64,000 nucleotides of DNA from Buxus sempervirens. Lineage: Eukaryota; Streptophyta; Magnoliopsida; Buxales; Buxaceae. Location of the stretch: NCBI GenBank assembly GCA_947561395.2, contig OX387186.1:43357220-43421219 (forward strand), in the 5' to 3' direction. Each line of letters starts with the position of its first letter. The first letter of the stretch is position 1. The notes beneath the pieces are model-generated. The model worked only from the letters and a program-made list of their open reading frames with translations. It had not been told where the DNA came from and made no database searches. Positions 1-64,000 of the stretch are shown piece by piece. A program made the position numbers and the translations under genes.

Positions 1-30
1 GAGGAGGGCTCTCTTTTTTCACCAGAAAAG

Positions 31-442
31 ATGTCTTCCGCTTCTATTAATGTTGGCAACTTTGTCACACTACGACTCAAGTCAAAAAATTACCCTCTCT
101 AGCGTGAACAGGTCCTTGCTCTTACTGAAAGTCAAGACTTGGGTGGTTATCTAACAGGTGATATCTCTGCTCCTGATGCTGTACTTCCAGTACCAGAGGG
201 TTCGAATGCTTTACCTGCTCCAAATCCCAATTATCAAAAATGGAAAACAACTGATCGCCTCTTGCGTGGATGGATCATTGGCACCTTATCTGAAGAAGCT
301 CTTGGCATTGTCATTGGCTTAGACACATCGGCACAAGTGTGGTGTGCTCTCAAAGGAGCATATGCTCAAGCCTCTCAAGAGCGTCAATTTCAACTCACAC
401 AGCAACTTACCTATATGAAGAAGGAACCAGAAAAATACTTAA
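31..442 (+). pseudogene. Copia gag, N-terminal part (interrupted)
   Basis: An ATG at 31 opens a frame that reads MSSASINVGNF, the usual start of a plant copia gag of the RE1-like kind. It is followed by the conserved run REQVLALTESQDLGGYLTG. A TAG at 100-102 stands where copia gags have Trp (TGG). The frame then stays open through the gag core (WIIGTLSEEALG, QFQLTQQLTYMKKE) up to base 442, where the inserted DNA transposon begins. The same frame resumes at 3875 once the insertion and one copy of the duplicated TAA are removed. This half encodes the capsid-like part; the zinc knuckle lies in the other half. Confidence 0.88.
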
Positions 443-879
443 GGCTGTGTTTGGTTCCTTGGAATTTGAAGGAAAGAAAAGAAACTTGCAAATACTTCCT
501 TTCCCCTGTTTGGTATTACCTAAGAAGGTTAATATTGAAAGAAAAGGAAAGAAAATCTGATCAAAAATTTTCTTTCCCTCCAAAATTTTTCCCTCTTAAA
601 ACCTGGTCATTTCGGAGGAAATGAAAATACGATAGATTTGGGGAGAAAGTTCTCTCGACAAAAACGCGTGAAGAGGCCGACAAGCATCTTGACCCCAAAC
701 TGTGAAGGCTCGTCTTCCTCCTTGAAAGCTTCTCTCCTTCTGGCCATTGTTGGAAGAAGCTGCCATTGTTTAGACGAGAAAGAGAGGGAGGCGATTCTAT
801 CATTTGAAGCTTCTCTTTCGACCTTGCTGTTCAGAGAGATAGGCATTGTTCAGACGAGATAAACAAAGCAAGAAGAAAT

Positions 880-1180
880 CACAGCATCTCCTCCAAATCT
901 CCTGAAACGTATAGCTGATTGTTCTCTTCTCCAACTGCTGGAAAGGTATGCACTTCTTAATCGCAGCATCTCCCCCAACTCCCCTGAAACCTCCAGCTGA
1001 TTGCTATGTTTGTGTTCTAATATTTGTTTTGTTTCCTTCTCTTTCTTGTTGTCTTTGGATAGAAAAAATAAGAGGCTGTTGAGAAAAAGTTAGAGAAGAT
1101 AATAGTAGATTTATCGTTGTTGAATAACCTATACTTGTGCTTTTTGTTCATCTGATTTCTCCCCCAACTCCCCTGAAACC
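880..1180. repeat. Three diverged direct repeats inside the PIF/Harbinger-like element
   Basis: The phrase CATCTCC(T/C)CCAA(A/C)TC followed by CCTGAAAC occurs near 883, again near 965, and in a related form near 1155 (TTTCTCCCCCAACTCCCCTG). Each is followed by a similar tail (ATAGCTGATTG, CTCCAGCTGATTG, CTATGACTAAT). This indicates local duplication within the passenger DNA. No coding function is apparent. Confidence 0.5.
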
Positions 1181-1526
1181 TATGACTAATTTTTGGTTGT
1201 ATTTTTGTTCATTTGATTTCAGTTCCTTCGTCTACCTTAAAAGAGTAAAGATCCCTAAACCCCTTTTACCTCTATTGGTCTCTCTTTTTTTTTCTTTTTT
1301 CATTTTTTCTTTGCTTCGATTCTCTCTTACTAGGGTTTTGATTCAAGGCTTGGGGCGTTTCGTCTTGTGGTGATCTTGATTGGTTCTCTTCGTAAGGCCA
1401 CTGGTTTCAATGGATTATACTATGATATGCCTCGAAGGATAAACTCATTCTTGATTACCTAAAGCAATGTAAGTTAGATCGGAACTCCCCCTGGCCATCA
1501 ATTTGATCGTTTTTTAGTCAGTAGGT

Positions 1527-1679
1527 GACCTTGTTCGTGATCTCTGTTTCAAAAAACTTCTACGTCAGCGATTCTTTATTCCACCACAAGTCCTTGAAGA
1601 TGATGATGAAATTTATGAGGATATTGTGAGTTCAGAATCTTTATATGCATGGAAGCAAACAGAATTGTTTGATGTTTAA
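1527..1679 (+). pseudogene. Exon-like fragment of unrecognised origin inside the PIF/Harbinger-like element
   Basis: A 50-codon open stretch reads DLVRDLCFKKLLRQRFF, then IPPQVLEDDDEIYEDIV, and ends in TAA. Its composition is protein-like and it sits in otherwise non-coding AT-rich DNA. A pyrimidine tract and TACAG at about 1710-1723 could be a splice acceptor for a following stretch. I do not recognise the protein family. A captured host exon is the simplest explanation, but a chance open frame is not excluded. Confidence 0.35.
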
Positions 1680-3084
1680 AACATGTTTTTTTTAACCATT
1701 TATTTTCTTTCTTTTTGGTACAGGCTGAGAAGCTTCTCCTAGCTTTTCGTCTTCTATACCTCTGTTTAACTCTTTAAGATCAGATTGTGCAATGGCTTGC
1801 CATTTGACAAAGGAACTTGAATTCGTTCATGATTTACACCGTCAAGGTTAGTTTTATTGTTTTCAATTCGGTTCTATGGAATTTTGATTTATGTAATTAT
1901 TCTATGGGATTCTGATTTTGGGTTTTTAATGTTTTGCCTTTCCACTTGATTTAGCTAAGGAGGGTTCCTTCTTTCTTGTGTGGTGCGAAATGTTTTTTGG
2001 AGATCAATTCCTGAAACTGTGCTACTTCCTAGAGAACATTGAGATTTGGGAAGTGTATATGATGGAACTGCATCCTTTTTTCTTGAGTATAAAAAGGAAT
2101 TGCAAACTTGTTCATATAAGTTCTTATGAATGATAAAGTGGGGTTCCATGAGTTATCCCTAATAACTAGCAACAAGAGATAATGATCAATCCCATTTCAA
2201 TCTTCTATTGAAAGATAAGAGTTTGATAGCTTTTCTTTTGAAGATACATGTTACGTTTTGTGTTTTATAAGATTGACTCTATGCTATGTTGCCGAGCTTG
2301 TCTTTTAGTCCTCTTTTTCTTTGGAGTTCTAATCTGGTTTAGAGGTGAAACATTGAGAGTATGTCACTTAGTTCAAAGCAGAAAATATAGACTTGAACAA
2401 GGGTGATTGCTTAGATTAGATGTAGGCAATAAATGTGTTGGTTTACTTGTTTTAGATTCTAGAAAAAAAAAATTTGCATCACTACTTAAGTGTGAAATTC
2501 AGAGTCCTACTGAGATGTATAGCTTTTCAAACTTGGTTGTGTTATGCTTTGTGTGTTTTTAGTTCTACTATTTGTCTTAGAATTTGGTCTCAAATAAGCC
2601 TAGCACTTTTGTTTTATGTGCATTGATATATAGGAATCAGTATTGTTGATTCCCATCAAGTGTATGGGACCCATGACATTATATTTTACCTTTATTTATT
2701 TTGCCTTATAGTTTGCATCTTATTTTTTAAATTGCAAGTGACCTTCTTGATTTGACTTCAATTTTGCTACTGCTATCTCAAGATGATCAAGCTTTTCTTC
2801 TACAACTCATCTAGTCAAACTAATTTTGCCATTCTAAACAGTGTTTATTTATTATTTTTAGATTAGTTTGATTGTATAGGATTGTTGGAAAATAATGATT
2901 ATTTTGATTCCATGTTGTAACACTATGTTTGAATTTTATCTTTTATGGTTATAATAAGATTTAATGAGAATATTTTTCTTTCTTACTATTGTACAATTAG
3001 TTTTTATAATGTGGATTCTAGTATTTTAATAGCATGATTTAAGGTTTGAGATGCAAGTTCCACGTAATTTGGGATTTTTTAAAA

Positions 3085-3313
3085 CAAAAATGGATTAGCG
3101 TCGACCAAAAGAAATTGTTGTTAAATAGGTTTATTTTAAAGAATTAGTAGTGGATATTTACTAAAAGTTGTTGTATATCAAAAGAATTAGTAGCGATTAT
3201 CAAATAACTGCTACTGTATGTTTGAAGAATTAGTAGCGGTTATTTCAAACCGTTACTACTTAGTAAAGAAATTAGTAACTTTGCATGAATTGGTAGCATT
3301 TTTTCTTGTAGTG
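3085..3313 (-). mobile_element. CACTA (En/Spm-type) transposon terminus fragment
   Basis: Read on the minus strand from 3313, the sequence starts CACTACAAGAAAAA, the signature end of plant CACTA elements. It continues with repeated subterminal motifs around AGTAACGG and CGCTACTAATTC (plus-strand TTAGTAGCGGTTATT and relatives at about 3185-3260). No partner terminus is found upstream inside the host element, and no transposase. I therefore call it a fragment or one-ended remnant. Confidence 0.6.
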
Positions 3314-3377
3314 ACACCAGAAGCTTATGATTACTCTCCGCTAAACTGTTGGTTTCTGCTAGTTTTGGAAAAAGTCA

Positions 3378-3518
3378 GGCATTTATGGTGCAATGGCTTT
3401 GGTTGGAAGATTGATATGCTCAATAACAGGAATTGATTGCCTTGGGGGATTTAATCCGACACTAGATGCCATCTTGGAGGGACTTGGATATGCAGCTCCA
3501 CCAATTATGGCTCTTCTG
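3378..3518 (+). pseudogene. Host-gene fragment resembling a plastid CAAX-protease (CPBP)-like membrane protein
   Basis: Forty-seven open codons read like a membrane-protein segment: MALVGRLICSITGIDCLGGF, then NPTLDAILEGLGYAAPPIMA. From memory this resembles a segment of plant chloroplast proteins of the CAAX amino-terminal protease (CPBP) family; the match is recalled, not searched. The end is partly duplicated: the phrase ATATGCAGCTCCACCAATT occurs at about 3488 and again at about 3519. It lies within the PIF/Harbinger-like element, so it is probably captured. Confidence 0.4.
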
Positions 3519-3874
3519 TATATGCAGCTCCACCAATTTTGGCTATTCTGTTTATACTAGATATATGTTGGAACATGTAATATATGAATTTTGATCATCT
3601 CTACAAGATATATGCACCGATTTACCTGATATTGTATGATTACAAAATTTTCAAAGTAGCTACAAGTTTGGGTTAGTTGCTTGGTTTCTTTTCAATTTTC
3701 TTTGCAAATAACCAAACAAAAGAAAGTGATTTCTTAAAAAAATTTCTTCTTTGCTTTCTCTAGCAAACCAAACAAGAGAAAATTTCTTCATTTCATTTCT
3801 TTTCTCTTCTTTTCATTTCTTTTTGGGGTTTCTTTTCTTTTCTCCCCAAATCCAAGGTTCCAAACACAGCATAA

Positions 3875-4332
3875 ATGACTACCTTCAAAAATTCAAGGAA
3901 GTATGCGACAGTCTTGCTTCCATTGGTTTTCCTGTGACTGACAAAAACAAAGTATTCTCTCTTCTCACTGGTCTTGGCGTTAGGTACAAACCGTTTACTA
4001 CTTCTATGCTCAAGCCTCCCATGCCTTGCTATTCTGAAGTGGTTCTTCTGTTGCAAAGCTATGAGACACGTATTAGCCTTTACTCACAAGATCAAAATGC
4101 TTACACAGCATTCTTTGGTCACAAAAGTAGCTTCAAATCCAACAATAAAGGACCTCGTAACTCAGGTAATTTTTCTTCTAAGGGTAAAGGCTTTGCTCCT
4201 GCTAATCAATCTACTGCCAAGACCAATGCTCAGAACTCAGGCGGCGCATTCTCCAACAATTCTCGTAGAACCAATCGTGACCTCGTGTGTCAAATCTGTG
4301 ACAAACGAGGCCACAATGCTCTTCGCTATTAG
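3875..4332 (+). pseudogene. Copia gag, C-terminal part with zinc knuckle
   Basis: The gag frame resumes directly after the TAA duplication with NDYLQKFKEVCDSLASIG, a hallmark of plant copia gag. It runs through an Asn/Ser-rich linker to a zinc knuckle (CQICDKRGHNALRY). The knuckle's last cysteine is replaced by Arg or Tyr, and TAG at 4330-4332 ends the frame just behind it, probably in place of TGG. The zinc knuckle normally binds the element's RNA during packaging. Confidence 0.85.
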
Positions 4333-5710
4333 CACAAATTCAATCACTCCATTCAACCTGACAACATACCTAAGGCACTTGCTGCTCTTAATTTTGAGTC
4401 AGAGGCTAATGATGAGGAATGGACTTTAGATACTGGAGCATCGGCTCATATGACATCCCACGAAGGTATTTTACAAAACCTACATCCTTATCATGGTTCT
4501 AATCATGTTCTTATTGGCAATGGAGATCTTTTGCGTATTACACATATTGGTGATGCAATGGTTGGTTCTGGTTCTTCTCACATTGTACTTCCTAATGTTC
4601 TTTTGGTTCTGGATTTAGAGAGAAACTTGTTATCCATTGGACAACTAACATCTGATTATATAGTGAACTGTGAATTTTCTAATAAGGATTTTGTAATTAA
4701 GGACCGAGAGACACAAAAGGTATTGCTGAAGGGAATCAAACAGGGTAATCTCTATTCAATTCAGGCTTCACCAGTTGCCTTTTTCTCAACAAGGTTTTGA
4801 GCAGTTATTGAAGAGCAATGGCATCAGTGACTCGAGCATCCTCAGGCGGTTGTTGTAGCACATCTCAAGCATTCTAGGTTGATTAAGGTCTTGCCCAATA
4901 AGTTACTCCATCTATGTGTGAGAGTTGTCAGTTAGGGAAGATGTCAAAACTTCCTTTTTTGATTTCATCTTCTTAGATTACAACTGCATTTGATAAAATT
5001 CACATTGATTTATGGGGGCCAGCCCCTGTCACTTCTGTTAATCTATTTTGTTACTATGCTGTGATCGTAGATGATTTTACGAAATTTATATGGTTAATTC
5101 CTCTGAAACAAAAGTTTGATTTTCTTAGCCAATATTTGTTGTTTGAAAAGTATGTTTCTCGACAATATGGCAAGAATGTTAAAGTTGTTCAAACCAATGG
5201 TGGGTGTGAATTCATGAATTGGGAATTTCTTAATCATCTACAAAGTTTTTGCATTGTTCATCAGGTCTCTTGTCCATACATACCTGAGTAGAATGGTCTT
5301 GTTGAAAGGAGGCATCATAATATAAGAGAGTTGGGTCTTACAATGATGATTCATGCTCAAATTCCTAAGTGTTTCTGGGTTGAGGCATTTACAACTGCAG
5401 TCTTTTTAATCAACCGCATACCCTCTGCTAATCTTCAATGGGAGTCACCGTATTTCAAGCTCCACAACAAAATACCAGATTATGGTTCTTTTCGTATTTT
5501 GGGTTCACGGTGCTACTCATACGTTTGGGATTCAAAAATAAGTAAATTTGATACTAAATCACTTCCTTGTGTTTTCATGGGATACAGTGATCGTCATAAA
5601 GGGTATCGGTGTTACCATCCTCCTACTAGAAGAACAATTATTTCAAGGCATGTAGTTTTTGATGAGAACATGCTACCATTCAAAAAGTCAGATTCTTCTA
5701 AACCATCACA
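4333..5710 (+). pseudogene. Copia protease and integrase region (decayed)
   Basis: The aspartic protease motif LDTGASAHM is at about 4423-4449. The GAG-pre-integrase region follows: WHQ, a TGA at 4828-4830, then LEHPQAVVVAHLKHSRL. It is worn, because the expected LGHP reads LEHP. The integrase core has its first Asp in HIDLWGP (about 5005). The second catalytic Asp is lost: QTNGG stands where QSDGG is expected, with the Asn codon at 5196-5198. A TAG at 5289-5291 replaces the Gln just before NGLVERRHH, which contains the catalytic Glu. Integration would fail on both counts. Confidence 0.88.
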
Positions 5711-6479
5711 ACCTGAGTCCATGGTGACCACATTTAAAGAATGGAGTTCTCTAGAGTCCATCTCTAGTCCATCACCTTCTACAGAATCCACTCCACCAAT
5801 GCCATTCCCGGAACACCTACCACAGATGCTCCATTGCAAAAAACATATTTCAATTTCTGATTTATTGACTGCTAGCTCATTCACTACTCAACCTCCAATC
5901 TCAAACTCCTTGTCCACCAATGATTCCCTGTCTCTAGCACGTTGTGAACAGCCTATTGCACCCGAAGCAGCTCCATCTATCACAGCAGCCAATGAAATTA
6001 ATCCTGATCCTGCATCTCAAATAGTAAGCTCTCACACTATGACAACTCGTGCAAGGTCAAGAATTCAAAAGCTCAACCCCAAATATGCCTTGCTACATGA
6101 TTATTCTACAATACCTAAAACCGTGAGAATTGCTCTTCAACACTCTAGATGGACTAAAGCAATGGAAGAGGAGTTGGATGCCTTGTCCAAGAATCAAACA
6201 TGGTCTCTTGTTCCTAGGGAACCATCAATGACCGTGGTTGGGTCACGTTGGGTGTTTAAAACCAAAATAAATCCAGATGGAACTTTGCAAAGACTCAAAG
6301 CTCGATTAGTGGCTAAAGGGTATCATCAAGTTGATGGTGTAGATTTTTCTAAAACATTCTCTCCAATGGTTAAGCCAACGACTATCAGAATAATTCTATC
6401 TGTTGCTGTAGTGCGTAAATGGAGCATCCGCCAGCTTGATGTTAAGAATGTGTTTCTCCATGGAATATTATCTGAGTAG
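5711..6479 (+). pseudogene. Copia linker and N-terminal reverse transcriptase
   Basis: After a Ser/Pro-rich linker the frame enters the copia [49 protein letters not shown] and QLDVKNVFLHG. These are RVT_2 motifs, including the first catalytic Asp. TAG at 6477-6479 splits the enzyme at LSE/VFMEQPPG; CAG is the likely original codon. Confidence 0.9.
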
Positions 6480-7640
6480 GTGTTCATGGAACAACCACCA
6501 GGATATCAAAATTCTGCCTATCCTGATCATGTTTGCCTTCTTCACAAGGCAATTTACTGTCTAAAGCAAGCACCGAGAGCATGGTTTGATCGATTTAGTT
6601 CCTTTTTACTTGAAACAGGTTTCTTTTGCAGCTTTGTAGATCCAAGTTTGTTCATTCAACACTCAGACAAAGGTAACATAATTTTACTTCTCTACGTGGA
6701 TGACATACTACTCACGAGTACGTCTGATGCATTGCTTGATGCATTTGTTTCCACCTTGAACACTGAATTTGAGATGAAAGATCTTGGCCAGCTACATTAC
6801 TTTTTGGGCATTGAAGTATCAAAGGTTTCCGATGGTATCATCCTTCATCAAATAAAATATACTATTGATTTGTTGAAACAAGATTTGATGAATGAGTGCA
6901 AGCCAATCTCTACCGCTACGTCCCAAAAATTCAAGATAGATACAAATTCTACTCATCGTGATCCTCATCATTATCGGTCATTAGTTGGTGCTCTACAATA
7001 TTTAACCTTAACAAGACCTGATATCTCATTCAATGTTAATTATGTGTCTCAGTTTATGCAAGCACCAATTGAACATCATTTTTCTATGGTGAGATGAACT
7101 TTACGGTATGTCAAAGGGACTGTTAATCAAGGTCTTCACATTCAAGAAGCCAGCACACTCGACTTGTATGCTTTCTTAGATGCTGATAGGGCAGGCTGTC
7201 CCTCAACAAGACGATCAACTACAGGATATTGCACTTATCTTGGAAGTAATATTATTTCTTGGAGTGCAAAAAAACAGCTAACTATTTCACGCTCCATCTT
7301 TGAAGCTGAGTACAGGGCAATGGCCCAAACTGCAGCAGAGTTAATATGGATTACCTTCATCCTACGAGATCTTCATGTTCCCTTACCCAATGTTTTGGTT
7401 CTGTTTTGTGACAATCTTAGCTCACTCTTTATGACTATCAATCTTGTTTTCCATGCTCGCAACAAACATATTGAGTTAGATTACCATTATGTCGTGAAAG
7501 AGTGTCCCTTGGCTTGTTAGTAACTCGACATGTTCCAACTTCTTCTCAGATTTCAGATATTTTTACCAAACCTTAGACTCATGTTGATTTGGAAAGACTA
7601 AAGCACAAACTTTGCCTTGTTACCATGCATTGTTTCAGGG
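6480..7640 (+). pseudogene. Copia reverse transcriptase C-terminal part and RNase H
   Basis: The frame continues with MEQPPGY, LKQAPRAWF and the catalytic YVDD at about 6693-6704, then SLVGALQYLTLTRPDI. TGA at 7095-7097 stands where copia proteins have Arg before TLRYVKGT. RNase H follows (DADRAGCPSTRRSTTGYC, EAEYRAMAQTAAE, FCDNLSS). A frameshift near 7505 moves the C terminus (LVTRHVPTSSQISDIFTKP) to another frame, where it meets a further TAG. Confidence 0.9.
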
Positions 7641-7644
7641 GGGA
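7638..7644 (+). other. Polypurine tract of the copia element
   Basis: GGGGGGA lies directly before TGATAATACTT, the probable first bases of the 3' LTR. This is the expected primer for plus-strand DNA synthesis. Confidence 0.6.
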
Positions 7645-7930
7645 TGATAATACTTACAATTCAAATCAGTTGAAGATTGTGTCAAGAATGGAAACCTCAG
7701 CTGTATCCAAAAAATCAGCCAAGGGGATTGTCTGACAGCAGAGCCCCTAATTAACTGTTGTGATTTCTACCAGCAGAGCCCTTAATTGATTGCTGTAATT
7801 CCTCACATTATTTCACATTTATTACCTTGTATAGTTGACAGATTTTCTTATAAATTAATTAGAGCACCTACAGTGAAAAGTGTGGTGAGATTTCTACACT
7901 CCATCATTTTATCACTTTCTTCTGGCTTCA
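7645..7930 (+). repeat. Probable 3' LTR of the copia element
   Basis: The LTR starts TG right after the purine tract and contains a TATA-like box (TATAAATTA at 7849). A stretch ending in CA at 7930 gives a length of about 286 bp, normal for copia. The end is a guess, because the matching 5' LTR is outside the window. Confidence 0.5.
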
Positions 7931-8508
7931 CTAGAACTGGGGAAATTTCGCAAGACGGAATACCATGGTAAGGAGTAATAAAATAGTTTATCAACTAGAT
8001 AAAGGATCGATTTTATATCTTTGAAACTTAATAATTAATTATATAGTGAAGGTATAAGAAGAATCTATTTAAAGGAAATAGCCATTAAAAAAGAAAAAGA
8101 AAAATTAGACATGGCTATCAATTAACAATGTGCCATGGACCACATACCGATGTCGTGCTATGTTCAAATGTGTTCACTGGGTTTGGAGTGAGTAAAAGAG
8201 TCATTGAAGCCTTGAAGATTTGAAGACTAAATATTATCACTTTCTGGCCATACGGGAAAGGTTCTTTTAATTCTGGCAGAATTAATTGCGTGTGTGATAG
8301 GGTTGCAGTTGGCAATCAAGGGTATTTGAATATAGCTATTTAAGGTGACTTTTTATCATTCAATGGATGAATAGGGGAGACGTGGAGTCATGGCAGCAAC
8401 AATGCCTGATATTGAAAGCTAGGTCCTTTTGGAAAGCGAGATGAACATTTTGTTCCTTGCAAAGATCAGCCAATTTTTTATATGACAGGTTAGCCAAACT
8501 AGGATTGA
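7931..8508. other. AT-rich spacer, no gene seen
   Basis: I find no coding similarity, RNA gene or clear repeat between the copia LTR and the SINE-like insertion. Short open frames here have no recognisable motifs. Confidence 0.5.
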
Positions 8509-8646
8509 GAAATGAGTTTTTTTTTTTTTTTGGAACTCAGGGTATCCGGGCCCGCTTACGCTCAACCGACTAATCCCTGAGGGCCCATGTAAGACCCTAC
8601 AACCCACATGAGTGATTGTAGGACACTCCTCCATCTGAAATGAGTT
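8509..8646 (-). mobile_element. SINE-like short retroinsertion with target-site duplication
   Basis: A T-run at about 8517-8531 (a poly(A) tail on the minus strand) is followed by GGAACTCAGGGTATCCGGGC and further sequence up to 8636. GAAATGAGTT flanks both ends (8509-8518 and 8637-8646), a 10-bp duplication typical of LINE-mobilised RNA. The minus-strand motif GGGATTAGTCGG close to the tail is reminiscent of Au-type plant SINE 3' ends. The insert is only about 118 bp and no clear Pol III A box is visible, so it is probably 5'-truncated. Confidence 0.6.
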
Positions 8647-8711
8647 GTTTGTAGGACACTCCTCCATCTGATATGATTTTTTTTCCTTTTGGTAAACAAC
8701 AGTAAACTTTA

Positions 8712-9467
8712 TTAAGATAAATAACGAGTTTTTACAAAGCCACGCACTTCATCAAATAGTATGGAAGACAAAACAGGGGGTGGTCTTGAATTCCAGTAAC
8801 ACAAAAAACGATCTATACTAAAGTTGGCCAAAAGGTCAGCCGCTGCATTCCCTTCTCGGTATATATGACATATTTCAATGGCCTGAAAAGAGGCCAGCAA
8901 GGTAGAAATATCATGTAGAATACGAACAAGGAACCACGGACACTTGATACTGTGATGGTTGGCCTTGAGTAACTGTTTTAGAAACTGTACCAAGATCATA
9001 GAATCTCCCTCAATTATAAGATGAGAAATGTGTAATGCGGAGGCAAGCATGAAAGCTTCGAGTGCAGCAACCGCTTCAGCCATAAGGGACGAGGTATCCA
9101 TACATTGGAAAGCAATAGCAGCAATAAACTTACCATGGTGGTCTCTAGCGATAACACCAGCTCCTGCTTGTTTAGAATTTTGTCTGAAGGCACCATCAAA
9201 ATATTTTTTAATAAATGGCTGTCTTGGATGATCCCCTGAAACTGGAAAATCTACTGGAGCAGTCAGGCAAGGAGAGTTCTTTTGATTGAACATCTGTACT
9301 TCATGATTCAGTTCAGTAAACTGATGAACCACCTGAAATACATTGGGAGAGATATTATCAAATAACACCCGATTTCTATGAAGCCATAATACCCACCCGA
9401 ATATAGCTATCTTAGTTAAGAGTCTCCTGTATATTGAGATCAGAATCCTTTCGATATAACTTAACAA
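8712..9467 (-). pseudogene. LINE RNase H domain
   Basis: A 251-codon open frame holds a plant L1 RNase H. Catalytic residues are present: FDGAFRQ (Asp), LMAEAVAALEAF (Glu), LIIEGDSM (Asp) and EGNAAADLLA (Asp). Upstream is the typical IFGWVLWLHRNRVLFDN connector that precedes RNase H in these LINEs. The domain degrades the RNA strand during target-primed reverse transcription. The frame is still open to a natural stop at 8712, although the rest of the element is broken. Confidence 0.88.
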
Positions 9468-9815
9468 GATTTTTTAAGCCACTGTGATAATGAATGAGTC
9501 GGTCCACATTCTTGTGTTGCTCTCCACCAATAGCTACCAACCATGTGGCTCGAGAAAATGGACAGTGAGCCAAAGGTGCTCCATTGTCTAGAAGCTATTA
9601 TGGCAAAAAACACATAAACCATTACAATTCCTCAATCTAAAGGATAAAAGCTGAGATGTGGGAAGAGCACCTTGTAAGCTTTTCCATAGAAATAACCTGA
9701 TTCATGCCGGACACTTGAGATTCCACACCAATAACCAGAGGTGTCTTCGTGGTCAAGCAGAGAACCCAATATCAGCCGGTAAGCCAATGCAACCGAGAAG
9801 AGTGACCATTAGACG

Positions 9816-10631
9816 TCAAGCGCCAAATAAGCATATCTTGATTGAGTGAAGAAGGGTAGAAATGATAGACAAAGCAGTATCCAATGGCCATAATTGGCTA
9901 ATGAGTTCAACATTCCATTGTTTGGAGGAGGGGTGAATCAGATGACTAATCTGGCATTGCCTTAGTTCATCCCCATATGCTGTAGGAGTAGGAAGTCCCT
10001 CGCCATTTGATCTCCAGGTATCTTCAAAAAGGTTGATGCTTCTACCATCTGCAATTATCAAACCCGAACCCGACCTGATATAGTGCTTCAAGCTTTGAAG
10101 TTGTTTCCAAACACAGTAGTCTTTTGGTCTAGTAGAAGCATTTAGGAAAGAAGTGCCTGGAAAATAAAGACTTCTCATTAGTTCTTTCCATAGACTTGAA
10201 TGGTTCGATTGTATTTTCCAGGCAGCCTTTAACAGGAGTGCCTTATTCATCTCATTTTCCCTTCTAATATTTAAATCTCCATTACACAAGGGTAGAGATA
10301 ATTTATTCCAACAGATGGTATGCACAGTTTTTTGGTCTTTCACATGCTGCCAAAAGAAAACATTAGCCAATTGATCCAATTTATGCAAAGTGGATTTCGG
10401 TAATAAGAAGCATTGCATATAATAGTTAGGCATAGCATTTAAAACCGACTTTATCAACGTAACCCGACCCATCTGTGAAAGAAGCAACGACTTCCAAGAA
10501 GTCAGCCGATCAAATACTCTGTCAAAAAGTGCCTTACAGTCTTTGTGAGATGGTTTTTTAAACAAAACCGGCAGACCCAAATATTTATCAACCTGGTTTG
10601 AGCCATGCACATTAAGCATCCCTTTGAGCAT
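9816..10631 (-). pseudogene. LINE reverse-transcriptase thumb and zf-RVT region
   Basis: The frame reads VDKYLGLPVLF, then SWKSLLLSQMGRVTLIKSVL, PNYYMQCFLLPKSTLHKLDQ and WNKLSLPLCNGDLNIRR, the standard segment after the L1 RT catalytic core. It then covers the zf-RVT-like stretch (SLWKELMRSLYFPG, LQSLKHYIRSGSGLIIADGR). It belongs to the same polyprotein as the RT upstream and the RNase H downstream, but the frame changes on both sides. Confidence 0.85.
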
Positions 10632-10693
10632 TGCTCTCTGGGAAGAAGGAATATTCTTGCTGAATAATATGGAGGACTTCTGAAAATTTAACT

Positions 10694-11545
10694 TCAGCCC
10701 TGATTCAGCACAAAATTAAATTGATATAGTAAACGTACCATGCAATGTGCTTCTCTGAAATGCATATGACCATAAAGCACTACATCATCAGCAAACATAA
10801 GGTGTGACACAGCAGGACTACCAGGCTTTAATTTAATGCCCCTATACCTTCCATCAAGTTCTGCCCGGGTGATAGCCAAGCTAAGGACCTGTTGGCAGAG
10901 AATAAATAAATATGGGGAAAGGGGGTCTCCGGCATATGGGGAAAGGGGGTCTCCTTGCCGGAGACTCCTAGAAGGTTGAATTTTACCAATAGGAAACCCA
11001 TTAAGCATAATGCTATAAGATGCAGAAGAAACACAAGTCATGATAAGGTTAATGAACTGAGAATTAAAACCAAACTCTGAAAGAACAGATTTTAGAAAGG
11101 ACCAGCTAATCCGATCATATGCTTTAGAAAAATCTAGCTTTAATGCATACCACCCCTGGGGCTGTTTCTGCCTCCTTCTGGAAGTGTTAGAATTCCTTCT
11201 TTTCTTCTTTTCTGCTTTATGGAAAAAATGAGAAATCCCATGGTGGATGAGAATGTTATCTCTTATATGCCTTCCTGGAACAAAAGCAGTCTGATGAGGG
11301 GCAATTAGATTTCGCATCAATGGTCTAATGCGTGTGACCAATAATTTAGAAATTATCTTGTAAATGACATTGCAAAGGCTGATAGGCCTGTACTGACTCA
11401 ACTGTCGAGGGTTTTGAACTTTTGGTACTAACACTATAAATGTCTGATTAATATTATCAGGCAGTATACCTGTCTCAAAAAAAGCCTGAACAAACTTAGT
11501 TACCTTAGGGCCTACTATTTCCCAATATTTCTGATAAAAGACCAC
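10694..11545 (-). pseudogene. LINE reverse transcriptase with an internal 8-residue duplication
   Basis: RVT_1 motifs run in order: INQTFIVLVPKVQNP, QYRPISLCNVIYKIISK, QTAFVPGRHIRDNI, LKLDFSKAYDRISW (first Asp), SLRQGDPLSPY and LMFADDVVLYG (catalytic FADD). The conserved GDPLSPY appears twice in a row (QGDPLSPY, AGDPLSPY) because 24 bp are tandemly duplicated near 10911-10958. This lengthens a structural loop by eight residues without shifting the frame. Activity after such an insertion is doubtful. Confidence 0.9.
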
Positions 11546-11717
11546 AGGAAAGCCATCTGGTCTCGGCGCCTTGAATGGTGAAAGACTTCGGGCAGCTTCC
11601 CAAATCTCCTCAGCAGAAGGTATCCGAGATAGAATGGAATTTTGCGTATCAGAAATCTGTTGGAAAACTAAGAGAGACCTTTTATTAATTTTGGACTACA
11701 GAACACCACACCATACA

Positions 11718-12065
11718 CAGTCGATTTCCTCTACGAGGAAATCCTCTTTCGATTCGTCTTGGGAGCGCCGGGTGACGACACGCGTCCCACCCGGTCCCAC
11801 TCCTCATCATCAGTCCTCTTCGGCTCAGAGGAAATTGGCTGGCTCCGGTTTTTGAGCCAGCCAATTAAACACAAGTTAATTAAACATAGAACGTTGTGTT
11901 CATGCTTAGGTTCTAAAGTCAAACGATCTCGGCCATCCGATCTGCGTACTTTCCATCAACTTACAATCCTTGTGTTCATGGGCTCCCATGTTGGCTCCTA
12001 CTCTATAGATTTCACTTTTGTAGACGTGTAGGAAAGAGGTGTTTCAAGCTGTTTAATCACTTAGA

Positions 12066-12114
<49 letters not shown>

Positions 12115-12498
12115 ATATTTTGGTTGACTAAGGCTTTGAGAAGAAGCCTTGTCTCATGCTGAGCTTGAGCTTAATAATTAATTAAACTTGCAAGTGGAGT
12201 CTCATTTTTCATTTTTTTTTTTTAAAACTCATTTCCTTATCCTGATTGTTCGGAATTTGAGGGGACTGGACTTGGTTATTTTATTCTAGATAATATTTAT
12301 AATTGCACATTTTTGTAGTAAAAAAATAATGCCAATTGTTTTTTTTTATAAAAAACATTATCATTAACAAGTTTTTTTTTTATTTCCTTTTAATTAAGTT
12401 CATATATGCAATTATTTTAATCAACTTTGTAAATTTATAATTGCCCCAGTTAAATAAGCACAAAAAGGCAAATTTTTAGTAAGCAGGACAAGATCTAG
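11718..12498 (+). repeat. Left terminal inverted repeat of the foldback MULE (unique part)
   Basis: This segment is the reverse complement of 14209-14955 with only a few substitutions by eye. The main difference is a TA microsatellite, long here (12070-12111) and short in the partner. The first bases contain their own small inverted repeat (TTTCCTC, TACG, GAGGAAA), so even the very end can form a hairpin. Confidence 0.85.
12070..12111. repeat. (TA)n microsatellite in the left arm
   Basis: About 21 TA units here compare with about 7 at 14590-14603 in the mirror position of the right arm. The two arms have thus expanded or contracted independently since they became inverted copies. Confidence 0.9.
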
Positions 12499-13553
12499 TA
12501 ACCGGGGTTGTGAGGACTTGTAACAGTAGTTGTGAGGACTTGTAACTTGGCTTGTGAGGACTTGTAACAGGGGTTGTGAGGACTTGTAACAGGGGTTGTG
12601 AGGACTTGTAACTTGGCCTGTGAGGACTTGTAACAGTAGTTGTGAGGACGTGTAACAGGGGTTGTGAGGACTTGTAACAGGGGTTGTGAGGACTTGTAAC
12701 TTGGCTTGTGAGGACATGTAACAGGGGTTGTGAGGACTTGTAACCAGGGTTGTGAGGACTTGTAACAGGGGTTGTGAGGACTTGTAACTTGGCTTTGAGG
12801 ACTTGTAACAGGGGTTGTGAGGACTTGTAACAGTAGTTGTGAGGACTTGTAACTTGGCTTGTGAGGACTTGTAACAAGGGTTGTGAGGACTTGTAACAGG
12901 GGTTGTGAAGACTTGTAACAATAGTTGTGAGGACTTGTAACTTGGCTTGTGAGGACTTGTAACAGGGGTTGTGAGGACTTGTAACAGGGGTTGTGAGGAC
13001 TTGTAACCGGGGTTGTGAGGACTTGTAACAGGGGTTGTGAGGACTTGTAACTTGGCTTTAAGGACTCGTAACAGGGGTTGTGAGGACTTGTAACAGTAGT
13101 TGTGAGGACTTGTAACTTGTCTTGTGAGGACTTGTAACAGGGCTTGTGAGGACTTGTAACAGGCTTGTGAGGACTTGTAACTGGGGTTGTGAGGACTTGT
13201 AACCGGACTTGAGAGGACTTGTAACAGGGGTTGTGAGGACTTGTAACAGGGGTTGTGAGGACTTGTAACAGTAGTTGTGAGGACTTGTAACAGGGGTTGT
13301 GAGGACTTGTAACCGGGGTTGTGAGGACTTGTAACAGTAGTTGTGAGGACTTGTAACTTGGCTTGTGAGGACTTGTAACAGGGGTTGTGAGGACTTGTAA
13401 CAGGGGTTGTGAGGACTTGTAACAGTAGTTGTGAGGACTTGTAACTTGGCTTGTGAGGACTTGTAACAGGGGTTGTGAGGACTTGTAACAGGGGTTGTGA
13501 GGACTTGTAACTTGGCTTGTGAGGACTTGTAACAGGGGTTGTGAGGACTTGTA
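12499..13553 (+). repeat. 22-bp minisatellite array, left arm
   Basis: About 48 units of TTGTGAGGACTTGTAAC plus five variable bases fill this stretch. The variable part is mainly AGGGG, AGTAG or TTGGC. The variants recur in ordered blocks, suggesting duplication of multi-unit segments. A 22-bp unit shifts frame each time, so all minus-strand frames stay open and yield long but meaningless peptides (repeating LLQVLTTPVTSPHN and similar). Confidence 0.92.
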
Positions 13554-13571
13554 ATAATGCAATAGATGTAT
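13554..13571. other. Loop between the inverted minisatellite arrays
   Basis: AATGCAATAGATGTAT and a few flanking bases separate the two arrays. It is the only unpaired centre of the palindrome, short enough for cruciform or hairpin formation. Confidence 0.8.
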
Positions 13572-14208
13572 AAGTCCTCACAACCCCTGTTACAAGTCCT
13601 CACAAACCCTGTTACAAGTCCTCACAAGCCAAGTTACAAGTCCTCACAACTACTGTTACAAGTCCTCACAACCCCTGTTACAAGTCCTCACAAGCCAAGT
13701 TACAAGTCCTCACAACCCCTGTTACAAGTCCTCACAAGCCAAGTTACAAGTCCTCACAACCCCTGTTACAAGTCCTCACAACCCCTGTTACAAGTTCTCT
13801 CAAGTCCGGTTACAAGTCCTCACAACCCCAGTTACAAGTCCTCACAAGCCCTGTTACAAGTCCTCACAACCCCTGTTACAAGTCCTCACAACTACTGTTA
13901 CAAGTCCTCACAACCCCTGTTACAAGTCCTCAAAGCCAAGTTACAAGTCCTCACAACCCCTGTTACAAGTCCTCACAACCCCGGTTATAAGTCCTCACAA
14001 CCCCTGTTACAAGTTCTCACAAGCCAAGTTACAAGTCCTCACAACCCCTGTGACAAGTCCTCACAACTACTGTTACAAGTCCTCACAAGCCAAGTTACAA
14101 GTCCTCACAACCCCTGTTACAAGTCCTCACAACCCCTGTTACAAGTCCACACAAGCCAAGTTACAAGTCCTCACAACTACTGTTACAAGTCCTCACAACC
14201 CCGGTTAC
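13572..14208 (-). repeat. 22-bp minisatellite array, right arm
   Basis: This is the same repeat in inverted orientation, about 29 units (GTTACAAGTCCTCACAA plus variable bases). It is about 420 bp shorter than the left array, so the arms are asymmetric. The block order of variants at the outer end (next to 14208) mirrors the start of the left array. Confidence 0.92.
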
Positions 14209-14955
14209 TAGATCTTGTCCTGCTTACTAAAAATTTGCCTTTTTGTGCTTATTTAACTGGGGCAATTATAAATTTACAAAGTTGATTAAAATAATTGCAT
14301 ATATGAACTTAATGAAAAGAAAATAAAAAAAAACTTGTTAATGATAATGTTTTTTATAAAAAAAAACAATTGGCATTATTTTTTTACTACAAAAATGTGC
14401 AATTATAAATATTATCTAGAATAAAATAACCAAGTCCAGTCCCCTCAAATTCCGAACAATCAGGATAAGGAAATGAGTTTAAAAAAAAAAATGAAAAATG
14501 AGACTCCACTTGCAAGTTTAATTAATTATTAAGCTCAAGCTCAGCATGAGACAAGGCTTCTTCTCAAAGCCTTAGTCAACCAAAATATAGATATATATAT
14601 ATACAATTCTAAGTGATTAAACAGCTTGAAACACCTCTTTCCTACACGTCTACAAAAGTGAAATTTATAGAGTAGGAGCCAACATGGGAGCCCATGAACA
14701 CAAGGATTGTAAGTTGATGGAAAGTACGCAGATCGGATGGCCGAGATCGTTTGACTTTAGAACCTAAGCATGAACACAACGTTCTATGTTTAATTAACTT
14801 GTGTTTAATTGGCTGGCTCAAAAACCGGAGCCAGCCAATTTCCTCTGAGCCGAAGAGGACTGATGATGAGGAGTGGGACCGGGTGGGACGCGTGTCGTCA
14901 CCCGGCGCTCCCAAGACGAATCGAAAGAGGATTTCCTCGTAGAGGAAATCGACTG
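14209..14955 (-). repeat. Right terminal inverted repeat of the foldback MULE (unique part)
   Basis: Mirror copy of 11718-12498, ending ...GGAAATCGACTG directly before the duplicated CACCATACA. Differences from the left arm are few: the shorter TA run, a couple of substitutions near 14315-14330 and changes in A-run length. Confidence 0.85.
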
Positions 14956-14964
14956 CACCATACA

Positions 14965-15239
14965 CACAACACTTTTAGAAACGTCACTTACAGGGACTCA
15001 CCACACACCATTGACTCTTTCAACAACTGATTTAAAAAGAAACAAACTCCTACGTGGCCTGTAAATATGCCACACGACCCCACTACTCTTAACAAACCCC
15101 CCAATACGCATAACCAACAACCACATCACCACATCACTTCCAAAAATCTGGGTTACATACCAACCCACTAACACAACTTCACCAAACAAACTCATACGTG
15201 ATAAAAACTCATCCCTAAAACTTTGCATCACTTTTAACA
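14965..15239. other. Unexplained segment interrupting the LINE (with 11690-11717)
   Basis: Between the right duplication of the foldback MULE and the left duplication of the young copia lie about 275 bp of GT/AC-biased DNA. Together with about 30 bp at 11690-11717 it formed one roughly 300-bp stretch before those insertions. It does not read as LINE protein, although LINE sequence resumes on both outer sides. It may be an older insertion (MITE or solo fragment). I find no clear terminal repeat. Confidence 0.45.
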
Positions 15240-15244
15240 AAATC

Positions 15245-15591
15245 TGTTGGAGGAGGATGAAGAGAAAAGACATTCTCTTATTCTCAAGAGAGGACAACAA
15301 TAGAGGATAGAGACAAAAAACAATTGGTAAACCTCCAAGAGAAGTGTACGTCCACTTCTTCTCTTCAATTCTTTTTCCTTTCTTTCTTACTTCATACAAT
15401 AACACAATGACATTGACTATTTAAAGACAAAAGTAAATGACTAGTCAACATGACTTTTTCCAATACAAACAAACTCAAGGTCCCAATACAACTAACTTAA
15501 AGTCCCAACACTTTAATGCCTTTCCAAGAGATAAAACCTTTCCCAAGCTACTAATTCCAACACACAATAAATTAAGTTTACATTTTCAACA
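15245..15591 (-). repeat. 3' LTR of the young copia element
   Basis: 347 bp, TGTTGGAGGAGG at the left end and TTTTCAACA at the right. It matches 19686-20029 except for scattered changes and an extra TTC near 15359. A TATA-like run (TTTAAATAG on the minus strand, near 15418) is a candidate promoter element. Confidence 0.93.
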
Positions 15592-15600
15592 TCCTCCTTT
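15592..15600 (-). other. Polypurine tract of the young copia element
   Basis: On the minus strand AAAGGAGGA lies directly before the 3' LTR. It serves as plus-strand primer. Confidence 0.75.
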
Positions 15601-15604
15601 AAAC

Positions 15605-16929
15605 TTAATTTCTTCCAACTCCAAGCAAAGTCCTTAGCTTGGTAAAAGTGTCATACTTGAGGGGCTTTGTGAAAATATCAGTAACTTGGTCATGTGTCTT
15701 CACATACTTAACTTGCATTTCATCCTTTGCAATGCATTCTCTAAGGAAATGATACCTTATATCTATGTGTGTTGCTTCTATTATGAAAAACTGGATTTTT
15801 AGCCAATGCAAGAGCAGACTTGTTATCAACAAAAATTTCTGTAGCATCCTTTTGTGGCATGTGTATCTCTTTCAACAACCTTCTCAACCAAATAGCATGG
15901 CAAACACAAGAAGTAGCCGCAACATACTCAGCTTCACATGTGGAGAGTGTAACAATTGGTTGCTTTTTTGAACTCCATGTAAAAGCCGTATTCCCCAAGT
16001 AGAAAACGAAGCCACTAGTACTCTTCCGCTCATCCAAATCTCCAGCCCAATCACTATCACTATATCCCACAAGCTTAAATTCATTAGAAAATGAATAAAG
16101 CAAGCCAAAATTGGTTGTACCTTTGATATAACGAAGAATTCGTTTGGCCGCCTTGAAATGTGTTATGGTTGGTGCCTCCATATATCTACTAACAAGCCCA
16201 ACTCCATATAATATATCTGGCCGTGTGCATGTTAAGTACCTTAAGCTTCCAACAAGACTTTTGAACATTGTAGAGTCCACCTTTTCTCCTTCCTCATGCC
16301 TTAACAACTTCACTCCACATTCTACCGGAGTATTCACCACTTGACAATCTTCCATCTTGAACTTTGTAAGGATCTCTTTTGCAAAACCTTCTTGGGAAAC
16401 AAAAATCCCTTCCTCCGTTTGTTTGATCTCAATGCCAAGATAATAAGACATGAGACCAATATCAGTCATTTCAAACTCCTTAGCCATTGCTTGCTTGAAC
16501 TCTCCAAATATACTTGGGTCATTACCCGTAAAGGTCAAATCATCAACATAAATGCATACAATCAAAATAATTTCATTACGCACCTTAGCATAGAGAGCAT
16601 GCTCATGTGGGCACTTTGTAAACCCATTCTCTTGGAAATAGTTGTCAATTCTATTATTCCATGCTCTTGGTGCTTGCTTCAAGCCATACAAGGCTTTCTT
16701 TAACTTCAACACTTTGTCTTCATGGTTTGATCACATAACCCAAAGGTTGCTCTATATATACTTCTTTTTCAAGCACTCCATTCAAGAAAGCCGATTTGAC
16801 GTCCGTTTGAAATATCTTCCACTTGTTTTAAGCCGCAAGTGGGATGATCATACGAATGGTCTCTAACCATGCAACAGGTGCAAAGACTTCATCATAGTCA
16901 ATGCCGGGACGTTGACTGTATCCCTTGGC
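15605..16929 (-). pseudogene. Copia RT (C-terminal) and RNase H, frame-shifted
   Basis: Reading leftward: [20 protein letters not shown], a TAA in LAA/NKWKI near 16828 (CAA expected), [20 protein letters not shown], and a one-base slip near 16712. A long open stretch follows with LKKALYGLKQAPRAW, the catalytic YVDD, YLTCTRPDILYGVGL, then RNase H (SDSDWAGDLDERKSTSGF, STCEAEYVAATS, IFVDNKSAL). A second slip near 15790 moves the C terminus (HIDIRYHFLRE, THDQVTDIFTKPL) to another frame that runs to 15605. All catalytic motifs are recognisable, so decay is slight. Confidence 0.92.
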
Positions 16930-19661
16930 TACCAACCTTGCTTTGTTTCTTTCAACTTCACCTTTAGCAATTTTCTTTTCTTTGAACACCACTTTACTCC
17001 AATGGGTTTTTGACCTTTTGGAATGGTTGCTAACTCCCATTTATCATTTTTCTTTATCGCCTTGATCTCCTCATCCATAGCAAGTCTCCACTTTTCATCT
17101 TTCATTGCTTCTTCAAAGCTTATTGGCTTACAATCTACAAAGAGGCAAAAGAGGTTCAAATCTTCATTTAAATTTTCCGTTACCTCATAAAGGTCATTAA
17201 GACTTCTCATTCTTGGTTGCCTTTCACTAGAACCTCCTTCAGAAGATGATGAAGGTGTAGTAGGATTTGTTGGTGATAAAGGAGGTATTTTAGTCTCTTG
17301 AACTTCATTTCCTTCCACTTCTTCTTCATGGAATGGAAAGAAATCAAATTTCTTCTTATCTCCATCGCTCCAATCCCATGAACCTTCTTCATTGAACTCC
17401 ACATCTCTACTAACAATCACCTTGCTGTTGCTCGGGTTGTAGAGCTTGTAGCCTTTGGACCTTCTATCATACCTAACAAAGATGTGCTTCTTGCTTTTGT
17501 TATCAAGCTTGGTCCTTTCTTGATCAGGTACATGTACATAGCCAATACTCCCAAAAACTTTCAAATGAGAGACACTTGGCTTCCTTCCGCTCCATGCTTC
17601 TTGGGGTGTTGAGTTCCATACACTTCTTGTAGGACTCCGGTTTGATAGGTACATGGCACAATCAACCGCTTCCGCCCAAAACTCTTTAGGCATTCCCTTC
17701 GTCTTCAACATGCTTCGAGTCATATTAAGAATGGTATTAGTCTTTCTTTCAATGACACCATTTTGCTGTGGAGATCTAGGGACAGTCATGGGTCGATGAA
17801 TTCCATAAGCTTCACAAAACTTGTTAAACTCATTAGAAGTAAACTCACCCCCTCTATCTGTTCTCAAAGCTTTAATACAATAGCCACTTTGATTTTCAAC
17901 AAGTGCTTTGAATTTCTTAAAAGCACTAAATACATCAGATTTTTCTTTCAAAAAATAAACCCATGTTTTTCTACTAAAGTCATCAATAAAAAGAAGAAAA
18001 TACCAATTTTTACCAAACGAAGAAGGCTTGATCGGTCCACAAACATCGGCATGAACAAGTTGGAGAGGTTTACTTGCTCTTGTTGTGGCTTCTTTTGGAA
18101 AACTCTTTCGGAATTGCTTACCAACGAGACATCCTTCACATACTTGATTGGGTTGATCAATACATGGTAAGCCAATCACCATCCTCTTCTGAGACAACAG
18201 CTTCAGTCCATCAAAGTTAACATGTCCAAGCCTCAAATGCCAAAGCCAAGAAGAATCTTTCACACAGGCTTTAAGACATTTAGCTACATCAGTTTGAATA
18301 TCAAGCAAAAACATTCTATTGCTTGTCATGGGCACTTTAGCTATCACATTTCCCAAGTTATCTTGTAGTACAAGACTACGATTTTTCATGTGGATCTCAT
18401 AATCTTTCTCCAAAAGTTGTCCCAAACTCAAAATGTTACTTTTCATGCTTGGAACATAATATACATCACTCATAAATTGATGGCCTCCATGTTTTAAACG
18501 AATAAGGATTGTACCTTTCCCTTCAATTGGAACTTTGGACAAGTCTCCAAAAGTCACGAACCCGGTCACTGATTCATCAAGTTCGACGAACTTGTCTTTT
18601 TCTCCACACATGTGATTGCTTGCTGCATTGTCAAGGTACCACCAATCTTTCTTGCCCCTTTCATCTCCTTTGTGTGCAAGTAGCAAAGTAGGACTTGCTT
18701 CCTCATTCTCTGCATGATTGGCTTTCTCTTCAACACTTTTAGAACTCCAACACTCTGAGGCATAGTGGCCGTATTTTTGACAATTATAACACTTGATATT
18801 GGACTTGTCATATTGTTTTCCTGTTTGCCTCAAGTAATTACCTCTACCACGAACTCTTGACGATTGACCCCTCTCTTCGTTGTTGGAGTTTTGATAGCTT
18901 TGTCTACCTCGTCCTCGTCCTCTTCCTTGGCTTTGTCCACGTCCACGGCCTCTTCCTCGTTGACCTTTTTCATGCTCTTCGTCCTTCTCTTTTATTGAAA
19001 GCTTGGTGGCTAAGACATGCTCAAGTGAACCCTCCTTATTCTTATTGATTCTCTCTTCATGGGCTTGTAGAGAACCCAAAAGTTGATCAATGGTCATATT
19101 GTCCAAATCTTTGGACTCTTCAATAGCTACCACAATATAATCAAACTTAGAATGCAACGAGTGAAGGATCTTCTCAATCACGCGGACATCCTCCAATTTT
19201 TCTCCAAACCTCTTCATTTGATTTACTATTGTTAACACCCTTGAAAAGAAATCTGCAATTAATTCAGATTCCTGCATTTGTATTGCGTCAAACTCTCCTC
19301 GTAGCTTCTGAAGCCGCACCTTCTTCACTTTATCAACTCCATGATAGGAATTTCGTAGGATCTCCCATGCTTGCTTGGCTGTGATTGCATTTGCCACTTT
19401 CTCAAACATTGATTCATCCAAACACTGATGGATGAGGGTAAGAGCTTGTTGATCCTTCTTCTGCAACTTCTGCAGAGACTCCTTCTGTGTAGGATTCAAC
19501 ATAGCTTCATTTTGAGGTTCAGCATAACCTCTATCTATAATCTCCCATGCATCTTGAGATCCAAGCAATGCCTTCATAAGAATACACCACGTCTCATAGT
19601 TCTCCTTCGTCAAATGAGGGAACTGAAATGGAAACGTTGAGTTTGCCATTTCCAGGATCAA
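16929..19661 (-). CDS. Copia gag-protease-integrase polyprotein (910 codons, ends at a frameshift)
   Basis: The start [20 protein letters not shown] is a standard gag N terminus of TNT1-94-annotated plant copia elements. A UBN2-type gag domain fills the first 220 residues or so, then an Arg-Gly repeat region and a zinc knuckle [14 protein letters not shown]. The protease site reads LDNAASNHM; variants of DTG are common at this position. The GAG-pre-integrase motif ([14 protein letters not shown]) and an integrase core follow, with [16 protein letters not shown] and QQNGVIERK supplying Asp-Asp-Glu. The frame enters RT and breaks at a missing base near 16990 (KWCSKK where KWVFK is expected). 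ATG at 19661 is 10 bp from the primer-binding site. Confidence 0.92.
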
Positions 19662-19670
19662 ACACTTGAT

Positions 19671-19682
19671 GCTCTGATACCA
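19671..19682 (-). other. Primer-binding site for initiator tRNA-Met
   Basis: The minus strand reads TGGTATCAGAGC, complementary to the 3' end of plant tRNA-iMet. It is three bases from the end of the 5' LTR, the standard copia arrangement. Confidence 0.95.
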
Positions 19683-19685
19683 CTT

Positions 19686-20029
19686 TGTTGGAGGAGGATG
19701 AAGAGAAAAGACTTTCTCTTATTCTCAAGAGAGGACAACAATAGAGGATAGAGACAAAACACAATTGGTAAACCTCCAAGAGAAGTGTACGTCCACTTCT
19801 CTTCAATTCTTTTTCTTTTCTTTCTTACTTCATACAATAACACAATGACATTGACTACTTAAAGACAAAAGTAAATGACTAGTCAACATGATTCTTTCCA
19901 ATACAAATAAACTCAAGGTCCCAATACAACTAACTTAAGGTCCCAACACTTTAATGCCTTTCCAAGATATAAAACCTTTCCCAAGCTACTAATTCCAACA
20001 CACAATAAATTAAGTTTACATTTTCAACA
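19686..20029 (-). repeat. 5' LTR of the young copia element
   Basis: 344 bp, the promoter-side LTR for the minus-strand element. About 97 percent identical to the 3' LTR by my hand count. Confidence 0.93.
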
Positions 20030-20034
20030 AAATC

Positions 20035-20405
20035 TGCTTTGGAATGAGCCCAGGTAATTGAAAATTCGTCCGTTGAGCCTATTCCCTGAACAAAGAATCA
20101 AAATAAGATATGATATGAGATTCTAAAGCCTTAGGATCAGAGATTTCTACATTTCCAACATCCTTCGAGGAATAAATATAATTTTTCTGTTGCCGGACAA
20201 GTCTTATGAAAAGACTAAAGTGTTTAAATCTCTAAATTGCAACCACTTCACCGTCAACTTTTGGTACCATAAAATTTCCTGCTGGGTTAGGAGCTTCGAA
20301 TACTCCTTTAAAAGGTTTTTCTCAGATATGGAGAGATCCTCTTCGACCTATTGGAGCTGGTATTTGACTTGAGCTAACGTCTTGGCAGGAGAATGCATGT
20401 ACCTT
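20035..20405 (-). pseudogene. LINE fragment upstream of RT (continuation of the 8678-11690 element)
   Basis: On the minus strand the sequence gives LLKEYSKLLTQQEILWYQ, then KLTVKWLQFRDLNT, with worn remnants of the following RT linker. This is the conserved region between endonuclease and RT in plant LINEs (usually QEEIFWYQKSRVKWLQ-GD-NT). It directly abuts the target duplication of the young copia, so it is the upstream part of the same LINE. The LINE is 5'-truncated near 20405, before its endonuclease domain. Confidence 0.75.
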
Positions 20406-20890
20406 TGCATTCCCTAGACCAATTAAATGCTTTCATCCATCTACTGTAACGGGATGATTATCTCTGATATTTATGTTGATTATATAACTTTTTGATAGTA
20501 TGATTCTTTATAATAAAGTGGCTGGTATTGAGTGATATCATGCTTGATCAGTCAACAAGGCAAATCTGTCACCTGGGTTTGCTTGAGCTTGTTGGATCAG
20601 GCTTTGTGTTACTTTATGCAAATTAATTGGAACATGGCCTTCATAACGATGATAATTATTTGGCCCCAAATTTCTGAAGTATTAGACTTTTAAAAGAAAA
20701 TTTCAACTTGTTCGTTATGTAAAACAAAATAGCACTGACATAACTTGAGCTTACTTCCCTTCTGAGTATTTTGGCTGAGAGAGCTTCCTTGGGTAGTATT
20801 AGCATGTGTGTATGTTTGTGCGTTTATCACAGTTATCATTATTATAATTATCTCAGCCACTATCTTCGGATTTCTCCTCTTTTCATGCAG
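20406..20890. other. Intron or spacer upstream of the COQ5 exon
   Basis: No coding match. The last 20 bp are a pyrimidine-rich tract ending TTTCATGCAG, a good splice acceptor for the exon at 20891. If the COQ5 locus is functional, this and the nested TE block to the left could be one long intron. Confidence 0.5.
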
Positions 20891-20999
20891 ATATGATTGC
20901 TACTCTTTTTCTGTTATTCCGGCTATGGGAGAGCTAGTTGCTGGTGATCACGAATCTTACCAATATTTAGTTGAGAGCATACGTCATTTTCCTCCCCAG
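20891..20999 (+). CDS. COQ5: COQ5 (ubiquinone biosynthesis C-methyltransferase), penultimate exon
   Basis: The exon lies between an AG acceptor (20889-20890) and a GT donor (21000-21001). It encodes [18 protein letters not shown], then [10 protein letters not shown] and FPPQ. This is the C-terminal part of the mitochondrial UbiE/COQ5 methyltransferase, which methylates a polyprenyl-benzoquinol intermediate of coenzyme Q. Conserved Tyr and Arg positions have become Cys and His ([16 protein letters not shown]), which hints at relaxed selection. Earlier exons with the SAM-binding motif are not seen upstream in the window. Confidence 0.85.
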
Positions 21000-21382
21000 G
21001 TTAATATTAACTTGAATCCTCTACCCATTTCCGTAGACATTTTCTTGCCAATTTTTTGCAGGAGCGCATGCATGCATGCACACACACAAACATGTAGTAT
21101 TGAACTACCATCGGATTTAGATAGAAGTCTCTGCAATGAATAACATGGAGTATGCTACAAGCAAATTTATTTTAAGTAAACACTTGCGAAGAAACCTGCT
21201 CATATACCGACATTTGTGAAAGCCGAGATGAGTCCATTTTAGCATGTTTCTCAAGTCATGAAGAACATAAAATGTGATGAAGGCCACCTTAAATTCTTTC
21301 AAATGCATGAGTAATTTTATTCTCCATATCTGCATTATCTCTGCCATCATTTCCCCTCTGCTCATATATTTCACAAATGCAG

Positions 21383-21484
21383 GAAACTTTTGTTGCGATG
21401 ATCGCTGATGCTGGGTTTCAGAAGGTTGAATATGAAAATCTCGTGGGCGGAGTCGTTGCAATCCACTCTGGCTTGAAATTCTAG
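21383..21484 (+). CDS. COQ5: COQ5, last exon
   Basis: After an acceptor (AAATGCAG, AG at 21381-21382) the frame continues in phase: [20 protein letters not shown], then [13 protein letters not shown] and TAG. This is the conserved C terminus of COQ5. The two exons join in frame over a 383-bp GT-AG intron. An intact 3' end argues for a real gene or recent pseudogene; the missing upstream exons leave this open. Confidence 0.87.
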
Positions 21485-22123
21485 AGATGCATTCCATTCA
21501 ACAAAAGGAAGAAAAGAGGAAGGAAATTATAGAGATGTATCTGTCAACCCATCTCCAGAACTACAAGGGATCATCGTTGCACCTCTGTATGAATTCCAAA
21601 GGTGATTGCTTGTCTCTCTAGAATTCAGAGCATGAACATTTCAATTGGTTAGAGCTTTCACTGGGCTCCATTTTTGCTACTTATTCTTTTGTTTGTTTTG
21701 TTTAATCCATGGTTTCAGTTTCAGTAAACGCAGAGACAAAAGCAAATTTCAGTTATTATTCTTCTTTTTCTCGGCCCTCTAAATTTAACACCTTGTTTAA
21801 TATATCAGAAGCTTGCAAAAATATATATGAAAGTTCCAGATAGAATACAAAGTCATCCCCATTTATTGCCATTTTATACTTTGATCGGTATTATAATAAA
21901 GGATTATGTCACATTTGAGTACATTTTTTTTTTTAATATCTGCAAGCATATTTGTGAAAAACAAGCACCTGATTGGTAATGATTTTGAGTCCAAACGAGG
22001 AGTCAGATGCTGATGTATCCTTGTTAAATGCCTGCAAAATTTGAGTACTATGTATGAAGGAGATGATTTTTAAGAACCCTTGAACTTTTATTATCTTGAA
22101 ACACACTTTTGGGCCAAATGGGT
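21485..22123. other. COQ5 3' flank, no further gene seen
   Basis: AT-rich sequence that probably includes the 3' untranslated region. I see no motif beyond possible polyadenylation signals such as AATAAA-like strings. It ends at the GACTTCAAG target duplication of the large MULE. Confidence 0.5.
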
Positions 22124-22132
22124 GACTTCAAG

Positions 22133-22556
22133 CAGACCGCATCTAGTGGATCCTTTATCTGGATCCGTTGTGTAGGTACCCCCGCCAATGTGCGACGCAT
22201 GGAGAGAATGGGTTAGCGTTACGCCCACAGCCAAACGCCCTATTCTCCCAAATCGAAACAACAAATCCCCAAACATTTTGGCGCTCGCTTCTGTCTTCGT
22301 CTTCCCCATTTTAGTGCTCTATTCTCCCCAATCGACGAAATAGGTTTCCACATTTTGGCGCTCGCTTCTGTCTTCGTCTTCCCCATTTTGGCGCCCACAG
22401 CAAATTGTCTTCTCCATCGCTCTCCCAATCTCCTGCAAATCATCTTCCCCATTTTGGCGCCCACAGCGAAGTCATCTTCCCCACAGCGAAATCATCACAG
22501 TGAAGTCATGCTCCCCATTTGGGATCCAGCTCTTCGCCAAATCACCACATCGAAGT
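22133..22556 (+). repeat. Left terminal inverted repeat of the Pack-MULE
   Basis: It matches the complement of about 32370-32810 with moderate divergence. It contains repeated modules TTCCCCATTTTGGCG(C)CCACAGC, separated by AAATCATC/AAGTCATC words; the left copy has an extra duplicated block (GCGCTCGCTTCTGTC twice). Such modules are probable transposase-binding sites. Short open frames here are by-products. Confidence 0.8.
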
Positions 22557-24981
22557 CATCTTCCCCAACTCACCACAACGAAATCATCGTCGGAGTTTAT
22601 CAGTTATACTGTCTGCTATTAAATCTTGCTCTTCTCCTAGTCGCAAATCTTGGCAAGGTATTTCTTCGTTTCATTATTTATTTATTTTTTTTTTTGGCTG
22701 TAAGTGACTGTGGTGGAATCGGGGTTATTGGTGTTCGATGATATGTTGTCCAGGGTATTAAACATTTCTCCAGCATAGAAACACTGTTATGAAGGGTTCT
22801 GAGTAACGGATATGGGGAGTGATTTAGAACATGAGGCAAGCATAAATCAGTCATTGGCTCATTTTACCCTTTTTAAGCAGTTGTTGTTTTTTTTTCTTTT
22901 TATGTTCCTTCTTTATATTTTCATTTAAGCTTCTTGGAAGTAGGTTCTGTTGGATTTTCTTCTGTTAAATGCATTTCAGTGTTTTCTGTTTTTTTCACTT
23001 TAATTACTATGAATGTGGAGAAGATTATAATCCATCAATCCTTAAAATTTAGGACTCATATTATGGTTTTGAATACTTGGGTTTCTATTCATACAAGCAA
23101 TTTTAAGTTTGGGGTGGGTTGGATTTATTGTTGCTACTATTTTTTGGACAAGTCTATTTATAGAGTAATAGCAAGATTTTTAAATGAAGAGCTTATTATT
23201 CGGTCACAGAATCTGATCTACCATTTTTGATGGTTGCTTATGTCATTCCGGTGGCACAAGTAGCAAAAATAATGACAATGATAAAGGAGCAAAAATAGTA
23301 ATGGTATGTCTCTTCCTTCAATGTTGCATGGATCTGATCGACAATGAAGTTGATCATGTTATCTACTTTATGGTTTGTCAAAAACTCAAACATTGAGACT
23401 CATGCAGTCTATTGGCCTTCTTGGTTACATGATTGACTAGAATGCCTTTTGTTGGAGTTACAGCACTTATTATTAGGTTGTAAAGGACCAATGTCTGTCA
23501 TCCATTCAGTGATGTTGCATTTTGCTGCATGTATTACCATGTTTCCCCAGCAGCAGGTGCTCATTTAGTCACTGTGGACACTGATCTAGATAAGGCTTTG
23601 GTTCACTATCTTCATAGTTTGGGTCCAAGTTGAAAATATTTTGCTTTTTCCAGGTTTTCATGAACACAAAGTGCTATGGTTCATTATTTTCACTTTAAAC
23701 CTGCCATGCCCGTTTTTTTTTTTTACCTGATTTTTTGGAACATTGCTCTCAATATAACTGATGGCAATCACGTAGGATTTATTTAAGGAGCTTCTGGTAC
23801 TTCGAGTTGGTATGCCTTTGTCCTTGAATCCTGTTTCCTTGACTCAGTAATAGGATCCCTATTGTTACTGTTATCCACAATAGACAACAGTTTCTTCCTG
23901 GATTGTAAATCAGAAGAATAGTCAAACAAGATGTCACCTTTTGAAATGTCTCTGGAGTATCAACTTTGGATGACTTTCTTGTTGAAGCTCCCCTTATTCT
24001 TTTGCTTTCTCACTGGCATAAAATGGGAAAAGAGAAATTTATATCAACAGTTTAGTACCTAGCATGGAGATGGATACAATGTGACACCGTTAGTGAGTAT
24101 GAAATCCAGCAGAACTGCACGATACAACCTTTGAAGAATTAATTTAATAAGGGTTTTTAATTTAGGTCTGTAAACCTTGTGCTTCAAATGTTGATTTATT
24201 CTGTTGAATGTTTGCTTGGTTTCATTTGTCTTGTATTGCATTAATAAATTGTTAGATTTGATCAATAATGCCATGAGTTTCATTAAAATGAAAAAAAATA
24301 ATTTTTAGTTTCTTGTCAAAACACTTGTATGAATTTACTAGTTTTGGGAATTATTGCAAATTGCTTATAAATTGTTAAACCATTTTTCTTAGTGGAAAGA
24401 GTAGACCAGGGTATTTAGTTCATTGTATTGGAGGTTGGTGCCTAATATCTTAATAACTTAATTGAACATTGTGATCCAAATTTCTGTTTAGATTGGTTTA
24501 AAATTTAATTGATTAATTTAATGGTTTAAATACATGATTAATTGGATCATTAGATGGTAACAGGTCCCTTGACCCGAAGAAAACGAATATGTTTATACTT
24601 TTTTGTTTTATTCTCAAAAGAGAAAAAAAAAAAAAACAATTGCATCGTATGTCGGCAACTTGGTTCGGCTAAAACCAAGAAGGGAACATTTCCAAATCTG
24701 AATAGTTTGGTTTTGGTTTTTTGGTTTTAGAATTTGTAATCGAATGAACTTAGGTTCGTTGTTTTGGTTAAACTGAACCAAACTCAGCTTAAAACATGCT
24801 AATCTATCTATCTAAACCATTAATAAAGCAAAGAGGGGGAATACTCCCTTCAGATTCTTGCCTCCTTTTCTTATTTCATAGTATGGCTCATAAGCTTGAT
24901 TTTAGTGAATTTTTGTTTGATTGTTGATTAATTCCTTGCATGCTTTGATTTGATTTTTTTTTTTTTGGACTTTAGGTATAT
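22557..24981. other. Pack-MULE interior, left: no recognisable gene
   Basis: Mostly AT-rich, with exon-like islands that have splice-like edges but no family I know. One is at about 23227-23303, ending AATG/GTATGT. Another at about 23776-23809 reads DLFKELLVLRV between TAG and GTATGCC. A GGTTTTGGTTTTTTGG-rich stretch lies near 24715. These could be further captured fragments or introns. Confidence 0.4.
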
Positions 24982-25495
24982 ATGTCTTCATCAAGTGCCA
25001 ATTGGGAAAGTGAGGGTTTATATACCAATGGCAAATGCCGATGTGGACGGAATTGTATTATAAGAGTTTCGGAGACAACTAATCATCTGAATAGGCTATT
25101 TTATACATGTGCAAGGAAGGCCGTGGTCGGTATCACACTTTTTATGTTGATTGAAATTTTAATACTTTATTTATACATGCTAATAAATTGTTTAATTGCA
25201 GCCGTTAGCTTCATTACCAGCGTGCGATTTTTTTCAATGGTATCGTCCTATTGCATCCACAGCTGATAGTGGTTCAATTGACAATAGGCCAACATCAAGG
25301 AGGGCATTCGACAGTGGTGGGGGTCATGAAGATACTGCAGTATCAATTCATGAAATTAGTTCATGATTGATCGGGATTGATGAGAATGTGCACGAGCTTC
25401 AGTCCTTACAAGCCCAGCAGATCAACGAGTTAAAAGTATTTGTTAGAGTATTTGTTGTTGTAATTGTATTGTTTGTTATTTTTAAAGTTATGTAG
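24982..25495 (+). pseudogene. GRF-type zinc-finger protein gene with C-terminal membrane segment (two exons)
   Basis: Exon 1 (24982-25125) encodes a Ser-rich start and the GRF finger (GKCRCGRNCIIRVSETT, NRLFYTCARKAV). After a short intron (25126-25201, ending TTTAATTGCAG), exon 2 completes the finger with PACDFFQWYRP. It continues through an acidic/Ser stretch to a coiled segment (HELQSLQAQQINELKVF) and a hydrophobic helix (VFVVVIVLFVIF). The CxC...C...C pattern with FxW is that of zf-GRF. This small GRF plus membrane-helix layout is common in plant TE-associated genes. TGA at 25364-25366 interrupts exon 2, and the donor (GTG/GTCGGT) is weak, so this copy is probably a pseudogene. Confidence 0.7.
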
Positions 25496-25796
25496 TTTTA
25501 AATTGTATATTAACTACTATTTCAGGTTATAATTTTAATCAAGAGGGTTTGAGCTATAATTTATATTTTCTTGAGCTGGTTATTGGCTGTGGAAATCCCT
25601 TTTAGATTATGCTTTGTTTTCTAATTTATTTGATCTCTTTCTATTAGGCTTCCAAACTATTTAATGCGGAGTTCTTGTTATATTCTTGATAGGTATTTGG
25701 AAATTTGAATGCAAACGGCATGCTATACCTTAGTACATGCATGCGGATAGTAGTTTAACAGATGTATGACCAAGGCTACATTTTGTGGATTATCAG

Positions 25797-25952
25797 GTGA
25801 GTCGTTGGTTACAGGAATACAAGGGGCTTACGTTTACAACGTTTAGAGGAGCTGGGCATATGGTACCCGTCTTCAAACCAAGCGACTCCTTGGCATTGTT
25901 CGCTACCTTTCTTTCAGGACAATCTCCACCTTTGGAACGATATAGATATTGA
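25797..25952 (+). pseudogene. Serine carboxypeptidase-like last exon (captured)
   Basis: After a TATCAG acceptor the frame reads VSRWLQEYKGLTFTTFRGAG, then HMVPVFKPSDSLALFATFLS, GQSPPLERYRY and TGA. RGAGHMVP contains the catalytic His of plant serine carboxypeptidases (S10), and LFxxFLxGQxPP is their usual C terminus. Only this exon is present; the Ser and Asp exons are not found. It lies inside the Pack-MULE on the opposite strand from the transposase, which suggests capture. The fragment itself is uninterrupted. Confidence 0.8.
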
Positions 25953-26493
25953 CTATTGATTAATCAATATAAAATTCCAATCTTCTGAACATTTTTGTTC
26001 TGAACTACCAGATTTGAGTGTGTATGTTAAGTCGTAGGACAGTATAGAGAAGACAATGTGGCCTATATATATGTTGTCTACTGTATGCCTTAGATATGTA
26101 ATAATGCTCTGTGCCTTTTCTCTTTAATTCTTGCAAAGGAGAGAAATTACGTTCATTGTAGTTAGTGAAACATTTGTGCTTTCTTCAAAAACCTGAACTC
26201 ATGAGCCCTATGGTATTCATGCATATTACTTCAAAGTCGACCATCCATTTTAGCATAAATTAATTAAAACTAGTTCAATGAAATTCTTAGTATATTTTCA
26301 CACCATAATCATAAAATGAGTAGTAAAAACCCTCTTCTCCCTCTTAAGCCTGTTCTCAAGCTAAGACATGGTCAGTGTTTGCGATGAGCTAAACTTATAT
26401 CAGCCCATTAACACATACATCAGTTCCCAAAAAGAAATGCACATTAACCAATTGCTTAATCTCCTCAAGACCATACTCCATTGTTGTTTCTCC

Positions 26494-26710
26494 TCACAAA
26501 CCACTTGGCTTCTCAGAACTCCAGCCATTAACACCATTACCACCAGTGCCAAACAAGAATTTCTGGTCCTCAACAACCCCAGTACAGAAATAGCTCTCAA
26601 AATCAATCTGTGTATTATGAGCACCAGCACCACTGTTGCCACCACAATTTTCATATTCTCTTTTCCATAGCTGATTTGGTTGCACCTCCCATCAGAAGAA
26701 CTGCAACTTG
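26494..26710 (-). pseudogene. Unidentified protein-like fragment (captured?)
   Basis: The minus strand is open for over 60 codons: QLWKREYENCGGNSGAGAHN, then TQIDFESYFCTGVVEDQKFL and FGTGGNGVNGW. Upstream, the stretch VVNNSCLAARKQVAVLLMGG follows an ATCTTGTGCAG acceptor-like site near 26745. Composition and splice-like edges look like host coding sequence, but I cannot assign a family. Confidence 0.4.
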
Positions 26711-27572
26711 CTTCCTGGCAGCTAAGCAGCTATTATTGACCACCTGCACAAGATGGAATAAGTCTTGTAAGAAGAAACATGTGGGTTCTCTTCAAGAACT
26801 GTAAGTGGAAATAATATCAATGTTAAATGTTATGGCACCATGCTTACCTTAAACTAAATTCTGATTGGATGCACTACAAGTTATATGGCACCATAACTTA
26901 AATGATATGGCACCATGTCATATAAACATTGTGACCAGGTTGGTCACTTAAACCCATCAGTAACATGGTTGTGAATATGAATGCTTTTCAGTCAATGAAC
27001 TGCAAATTCAAAAACAGAATGGTATTAACATAGATGATTGAATACACCAAAAGAAGAGCAGAAGTTCAAAAAGTACCAAGAAAATGATATTTCTATATCC
27101 TTTGTCCAAACCATAATCACTGATGATAGACTTAAAATAACTATGAAAGAAGAGGACATTTCTTTATTTTCTGTCTAAACCTGGCTTACAAAAATAATTA
27201 AAGTTCTAATGAATTCTTCATAAAGTGCTTATGAAAACAAATTCTTAATAATTCTCAATATATTATAGACCAATAAGTGTAAACATAAAAAACTCACTGC
27301 ACTGTATTTTTGTACAATTCTTTAGCAAGATCCTTCTCATTAACCTGCATTTTTTAATAATTCAAATCATTTCCAGAATGCCATATGGTGCAATACGAGT
27401 TTGAGTAAAAACAGGAACATAACACAAAATATATACAAGCACACATATGTATTTATCTGTGTGTTTGTGAGAGAGAGTCAAAATGGCAATTCCAAATGAG
27501 CCATTCCAACCCAATAAAAAATTTTAATTCAGAACAACACAAACAATTAAAAACCAAAGCATATGAGACTAC

Positions 27573-27735
27573 CTCAAGAAGCCGAAAAACCACTACATGA
27601 GGCCTACGACTGAAATAATTCACAACTTCTTGTGGATCATAGTACTTCGGAATGTTTTGGACAGGTGATAAAAATAACTAGCATATGCCTCCAAAGCTTT
27701 GAGATCAGCCATAAACAACTCCATGCCTGATTGTT
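27573..27735 (-). pseudogene. Captured exon, possibly ABC1/UbiB-type kinase
   Basis: Between a TTTTTTGGGCAG acceptor and a GAG/GTAGTC donor the minus strand reads SGMELFMADLKALEAYASYF. After a frameshift it continues YYDPQEVVNYFSRRPHVVVF and RLLE. The pattern Y-x-P-x-x-V-x-x-YF-x-x-RP-x-x-V-x-x-R-x-LE resembles the segment before the kinase core of plastid ABC1K (AarF/UbiB) proteins, recalled and not searched. The frameshift marks it as non-functional. Confidence 0.4.
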
Positions 27736-28751
27736 CTGCCCAAAAAAATTAATATTCCAATGTCAATAGAAACTATAGAATGCAATTTTTGTGTGTGTGT
27801 GTGTGTGTGTCTCTCTCTATAGAATGCAATTCCAAACAGCAAGACAAAAATCTAAATGTTGCCATTTACATGTCGAAATCTGCTAGTAAAATTTTCATAC
27901 ATTAAATATACTTCAGTAACCTGAGACAATTTTCACTATTAATATACACTTCATCCAAAAGGTGAAGTGGTAGGATCTATTCTTCCTTATCAAAAAGGGA
28001 GAGAGAAACATTTATAAAAGAGAGGAAAAAAAAACAGTGCAAGATAACACCGAACAGGATTCAGAAACAGAAACATCCACAATTAATATATAAAGCAAAA
28101 AAGTGGTAAGTGGTAGTCAACCAAAAAACAAAAAAAAAAAAAAAAGGTACCAAAGGCTCCTCTTAGGCCAGTTCAACTGCTTCTAAATAAGAAAAGCATG
28201 GAACCTAAGACAATAAGGCATTAATTTGAGTTGAGAGGTCTGCTATCCCTTTGATCCACTGGCACTGCCTCATTCTCCAGACCTCCACTGACCAGCTGAA
28301 TTGTTCTTGAGCATTTTGTGATGGTAGAATAATCTCCTTGAAAATATTACATTAAAGAGAAATGGTTTCTCACCTTCCCTTAACCCTTGGAAAAAAGAGG
28401 TTAAACTTGGAAATAATATCAATGTTAAATTCTGCAGTTCTTAAATAATATCGACGATGCTCAAGGGACAAACTTTGGAACTGGAAATACGCAAAAGAAA
28501 AATGAACAATCATACACAGAGGAATGGTACTACAATATATCCATACTTTTACAATGTAAACATGTAATTCTATGAATTCATATAAAAATTATTATATGCA
28601 CAACACATTTATGAGAATGATAGTAACTAAATCCCTACATACAATAAAAACTTCTCTGAATCATTTCAGGCTTACAAATCAAGTCTTCAACTATCTACCA
28701 ACGTATGAGTTAATATGAAACTTATAAAATTTCAGAGCATTCGCTACTGAC

Positions 28752-28822
28752 CTCTTCGTAAAGAACTTGAATATGCACTCAACATCTCGATCAAAATACT
28801 TGAAACATGAGAAGTATTTTAA
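28752..28822 (-). pseudogene. RIO2 kinase exon fragment (captured)
   Basis: The minus strand encodes YFDRDVECIFKFFTKR followed by a good donor (AG/GTCAGT, boundary at 28752). YFDRDVxCIxxFFxKR is the conserved end of the kinase domain of RIO2, the atypical kinase for 40S ribosome maturation. Only this short exon is visible. It is on the same strand as the transposase remnant and lies inside the Pack-MULE. Confidence 0.65.
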
Positions 28823-29227
28823 CAAGGAATTTAATATATGAGATGTAATATAACAAATTAATGGCACAACTTGTAGTGCATCCAATGTGAAAGTATGGAT
28901 ATTGTTTAACATTGACATTGATATTGATATTTAACATTGATATTATTTCTGATTTAGTTTAACATTGACACTGATATTTATATGGCACCATGCTTACCTT
29001 AAACTAAATTCTGATTTCAGCAAAAGATATCTACTCTAAAAAGACCAGTAATTTTTCACTAAGCCATAAACAGATTCTGGAGATGATCAAGAGCTCAGCA
29101 AGGTACTGCTTTAGAGCTAATAACATGAGTGTAATCCTTTACTACCATTATCCACAACACAATATGGTTAAGAGTTTGAAGACAATTGTAAAAAACCTGA
29201 TTTAGAAAAATAACATGAGTGTAATGC

Positions 29228-31209
29228 TTAGGCTTCCCTGTCTCCTCCATGTGCCTTTGAATTTTTATCTTGATCAGGACACTGTGAACTAGGCCTAGCA
29301 GAAGATGGGCGATAGTGATCCGACATCCCTGCTTCTTGAAGCATCTACACCATGCTAGGTGAACCTCTGTGCTAGTATGATCCCATGCCTATATTGGTAC
29401 CATATAAAAGGGAATGAAAATGGTGTAGTGGGATCTGTGTATGAAAAAAAAACCGAAGGTTAGTAGTAAGCAATAATACATTGGAGAAGGGTGCAAGAAT
29501 TACCCAAAACAAGTCATTGAATCACTAGACATACCATTGGACTGTTATGATAAGGAAACATGGGGTACGCTTCAGTTGATGGAAGAATGCCTGGCATTAA
29601 AAATTGAGTAGGTGGCACCATGTGCTGATCCCCATGAACCTCAATGTTTTGTGGGACCTGTGAAGTAAAAAGCCCAAAACATTCAATTAGCATTAAACTA
29701 TATCTAAGAGGGTTAATGAATTACTGAAAATGAAACATCAACCAAAATACTGCACCATTTGTCTGGATGGATCAGGAAATGTAGCACACGGTTCATTTGA
29801 CGAAGACAGCATAGATCTTGGTTGAGGAATCACAGGTGCTTGAGTACAACTTTATGGCACCATGTGCTTATCACCACTACTTTCATTATCTTTTTTTTGC
29901 CTTTTCTTTCGGATTGCTTGAGTCAAGTCATCGGCGGTTCTACGAACACTCATACCCACACGCTTGGATCTTTCCTTAACCTCGACTCCTTTTGCATTTT
30001 CTATTCGTTTTTGAGACATGGCTACATCTTCATTGATATTAATTGTATCAAACTGCTGCCCCCCCCCCCCCCCCCCCCCCCCCCAAATCTCCTGAGAGTC
30101 GTATGCTTGCTCATTTGCACAACTACCAACCTCCTCCACCACATCAATATTTGCCACATCATTAGTATGCTCATCAAAGAGGGGTCCTCCTTCATCATCA
30201 AACATCTTCTCCTTTTCACATGGTTCAATGTGCTCACTCTCATTATTACTTCCAATAGACTTTGGAAGCTCTTGAAAAATAGTTTCTTTGACAATCTTCT
30301 CCACTTCCTTAATTGTCTTTTCTGCTACTTGCATAACATAATCAGTTGCTTTTTGGCATGCAGCTGATTTAGATGCAAGTTGAATCAAAGATGAACATAC
30401 CAGGGAGTATCGCTTAGATATTTTACCAATCTCATTACATGCGCCTGAAGCATGTAGGGATGTGATCGAAACTAACAACATCACTAAAGTAACGATAATC
30501 CATGACCATCTGCCCAAAAAATGTTCGTGATCATATCATCCTCATCCATGTCAATGGCTTGAAAAAATGCCCTATCTTGGCAAAGTTTCTCCTGAAAATA
30601 AGATGCAAGTGCACCACTGTCTCCTTTTTGCATTCGTATCTTATTTTTTGTACGCAATTAATTACTATAATCTTCACGTACAAATCCTACATTTTCAATC
30701 CCACCAGCTTGTGTGCTCAAAAGTTCCATACCAGCTCTTGGAGTTAATCCATCACGCTTAACAATATCAACATGCGCTGTTATAGCAGGTGTAATTCTTC
30801 TTTGTGACCTTAACCAATGACTCATGCTTGTAGGAAGCATGTCATGGTTATGACTCAACTCCAAATCACTTATAAAGTACTTCCCATATTCATTCAATCG
30901 AACTTTAATAAAAGCCTTGCATCTACACCTTGTTTGTGATGCCGGCCTACTCCGAATTTCAGAAACCTTATTCCTAATCCCTTTTTTTGAACAAAAAAAT
31001 TTTTTCCAAATTATGCCGCCACCAACATTATGCTTCTCATTACCTTTGCGTACATTAAAACTAGCAATCTTAGCATATTCATTGTAAAATTCATACACCG
31101 AAATCAATGAATCAAATTTCATCCCCACTTTCAAAATAAACACCTCCTCAACATTAGGAACAACTCTAACCTCACCACCCACCTCATCGGCATTGTTTTC
31201 AGTTGCCAT
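29228..31209 (-). pseudogene. FAR1/FHY3-type MULE transposase with the catalytic core deleted
   Basis: The ATG at 31209 starts an acidic leader and a FAR1 DNA-binding domain (KFDSLISVYEFYNEYAKIAS, RCRCKAFIKV, LELSHNHDM). A TAA at 30658-30660 interrupts it. The following frame has LRTK, MQKGDSGALASYFQEKLCQD and DEDDMITNIFWAD; after a one-base slip, DYRYFSDVVSFD holds the first catalytic Asp. There the sequence jumps to the C-terminal tail (GACNEIGKISKRYSLVCSSL), so nearly all of the MULE catalytic domain and the SWIM finger are missing. Tail exons follow (about 29760-29835, 29537-29660, 29228-29440) and end with a Ser/Pro-rich C terminus at TAA (29228-29230). Confidence 0.82.
30059..30084. repeat. 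Poly(C) tract (26 bp)
   Basis: Twenty-six consecutive C on the plus strand encode eight Gly residues in the transposase tail (EIWGGGGG...). The minus strand is a G-run able to form quadruplex-like structures. Confidence 0.95.
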
Positions 31210-32369
31210 ATTCTAAACCTATAAATATAAACAACAAGAATAAAGAAAAGGCATTATTAGTCAAAACAACAATTGATGTGGAAGAGAAATGAACAGTAAT
31301 CAAAATTTTCAAAGGTTTATATAGATTGTTGTGACAACAACCAGGCATGGTTAGGACGACCTTTTGCTGCCAATGATCAATTTTCCTGGGTTTGGTCTCT
31401 AATTCGATCTCTCTGCTAATGTAAGTGCTTGTTCTAAATAGACCTATCCTAAGTTTTCTTAATGATATTATCAACCATTAGAATGAGAAAAAATGAACAA
31501 AAATGAAACATTATATAGAATTTTAATCTCTTTAGAGTTTAATGTATTCTAAGGATTAGTGAAGCACATGTAGGTGATGCGTGATTCATTCAATTCGATA
31601 GCATGGAAGTAATGGATTTTGAGGATTAATGAAGCAAATACAGGTGATGCGTGATTTATTCTATTCAATTCCGGGCATGGAAGAAGTGGGTGGTGGTATA
31701 CCTAAACCCCTCAAGTATGGTGTAAAACACCTACAGCCATAGATACTAGCACCCACTGTGGGTTCTCTATTCCTTCTATCTAGAGCCACAGAAGACTGTT
31801 TACATACCGAAATACCCATTTTGGGTTGAATGAAGGAATAAAATCGAAAAAATCATCCAAACGATGTCAATCAAAATTTCATTATCAATGAGGATGAGAA
31901 TGCAAGCAATTCAGAGCTAAAAATCAACCCTAGAAAATGAAGAAGACAGACGAAAATAAAAACAAAGATGTGTAACAAAGAAAAAGCCCTATCGGTTAAC
32001 AAGAAAATGAAAATTGAATGAAGGAAGGAAGAAAATCGGAAAAAAAAAATCATCCAATCTAACAGCAGTAGCAATCAACATTTCATTAGCAACGAGGATG
32101 ATAACGAAATTAACCCTTAAAAAAGATTACAAATGAATCGAAACAAAAACAAAAATATGTAAAACAGAAAAGCTCTCAAGATCACCTTGCGCAACGATGT
32201 TAATATAGTTCAAACTTCCTACACCAGCAATCAAACTTCCAAGTCCGCAAATCGAATGGAAGGAACCAAGAAAAAGAAATCAGAAACCCTATCACTCGCT
32301 TAACTTCTCCCTTCAACCTCGAACTCGACTTTTCCAGTTCGTATCAACACAAAAGATATCCGAAATCCA
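31210..32369. other. Upstream region of the transposase remnant
   Basis: AT-rich DNA between the FAR1-type start codon and the right terminal repeat. Two similar blocks (around 31850-31900 and 32080-32110: ATTTCATTA(T/G)CAA(T/C)GAGGATGA) show local duplication. It presumably contains the transposase promoter and leader. No gene seen. Confidence 0.45.
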
Positions 32370-32810
32370 CCATTGTGGTGATTTGGGGAAGAGCTGGATC
32401 CCAAATGGGGAAGATGATTTCGCTGTGGGGAAGATGACTTCGCTGTGGGCGCCAAAATGGGGAAGACGATTTGCAGGAGATTGGGAGATTGATGGGGAAG
32501 ACGATTTGCTGTGCGTGCCAAAATGGGGAAGACGAAGACGACAGGAGAGAACGGATTTCGTCGGAGTGAACCAATTCAAACTTTTTGATTTCGTCTGAAT
32601 TCGTTTCCAAAGACAATTTACTGTGGGCACGAAAATGGGGAAGACGAAATGTGCTAATGGCGCCAAAATGTTTGGAGATTTTCTGTTTCGATTTGGGCGA
32701 ATAGGGCATTTGGCTGTGGGCGTAACGCTAACCCATTCTCTCCACCCGTCGCACATCGGCGGGGTACCTACACAGCGGATCCAGATAAAGGATCCACCAG
32801 ATGTGGTCTG
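32370..32810 (-). repeat. Right terminal inverted repeat of the Pack-MULE
   Basis: Complement of the left end, with the same CCAAAATGGGGAAGA modules. It differs by an inserted block around 32540-32620, so the two TIRs are not recent identical copies. Confidence 0.8.
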
Positions 32811-32819
32811 GACTTCAAG

Positions 32820-34602
32820 GCTTGCCCACAACAGGTGTTCGGTAGCCTCATGTTACCCTTTTTTTTTAGCTTTTAACAATTGGCTAGCGTAGATTGAGAC
32901 CAAATTGGCCGATCTGCCAATACTAAACTAAAGTGAGGAGGCTATCTTGGCAACCCATCGGAAGCCTATACAGGTCTCTCAAACTTTTAAGACAGCCTCC
33001 AAATTGAATCAAGCCAAACCTATAGGTTAGCGGGTCTGAACTGGCCCCTCACCATCTTGGACTGAACCGTATGATGGTTTTGGGTTGGATCAACCCTTTT
33101 TGTCCACTTTAGGCTTCGCCCTAGGAGACTATTAAACAGTGGGCCATCCAACAAGGCCCATTCACTTTGCTTCAAAAACAATAAACTGGTTTCAACTTTC
33201 AAGTTAAAATCAATTCAAGCAACGAAAGGGGCTAAACTAGAATGAGGCCAGGTAGGGCGATTCAAAGCCCAAAGTTCTTGCAGACGCCCAGGCAGGCCTA
33301 GACCATAATTGTGGCCCACATAGCCCAAAGTTCTTCAAGGAATCAAGTGTAATGCTAAAGTCTGGAGCTGGAAATAAAGATAAACTAGCAATGTGGCAAA
33401 TAGCTTTAAGAATTTTAAACGCCTCTAATCTGAAAGAGAGAGAAAGAGAGAGGAGAAGGCATTCTTCTTTGTGCTAGTGTATATGATAGGAATGAAAAAT
33501 TTAGGATGTCTTTTGAAACAATATTTTATGAGATATGGATTCATATTCTATTTAAATAGAATATGAATTTATTTTTAACATTTTCTGTGCTTGGATTTTT
33601 TTAAGCTACTAAATTTTACAAATGTGATTATATTTTTTAATATGCCAATGACATATTAGAAAATTTCATAGATTTATATTAATATTAATATTTAAATTGC
33701 CTTATTATAATTATTTAGTTATAATATTTTTTAACATGTTCAATTATTTTATTAGGCTTTGGATTATTAAGGCTAATAAATGATCAACCACATGGCTCGT
33801 GCATAAAATGATCACGGCATTTCCGAACGTGGTCAAACTATAGTGTCATGCTTCTTAACTGAGCGGTCCAAGTTGTTACTATTCGCACCAAATCCACTAC
33901 GTCAAAACATTTTCCTTCTTTTTTTTGGAAAATTAGGAAAAAGGGTCATTTTTTGGCTTATATTTATAAAAACAGTTCATAAAGATCTCATTTAACAAAA
34001 AAAAAAGTCACACTTTTTTAAAAATAATTGACCTGAAGGGTCACTTTTCAAAAAAAAAATTTAATAAATAGTATCATTTTATTGTAGATAATTTTACCCT
34101 TCTTAACATATAAAAAATTTAAGATTTTTGAGATTTTAATTTTAATAATAAAACTATTTTTTAAAGGTTTGAAGATAGTAAAAATTAATTTATAAATCAT
34201 TAAATCATTAATGATTTAAAATTTTAAAATAAAAAGTACAGAATAAGAAAATTTTCATATTACTATACTTTTGTTAGTTTTCAAGACTTACAAAGGATGT
34301 TAGCATCATTTTAAAAATCTTAGAAAAAGTGTTTGTAGTTGTTAGAAAACATTAAAACTATAAGCGTAATTTATTCTATTTTTAATACTTTAATATTTAA
34401 AAGTTTGAGTATAAAGGTTTTTCCATAAATAAGAGAAAATAAGAAAGGTTTATAAAATGTAAGGAAATAATCTCTTGCGCCGTCAAAATACTCCTCCCGA
34501 CTTGTGATAAGAAACATTAAATGGTTTTTAATATTTTAAAATCTCTAGAATCAGTATAAGGGTTTCAGAAAATAACGAAGGTTTATTAAATGCAATGAAA
34601 TA
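32820..34602. other. AT-rich intergenic region
   Basis: No gene recognised. There is a GA-rich patch near 33433-33453, a 30-bp perfect palindrome at 33539-33568, and long A/T runs at 33990-34070. A segment at 34444-34553 is repeated in diverged form at 34578-34715 (AAGGTTTAT, GAAATAATC, CTTG, GCCTTC and AAAATACTC in the same order). Confidence 0.5.
33539..33568. repeat. 30-bp perfect palindrome
   Basis: ATTCATATTCTATTT is followed at once by its reverse complement with no spacer. It could extrude as a hairpin. It may be the fused end of a small inverted-repeat element. Confidence 0.85.
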
Positions 34603-34648
34603 ATCCCTTGTGCCTTCTTTTTTTTTGGTAATGATCCCTTGTGCCTTC
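34603..34648 (-). mobile_element. Tail-only LINE insertion (16 bp) with 15-bp target duplication
   Basis: ATCCCTTGTGCCTTC occurs at 34603-34617 and again at 34634-34648. Between them is only TTTTTTTTTGGTAATG, the complement of a LINE 3' terminus (CATTACC plus A-tail). The 3' ends of LINEs elsewhere in the window are similar (GTTTACCAAAA..., CATTACCAAAAA...). This is the signature of target-primed reverse transcription that stopped almost at once. Confidence 0.7.
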
Positions 34649-34898
34649 AAAATACTCTTTTAATGATAAGGAGCATTAAATGCTTTTTAATATTTTAAAA
34701 TTTAAGTATCTCGAATTAGTTTTTATCTTGCATTTGAAGAAATCACAATGAAGGAGACAAAGTTTTTCGAGAACAAGAACGAAAAGCTGCTACCAGGAGA
34801 GCCACATGTGAGAACCTAAGATAGAGAAAAGAAGCAAAATGGGAAAAAGAAAAGGAGAAATTGGTTTTTAGTGATACTTTTTAAACATAATTCATATT

Positions 34899-35132
34899 CA
34901 GTCGATCAATTCTTAGTAATTGACTTTTAGTAATACCTTTTTAACATAATTGAAAATCAATGTCATTTTACTATTCTTTTAGAGTTTCTTCCGATAATGC
35001 CCTCAAAAAAACTTGCAAACTTCAAAGTCTTTTGAGGGCATTTACGGAAGAAACAGTAAAATTACACCGATTCTCACTTATGTTAAAAAAGTATCATTAA
35101 AAACTAATTACCAAGAATTGGCTAATTGAATC
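34899..35132. mobile_element. Foldback MITE
   Basis: The left arm (AATTCTTAGTAATTGACTTT, then TTCCGATAATGCCCTCAAAA) is matched by the complement of the right arm (AATTCTTGGTAATTAG, then TTCCGTAAATGCCCTCAAAA). The arms are about 105 bp each around a short centre at about 35000-35020. No coding capacity. Family and target duplication are unclear. Confidence 0.6.
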
Positions 35133-35146
35133 TTTAAGTGGGAATA

Positions 35147-35253
35147 TTAAAGAAGTTGTCGGCTCGCTTGTAAAGATAAAAATTTAAAAATCTCTCTTAT
35201 TAAAGAAGTTGTTAGCTGGCTTGTAATGATAAAAGTTTAAAAATCTCTCTTAC
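35147..35253. repeat. Tandem duplication of about 55 bp
   Basis: TTAAAGAAGTTGT(C/T)(G/A)GCT through AAAATCTCTCTTA occurs twice in succession, with several differences. Confidence 0.75.
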
Positions 35254-36164
35254 GCCGACTCCTTTGGAATGACGACTAAAGCCTACGACACAAATGACAG
35301 CCAAACCATGCGAGCCTGACACATCAGCCCAAAAGCACGTGAATCACATCTAGAGTTTAATATAGTGCTTGTTTTGTTACAATCACTAAATTATTAATTA
35401 ATAATATATATTTTTTCTTTTGAAGGGCTTCCACTATTTTCTTTGTGAAGAAAAGAAAGAACAGAAATTCTAAATATATAAAGCAGCTAGCATTTTTTGC
35501 TTTTCTGATAAATTATTTCTTATTTTATAAAATATAATATATATTATAACAGCTATTTAATAACGTTAATAGTAATAGGCATCTCCTTGATAGCTTAACT
35601 TGGACTTCCCTCACTCTTCGCTACAATATAAGAAGAGTGAAATTGGTTACGCGTCCTCCGCTTTGAGCCCATGCCTCTTTCAAAATCTAAACCAATAACA
35701 CTAACCGATGACAACATGGTTAGTTGTGGTGAGGCGCTTAGCTGTGGTCAGTGGGTTGTGTTGTGTGTGGAGGCCCTAGCAATGGGTCCGTATCGAAAGC
35801 AAAGTGTTCAGAGTAGGAGTGTGTGGGGTTATCATCCGAGGTATCTTCGTACCCTAATGAGGCTGAGCTTGACTTGGGTCTTGGGTTGAGTCCTGGTGCT
35901 CTTTTGAAAGCTAAAATGCACGAAGCTTAAGGGAAAATGGCACGATTTTAACAATCAAGGATTTTCCTTCTGTAGCATCTCGGAGTTACTCTACTTCTCC
36001 ATTTCTAGGCACGCTAATGCTTCTGTTGGTACAAAGAAGACCAGCGACTTAATTGCCTTCAAAACACCTAAAATTGGCTGTCTAAAAAAATTGCCCCTCC
36101 GTTAGTGAAGGAGCAGCACTTCGTCATACATACCGTTGATATAATTTCATTTGCAGACAACACC
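35254..36164. other. Intergenic, no gene recognised
   Basis: A 72-codon open stretch at 35671-35889 has no recognisable motif. The rest is AT-rich or unremarkable. Confidence 0.4.
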
Positions 36165-36943
36165 TGTCTCAGAGGAATTTTAACAAATAGGTAGTGAAGC
36201 TCCCTGAAGGAAGGAAACAGTCCACTTCTCTCTGCTCAGAACCCCATCTCTCACACACTTGAAAGTTGAAAACCACTCCCTTTCTCTTACTAAAAACCCC
36301 TCTTACCTCCAATTTCATGAACGGATAAATCACTTCAAAAGACCACACAAAATTCTTCAGCTCACCCATTTCCTCCTCCTCTAATCCCCACTTGGGTTGA
36401 AAATCACCACTAGTTTTGGATACAAACCCTCACTAACTCCCTTCTTAACGTCTTACAGAGAAGCTTCTGGCGCCAAAAATACTGCCACATCCGCAAATTT
36501 AAAATTCCCGTATCGTCGTTAGTAGTAGTAGAAAGCTCTGCGTTTGCGACTTGGTTTAAAGAGTGGGGCACAAAGGCTTGGGTCGCCGCTGCACTCATGG
36601 TGAGATTGGACCATATGAGTAGTGATTTACTCGATGTACCTTTCGCCTCATGCGCAAGCTTCCAAACACATCCAAGGTGAGCTGGAGAGGGACTCCGCCG
36701 AGTCATTGATGACATGGATCTCAACTCGGAACCTGGGTTGCTTCTGCTTCTTCAGTTTGCCGACCAATCTGGGGTTGTTGAGGGGTTTCTCCAAGGTGCA
36801 TGAAAGGCATGTTTTGGCTTGGAGGATGGCTTCTCACTTCGAGGTGGGCGGATTCAGGGTCGAAGAGAGAAGCGATTGCAAGGATTGACCGATAGATTGG
36901 GCTGACATCGTCTGCCGCTATATTATGCTGCAAAACCTACCGC
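36165..36943 (-). pseudogene. DUF1995-family plastid protein pseudogene (intronless, frame-shifted)
   Basis: Pieces in all three minus-strand frames align to one protein order: an N-terminal stretch (QSLQSLLSSTLNPP, NNPRLVGKLKKQKQPRFRVE), then MSAAATQAFVPHSLNQVANA, ADVAVFLAPEAS, GLYPKLVVIFNP, GELKNFVWSFEVIYPFMKLE and VRGVFSKRKGVVF. The FLAPE, LYPKxVVxFNP and SKRKGVVFK-like motifs are those of the plant DUF1995 domain, as I recall it. At least three frameshifts and several stops show it is dead. The absence of introns suits a retroposed copy or a captured cDNA-like piece; a segment at its 5' end recurs inverted at 38666-38705. Confidence 0.6.
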
Positions 36944-37680
36944 TCTTATAAGATGACGCCGCGTGGATTAGAGGCCATGTCATCAGAGCACGTTAACACC
37001 TTTCCGTTTTTCTCCGGCTATTTTGTGGAGGAGACAAAGAAGGAATATATGGCTAACTAAAAGAGAAACTTGTTCGAATAGAAAAAAAAGGAATAAAAAT
37101 TTTTTCTTTGAAGAACAAGAATTAAGTAGTGTTTGTCTCTGTTCTCTCTATTCCAAACATTGGTTCCGTTCATTTTTTGTGGCTGTCATGCTTTCAGGTG
37201 GGAAAGGGCTCTCGTTACCTGAACGTTCGGAAATGTTCCACATATTGGATTTCAGGAAACGACTTGTGATTGTCCAGAAATGTTCCGGCATCAATCAACT
37301 CATCTTGGTTCTGGCATCTTTGGCTTCAGGAACTAACAGAGAGGGCTGTTCCCAGATTATTCAATCACCATGATATTCCCGGCATCTATCAACTCATCCC
37401 GTTCTGTCATCTTCGGTTTTAGGAGCCGACCTCTCCAGTGTACTCTGTTGCTTCCCGAATCTACCTTAGTTCCAATGTACTCTTGCTACTTCCGAATTAG
37501 TTTTCTTCCTGTAGCATATCATTATTCTTCATTTGGCTCGTCCTTATCTCTGTTCCATTTGTTCCGGACCTCAAAGAAGAGGCCGGTTAAATGAGTACGA
37601 TCCCGGCGTGTTCGTTTCATGGTCGAGTCCTCTGTTTCCAGAGATCTTTCTTACGTGAGATCTATAGAGGCTACTGGAAG
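36944..37680. other. Intergenic with a short tandem repeat
   Basis: CGGCATCAATCAACTCATC, then TTGGTTCTGGCATCTTTGGC near 37283 is repeated in diverged form near 37380 (CGGCATCTATCAACTCATCC...). No gene is recognised. Confidence 0.4.
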
Positions 37681-37766
37681 GAACTTCTCTCTCATTTTTT
37701 TTTTTTTTTTGGTAATGAACTTCTCTCCCCCTTTTTTTTTTTTTGGTAATGGAACTTCTCTCCCAT
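37681..37766 (-). repeat. Serial LINE tails at one target sequence
   Basis: AACTTCTCTC is followed by a T-run and GGTAATG(G), then AACTTCTCTC again, another T-run and GGTAATGG, then AACTTCTCTCCCAT and the T-run of the LINE at 37767. Two tail-only units thus stand next to a longer LINE copy at the same target word. Repeated insertion at one site, or slippage copying of the tail, could produce this. Confidence 0.7.
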
Positions 37767-38579
37767 TTTTTTTTTTTTTTGGTGAGGAAACATGAAAAGT
37801 AACTTTATTTCTTAACTGTACGTACAAAAAGTTGGCCTCTTGCTTCATCTAAAAGAGGCAAATACAAAAAAGCAGGAGGTTTTGAAACCCAGGTACAAGA
37901 AAATTGATCAATCGCATAGTTAGCTAGCATATCTGCCAATCTATTTCCTTCCCTAAGAATGTGAATCACCTGAATATTAGCAAAGACTGACCAAATTGAT
38001 TTTATCTGATCAAGAATAGGAGAGATTTGCCATGGATGGTGTGTATAGGTTCCATTCAGTATGTTGATTAGTACCAATGAGTCACCCTCGAGAATTATGT
38101 TCTTGAATCCCCTAGCCGCTGCTAACTTCAAGGCTTCTAAAGCTGCAGATGCTTCAGCATAAATGGCTTTGCTGGCCTTGCACTTGGTTGCTGTTGCGCC
38201 CAAAAACATACCTGTCGAGCTTCTGATAATAACTCCAATAGCACCCTCTCCTGTTGATCTTTTAAAAGCCCCATCAAAATTAACTTTAACATAATCTTCA
38301 GGAGGAGGAGACCAATGAACCTGAATGTTCTGGTTGTTTAAGTTGGAATCTTCCATCTCTTGCTGCAATGAATCCACTTCCGCTGATAGAGACTTGAAGT
38401 GCTTGATAACAGCAAATACATCAGGTTTCTTAGCTTCAAATAATACCTTATTTCTATGATTCCAGAGAACCCACCCAAAGATTGAAACATAAGTCAGAAA
38501 GATAGTTAAATTAAGATTTGGATCAAAAGATTTCAACTGTGATAGAGATTTGATTTTAACCGAAAGAAGTTAACTGGTT
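37767..38579 (-). mobile_element. 5'-truncated L1-type LINE
   Basis: AACTTCTCTCCCAT flanks both sides (37753-37766 and 38580-38593), giving a 14-bp target duplication. The plus-strand T-run at its left end is the poly(A) tail. Only the 3' part of ORF2 is present, which is normal for target-primed insertion. The 5' end carries about 30 bp (TTGATTTTAACCGAAAGAAG...) that resemble the sequence just beyond the right duplication (TTGATTTTAACCGAGAGGC), a sign of template switching at the junction. Confidence 0.85.
37805..38536 (-). CDS. LINE RNase H domain, uninterrupted frame
   Basis: 243 codons without a stop: connector IFGWVLWNHRNKVLFEAKKP, then RNase H with KVNFDGAFKRST (Asp), AIYAEASAALEALKLA (Glu), IILEGDSLVL (Asp) and EGNRLADMLANYAID (Asp). 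The C terminus SKPPAFLYLPLLDEARG is typical of this LINE clade. All four catalytic positions are kept, unlike the decayed elements nearby, so this insertion is comparatively recent. The upstream RT is absent because of truncation. Confidence 0.88.
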   Translation of the reverse strand: MKSFDPNLNLTIFLTYVSIFGWVLWNHRNKVLFEAKKPDVFAVIKHFKSLSAEVDSLQQEMEDSNLNNQNIQVHWSPPPEDYVKVNFDGAFKRSTGEGAIGVIIRSSTGMFLGATATKCKASKAIYAEASAALEALKLAAARGFKNIILEGDSLVLINILNGTYTHHPWQISPILDQIKSIWSVFANIQVIHILREGNRLADMLANYAIDQFSCTWVSKPPAFLYLPLLDEARGQLFVRTVKK

Positions 38580-38593
38580 AACTTCTCTCCCAT

Positions 38594-39665
38594 TTGATTT
38601 TAACCGAGAGGCATTAACGCATTTACAATGATGTGACTGTATGCTCCAGCTGGTGACATCTAATGCGAGCGGTAGGTTTTGCAGCCAGCGGCAGATGATG
38701 TCAGCACGACCGGGGGCTGACACATCAAATGCAAACCCCGCGCCGCTTAATATAATAGACCAGCAATCTGGCATGTGCAACACACGGGCATCTATAAATG
38801 TCTTGGCGTTTGTCTATATATTTTCTAGATAAAAAATGTTCGTGTTCATAAGTGCGCTTCCAAAATCTGATTGTTTATAAAATAGAAGGAAATACATCGT
38901 CTTACGCTCTCATCCTTGCATTATGTACAACTGGGATCAAGTAATGCAGGGAAAAGTATGTTTTTTTTGGTAGTACAGGGGAAAGTATGTTATTGTACCA
39001 TTTTCTTGTTCGTGTCATTTATTGGGATATATCTGGAGAGATGAGTTGGAGGATCTTTGAGGATATATCCGGGATATATTTGGCTTGTGCGTTGCACAGG
39101 TATCAAGGCTCTGGCTGCAATAGAGTAGATAAATGAAAAATAACCACATAGGAGAAGATCAAGACCTCTAATACTCTTGGGAAAAATAGCCATTTATTTT
39201 AATTAGAGAAAGAAGATACATGTTCATATTTCAAAGTTACAGATTCAGTGCTTTAGAGCTGCTAAAGCACTGTATCTGTAACTTCGAAATAGGAGAAGCT
39301 TAGCGAGTGCTTTAGCACCTCTAATAATTGAATGACCAAATCTTAGCAATAATTGAATGACCAAATCTTAATTACTTTCAAAACTATAGGCTCCAAACGT
39401 TTTAAAAAGAACTAAAAAAAAAAAGGGCAAAAAAAAAAACGACAAAAGAAGGAAAAAAAAGATGCATTCACTGCATTTAATGCATTAATATGGTGGTAGA
39501 GAAATTCAACTGGCACGCCGAACATTGTTGCTGCCATGTCCGGCTTAGATCATTCACATCTAAAGTAAAAAATTAAGCGAAAAAAGAAAAGGAAAAAAAA
39601 GAAAGGCATTCACTGCATTTAATGCATTAAATGGTGGTAGAGAAATTCAATTGGGACGCCAAAAT
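38594..39665. repeat. Patchwork of dispersed repeat pieces shared with 60.6-62.7 kb
   Basis: Several blocks recur in the last 4 kb of the window. AGGAGAAGCTTAG with GCTTTAGCACCTCTAATA is near 39290 and again near 60630 and 60770. GAATGACCAAA(T/C)CTTAATTACTTTC is near 39350 and 61410. GCATT(C)-GCATTTAAT-CATTAAATGGTGG is near 39463, 39608 and 61510. GCTGACAC(A/G)TCA...CTTAATATA is near 38722 and 62610. The unit near 39463-39545 is itself duplicated near 39608. No coding capacity seen. Confidence 0.65.
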
Positions 39666-39766
39666 TTTTTATTTATTTATTGAAACACAAGAAGATAGAT
39701 TTTATTCCATAACAATATGCCTGGGAACCACTCTGCAAGAGGAGCGACCCATAAAATCATCTATGA

Positions 39767-40230
39767 CTATATGCTGAATACAGTGAGGAACAGTAAACTT
39801 CCAAAAACAGGAAAACAGTCGATAGCGAAATTCGCCAGGGCGTCTGCCAGCATGTTGGCTTCTCTATAAATATTTGAGATCTGACAATTAATAAAGAGAC
39901 TCATAAGGTGTTTCGCCTCCTCTAACTCCAGCGCGATCGACCATGGAAAGTTGTTGCTTTGACTGAGGCACTTGGCAATTGTTCGAGAGTCCATCTCCAA
40001 CATGATCTTCATGCAACCAGTGGCTACTGCAAGTTTCAAACCTTCCGTTACCGCTTTAGCTTCCGCCTGAATTGCCGTCATGTTCTCCAATCGATGGGCA
40101 ATAGCACCCAAAACTTTTCCTTCATCATTCTTGAGAACTGCTCCCAGAGTTGATCCACCTTGAGCTCCACTCCTAGCGGCACCATCAACATTGACCTTCA
40201 GCCATCCAGATCGAGGTTTCTTTCACTGAA
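39767..40230 (-). pseudogene. LINE RNase H domain (third copy)
   Basis: The frame reads GWLKVNVDGAARSGAQGG (Asp), LGAVLKNDEGK, AIQAEAKAVTEGLKLA (Glu), IMLEMDSRTI (Asp) and ANMLADALANFAID (Asp). A TGA just upstream (near 40227) separates it from the rest of ORF2, and frames change repeatedly between 40230 and 40640. Confidence 0.85.
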
Positions 40231-40642
40231 TAAAAAGCTCCATCCTTCCTAAAGAAGACCTTTTATCTTTGTGCTCCCGAACTGAAGCTGAGTCCCCTTG
40301 AAGGACCTAAAAAAAAATTCATAGTGAGAGGTAGCCTGGGAATCAAATTGTCAAAAATAAACCTGTTTCTAGCAAGCCAAACCACCCAACAGTGGTTTGC
40401 CCAGGCTGCTCCTAGAGGATTGCCGTTTGGTCCTTTTTCCTGCAAGATTTTAGAACACCAGTCTTTACAAGAGTAATTATGAGCATTCTCAGGTAGACGC
40501 CCTCCCAGGGACCTAAACTAGAGGATTTGAGAGAAATGACATTCTAGAAACAGATGATGACTTGAGTCCTGTTTTTTGCTGCAAAGCACACACAGCTCAG
40601 GGGCAACACCCAATCTATAGTGGAATAGATCATTAGTGGGAT

Positions 40643-41150
40643 TTACCTCATGAATGGTTCTCCCCAGGAAGTGCTTGATTCTTCGACGCTCATGTTCCTA
40701 TGGCTGTCTAGGAAGACCTCGTTGTCCATTTGGAGCTGGGTCCTCCACCCCAAATCTTTAACAAGGATACTTTTACCATCAGCCAATATCCAACGCCGCC
40801 CCAACCTGAGCGTTTCCCTGGCTTTACAAAGATGCTGCCAAAGCCAAGAACCATTTCGACCCCTCTGGGCATGGTTGAACTCTCCGTTCGGAAAATATTT
40901 GCCGCTGATGAGCTTGACCCATATTTTGTTATCTTTTTTCTCCAAGTTCCAGGTAGCCTTAGCAAACATGGCTCTATTAAACTTATGACTGTTCCTTGCA
41001 TTTAAGCCCCCCTTCCTTTTCTGAAGGCAGATCGTGTCCCAATTTATCAAATGCATGGTTCTTTCCTTCTGAGGTTTGTGCCAATAGAAACTTCGAGCCT
41101 CACGGTCAATGGAATCTAGCGCTTTGGAAGGGATCATCATGCTTCTCATG
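40643..41150 (-). pseudogene. LINE RT thumb and zf-RVT region
   Basis: The frame reads SMMIPSKALDSIDREARSFY, WHKPQKERTMHLINWDTICL, RKGGLNARNSHKFNRAM, then LEKKDNKIWVKLISGKYFPN and RRWILADGKSILVKDLGW. This is the region after the RT palm in plant LINEs. It begins right at the solo LTR junction. Confidence 0.87.
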
Positions 41151-44100
41151 TGTGTGCGGTGAAATCGGACGGCGGGGCGCACGGGTCGGATGCGTGCCTC
41201 CTAAAAAACTGAATTCCAGAGTCGTCACCGCCTGATGGGGTGCAGGTGGACACAAGGTAACCTAACCGGGTCTATTTTGGTCTGCGGCTTGAGATTCCGG
41301 TTAAGTGCTCAGTTATGGTCCGGGGAAGTCCGAAGACACCCCGGTCCGCCCCGCCGGTTCAGCGGGTCCCTTGGGTCTCCTTGGTTCGAGTCAACTCTAC
41401 TCACCCTAATCTTAGCCCAGCATGTATCAGATTAAGTCTAGTAGGGACCTTTGCAGGTGTAAGTCCCTTTTATTCATTTTTATCTTTTTAGCCATTTAAG
41501 TGAAGTGAGTCGGACGTGGGTCCTGTTGGAAGGCCCATGGGAATCCAAATTGGGCTTAAGCCAAGCCCAAGGCCCAACTAGGGTTATTGGGTAACCCTTA
41601 TTGGATTTGGTGATTTGATTTTTTTTTTTTGTTAATTAAACAGGCAATTTAATTGAGTGGGTTTAAGTTTTTAAGGCCCATTGGGCTTGGACTTGGCCCA
41701 TGGGGTTTTAATCAAGTGACCTGAGACCCATTTATGAAAACAGGCCTTGGTTTGGACTGGACTGGGTGTGGGCCCTGTTGGAAGGTCCACAATGCCTTGG
41801 TGGGTCTAAGTGGACTCAGGTCTTAAGATCAGGGCCTGGATTGACCCAAGAGCCCATATGGTATAATTTAATCAATATTGGGTCGGGTTAGATAGAACCG
41901 GGTCAAGAAAACAGATTTTTATGGACTTCTGGGTCTAACCGCATATACGGTGCGTACTCGACCCGAATTCCAAAAAAGCCGAAAATTTGCTGTGGGTTCT
42001 GCTCGCCCCTCTTCCAGTGACCTTTGCCAATTGTTACAAGTAGCAGATCATCTCACAGTGATTTGAATATTTGCTTCTGATTCCAAACATCTTCTCTCCT
42101 TTTGCTCGTTCATGCATACATTCAACTAGTCATAAATCATTGCACAAAATAAACTGGATGATCGAATCCATGCATGAGAAACACCATGTGAAGCACATAA
42201 TACTGCCAAATAAAATTTTTTTAACAAACATGCCAAGTATGCTTTTGAAATTTGATTGAAGATATCAATGGAAAAGAGTGCAAAGCAAAGAAAGAAACAC
42301 ACACTGATTAACTGAGAAAAACTTCCTGTTGATGCTTAAGAAGCAAATAAAAATAAAATTTTAGCATACCATTCATATGCTATGAACGAGTGTAATTGAA
42401 AGAAACATTTAATTGATGAATGATGGTAATCTTTGCTCTTTTTTTTTTTTTTTATGAAAACAGGGGGTAGATGAAATGATCATGCATATGAATCACTAAT
42501 GAAAATATATCAGATGAGGGAATATCTTCTACTAGTCTCATAAAATAAAATAAAAATAAGCAACCAAATAAAAATCTGATTCCATCTTTGAAAATGTCAC
42601 TTGTATGTGTATCGATGCTCACTTCGAACCTTTGAAAGAATGGATATAGCATGCCAAATAGGTATGTGCTCATCTAAGTGAAAGTGAAGTGTCCCTACAT
42701 GTAGCCATATGTGAACAACGAACATGAAACAAATATGCACATGAAGTGATAAAAATTTTCCCTTATTGAAAGGAAAAGGGGAAAGGATGATTAGGGGTAC
42801 ATTAGATTAGATTAAGAGGACAAACCCCTCTTTTGAAAGAAATAAATTAATAAAGAGAAGGAACTACTTTATATGAATACTTTTTCTTAATGAACAAGCT
42901 CTCCTTTTTTCATTCTTTCGTATGGAGACCCCCTCTTACCAAGGGGGAATTCATTTGCATGCAAAGAAACGTAGATGGTTAGAATATACAGCAAGAAATA
43001 GATCATAAGGTAAGCAAAACAGTATGTCCTTGAAAAGATCTTATATTGACATATGAGGAACAAAATACAACAAGTAGATTTACCTTTATGTTACCTTCTT
43101 CTTTTGAATGAAATATGACCCCCAATGGATGGAGACAGCAACCTTAAGTCCTCCTTTGCTCGAAAATTATCTCTTCTTTGTCTTTAAATGATCAAGGGAG
43201 GAGAAAAGGGTTGAAAGGGATGGTTCTAAGGACAAAATGGGAAATAAGAGAAGGTTTTTTAGTTGAAGGAAGGTTGAAATATTTTCTGGTTGTAAGAAAC
43301 AAGGTGGGGAAGAAGAAAAGCCAAGAAGATGGGAGAGATCCGTTGGAGAAAATGGTAATGGCCGACCCCTTTTATAGTGAATAACAAAATGTGACCAAAA
43401 TGCAAATATTTGTTATATCATAACTAAAACCCAAAATCTTATGGTTTCATGCTTTTTTTTAAAGAAGGTAATGATAACTGTTATTCTCATCCGCAACAAG
43501 TAAGATACAGCTCATGGGGACACGTATTCCCCATGTGCTGAAACCAAAATTTTTTAATAATTTTTATTTTCTTTTATTTTGTAATTATTTAATTTTTAAG
43601 ATATTATTTGATTTAATATTATTTTAATGCAAGATTTTTTTACTTACTTTACGCACATGTATCCTTTGCTCTTTTTATTTTTTTAATTAAATTAAATATC
43701 TTAATTAAATTTTTAACAAATATATTATTCAATATCTTTTACTTTATTGCTCTTTCTTCACTATTTGCCATGTGTGCAGATTTTCTGAAACTTTAACTGC
43801 TCATATCTCTTTCATCTGATATCCGATTCCAGCAAACTTAATGGCATTGGAATTAGTATAAGATGCTCTACCCACTGAGACAGAGTTTAGCAACAAATTC
43901 AGATTTTTAGTAGAAATGCAAAACTGCTCCATCGGAGACAGTTTTACTCATATCTCCTTATCCGGGACTCCAATTCCGGCAAACTCAGTTGCGTCGGGAT
44001 TGTGTCAAGATGTTCTTTCTGCTAGTATAGAGTTGAGTAGCTAATTCGGAGTTTAGCAGAAAACCAACTTCTGCTATTTCCAGGTTTGACCAGCCCATAA

Positions 44101-44295
44101 CTTCTTTATCCGGACTCCGATTTGAGTAAACTCAGTTGCATTAGAATCATATCAAAATCCTCTTTCCAATGGTATGAAGTTTGGTGGTCAATTCACACTA
44201 TATCAAAAAGTCAACTTTTGACTCTTTCGAGTTTGACTTTTCAATTAGGGTTTTCATTTTCGGCACTTTCAGTGCGCAAAAATGAGGTGCTGACA
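41151..44295 (-). mobile_element. Solo LTR of a large gypsy-type element
   Basis: On the minus strand it starts TGTCAGCACCTC and ends CGCACACA, so it has TG...CA ends. TCATG (41146-41150) and CCATG (44296-44300) flank it, a 5-bp duplication with one change. LINE protein is contiguous across it. A TATAAAAGGGG box lies at 43366-43376. The end region has CGGTGACGACTCTG, as in LTR ends of Tat/Ogre-like gypsy elements. The start resembles the LTR of the gypsy element at 54.6-57.1 kb (TGTCAACTCTTATTTTGCAC), so the families are related. No internal coding DNA is present. Confidence 0.75.
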
Positions 44296-44914
44296 CCATG
44301 AAGTACTGCGCAGTGCTAAGAATGACCGAGTTGATGAGGGTAGTTCGGCCAGCTTGGGAGAGGATCATGGCTTTCCACTCCGAAAGTCTTTTGTTGATCT
44401 TGCTGAGGAGACTTCTGAAATGCAAGCATTTAGAAGCATTTAAAAAAGTTGGAATGCCCAAATACTTACCTGGGGATCTTGAAGGTTTGATGCTGAATGC
44501 TCTCGCCAGCTTCCCTTGAGCACTTCCTTTGATACTTGGGCTCAAGTACAGGTCCGATTTCTCCAGGTCCAGTCTATGACTTACCATATCACAAAAGGAT
44601 TTAATGATGGTCATGAAATGTCTTACATTGGTCTCCGAAGCATGGCCAAACATGATCATATCATCTGCATACAACAGATGAGTGATTTGGCTCGAGATAG
44701 CACTAGCTCTGACACCATGAATGAGCCCCTCATGTTTGGCTTTCAAGAGAGCAACCGACAGCACATTCTGGGAGAGAATAAACAGATAAGGGGAGAGAGG
44801 ATCCCCCTGTCTGATTCCTCTAGTCGGCTTAAAAGGCTCGCCGGGCTTACCATTGGTCAAAACGCTGTAGGAGACATTGGACACACAAAACATGATTAGC
44901 TCAACAAATTTATC
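44296..44914 (-). pseudogene. LINE reverse transcriptase palm
   Basis: The frame reads FVELIMFCVSNVSYSVLTNG, GIRQGDPLSPYLFILSQ, ITHLLYADDMIMFGHA (catalytic YADD), GKYLGIPTF and LSEWKAMILSQAGRTTLINS, and ends at the solo LTR. The first RT motifs (YRPISL, FSKAYD) are missing because of 5' truncation. Confidence 0.9.
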
Positions 44915-44965
44915 TCAATCAATCTTTCCGACTCAGCCTTAGCAACACATCTAAGCAGAATATCA

Positions 44966-45712
44966 TTATGTGACCTCTTGTACAACTATCCACCACTTAG
45001 TAGGAATTGACCGGCCAATCTCTGTATTGTCCTTTTTCTCAATGGAAGTGACATTTTCTGGCAAACTCCGATCGTTCAAGAAATTTTTAATGTCTTGAAA
45101 CCATGGTGCTTCCTCTTCTGGCGCTCCCTCTAGAACATGATAATAAGTCGGTTCATCTCTGACCTCAATTTCCAGTGATTTAATATCTACCCCTTCTGGC
45201 ATGCTGACCATCGAAGCCAATGTTGCTAGAGCATCCATAAACTGATTCTTGGTCCTTGGCATATAGTTGAAGGAAATTCGAGTACATTTTGTGCTTATTT
45301 CTTTCAAATACTGGTGATAGGGGATCAATTTGTGATCCTTGGTTTTCCATTCACCAGTTGTTTGGAAAATGATAAGACTCAAATCTTCGTATACGTCAAG
45401 TTCCTCCACTTCATGGTCTATGGTGGCTTGCAACCCAATTATGCACGCTTCATACTCCGCAATATTATTTGTGCACTGGAATCTCAATTTTACTGTGATC
45501 GGGATGTGTGACCCATCTGGCTTGACCAAAACTGCCCCTATTCCATTTCCATTCATGTTGGCGGCCTCATCAAAGAACATCTGCCAAGAGCTCTCACTTT
45601 CCTCTTTTTCAGTAAACAAAATTGCCTCATCAGGAAAGTTGGTCTTCAAAGGTTGGTATTCTGGCAAAGGATGTGCAGCCAAGTGATCAGCAATGGCTTG
45701 ACCCTTAATCAC
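44966..45712 (-). pseudogene. Gypsy second RNase H (aRNH) domain
   Basis: The frame reads KGQAIADHLAAHPLPEYQPL, then WQMFFDEAANMNGNGIGAVL (Asp), TNNIAEYEACIIGLQ (Glu), LDVYEDLSLIIFQTTGEWKT and NQFMDALATLASM (Asp). This is the archaeal-type RNase H found after RT/RNase H in Tat elements. A TAG just upstream (YIT/KVIKGQ, near 45718) replaces CAG. A frameshift near 44990 leads into the integrase start. Confidence 0.88.
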
Positions 45713-46396
45713 CTTCTAAGTGATGTACGTGAGGTCAAACTCGGATAGTAATAGCTGCCACTTTGCCGTTCTACCAATTACTGCCGGTTTCTCAAATAAG
45801 CACTTCAAAGGGTCCATCCGGGATATCAATAATGTGGAGTGACTAAGGAAATAATGCCTTAGTCATTGATTTGCCCACACTAGAGCACAACAGGTCTTTT
45901 CCAGCGGTGAGTACTTGGCTTCATATTCTGTGAATTTTTTACTCAGATAGTAAATTGCCCTTTCCTTTCTACCAGTCTCATCATGCTACCCCAAGACACA
46001 TCCCATCGATGTTTCCAACACTGACAAGTACAGAATCAGTGGTATTCCTGGAGTTGGTGGCACTAATACAAGTGGATTCAGTAAATACTCCTTTATTGTA
46101 TCAAAGGCCTGCTGGCAATCCTCATTCCAAACCGTCGGGTTATCCTTTCTTAGAAGCTTGAAAATTGGTTCATAGATAGCAGTGAGTTGTGCTATGAACC
46201 GGCTTATGTACTGAATTCTTCCAAGAAAACCATGAACCTCTTTCTCCGTTCTGGGTGATGGCATTTCAATTATGGCCTTGGATTTAGTTGGGTCGATCTC
46301 AATTCCTTTTTTGCTCACTATAAATCCCAGAAACTTTCCTGATGTATCCCCAAAGACACATTTAGCCGGGTTAAGCCGTAGACTGTACTTCTTAAG
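45713..46396 (-). pseudogene. Gypsy RT connection and first RNase H
   Basis: After a TGA near 46397 (VFD/LKKYSLRLNP, CGA expected) the frame reads NPAKCVFGDTSGKFLGFIVS, PSPRTEKEVHGFLGRIQYIS and FKLLRKDNPTVWNEDCQQAF. Beyond a TAG (VLG/HDETG) comes the RNase H stretch AIYYLSKKFTEYEAKYSPLE. A TGA in WANQ/LRHYF and a TAG at 45718 follow. Each stop fits CAG or CGA changed by C to T. Confidence 0.88.
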
Positions 46397-47086
46397 TCAA
46401 TCAAACACCTTCTTCAGATTGATCAAATAATCCTCTTCTTTGCATGATTTGGCAATCATATCGTCCACATAGACCTCCATCTTCTTGTAGATCATGTCAT
46501 GGAATAGCGCTGTCATGGCCCGCTGGTATGTTGCCTCGGCATTCTTTAGCCCAAATGGCATGACAGTATAGTGGAAAGTACCCCAAGGTGTGATGAACGC
46601 TGTTTTCTCTTGATCTTCCTTAGCCATCTTGATCTGATTGTACCCAGAGAAGCCATCCATAAATGAGAACAGGCTATGTACAGTAGTATTGTCCACCAAG
46701 ATGTCGATGTGTGGAAGTGAAAAAACATCCTTTGGGCTTGCCTTGTTCAGATCTCTGTAGTCCACACACATTCTGACTTTCCCGTCCTTCTTTGGTACTG
46801 GCACTATGTTTGCAAGCCATTCGGGGTACATGGAGACCGCCAAAAATCCTGCTTGGAATTGCTTGACCACTTCGTCGTTGGCTTTCAAGGTCGATTCAGG
46901 TTTCAATCTTCTCAGCTTCTGCTTAATTGGCTTGACCCCTGGCAAAATTGACAACTTGTGCACCACCATGTCAATGTCCAACCCCGGCATGTCCCGATAT
47001 GACCAAGCGAACACATCCTTATAGTCTGTCAAGAATCGTGTCATTTCATCACACTGCACATCAAACAGGCATGCCCTGATTTTCAC
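46397..47086 (-). pseudogene. Gypsy reverse transcriptase core
   Basis: A 229-codon open stretch contains DVFAWSYRDMPGLD, VKPIKQKLRRL, VPVPKKDGKVRMCVDYRDLN, FSFMDGFSGYNQIKMA (first Asp), TAFITPWGTFHYTVMPFGLK and the catalytic YVDDMI. These are RVT_1 motifs of plant Ty3/gypsy elements. Upstream is an acidic linker without known domain. Confidence 0.92.
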
Positions 47087-48003
47087 TATTTTTTGGTCAT
47101 CTTCAGTCCCAAGATTTATTTAGATTGTCTCCTCAATATTATGTTGGACCCCTTTTTCATGACGTTCCAATTGATATTCAATTTCTTTTGGAAGGTCTTC
47201 TTCTTCGACCTCAGTTTCTTCTTCGATCCCCATGAGGTCAAAGTCGAACTCAAAGTCGAAGTCATATTCAACCAGGTCTAATTCCGTTTGCTTATATGGT
47301 TCATAAGTGGTTTGGACCTTTTTGAAAAAAATTACATTTTCTAGAAAAAATAGAAAAATCTTTTTGGGTTTTTTGTGAGCCTCCTACAAAAACTTTCCTT
47401 GAAGACGAAGGTTCATTAGGACCTTCAGGGAAATGGCAATCTACTAATGGAGTTTTTTTTGGAAGCCGCGTCTGTTTGCCAAACAAACATTGCTTCAAAA
47501 GTAAGGGGAGTTTCCTCCCAATTATTCAAAATACATTTTTCAAGAGTGGGGGAAATGGGAAAAGCCTGCTCCTCGAACTCTGAATTCGATGCCATCATCA
47601 CCGGGTAAGTTGTACTGCCATTTTCTGCTATGGGGCCCAATCCAGATATGACCTCATCTGGAATCTTTACTGCTACCCAATCAATGAACGGCAAGTCATT
47701 TTATTTTTCTGTTCTTTCGCCTTCAGTCATGGCGAAGAAAGCCCCGACATCTTCAGAGAAGTCCATCTGCTGCTCTGGCTGTGGCCCAGGCTTGCCTACT
47801 GTTTCAAGTGTAGGAAATGGGTTATAGGGTTACAAGGTCGGAACAGAAGGCTTTTGGAATGGGTTGATATTGCGGTACGGGGGCTTGGACTGATCTATGG
47901 GAGGAGACAGTTGGATTTTATATGAGGGTTTAGGAAAATTTTCCCTTAAATGAGGGAATTTTCCTCTACTTCTTTTCTCTCCTTCTTCCTGCTTCATCCT
48001 TCT

Positions 48004-48842
48004 CTATCCTCTAGGTATAAATCCCAACCCTACTTTAGGGACCAGCTTCTTTTCCCTGATTGGCTCCAATCTTCCTTGCAAATTTATCCCCAGACCTTTC
48101 CCTGGGTGGAAGTGATATTTTTCTATCACTTTCTTCACCATCTTCTCAGCAGTAATCCCTTTCTCCTCTTTTTTCTCACACCCCCCAGGTATGAAATTGA
48201 CTGTTTCAAATTGAAAAGAGTGAAACGCAATCTTGTCGACAATTAAATCCACATTAATAAAGGGTACGTTAAGTGACACAATGGAAGGTATTAAATTTTC
48301 AGCTAGGACAGTTATCACCCTTTGCCCTCTTATGTATTTCACCCTTTGGTGGAGCGTGGATGGTGTTGCCCTAGCCGAATGTATCCATGGCCTCTCTAGG
48401 AGCAGATTGAAGGCTGCGGGGATATCCATCACTTCAAATGTAATGTTGAAGATATTCAGTCCAATGGTGACCGGTAGTTCAATCTTTCCTAAAAAGTGTG
48501 TTTTAGAGCTATCAAAAGCCCTCACAATCCTCCCATTCTACTTGATCTTGATTGATCCAGACCAAGTTTGGCAAAAGTGATTAGTGGGCAGACATTTAAA
48601 GCCGACCCATTGTCAATTAAAACCCGTGCCACCATACTGCCCTTATAAAGCACTGTGATGTGCAAAGGGTCAACATGGTAGCACCCACCTGGGCTTATTT
48701 CACTTTCCGAGAAACATATTACATTGTGTGACAAGATTTGACCAACCATTTTGCTTAGTTGGTCTGGATCAATAGCCTGAGACACGTGTACACTCTGAAG
48801 CACCCTTAATAATGCGTCCCTGTGCTTTTCTGAATTCAGCAA
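48004..48842 (-). pseudogene. Gypsy aspartic protease and G-patch-like region
   Basis: The frame has HVDPLHITVLYKGSMVARVL, then IDNGSALNVCPL, the Tat-type variant of the D(T/S)G active site. After a frame change at about 48525 it continues KTHFLGKIELPVTIGLNIFN, AAFNLLLERPWIHSARATPS and a glycine-rich G-patch-like stretch (HPGKGLGINLQGRLEPI). It lies between gag and RT as expected. Confidence 0.82.
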
Positions 48843-51108
48843 AAGTCTCAGTATTGAAATCTGGGCTGGGACTTTATTTAGCTAATCGACAAGATTGAAT
48901 TCACTCTTTTTTATTATTTTGATGAGGTCTGTTGCCTCATTTTTTGTACCTTGGGGGGTGTCTTCCCCTACTTTGGTTTTTCCTTTCATTTTTCTCTTTT
49001 CTTCTGTTTCTTTTCTTTCCTTCTCTGCTTCTGGTTTTTTTTCTTTTTCTCCTCCTTCTACACATCTCCCTGACCTCGTCATGAGGTTCAACTCTTCTTG
49101 CTTCTGGTTCTTGATCATCCCCCCGCTGTAATTCCATGGTACAGCTAACTCAAAATAGGCAAGTTTAGGGACATGGACCACAATCGGTTGGTGTTTGGAT
49201 CAGGATGTAGGAGTTGGCTTAGGAATATTACAGATAGGTGGAACATTTACCACCAAAGGTAGAAGCTGCTTTGTAGGAACCGAAGAAGTAATGGATGCAG
49301 TAGTCGGGTCACACTGGATGACCAAAGGAGTTTTTGATGGCTGGGATGGAGAACAAGTGGGTGAATTGCAATTAAAAACCAAAGGAGGCCTTGAAATGTT
49401 TATCTGGGCCATGAGAGAGGAGACCCGGTTCAGGGAGGAGCTAATATCCTCTGCGGCGAAATCATTTCTCTTAGAGATGACATTGACCTCATACTCTTCC
49501 TTCTCTTGGAAGAAATGGACCTTGACCAAGGTCCCCACGGGAGCTATCAATTGAGATGGGTCAAAGGGCCTTCTCATGGAGGATATGGCTATGATTGAGT
49601 TGGACGGGCCTGCCCCATTGTGATAAGGCAGGGGATTTTGTCCAATATCACCTCCCGACTGGGTAGGCACGGCAGTATTGAAGACCAGGGCTTTTTGGTC
49701 CAACAGATCCTGAACTGCGTGCTTCAGAATCCAGCAAGTATCTGTAGAGTGCCCTGGTGCACCCATGTGGAAGTCACAAGTGACTGCTGGATCAAAATTC
49801 CTCCCCTTCAAGACATTCGGGTTGGGCTCCTTCAAAGTTACATACTCCCCTTTCAGCAGGGTTGGCAATAGTTGGGAAAGAGACACGGGAAGAGGAGTAA
49901 AAACTCTGCTCCTCCTTGCTGCCATCCAGGCATCCTTCTCTTCCTTAGTGAAAGCCCTCCTCTGATTTGCAAGCACGGTGGGGGAGAAATTGACATTGAG
50001 AGTGGTCTGATATGATTTCTGAGCCTGCTGGGGTGCAGAAATATTGACGTGGAGCGGTTTCTTGGGAGGAGGAACTTGTACCAGGTTTACTTCTCCTTCT
50101 TTTCTTGCCTCATTCTTCTTAAACCTAGTTCCCTTCTTCTGTGCCAGGGAAGTGGAGGAATCCGATTGTCCGGCCAAAGCAGAGTAATCAATGAGTTTTC
50201 TGGACCTAACCCCTTCCTTGATCCGGTCAGCCACCTGTACCAAGGATGCAAAATTGGTGGTAATCTGACCCATCAGATGATTATAGAAGGGCTGTCCTAG
50301 TGTGCTTACGAATGTTGAAATCATCTCTGGTTCCAACATAGGCGGCCTGACCTGGGAGGCAGCCTCTCTCCACCTCTTAGCATATTGCCGTACAGTTTCC
50401 TCCTTTCCCTTACTTATCCTCATCATGTCATACCGATCTGGCACGATCTTTGAGTTAAATTTATACTGGTCCAGGAAAGCGTTGGCCAAGTCCTTCTACT
50501 TTCTGATCCTTCTATGGTCCACCGTGGCAAACCACCTCAGAGCCGATCCTATCAAACTCCTCTGGAAGAGTTGGATTAGTATGCTGTCGTCCCGGCCAAA
50601 CTGGCACAAAGCCCCATAGTATAACTTTAGATGGCTCATTGGGCAACCCATGCCATCATATTTATCAAAGTCTGGGCATTTGAACTTTGCTGGTAGACAA
50701 ACATCTGGGTATATACATAGATCATCAAAGGTGGTACCTCCATAGCTGTTTCCCCCTTCACCTCCTTGAGTTCTTCTTGGATCCTTTCTATTTTGTGTAG
50801 CAGTTTTCTCTCCATCTCCTCCCTGGCTCTTTCCTTTTCCATTTTTTTTCATATTCCACAGTATTTTCCCCGATCAGGATAGGTTCAGGGACAGGTTCAG
50901 AAATGGGCTCAGGTATGGGTTGAGCTGGAGGTGGAACGTAGGTTTGAGGTGGTGGTGCTTAATGGTAAGTAGAGGCTTGGTTTTGGGCTTGGGCCTGAAC
51001 CGCTAGTAGGTCTCCTAGCATCTTGACCAGTCCAGCCACTTGCTCTTGCAGTTGAGTAAAGTCCTAAGCGGGAACGGTGGCTTGGGCTTGGTTCTCTTCA
51101 GTATTCAT
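48843..51108 (-). pseudogene. Gypsy gag (several stops)
   Basis: ATG at 51108 opens a short N-terminal coil region (TQLQEQVAGLVKMLGDLL), then a Pro/Glu-rich stretch. The gag core follows: PDVCLPAKFKCPDFDKYDGM, PMSHLKLYYGALCQFGRDDS, then a TAG near 50496 replacing Trp, LANAFLDQYKFN and VRQYAKRWREAASQV. The C-terminal part includes the zinc-finger-like CDFHMGAPGHSTDTCWILK. A 429-codon open piece (50489-49200) is the longest. Further stops are at 49200-49202 and 48882-48884 (LVD/LNK, CAG expected). Confidence 0.85.
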
Positions 51109-51299
51109 TGCTCAAGCTTTGGATCTGGTCACGGGAGCAATGATTGCAAGTATGTGTACCTGGAGAAGGAAAAGCAAAGAAACATATCAGCTCCCATTTA
51201 ATCCGAGTCACACACCTATAAATGTAAATAAGTGAGTTAGGTGAACACAAGTCCGGATTTATTTATTTATTTTTTATTTATTTTTTCTTTGATTGTTGG

Positions 51300-52572
51300 A
51301 ATATTTTAGGGCTTCCAAAGGTCCTTCAAAATTTTGGATTGATTGGTACGAAAAAGACCAACCAAGGTTTTATGGAATATTCTAGGGCTTCCAAGGTCCC
51401 ACAAAGTTTTGATTTGATTGGTACTAGTGATCAACCAAAGGTTTTTTTTGAATATTCTAGGGCTTCCAAAGGTCCCACAAAGTTTTGATTTGATTGGTAC
51501 TAGTGACCAACCAAAGGTTTTTTTGGAATATTCTAGGGCTTCCAAGGTCCGACAAAATTTTGATTTGATTGGTACTAGTGACCAACCAAATGTTTTTTTG
51601 GAATATTCTAGGGCTTCCAAAGGTCCCACAGAGTTTTGATTTGATTGGTACTAGTGATCAACCAAAGGTTTTTTTGGAATATTCTAGGGCTTCCAAGGTC
51701 CTACAAAATTTTGATTTGATTGGTACTAGTGACCAACCAAATGTTTTTTTGGAATATTCTAGGGCTTCCAAAGGTCCCATAGAGTTTTGATTTGATTGGT
51801 ACTGGTGACCAACCAAAGGTTTTTTAGAATATTCTAGGGTGTCCAAAGGTCCCACAAAGTTTTGATTTGATTGGTACTGGTGACCAACCAAAGGTTTTTT
51901 GGAATATTCTAGGACGTCCAAAGGTCCCACAAAGTTTTGATTTGATTGGTACTGGTGACCAACCAAAGGTTTTTTGGAATATTCTAGGACGTCCAAAGGT
52001 CCCACAAAGTTTTGATTTGATTGGTACTGGTGACCAACCAAAGGTTTTTTGGAATATTCTAGGACGTCCAAAGGTCCCACAAAGTTTTGATTTGATTGGT
52101 ACTGGTGACCAACCAAAGGTTTTTTTGGAATATTCTAGGGCTTTCAAAGGTCCCACAAAGTTTTGATTTGATTGGTACTAGTGACCAACCAAAGGTTTTT
52201 TTGGAATATTCTAGGGCTTCCAAGGTCCCACAAAGTTTTGATTTGATTGGTACTAGTGACCAACCAAAGGTTTTTTTGGAATATTCTAGGGCTTTCAAAG
52301 GTCCCACAAAGTTTTGATTTGATTGGTACTAGTGACCAACCAAAGGTTTTTTTGGAATATTCTAGGGCTTCCAAGGTCGCACAAAGTTTTGATTTGATTG
52401 GTACTGGTGACCAACCAAAGGTTTTTTGGAATATCCTAGGGCTTCCAAGGTCCCACAAAATTTTGATTTGATTGGTACTGTTGACCAACCAAAGGTTTTT
52501 TGGAATATTCTAGGGCTTCCAAGGTCCCACAAAGTTTTGATTTGATTGGTACTGGTGACCAACCAAAGGGAT
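51300..52572 (-). repeat. Tandem repeat of about 75 bp, 17 copies, in the gypsy leader
   Basis: Each unit contains TTGATTTGATTGGTACT, then GACCAACCAAAGGTTTTTT, GGAATATTCTAGG and GGTCCCACAAAG. I count 17 occurrences of GATTGGTAC. Length varies by one to two bases, so frames wander and long but artificial open stretches appear on both strands. It lies between primer-binding site and gag, where Ogre-like elements often carry satellites. Two sub-types (ACTAGTGACC and ACTGGTGACC) are arranged in blocks. Confidence 0.93.
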
Positions 52573-54610
52573 TTTTTTCTTATATTTATATTTTTTTTAT
52601 TTTTTTATTTTTTAGATTTGCTGAATTTCCTCAGTTTTTAAGTTCAAAACTTTGATCGAAACATGTTTGAGATGAATTGGCATCAAGAAATATGACACAT
52701 TGGTTCCCTTTTTATGTATCTTCCTTAAGCTTGAGGAAAAAAATAGATTTGTGTTTGAAGATCAAGTTAAATCTTTTGAACACTTGAATTATCTTTTCAT
52801 ACTCTCCTTGGGGTGCCTAAGGATTATTCACAATGTTTTAGGCATTTTATTCTCAAAAAATTGGGATGAAAAATCAATTTATGCATTTCTGGACTGTATC
52901 CGATATATCAGGTCGGCTAAAGCTATGCCTTATTGTATCCAATGCAAATGATCGGATACATACATATAACCTCTTTGCCGATGACATGTGTCTGATAAGA
53001 AAGGAATGTTGTTTAACCGATCTAAGTTGTCGGTTAATGCCGAATTGGCCTTTTTTGACTCATTTTTTCACTAGATCATGTTTTTTTTCATTTCCACTTA
53101 ATGTTCACCTTGACTTGGCCTCTAAAAATAGTCTCCAATTGGACTTTGACACCATACTTGCAAAATACATGAATATTCATGAGGGTACATGCCCCTTCCA
53201 CAGTTAGACACCAATTCATGGATCTTGTGCTCTTGGTTGCCTCCTACATGGACTTTGGGTAAAATGACTTCTAAATTGAGTTAAAAACTCTTCCTATAGG
53301 TTACACCAACCTTAGGCTACAAACACTTTTGGGAAAAATTTCATTCCAAATATATGGACACCATGGCTTTTAATTTACATGAAGGTAAAAAAAAATCATG
53401 GTTTTACCTTGCTACCTTGTGTTATCTTCAATATGGTATTCATATTATACATTGGCCTGTGAAACATGCAAACGGCCTTCCCACAATTACACCCAATTCC
53501 CCAAACATAATTGTTTACTTTAGCTGAAAACGTGTTTCTCCACCTTCAAGCGTATGGTTTTTGGGTTTTGGCTTAATTGGCAACTTAGAACTCAAGTCTA
53601 GTGATGCCCGGAATCGAATCACAGATCCCATTGTCATCACATCATTGACTCAAATTCTAAGGTAAATGTTTTCACTTTCGCTTTTCGAAGTATCGACCTC
53701 GTTGCGTCAAGCTACACACATTCGGGTTCAACTTCCTATAGGTAATGGGTAGGCTGTGCAAAGAGTTTAAAGTGCTTAAGTGCATTTAAAATTAAATGTG
53801 CATTCACAACGCCCCAGCCCCTTGCCACTCTTTTCTTAGTCATGCATACAATTTCAAGCCAAGGCAATATGATATTATATTGAAAGCAAAAACACAAGCA
53901 AGCAAGGTAGTAAAAACAACTCAATATGCACATAATTACTACATACTCAAAAGGCATCACACAGGCATGGTATCATATTGTACAAAACCATTAAATCATG
54001 AAAAACATGCTTGAAACCAAAAGCATCTCCTAAATTTCCAGATTTCATGCTCTTTTTTCATGCTCAAAGTGCATTATTCCTGCCCAAATTGAAGCCTAAA
54101 AACACAGCAACTAGACATTTTGTACAAGGAGCATTTAACCGGAGAAAACATGTTTGAAAACCCCTCAAAACATCTACTGAATTCTGGGTTTCATGGTTCT
54201 CATTTTCATGCTCAAAGCATCATTCATACCCCAAATTGAAGCCTAAAATATAGCAACTAACAATTTGGTACAAGAGGTATTTTAATTAGGGGAAACATGC
54301 TTGAAAATCTCCAAAATACCTACTGAATTTACTAAGTTTCATGCTCTTCCTTTTCATGCTCAAAACATGGCACTAAACCCCCAAAGCAAAGTTTAAAAAT
54401 ACAACAAGTAAACATGTACACCAAGATAAGGCCATAAACATGATTCTAGGCATAATCAAACAATACACTCATGCCATTATCCTTATGAATTTTCTAGTCA
54501 GACAAAACAGATTTGAAACATATCAACATGCACCCATAAAATAGGCAAAACAGCAAGTAAACAAAGAAAAAACATGAACAAATACACCAATCATGGCTTA
54601 AATCCACAAG
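52573..54610 (-). other. Gypsy untranslated leader between tandem repeat and primer-binding site
   Basis: No coding motif. A segment at 52890-52970 repeats the words TGTATCCGAT, TTGTATCCAATG and ATCGGATACA also seen in the LTR at 56.87-57.02 kb. Around 54010-54370 three similar blocks (CATGCTTGAAA..., CATGTTTGAAAA..., CATGCTTGAAAA... followed by TCATG-CTC-TTTTCATGCTCAAA) form a diverged repeat of about 135-150 bp. Confidence 0.55.
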
Positions 54611-54628
54611 TCCCCAGCAGAGTCGTCA
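54611..54628 (-). other. Primer-binding site of the gypsy element (worn)
   Basis: The minus strand reads TGACGACTCTGCTGGGGA two bases after the LTR end. TGGCGACTCTGCTGGGGA is the common form at this place in Tat/Ogre-like elements; the second G has become A. Confidence 0.6.
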
Positions 54629-56690
54629 GTTGTGAGACATGGGGGAAAATCAATCCAGTGACTTTCTGGTCATCACACAGGATTTGTAAAAATGGAAGAG
54701 TCGCCACCATTCTTTTTAGGTGTGAATGGACACCAAAAATCATCAAAATAAGCAAAAAGGCAAACTAGAGTAAAAATAACTCTACTTGAAAATACAATCC
54801 AGAGATGGGCAAGGGGATTAGATTATGAACGGGGGAAGGTGTTAGGCACCCCCATTCACCCACATAAAGTGGTTGCCAAGTGTTGTTCATGCTCTTAATA
54901 AATAAGGCTTGCTAATTAAAATAATCAAAAAAAACTTGAAAAAGGATTAAACACATGTATGATCCCTCCACATTAGAAGTCCAATGAATCTTAGACTTTC
55001 TTTTATGGAAGTATCACTTCTGGGACATCACCATTTAAATGGAAATCAAAGCAAAACTTGAACACAAACAAGTTAAGACCAATCCGGAAAATTCGGTAAA
55101 AGATGGAGCCATTTGACCATACATCATTCAAATCAAATTCAAATTGAATCAAACCAAATCCATTTGAAAGATTATGATAAATAGAAGACTCATGAAAATT
55201 TTCAATTAAATCTGGTTAAAACACTAAGAGTTATGTTCCTTTAAAACCTGCTGTTGGAAATTGGTAAAAGTAACAAGTGAGCAACTTTGGAAATTCATTT
55301 GGAAAAATTGGCTCCATATAAACTCGTGAAATTTTGTATGAATGAAGTAAGTAGTGCCATCTTTCAAATGAAACTAGCCCATACAAAACTTCATCCGGAT
55401 GTGCCTTGGGTGACCTCCCAAATAGGCCCCGAAGATCACATATTAGCCCAGAAATATGTTGTTGAGCAGTTCTGAGTAAATCAGTTACCCACGACACAAA
55501 TGAAATCAAAAAATTGTGAAACCAATTGGATTTGAAAGTAGACTCCAAAAGGAAAACATAAAAACAAAAATCACTCAAATCGGACTTAAATCGAGCAGAT
55601 CGTGCTCATTCGAAGTGACAGGTTCAACAATCTGACCTGAACTGACCTGTCAACTTCGATTGAATGGTGTCAAAAATCCACTATATAAAAATGGCTGAAA
55701 TTTTACAGACATGAATTAGACAGTCTCACCTTTCACATGTCTTTGGAAGCACTCCAAAATTCATCCGGACGATGAAGTTATGAGTGTCTGAACTTAGGGT
55801 ATAGATGCTGTTCAGTTTTGCCATTTTTAAGTAAAATCAACCCAAAACAGTGATCAAGTGTGTGTAATCCGTGCAATCCAAATCAAAATCATTTGAAAAA
55901 GGATTGAAAAACCTCTAAGAAGAAATAGGGCATAAGTTTGGCTCACCATTCTCTTCAATTGGAGAGAATATGCCAAAAACCTTACAATGGAGCAAAAATG
56001 CCCAAAACCGAGAGGTTAGACCATGAGGTCTTCAATACTTAAAGATAACCTGTTTGAAATCATTTTGAAAATCATTGAGATGTCCCGGAAATGCTTGGGG
56101 CTATTTATTTTAGATCTATCACAATGAATATGATAGATCCAAAATACAAGCCGATTTCGACAAAACGAGTGCTATGTGTGCATGTGTAAAAATCATCTCT
56201 CTAATCACAACATAACAACATATAGCATTCAAAGTACATTAATCAAAGGGGTTCTACAAAACTAGGGTTCCGTTCCATTCTTGTTTCCCCTAGTTCTTTC
56301 TCCCCGTTTTTACGGTTTCGAGATAGTCTTGGGGTACTTTGAGTATGAAATGGGTTTTCACACAACAATAGGCCACTCAAGAGGGTTCTAAGACTAAGGG
56401 TCAATTCCCAGTCTCGTTTCCCCTAGATCCCTCTCACGTTTTACGGCTAGAGGGAGTCTCGAGGTACTTTGAGTAGGGAAAGGGGTTTCAAGCATAAAGA
56501 GTAGGCCATTATTCTACAAAAAGGTAGAAGAAAGATCTAACCCTAGAATGTAAAACAGAAAAATAAAGAAGTTCCAGGCTTACCTGGGTTTCTGGGAACA
56601 ATGCCGTAGCGGTTCCCTTCTTCACTTGGAGCTCTTCAATCTCCAACTCTTGGCTCTAAAATTCTTGGCTATTTGCTTGAGGAGAGGCCT

Positions 56691-56700
56691 CCTATTTATA
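56691..56700 (-). promoter_or_regulatory. TATA box of the gypsy LTR
   Basis: TATAAATAGG on the minus strand within a GC-richer context. It is followed by CT-rich DNA and gag-directed transcription, as usual for plant LTR promoters. Confidence 0.65.
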
Positions 56701-56865
56701 TGCAAAGGCTAGGGTTAGGGAGAACCCTAATGGTAGACACAAGGAAGTGTCTAGCATTCTTCCACTTAACCCTAAGGTTATTTCTGAGATTTCCACTCCT
56801 TAAACAAAGGATATGATGGTAAAAAGTGAAAACTTTCGGAAAACCCTAATTTTAAGCAAAAACCT

Positions 56866-57015
56866 TGTATCCTACAACTCAGATCGGATACAAGGGATCA
56901 TATTTATATCCAACATATGTCGTCGGATACAATACTACTTGCTTGTATCCGACGACTTCTGTCGGATATAAAAACTCTTTCTTGTATCCAATGACTTGTG
57001 TCGGATACAATAAAG
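56866..57015. repeat. Tandem and partly inverted GTATCCGAC repeats in the LTR U3 region
   Basis: About four units of roughly 40 bp carry TTGTATCC(G/A)A...GTCGGATACAA, each with its own dyad (TATCCGAC ... GTCGGATA). Located upstream of the TATA box, they look like an enhancer array with paired half-sites. Confidence 0.75.
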
Positions 57016-57122
57016 AATATCTCAATATGAATTTTTGTGTTGGCTACAAGAAAACAAACTGTTTTTTTTTTATGTTTTGGCCAAGTTTTCATCATTTTCT
57101 CAGTGCAAAATAAGAGTTGACA

Positions 57123-59059
57123 TAAACTCCGAAAACACAAGTTCTCAATAGAAGGATAAGGCAAAAGTCCAAACAACAATAATAAACCATACACATGTGG
57201 CCAATGCCATGAAGTTCACTTGTATTGTGTAATTTACATGCCGGAGAGACATCCAAGCCTCCTGGAACACAGTCCGGTCAACATAGACGCGGAACTCTGA
57301 AATGACTGCCTACCAAGGAACTTTGTCGTCCAATGCCGGCCTACTCCGGGTTTCGGCATTGACAACCCGGCCTACCAAGGAACACGGGCTGCTCTACCCT
57401 AGTCATGGCAACACTCATGGCCATGCAATTACCACAATAAAGATAACTCATTACATTACTAAGCTTAGTCTAAGATCTAGGACAAGCTAGACCACAACCA
57501 AACAACTCACACACAAACCAATCTTTGGTAGCAAGATATACCAACCTCTGGTATTAACATCGATCACAAACCAAACTCATAATGGGTTGCTCAAGTCCAG
57601 AACAGTAACACCATGAAATTCAGTTGGAAATCTAACCCAAAACACAAGACCAACCCAGTTATATACTTCCTTACTCACACAAATACCTTTTCATAAAATC
57701 TATTTAGCACCTTGTAATTCAATAAAACTTAGGTTAACAATTCACAAGCTGGAAAACAATGGTAAAACATAGATAAAGCAAAGCCACTACCTCATGGAAC
57801 TCAGACATGAATTTAACTACCCACTGGCCCCTCAAAACTGACCTTTAGAACTCATAATTCCTCCCCATAAATTATGGAATGATCTCTGTGGATTTTGACC
57901 ATCTTATTATACTTCTAGCATCTTAATCTAACTTCTAGAGAGGTGATTGACGTGCTAGAGTGGAGAAAAACAACCCAGAATGGTCAGCCGCACATCACCT
58001 AGTAATTGGGTGGGTGCGCTGACCTTAGGACAGTAGGCGGCAATAGGTGCCAGTTCGGCGCACCAACCAAATGACCTACCGTTGAGTGCCACCGAGTACT
58101 GTCAGTAAGCGACACTCAGTGCATACCCCTTGAATTTCTTGACAGTTGTTTCTAGTTTCTGTTAGCTCGAGATCAATAGGACTGACCTAAATTTAAGCTT
58201 CTATGAATACAAATCCGAACTCCTAACACCTCTAACAGTCTTATAAAACCAATTTGAAATTAATCTACTTAGGTTCATGCTCCGAGTTAACAATTTGATC
58301 GCAAAATGACCTCACAACGAAATTCGAGATTTACAACACCTAGATCAGATTACAATAATGCAATCGGTTACAAAACTATGAAGAAATCCAGTGCTACTTA
58401 CTTGGATAGCTAACTCAGTCTCCTAGCTTCCAAATTCTTTGATCCACACACCTCCGATTTTCTCTGTTTCACAACCACAATCAGATCGGATTAGATCTGA
58501 GTTCGATCTTCCTTAATAACTCAATTACACCCTAAATCCCCAAATAAATTCAGTTACCTGATCTCCTTAATATCTGCCACCAAAATTTGATCGCACCTCC
58601 CACTTGTGCTATCGGACAATCTGATCTCCAACGAGCAACCAACTCAACAATTGCTCCAGCACTGATCTCCTCTCCTTCTTCTTCCTCAAACCCTAGCTAT
58701 TTGTCTTCTGTTTCTCTGATCACCAGAACTCTCACTCGAGCAACTGACTAACCGAACCAAGGGCTTATTTGCTGGCTTAAATAGTTGCCGCCAAAGTTGT
58801 TTTAAAACCACTCCGATGCTTGCCACTCCAGTAAAAACCTACACTGAAACCCAAACCAACCCAATTTAATTTATGTAATGTAAGTACCTATTAAATTTAA
58901 TTGTAGCCATCACATACCTTAAGTTATAACCTTGCTCACTTAATTTCCAGAAATCCTAAATCTGTCCTTGCTCCTCAGTTATCTGAAATTCCACAATTAA
59001 CTATAATTAAAATTTTTACTTAATTCTCGATATTAATATTAACCAAAATCCAGGGTCTT
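57123..59059 (-). repeat. LTR or LTR fragment of a second gypsy (Tekay/Del-like) element
   Basis: The minus strand starts TGTAAGACCCTGGATTTTGG at 59059, the familiar start of Tekay/Del-like LTRs in plants. A TATTTAAG box lies about 280 bp in (CTTAAATAG near 58777), followed by a leader-like region. The other end is cut by the gypsy LTR at 57122, so its CA end is not seen. No internal coding sequence of this second element is visible here. Confidence 0.6.
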
Positions 59060-59665
59060 ACAAAGAAAGAGGCCGCCCCGAACAAGACACTTGCAAATCA
59101 AGCTGGCTCTCGGGCCCCGCGCCAATCCCATCAACATTAGAAATCGGCTACTCATCAATCATCCCATCCATCAGCGAGTCAGATTGTTGCCAACTGGGAA
59201 GGGGTGACCGACTTGGAGATTCCAACCCGGCCTAGGGATTGAGTTGCCTCAGAGTGCTTTGATGAGGCTTGACCAATTCCGTCCCCGGGTGAGGAGGAAT
59301 CGGCTGCTTCGCTTTGGGACTCGTAGCATCCATGTGACTGTTCATCTTCTCCGCCCGGACAAACAAAGGATTCCTTCGGCGATTCATCGGCGCCAACATA
59401 TCTCCATCATACATCCTACACTCAGACTCACCACTAGGAGAAGACTTGTCTCAGAAGGGATTAGCACACTTAAGAAAAGAATGGCCAATCAGGCCACAGG
59501 AGATACAGAAACTCGGAAGATTTTCAAACCTGAAACTAAGCCATATGTTCTTACCAGGCGACCCTTCCATGAAAATACCTGCCGGAGGGGGTTGAATGAG
59601 GGGGAACTTTATCTTCACAGCCACAACGGGATCGTCAAGGTCGGCCTCCTGGAACTCCGACTCAA
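59060..59665 (-). pseudogene. LINE ORF1 fragment with CCHC zinc knuckle
   Basis: The minus strand reads FQEADLDDPVVAVKIKFPLI, then FRFENLPSFCISCGLIGHSF and LKC. CISCGLIGHSFLKC is a CX2CX4HX4C knuckle, and the preceding FxYENLPxFC is the DUF4283/zf-CCHC_4 signature of plant L1 ORF1 (RNA-binding protein). Two stops interrupt the tail (near 59452 and 59232). The fragment is cut by the LTR at 59059 on one side and by GA-rich repeats on the other. Confidence 0.75.
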
Positions 59666-59709
59666 ATAAATAAAAAAAATGAAAAAAAATGGCAAAGAAA
59701 AACTTGAAC

Positions 59710-59713
<4 letters not shown>

Positions 59714-59787
<74 letters not shown>
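59714..59787. repeat. (GA)n microsatellite
   Basis: About 37 uninterrupted AG dinucleotides, preceded by AAAACTTGAACGCAA. The same arrangement recurs at 61883-61945. Confidence 0.97.
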
Positions 59788-59790
<3 letters not shown>

Positions 59791-59799
59791 TTCAAGAAC

Positions 59800-60540
59800 G
59801 TTCAACATTGACGGCGTTGGAAGAGAAGCTCAAGAACCTTTAGGACTGTCGGCACCAGAACAGAAGCTCAAGAATCTTCAGTTGTCCCCAAAAGCTACGC
59901 AAACACGGAAAAAATTTTGAGAGGTGGGAGCGAGGAGAAGCTTTTGGAAAAAAAAAAAACAAAAATCTCCTTTCACAGAGCGTTGCAGAGAGAAAGAGAA
60001 AGAGAGAAGGGTTGAACGTAGGTGGGGAGGAAGACAGAGAGGGAGGGGAGAGAGAAAGAGAGGGAGCGGAGGGACACCGAGAAGGGCAGATAGAGGGAGG
60101 TGCAGAAAATAACGAAGAAGCTTTGAAAAAAAACAGAAAACTCCTTTCAAGGAGCGTTTCAGAGAGAGAGAAAGAAGGGTTGAAGGCGGGTAGCGAGGAA
60201 GACAAAGAGGGAGTGGGGAGAAGCTTTGGAAAACAAGAAACAAAAAAATCTCCTTTCACGAAGCGTTGCAGAGAGAGAGAAAAAGAGAAGGGTTGAACGC
60301 AGGTGGGGAGGAAGACAGAGAAGGAAGGGAGAGAGAAAGAGGAGGGGAAGGACACCGATAAGGGGAGATAGAGGGACGTGCAGAAAATAACGAAGAAGCT
60401 TTGAAAAAAACAAAAACTCCTTCCAAGGAGCATTGCAGAGAGAGAGACAGAAGGGTTGAAAGTAGGTAACGAGGAAGACAGAGAGGGAGGGGACGGAGGG
60501 GGAGAGAGAGACCAAGATGGCCCATGCAACGTACGGGCAA
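59800..60540. repeat. GA/CT-rich diverged tandem repeat, block A
   Basis: Units of roughly 120-170 bp contain GAAGCTTTG(G)AAAAAA, CTCCTTTCA(A/C)GGAGCGTTGCAGAG, AGAAGGGTTGAA(C/G)G, AGGTGGGGAGGAAGACAGAG, and sometimes GACACCGA(G/T)AAGGG, AGATAGAGGGA and GTGCAGAAAATAACGAAG. Four to five copies are present. Long open frames on the minus strand (Leu/Ser/Phe/Pro-rich) come from CT bias and are not genes. Confidence 0.85.
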
Positions 60541-61840
60541 ATAAATTTTGATCCAAAAAGAGAAGAGATGAAATAAAGTTTCAAATGCTGCTGAGAAGTG
60601 AAAAATTTTAACCTGTTGAAAGTAACCAAATAGGAGAAGCTTAGCACCTCTAATACTCTTTGGAAAAATAACCACTTATTTCAATTAGAGGAAGAAGATA
60701 CATGTTCTTATTTGGAAGTTACAAATACAGTGGTTTTCACCTCTAATACTCTTTGCAAAAATAACCAAATAGGAGAAGCTTAGTGACTGCTTTAGCACCT
60801 CTAATACAGATTAATCTTGTCAGCCAGATAAAAAAAAGGGTCTGATGAAGCCAGAAAATAGTCGCTGCACGAAAAGAGACCCTTCTTCTATGATGAAGCC
60901 ACTATGACAGTCGACTTTAACACAGCAAAACAGAAAAATCTGAGCTTTATTCTTCTTTGATCAGTCCGCAAATGACTTGATCCTCCAGATACTACTCAAG
61001 ACAGACCCTTCTTCTATGATCAAGCCACTATAATAGTTGAGTTTAACCCAGAAAAACAGAAAAATCTCAGGTTTCTTCTTCTCTGATCAGTCAAGAAATA
61101 ACTTGATGCTTTAGCTTCTACAATCAGCTTAAAACAATAGTCAGTGGTCTTCCAAGGCGGTGCTTCTTCTTCCCCAAGAAAACAGTCGGCGCAGCAATTC
61201 ATGGTCTTCGAGAAAACACGTGGCATTGCAACATTTGAAAGCTTGCTCTCTATTTCTGTTTGTCCACGTCCTCCTCTTTTTTCAGCTAGAAGCTTCGTCG
61301 GTATTCGTCTTTTTGGTCGGCAAATGAAGCGGAAATGAGAAAAACAGCAAAATACAACTCATTCGAAATTATTTTTGAAAAGTATAACTGTTCTAACTTA
61401 GCAAGAATTGAATGACCAAACCTTAATTACTTTCAAAAGTATCGGCTCCAAATGTTTTGAAAAAAAAAAAAAAGAACAAAAGAACAAAAAATAAATAAAT
61501 AAATAAGGCATTCGGTGCATTTAATTCATTAAATGGTGGCAGACAAATTCAATAGCACGTGAAACAATGTTGCTACCACGTCCAGCTCAAATCATTCAAT
61601 CTAAAAACCCTTTAAAAAAAAAAGGCATTCGCTGCATTAAAAGCCCTTTTGATTGTTGCTACCACGTTCGGCTTGATATCATCATCAGTCATCTTTCCCT
61701 CTTTCTGCATCTGCAGGTAAAAACTTGCTCCGTAAGGAGATATCTAAAACCCTTTTCAATGTCCCCGCGATGTCCCCGTTGCAGTCGTCAGTCCTCTTTC
61801 AACAGGTAAAAACTTTTAAAAACAAATTTATTGTCAAATA
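60541..61840. repeat. Dispersed repeat pieces and non-coding DNA
   Basis: Contains the AGGAGAAGCTTAG and ACCTCTAATACTCTTT(G) blocks shared with 39.0-39.6 kb. A duplicated segment at about 60880-60970 and 60998-61080 (GACCCTTCTTCTATGAT, AAGCCACTAT, AGAAAAATCT, CTCTGATCAGTC) follows, then the GCATTTAAT and GAATGACCAAAC blocks. No gene recognised. Confidence 0.55.
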
Positions 61841-61879
61841 ATTTAAAACATGAAAAAAAATGGAAAAGTAAAACTTGAC

Positions 61880-61882
<3 letters not shown>

Positions 61883-61945
<63 letters not shown>
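61883..61945. repeat. (GA)n microsatellite, second copy
   Basis: About 31 AG dinucleotides preceded by AAAACTTGACTGC, matching the flank of the first copy. Confidence 0.97.
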
Positions 61946-61947
<2 letters not shown>

Positions 61948-61959
61948 CTGAAAAACCTT

Positions 61960-62540
61960 CAGCGACCTGTTTTTTGATAATCCATTGAAGCCGTCCTCAC
62001 ATGAGATCAAAAAAGAAAAAATCAAGCTGCCCAAAACCCTCACGTCAAGATCATTTAACAAAATCGACCTAGGCTTTTCCCAAACACGGAAAAAGTTTTG
62101 AGAGGTGGGAGCAGAGAGAAGCTTTGAAAAAAAAATCCTTTCAAGGAGCATTGCAGAGAGAATGAGAGAAGGGTTGAAGGCAGGTGGGGAGGGGAGAGAG
62201 AAAGAGAGGGAGGGGAGGGAGGGGAGAGAGAAAGAGATCAAGAGCGAGGGAGACTGAGAAGGATGGGAGTGAGCGCGAGAGCGAGAGAGACGGAGGGGAG
62301 GAGGGAGACCGAGAAGGGGAGATAGAGGGAGGTGCAGAAAATAACGAAGAAGCTTTGAAAAAAAAACAAAATACAAAAAACTCCTTTCAAGGAGCGTTGC
62401 AGAGAGAGGGATAGAAGGGTTGAAGGGAGGTAGTGAGCAAGATAGAGAGGGAGGGGATGGAGGCGGAGAGAGAGAGACCAAGAGGGACGGAGACCAAGAA
62501 CGATGGGATTCGCAGAAGACAATGTAGCTTTTTTTTTCTT
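61960..62540. repeat. GA/CT-rich diverged tandem repeat, block B
   Basis: Same unit as block A (GAAGCTTTGAAAAAA, CCTTTCAAGGAGC, TTGCAGAGAGA, GAAGGGTTGAAG, GTGCAGAAAATAACGAAG). It follows a GA run just as block A does, so the two blocks are copies of one larger element. The right end reaches a GC-richer segment with GCTGACACGTCAGC. Confidence 0.85.
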
Positions 62541-62689
62541 TCGGGGAAAAGAGGCTCAGGCACCCCAAGCCGTGAGAGCCTACCACCTCAGCCCTGAGCC
62601 TCCCCAGGCTGACACGTCAGCAGCCACCCCCGCTTCCCTTAATATATATGATTTGTATGTTATTTTCAATTCATTCACCAAGCAAGACT

Positions 62690-62975
62690 GACACCTCATG
62701 ATCGATTCAAGGAATCATGAGTAAAGCTAAAGAAGTCATAAAGTTTGAAGCAGTCAAGATAGGAAAATCTATAGAGAAGCAAATTGTATAGCAAATAGCC
62801 TTTCTAATTTTGCTATTAACTTTTATTTGTGTTTGAAAACATCTTCTTGTGCATTTTGTTTCAGTTTTGAAAGAAGACCATCTTGGGTATTCCCTCACCA
62901 GGCTTGTAAATATTTGAGCTATTAATAAAGTTCTCTTCACTCAAAAAAAATAAAAAAAATTTTAAATTAAAATTT
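62690..62975 (+). mobile_element. LINE 3' end fragment
   Basis: TTTGAGCTATTAATAAAGTT, then CTCTTCACTCAAAAAAAATA with more A is the usual 3' end of plant L1 elements (stop-proximal region, AATAAAG, then A-tail). Upstream non-coding sequence about 250 bp long would be its 3' untranslated region. The 5' edge is uncertain. Confidence 0.5.
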
Positions 62976-63296
62976 CTCAAATATCTTTGGAAGGATGTAA
63001 AACATGTCATTGTGAAGGTTAAAATTGTCATTTAGGAATAATACTAAAAATTAAAAATCTATACCATATATAACGTGAGGAGCGCCCTTGGGAATTGTAC
63101 CAAGAAAAATGTGCAAGATTTGAAAATAACCCTTACAAAGATTCATTAATAAAAGGGTACAATAGTCAAAACTACTTCAACTTTTTTAAAACTTAACAAT
63201 CTGTTGTAAAACAATTGTCCCCTTCTACCACCTTTTTCATACATGTAGTACTGTACGTGCACCTAATTATTAACAATAATGAAAACAACTGCAGAG

Positions 63297-63530
63297 TAGG
63301 GGTGTTCATGGGCCGGCCGATCAGTTCGGCCCAAGGTGACCAGCCCGATCTTGAACGAGCTTGGTCATGGATTTTTTGACCATAGGGTCAAGCTTGGATT
63401 ACTTTCGAAAAGCCCAAAATGTTTGGCCGGCTTGCTCATTTAAGAGAAATCTCAAGCCGATACAGCCCAATGTTATATACATATGTTAAAATTTTAAAAT
63501 GATTACTAGCAATGTGGCCTGTGCGTTGCA
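63297..63530 (+). mobile_element. Possible hAT-type terminus
   Basis: TAGGGGTGTTCATGGGCCGG starts here, a frequent terminal motif of plant hAT elements and their MITEs. It is followed by the repeated words GGCC(G)G, AGCCCGAT and AAGCTTGG. The opposite end is not in the window. A GTGCGTTGCAC hairpin follows at about 63519. Confidence 0.4.
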
Positions 63531-64000
63531 CGGGCAGTAGGTTTGAAAAAACCATAATCAATTACAAATTAAAAAATTTAAAAGCAAGAATCTGCAGACA
63601 AATAAAGAATGAAATTTTATAATGAATGGTTATACTGAACAATAACTACAAAGGGTTTATTAAAAAAAAAACAAAAAAGAGAACTCAAAATGGATGCACA
63701 TACAAAAGATAAACCATCGAGGTTACAAAACGTTTCCTATTCAAAACAAAATGCATAATCCAAATATCATCAAACAATTTTAAATATTCATATTTAAAAA
63801 GAAGATTAAATGGATAAAAGAAATGAGGGAAAAGAACGAAGAATACAAAAGCAAGAAGTAGAAAGCCTTCTAGAAAACACCAATAAAGGGAATAACCATC
63901 AGAGTTTCCTGAGGAATTGCCAAAAAGGCTCTTAATCAAAAGCTATATAAAAAAGGCACCAATTGAAATTTCATCTACTCTAATTTGTAACTTTGTTTTC
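63531..64000. other. AT-rich end of the window, no gene seen
   Basis: Open stretches here are short and without motifs. I see no repeat or RNA gene. Confidence 0.5.

What the first reader, a model, noticed from the sequence alone, without database searches (positions are those of the whole stretch)
11718..14955. Foldback MULE built from inverted arrays of a 22-bp minisatellite
The element has a 9-bp target duplication (CACCATACA), arms that match almost perfectly, and an inner part made entirely of opposed 22-bp repeats around a loop of about 20 bp. I know foldback MULEs and tandem-repeat MULEs, but one whose stem is largely minisatellite is unusual. A read-through transcript would form a stem of more than 1 kb, an obvious source of small RNAs of nearly one sequence. 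The arms differ mainly in array length (about 48 versus 29 units) and in a TA run, so repeat turnover outpaces base change.
Basis: partly seen in the sequence, partly recalled or inferred. Interest (0 to 1): 0.85.

Follow-up and report, generated by a model that had tools for sequence, protein, structure and literature searches.

The report
Hairpin jumping gene with minisatellite arms
A plant DNA transposon that is one long near-perfect hairpin, half of it short tandem repeats, sits here as one copy of a genome-wide family; it belongs to a known kind (foldback Mutator-like elements), but its copies suggest that the two arms of a hairpin repeatedly copy one another.

Summary
Window 11718-14955 is a 3,238-bp palindrome with an exact 9-bp target duplication (CACCATACA). 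Outside the arrays its arms differ by 3 substitutions in 747 aligned bases. Inverted arrays of a 22-bp unit (about 48 and 29 copies) make up 52% of it. It sits in a solo LTR; 11 other fetched copies of that LTR lack it, and one shows a near-identical empty target.

The genome holds a family: 18 of 21 two-ended members examined have exact 9-bp duplications. The 19-bp loop is the edge of a roughly 907-bp middle domain that other members keep, so this palindrome looks like a deletion derivative that then spread. One element with related ends encloses an open 840-aa FAR1-MULE-SWIM frame of a multi-copy gene, which supports Mutator (Jittery-like) membership.

Repeat order is collinear in 11 of 15 within-element array pairs, against 52 of 420 between elements. 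In six elements, derived substitutions are shared by both arms (14 sites) and never by one side alone, though 41 are private to one arm. So arms seem to copy each other while array length drifts. One member is a palindrome of palindromes.

Foldback MULEs with tandem-repeat arms are known (Tm1). This is a well-resolved new member, not a new kind. Small-RNA output was not testable.

The parts
11709..11717 (.). left target-site duplication CACCATACA
11718..12497 (+). left arm outside the array (terminal inverted repeat); its first 153 nt hold nested short hairpins (z -8 as single-stranded DNA) and it carries the longer TA run (12070-12118)
12498..13554 (+). left 22-bp minisatellite array, 48.2 copies, consensus GTAACAGGGGTTGTGAGGACTT
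13556..13574 (+). 19-bp loop AATGCAATAGATGTATAAG, identical to the edge of the middle domain (904-909 bp where full) kept in other members
13572..14208 (-). right 22-bp array, 29.0 copies, opposite orientation, unit order collinear with the left array
14209..14955 (-). right arm outside the array
14956..14964 (.). right target-site duplication CACCATACA
11658..15239 (.). host of the insertion: solo LTR (335 bp without the insert: 11658-11717 plus 14965-15239; TGTTGG...TTAACA) flanked by AAATC at 11653-11657 and 15240-15244; paired copies about 4.5 kb apart elsewhere in the genome show it to be an LTR

Best explanation
It is a non-autonomous foldback element of the Mutator-like (MULE) superfamily. 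Shown: ends shared with a genome-wide family, 9-bp target duplication, empty site, no open frame of 120 aa or more other than those running through the arrays, loop identical to the edge of a middle domain kept by sister copies, arms collinear in repeat order. Inferred: a FAR1-MULE-SWIM transposase made by related full elements cuts and pastes it in trans by binding the ends (perhaps the 22-bp units too). A deletion of the middle domain turned a TIR-array-middle-array-TIR element into a near-perfect palindrome, which then spread. Inside each copy, break repair between the two arms (gene conversion, or re-copying of one arm on the other) keeps sequence and repeat order alike from time to time, while slippage or unequal exchange changes the unit number on each side.
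For: Exact 9-bp duplications in 18 of 21 two-ended members. Empty site with one CACCATgCA in the closest of 11 fetched LTR relatives, none of the 11 with the insertion (26 other matches were listed). Frames in the element. Loop identical in the window, L009, L010, L011a, L011b, L012, L013 and L020, and equal to the edge of the middle domain of L014, L029, L049, L050 and L051. C1:58837108 element: ends 87-88% like the window's over about 145 bp and 97% like L018's, left and right ends 95% alike over 190 bp, around an open 840-aa frame with FAR1, MULE and SWIM domains; that gene has 40 scored copies at 85-100% identity, some partial (468 candidates). Within-element array collinearity: 11 of 15 pairs at z>=4 against 52 of 420 between elements (Fisher p 2e-7, descriptive only because pairs share arrays). 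In six elements, mean divergence is 0.012 within an element, 0.022 between elements on the same side and 0.022 on opposite sides; 14 derived sites are shared by both arms of one element or clade, none by one side alone.
Against: Only one transposase-bearing element with family ends was identified; its target duplication is imperfect (1 mismatch, 5-bp offset), its ends are 12-13% diverged from the window's, and no 22-bp array was found in it (last 0.3 kb not scanned). L020 lacks a duplication, L029 has one only with a 5-bp offset, and L021 has one mismatch. Array collinearity is absent in L010, L012 and one of three L027 pairs, and weak in L018. In L009, L013, L015 and L016 at least one arm is nearer to another element than to its own partner. 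41 variable sites are private to a single arm and 5 shared sites are mixed. A second group of four elements gave no clear side test. Transposition itself was not observed.
Confidence: 0.85

Rival explanations
1. The arms are alike not because of ongoing arm-to-arm conversion but because each palindrome was formed afresh from one arm (inverted duplication at a break or during transposition), so each copy starts with identical arms.
For: L011 is an inverted dimer: its left outer array matches its right outer array (z 14.7) and the two inner arrays match (z 9.3), more than arrays within each half (z 4.2, 4.5), the two halves carry the loop in opposite orientation, and one 9-bp duplication flanks the whole.
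Against: The 19-bp loop is the same in the window, L009, L010, L011a, L011b, L012, L013 and L020, so these palindromes most simply descend from one deletion event and were not formed separately; still, both arms carry the same derived sites.
Confidence: 0.25
2. Assembly artefact: an inverted duplication made by a chimeric or fold-back read.
For: Long near-perfect palindromes are a known form of assembly and library error (general knowledge).
Against: Arms differ by 19 units and by substitutions; exact 9-bp duplication; an empty site in a sister LTR; the same structure at other loci with different flanks.
Confidence: 0.02
3. A DNA transposon of another superfamily (hAT, CACTA, PIF/Harbinger, or P-like as Galileo) with foldback form.
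For: Foldback form evolves in several superfamilies; Galileo is P-like (abstract). The CA...TG ends are not the usual G...C of many MULEs (recalled).
Against: 9-bp duplications rather than 8, 3 or 7 (recalled lengths); a FAR1-MULE-SWIM frame between family ends.
Confidence: 0.07
4. The 22-bp arrays are passengers: an ordinary minisatellite inside the element with no part in its movement or repair.
For: Arrays vary in length, number and orientation (L018 and L024 reversed; L027 has three; L015 and L019 one), so no fixed layout is needed; L026, with a transposase frame, shows no array.
Against: In the members with the shared loop and both ends found, arrays lie in both arms between the family's ends; unit order is kept in register between arms in most elements tested.
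Confidence: 0.3

Closest known systems
Tm1 (Meloidogyne; Mutator/Foldback family, PMC3169594; passages read)
   Same: Composite long terminal repeats built of a short tandem unit (about 14 bp) in varying number; mostly 9-bp target duplications without consensus; transposase in some members; nested insertions.
   Different: Animal host; shorter unit; terminal motifs asymmetric. Here the arms with arrays are about 1.4 and 1.8 kb, the unit is 22 bp, and the middle domain is reduced to a 19-bp loop.
FARE1 and other plant foldbacks (Windsor and Waddell 2000; paper not held; known here only through passages of PMC4486113, and recall)
   Same: Plant foldback with long palindromic repeats at both ends, classed with MULEs.
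Drosophila FB (recalled) and Tetris (PMC4079207; passages read)
   Same: Tetris: long terminal repeats with internal tandem repeats, variable middle domain, 8-10 bp duplications, non-autonomous, tandem repeats amplify.
   Different: Tetris repeats are called TIR-220, about ten times longer; its transposase source is unknown; host is an insect.
Galileo (P-element superfamily; PMC3573991; abstract start, passages)
   Same: Different numbers of tandem repeats in the two ends of one copy; ends lengthened by recruiting internal sequence; exchange and conversion among copies proposed; tandem repeats may bind transposase.
   Different: Different superfamily; no near-perfect whole-element palindrome with a deleted middle in the passages seen.
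Jittery/FAR1-type MULEs (group 36 of PMC6446971; passages read)
   Same: FAR1 N-terminal and SWIM (or CCHC) C-terminal domains around the MULE domain, as in the L026 frame.
   Different: Listed terminal repeats 39-292 bp or none for the plant sub-group; no minisatellite arms in the passages seen.

Membership tests
Mutator-like elements (MULE) | target duplication of about 9 bp | tested here: met
   window exact; 18 of 21 two-ended members exact, L021 one mismatch, L020 none, L029 only with a 5-bp offset
Mutator-like elements (MULE) | long terminal inverted repeats | tested here: met
   arms about 780 and 747 bp outside arrays, 3 substitutions; longer than the 14-500 bp surveyed in PMC6446971
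Mutator-like elements (MULE) | relative with the same ends that encodes a MULE transposase | tested here: met
   met by one element only (C1:58837108): ends 87-88% like the window's over about 145 bp, open FAR1-MULE-SWIM frame, imperfect target duplication
Mutator-like elements (MULE) | mobilisation by that transposase | not testable with these tools
   needs a transposition assay
Foldback (FB-type) elements | nearly the whole element folds on itself; ends internally tandem-repeated | tested here: met
   1,370 cross-arm pairs in 3,238 nt; 52% arrays
Foldback (FB-type) elements | variable or missing middle domain | tested here: met
   904-909-bp middle domain in L014, L050, L051, extended in L029, shortened in L049; 19-bp remnant in the window
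Foldback (FB-type) elements | unequal repeat numbers in the two arms | tested here: met
   about 48 against 29 here; unequal in 12 of 12 two-array elements
hAT / CACTA / PIF-Harbinger | 8-, 2-3- or 3-bp target duplication (lengths recalled) | tested here: not met
   9 bp in 18 of 21
source of hairpin small RNAs | 21-24-nt reads mapping to the stem | not testable with these tools
   no RNA data held

The most novel reading that the evidence does not exclude
The family is a natural record of palindrome-templated copying: near-perfect multi-kb palindromes with a 19-bp loop survive and transpose in a plant genome, the two arms re-copy each other so that even a shuffled 22-bp repeat order stays in register, and the same process yields palindromes of palindromes (L011). 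The minisatellite would then be the pairing module that makes arm-to-arm repair and copy-number growth efficient, rather than a passenger.
Probability: 0.3. Interest if true: 0.6.

Novelty: new member of a known kind. Interest (0 to 1): 0.42.

Why it matters
The ordered variants of the 22-bp unit act as a barcode. They let one read, copy by copy, whether the two arms of a hairpin transposon evolve separately or copy each other, which is hard to see where arms are simply identical. The family also joins deletion derivatives, middle-domain members, hybrids, an inverted dimer and a candidate transposase source in one genome, which makes models of foldback formation testable. Stems of more than 1 kb are also candidates for hairpin small-RNA loci.

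Tried and rejected
Rejected: assembly artefact (see rivals); a coding role for the arrays (open frames of up to 392 aa run through them, but the unit of 22 bp is no multiple of 3 and several frames on one strand are open at once; no protein test was made). Giant members on C4 (32.6 kb) and C14 (23.4 kb) were looked at as possible transposase sources. In the 17 frames from their fetched stretches that I sent to Pfam (9, 8; one of them, L025:9204-9899, lies mostly outside the element) I saw retroelement domains and, in C14, a plant-mobile-domain gene in two frames, but no MULE domain; other shorter frames were not sent, and about 3.5 kb of the C4 element was not fetched. The plant-mobile-domain frame gave no relatives. 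The host species was not identified: relatives of two window proteins come from many plants, mostly eudicots. Scans of viral contigs for the end and for the array found nothing. Rfam gave no match at gathering score in the window. A search with the ends of the transposase-bearing element did not complete, so how many copies of the transposase gene carry these ends is open.

Dropped before counts: the side test used 6 units (window, L009, L011a, L011b, L012, L013). L010 (left end truncated), L019 and L027 (right ends of another type) and L020 (no duplication, right end of another type) were left out. A second group of 4 (L014, L049, L050, L051) was run in the same call; one L014 arm there was mis-cut or diverged (0.207) and that group gave no clear result. 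One search used 30 arrays from 16 elements; arrays of L022-L025, L028-L030 and L032-L034 were not used, and L049-L051 were fetched later. It made 40 shuffles per pair. One search left out gapped columns and states held by more than 6 of the 12 arms. Loci with one end only (L026 within its first stretch, L028, L031-L034) and L010 were not counted for duplications.

Full report
What is there. The window lies in a genome of 676.5 Mb (G000:C8:43357220-43421219), a plant judging by its retroelement relatives. At 11718-14955 stands a 3,238-bp palindrome with identical ends CAGTCGATTTCC and an exact 9-bp duplication CACCATACA on both sides. Outside the arrays the two arms differ by 3 substitutions in 747 aligned bases and by a TA run and two T runs. 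The inner 1.7 kb is two opposed arrays of a 22-bp unit, 48.2 and 29.0 copies, around a 19-bp loop. Folded as one RNA strand it forms 1,370 cross-arm pairs. The first 153 nt of the left arm also hold short nested hairpins (z -8).

Where it sits. Its flanks form a 335-bp sequence TGTTGG...TTAACA between AAATC duplicates. A search of the genome finds 27 matches to the right part, several as pairs about 4.5 kb apart, so it is an LTR, and here a solo LTR. Of the 26 other matches, 11 were fetched; none of the 11 has the palindrome, and the closest (L039, 91%) has a single CACCATgCA at the site. The solo LTR and the neighbouring copia element (LTRs 15245-15591 and 19686-20029, 96.5%) lie beside a LINE reverse-transcriptase frame (10697-11695); by eye from the translations the frame seems to resume beyond the copia element.

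The family. The 343-bp end gives 45 matches from 40 scored candidates of 219, and 263 bp of array gives 291 matches from 40 scored of 320; both are lower bounds. I fetched 28 regions, 3 more and 1. Of 21 members with both ends identified, 18 have exact 9-bp duplications, L021 has one mismatch, L020 has none, and L029 has one only if its left end is moved by 5 bp. Arrays vary: reversed in L018 and L024 among others, three in L027, one in L015 and L019. Two giant members on C4 and C14 keep 9-bp duplications although they contain retroelements.

Origin of the palindrome. L014, L050 and L051 carry a middle domain of 904-909 bp between the arrays, 98-99% alike, and L049 and L029 carry shortened or extended forms. 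Nine loci, L014, L029, L050 and L051 among them, match its full or nearly full length (40 of 160 candidates scored). The loop of the window is the first 19 bp of that domain, and the same loop is found without mismatch in L009, L010, L011 (twice), L012, L013 and L020. The simplest reading is one deletion of the middle domain, which made a near-perfect palindrome that then moved to at least six further loci. Four of these six have exact 9-bp duplications; L020 has none and L010 has a truncated end.

How the arms evolve. I split arrays into units and aligned unit order. In the window the two arrays score 50.4 against a maximum of 45.6 in 500 shuffles, with rare variants in the same order. Over 30 arrays of 16 elements, 11 of 15 within-element pairs reach z>=4 and 52 of 420 between-element pairs do (Fisher p 2e-7, descriptive because pairs share arrays). 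L010, L012 and one of the three L027 pairs show no collinearity and L018 is weak (3.8). Oriented by the loop, six elements show the same divergence between elements on the same side (0.0224) and on opposite sides (0.0222), and less within an element (0.0121). Of the variable sites counted, 7 derived states are private to both arms of one element and 7 to all arms of a clade (L012+L013, L009+window, L011a+L011b); one more is shared by all arms of L009 and L011; none is shared by one side only; 41 are private to one arm and 5 are mixed. In a wider set, own arms are nearest in the window, L012, L014, L018 and L021, but at least one arm is nearer to another element in L009, L013, L015 and L016. 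I read this as intermittent arm-to-arm copying.

Palindrome of palindromes. L011 holds two palindromes 21 bp apart with one outer duplication TCATATTTT. The outer arrays match each other (z 14.7) and the inner ones each other (z 9.3), better than arrays within either half (4.2, 4.5); the loops point opposite ways; the first half aligns better to the reverse complement of the second (97.9%) than to the second as it stands (96.4%). It is an inverted dimer.

Transposase source. A search with the MULE domain scored 150 of 1,051 candidates. One hit lies inside L026: its left end (509) and right end (about 10,210 in L026+L052) match family ends, 87-88% to the window's and 97% to L018's, and 95% to each other over 190 bp. 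Between them is an open 840-aa frame with FAR1, MULE and SWIM domains. The gene has 40 scored copies at 85-100% identity, some partial (468 candidates), which fits a mobile gene rather than a single host gene. Its target duplication is imperfect, with one mismatch and a 5-bp offset, and no 22-bp array was found in it, so I call it a candidate source only. FAR1 plus SWIM is the make-up listed for the plant Jittery group (PMC6446971, passages).

Comparison with what is known. Tm1 combines a Mutator-type transposase, 9-bp duplications and tandem-repeat ends (PMC3169594, passages). Most foldbacks are said to belong to Mutator (PMC4079207, passages). Unequal repeat numbers in the two ends, and exchange and conversion among copies, are described for Galileo (PMC3573991, passages). 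MuTAnT and FARE are plant examples (PMC4486113, passages; the FARE paper is not held). So the kind is known. What I did not see in the passages read is a near-perfect multi-kb palindrome with a traceable middle-domain deletion, repeat-order evidence of arm copying, and an inverted dimer. The searches that could have shown such reports were (listings and starts of abstracts), which cover open-licence papers alone.

Noticed in passing
window 11653-11657, 15240-15244, 20030-20034: Three AAATC copies: a solo LTR and a full copia element sit side by side sharing the middle AAATC, next to a LINE frame. Either a second insertion hit the duplication of the first or recombination joined them.
   Followed up: partly
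L011 402-6216: Inverted dimer of two foldback palindromes with a 21-bp spacer and one outer 9-bp duplication.
   Followed up: yes
L025 2442-3930 (minus strand), inside the 23.4-kb C14 member: Plant mobile domain (PF10536/PF24924) gene in two overlapping frames within a family member; PMD in antisense is listed for some plant MULEs.
   Followed up: partly
L014 2282-3190 and relatives: Part of the middle domain (query 633-889) recurs at other loci, several as inverted pairs about 2 kb apart, as if recruited into the arms of another subfamily.
   Followed up: no
L019 and L027 right ends: Right ends 98% alike over the outer 150 bp but only 77% like their own left ends: hybrid elements with two end types.
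   Followed up: partly
window 51296-52578: A 75-bp tandem array of about 17 copies, with no match to the element in the window self-comparison.
   Followed up: no
window 30059-30084: A run of 26 C.
   Followed up: no
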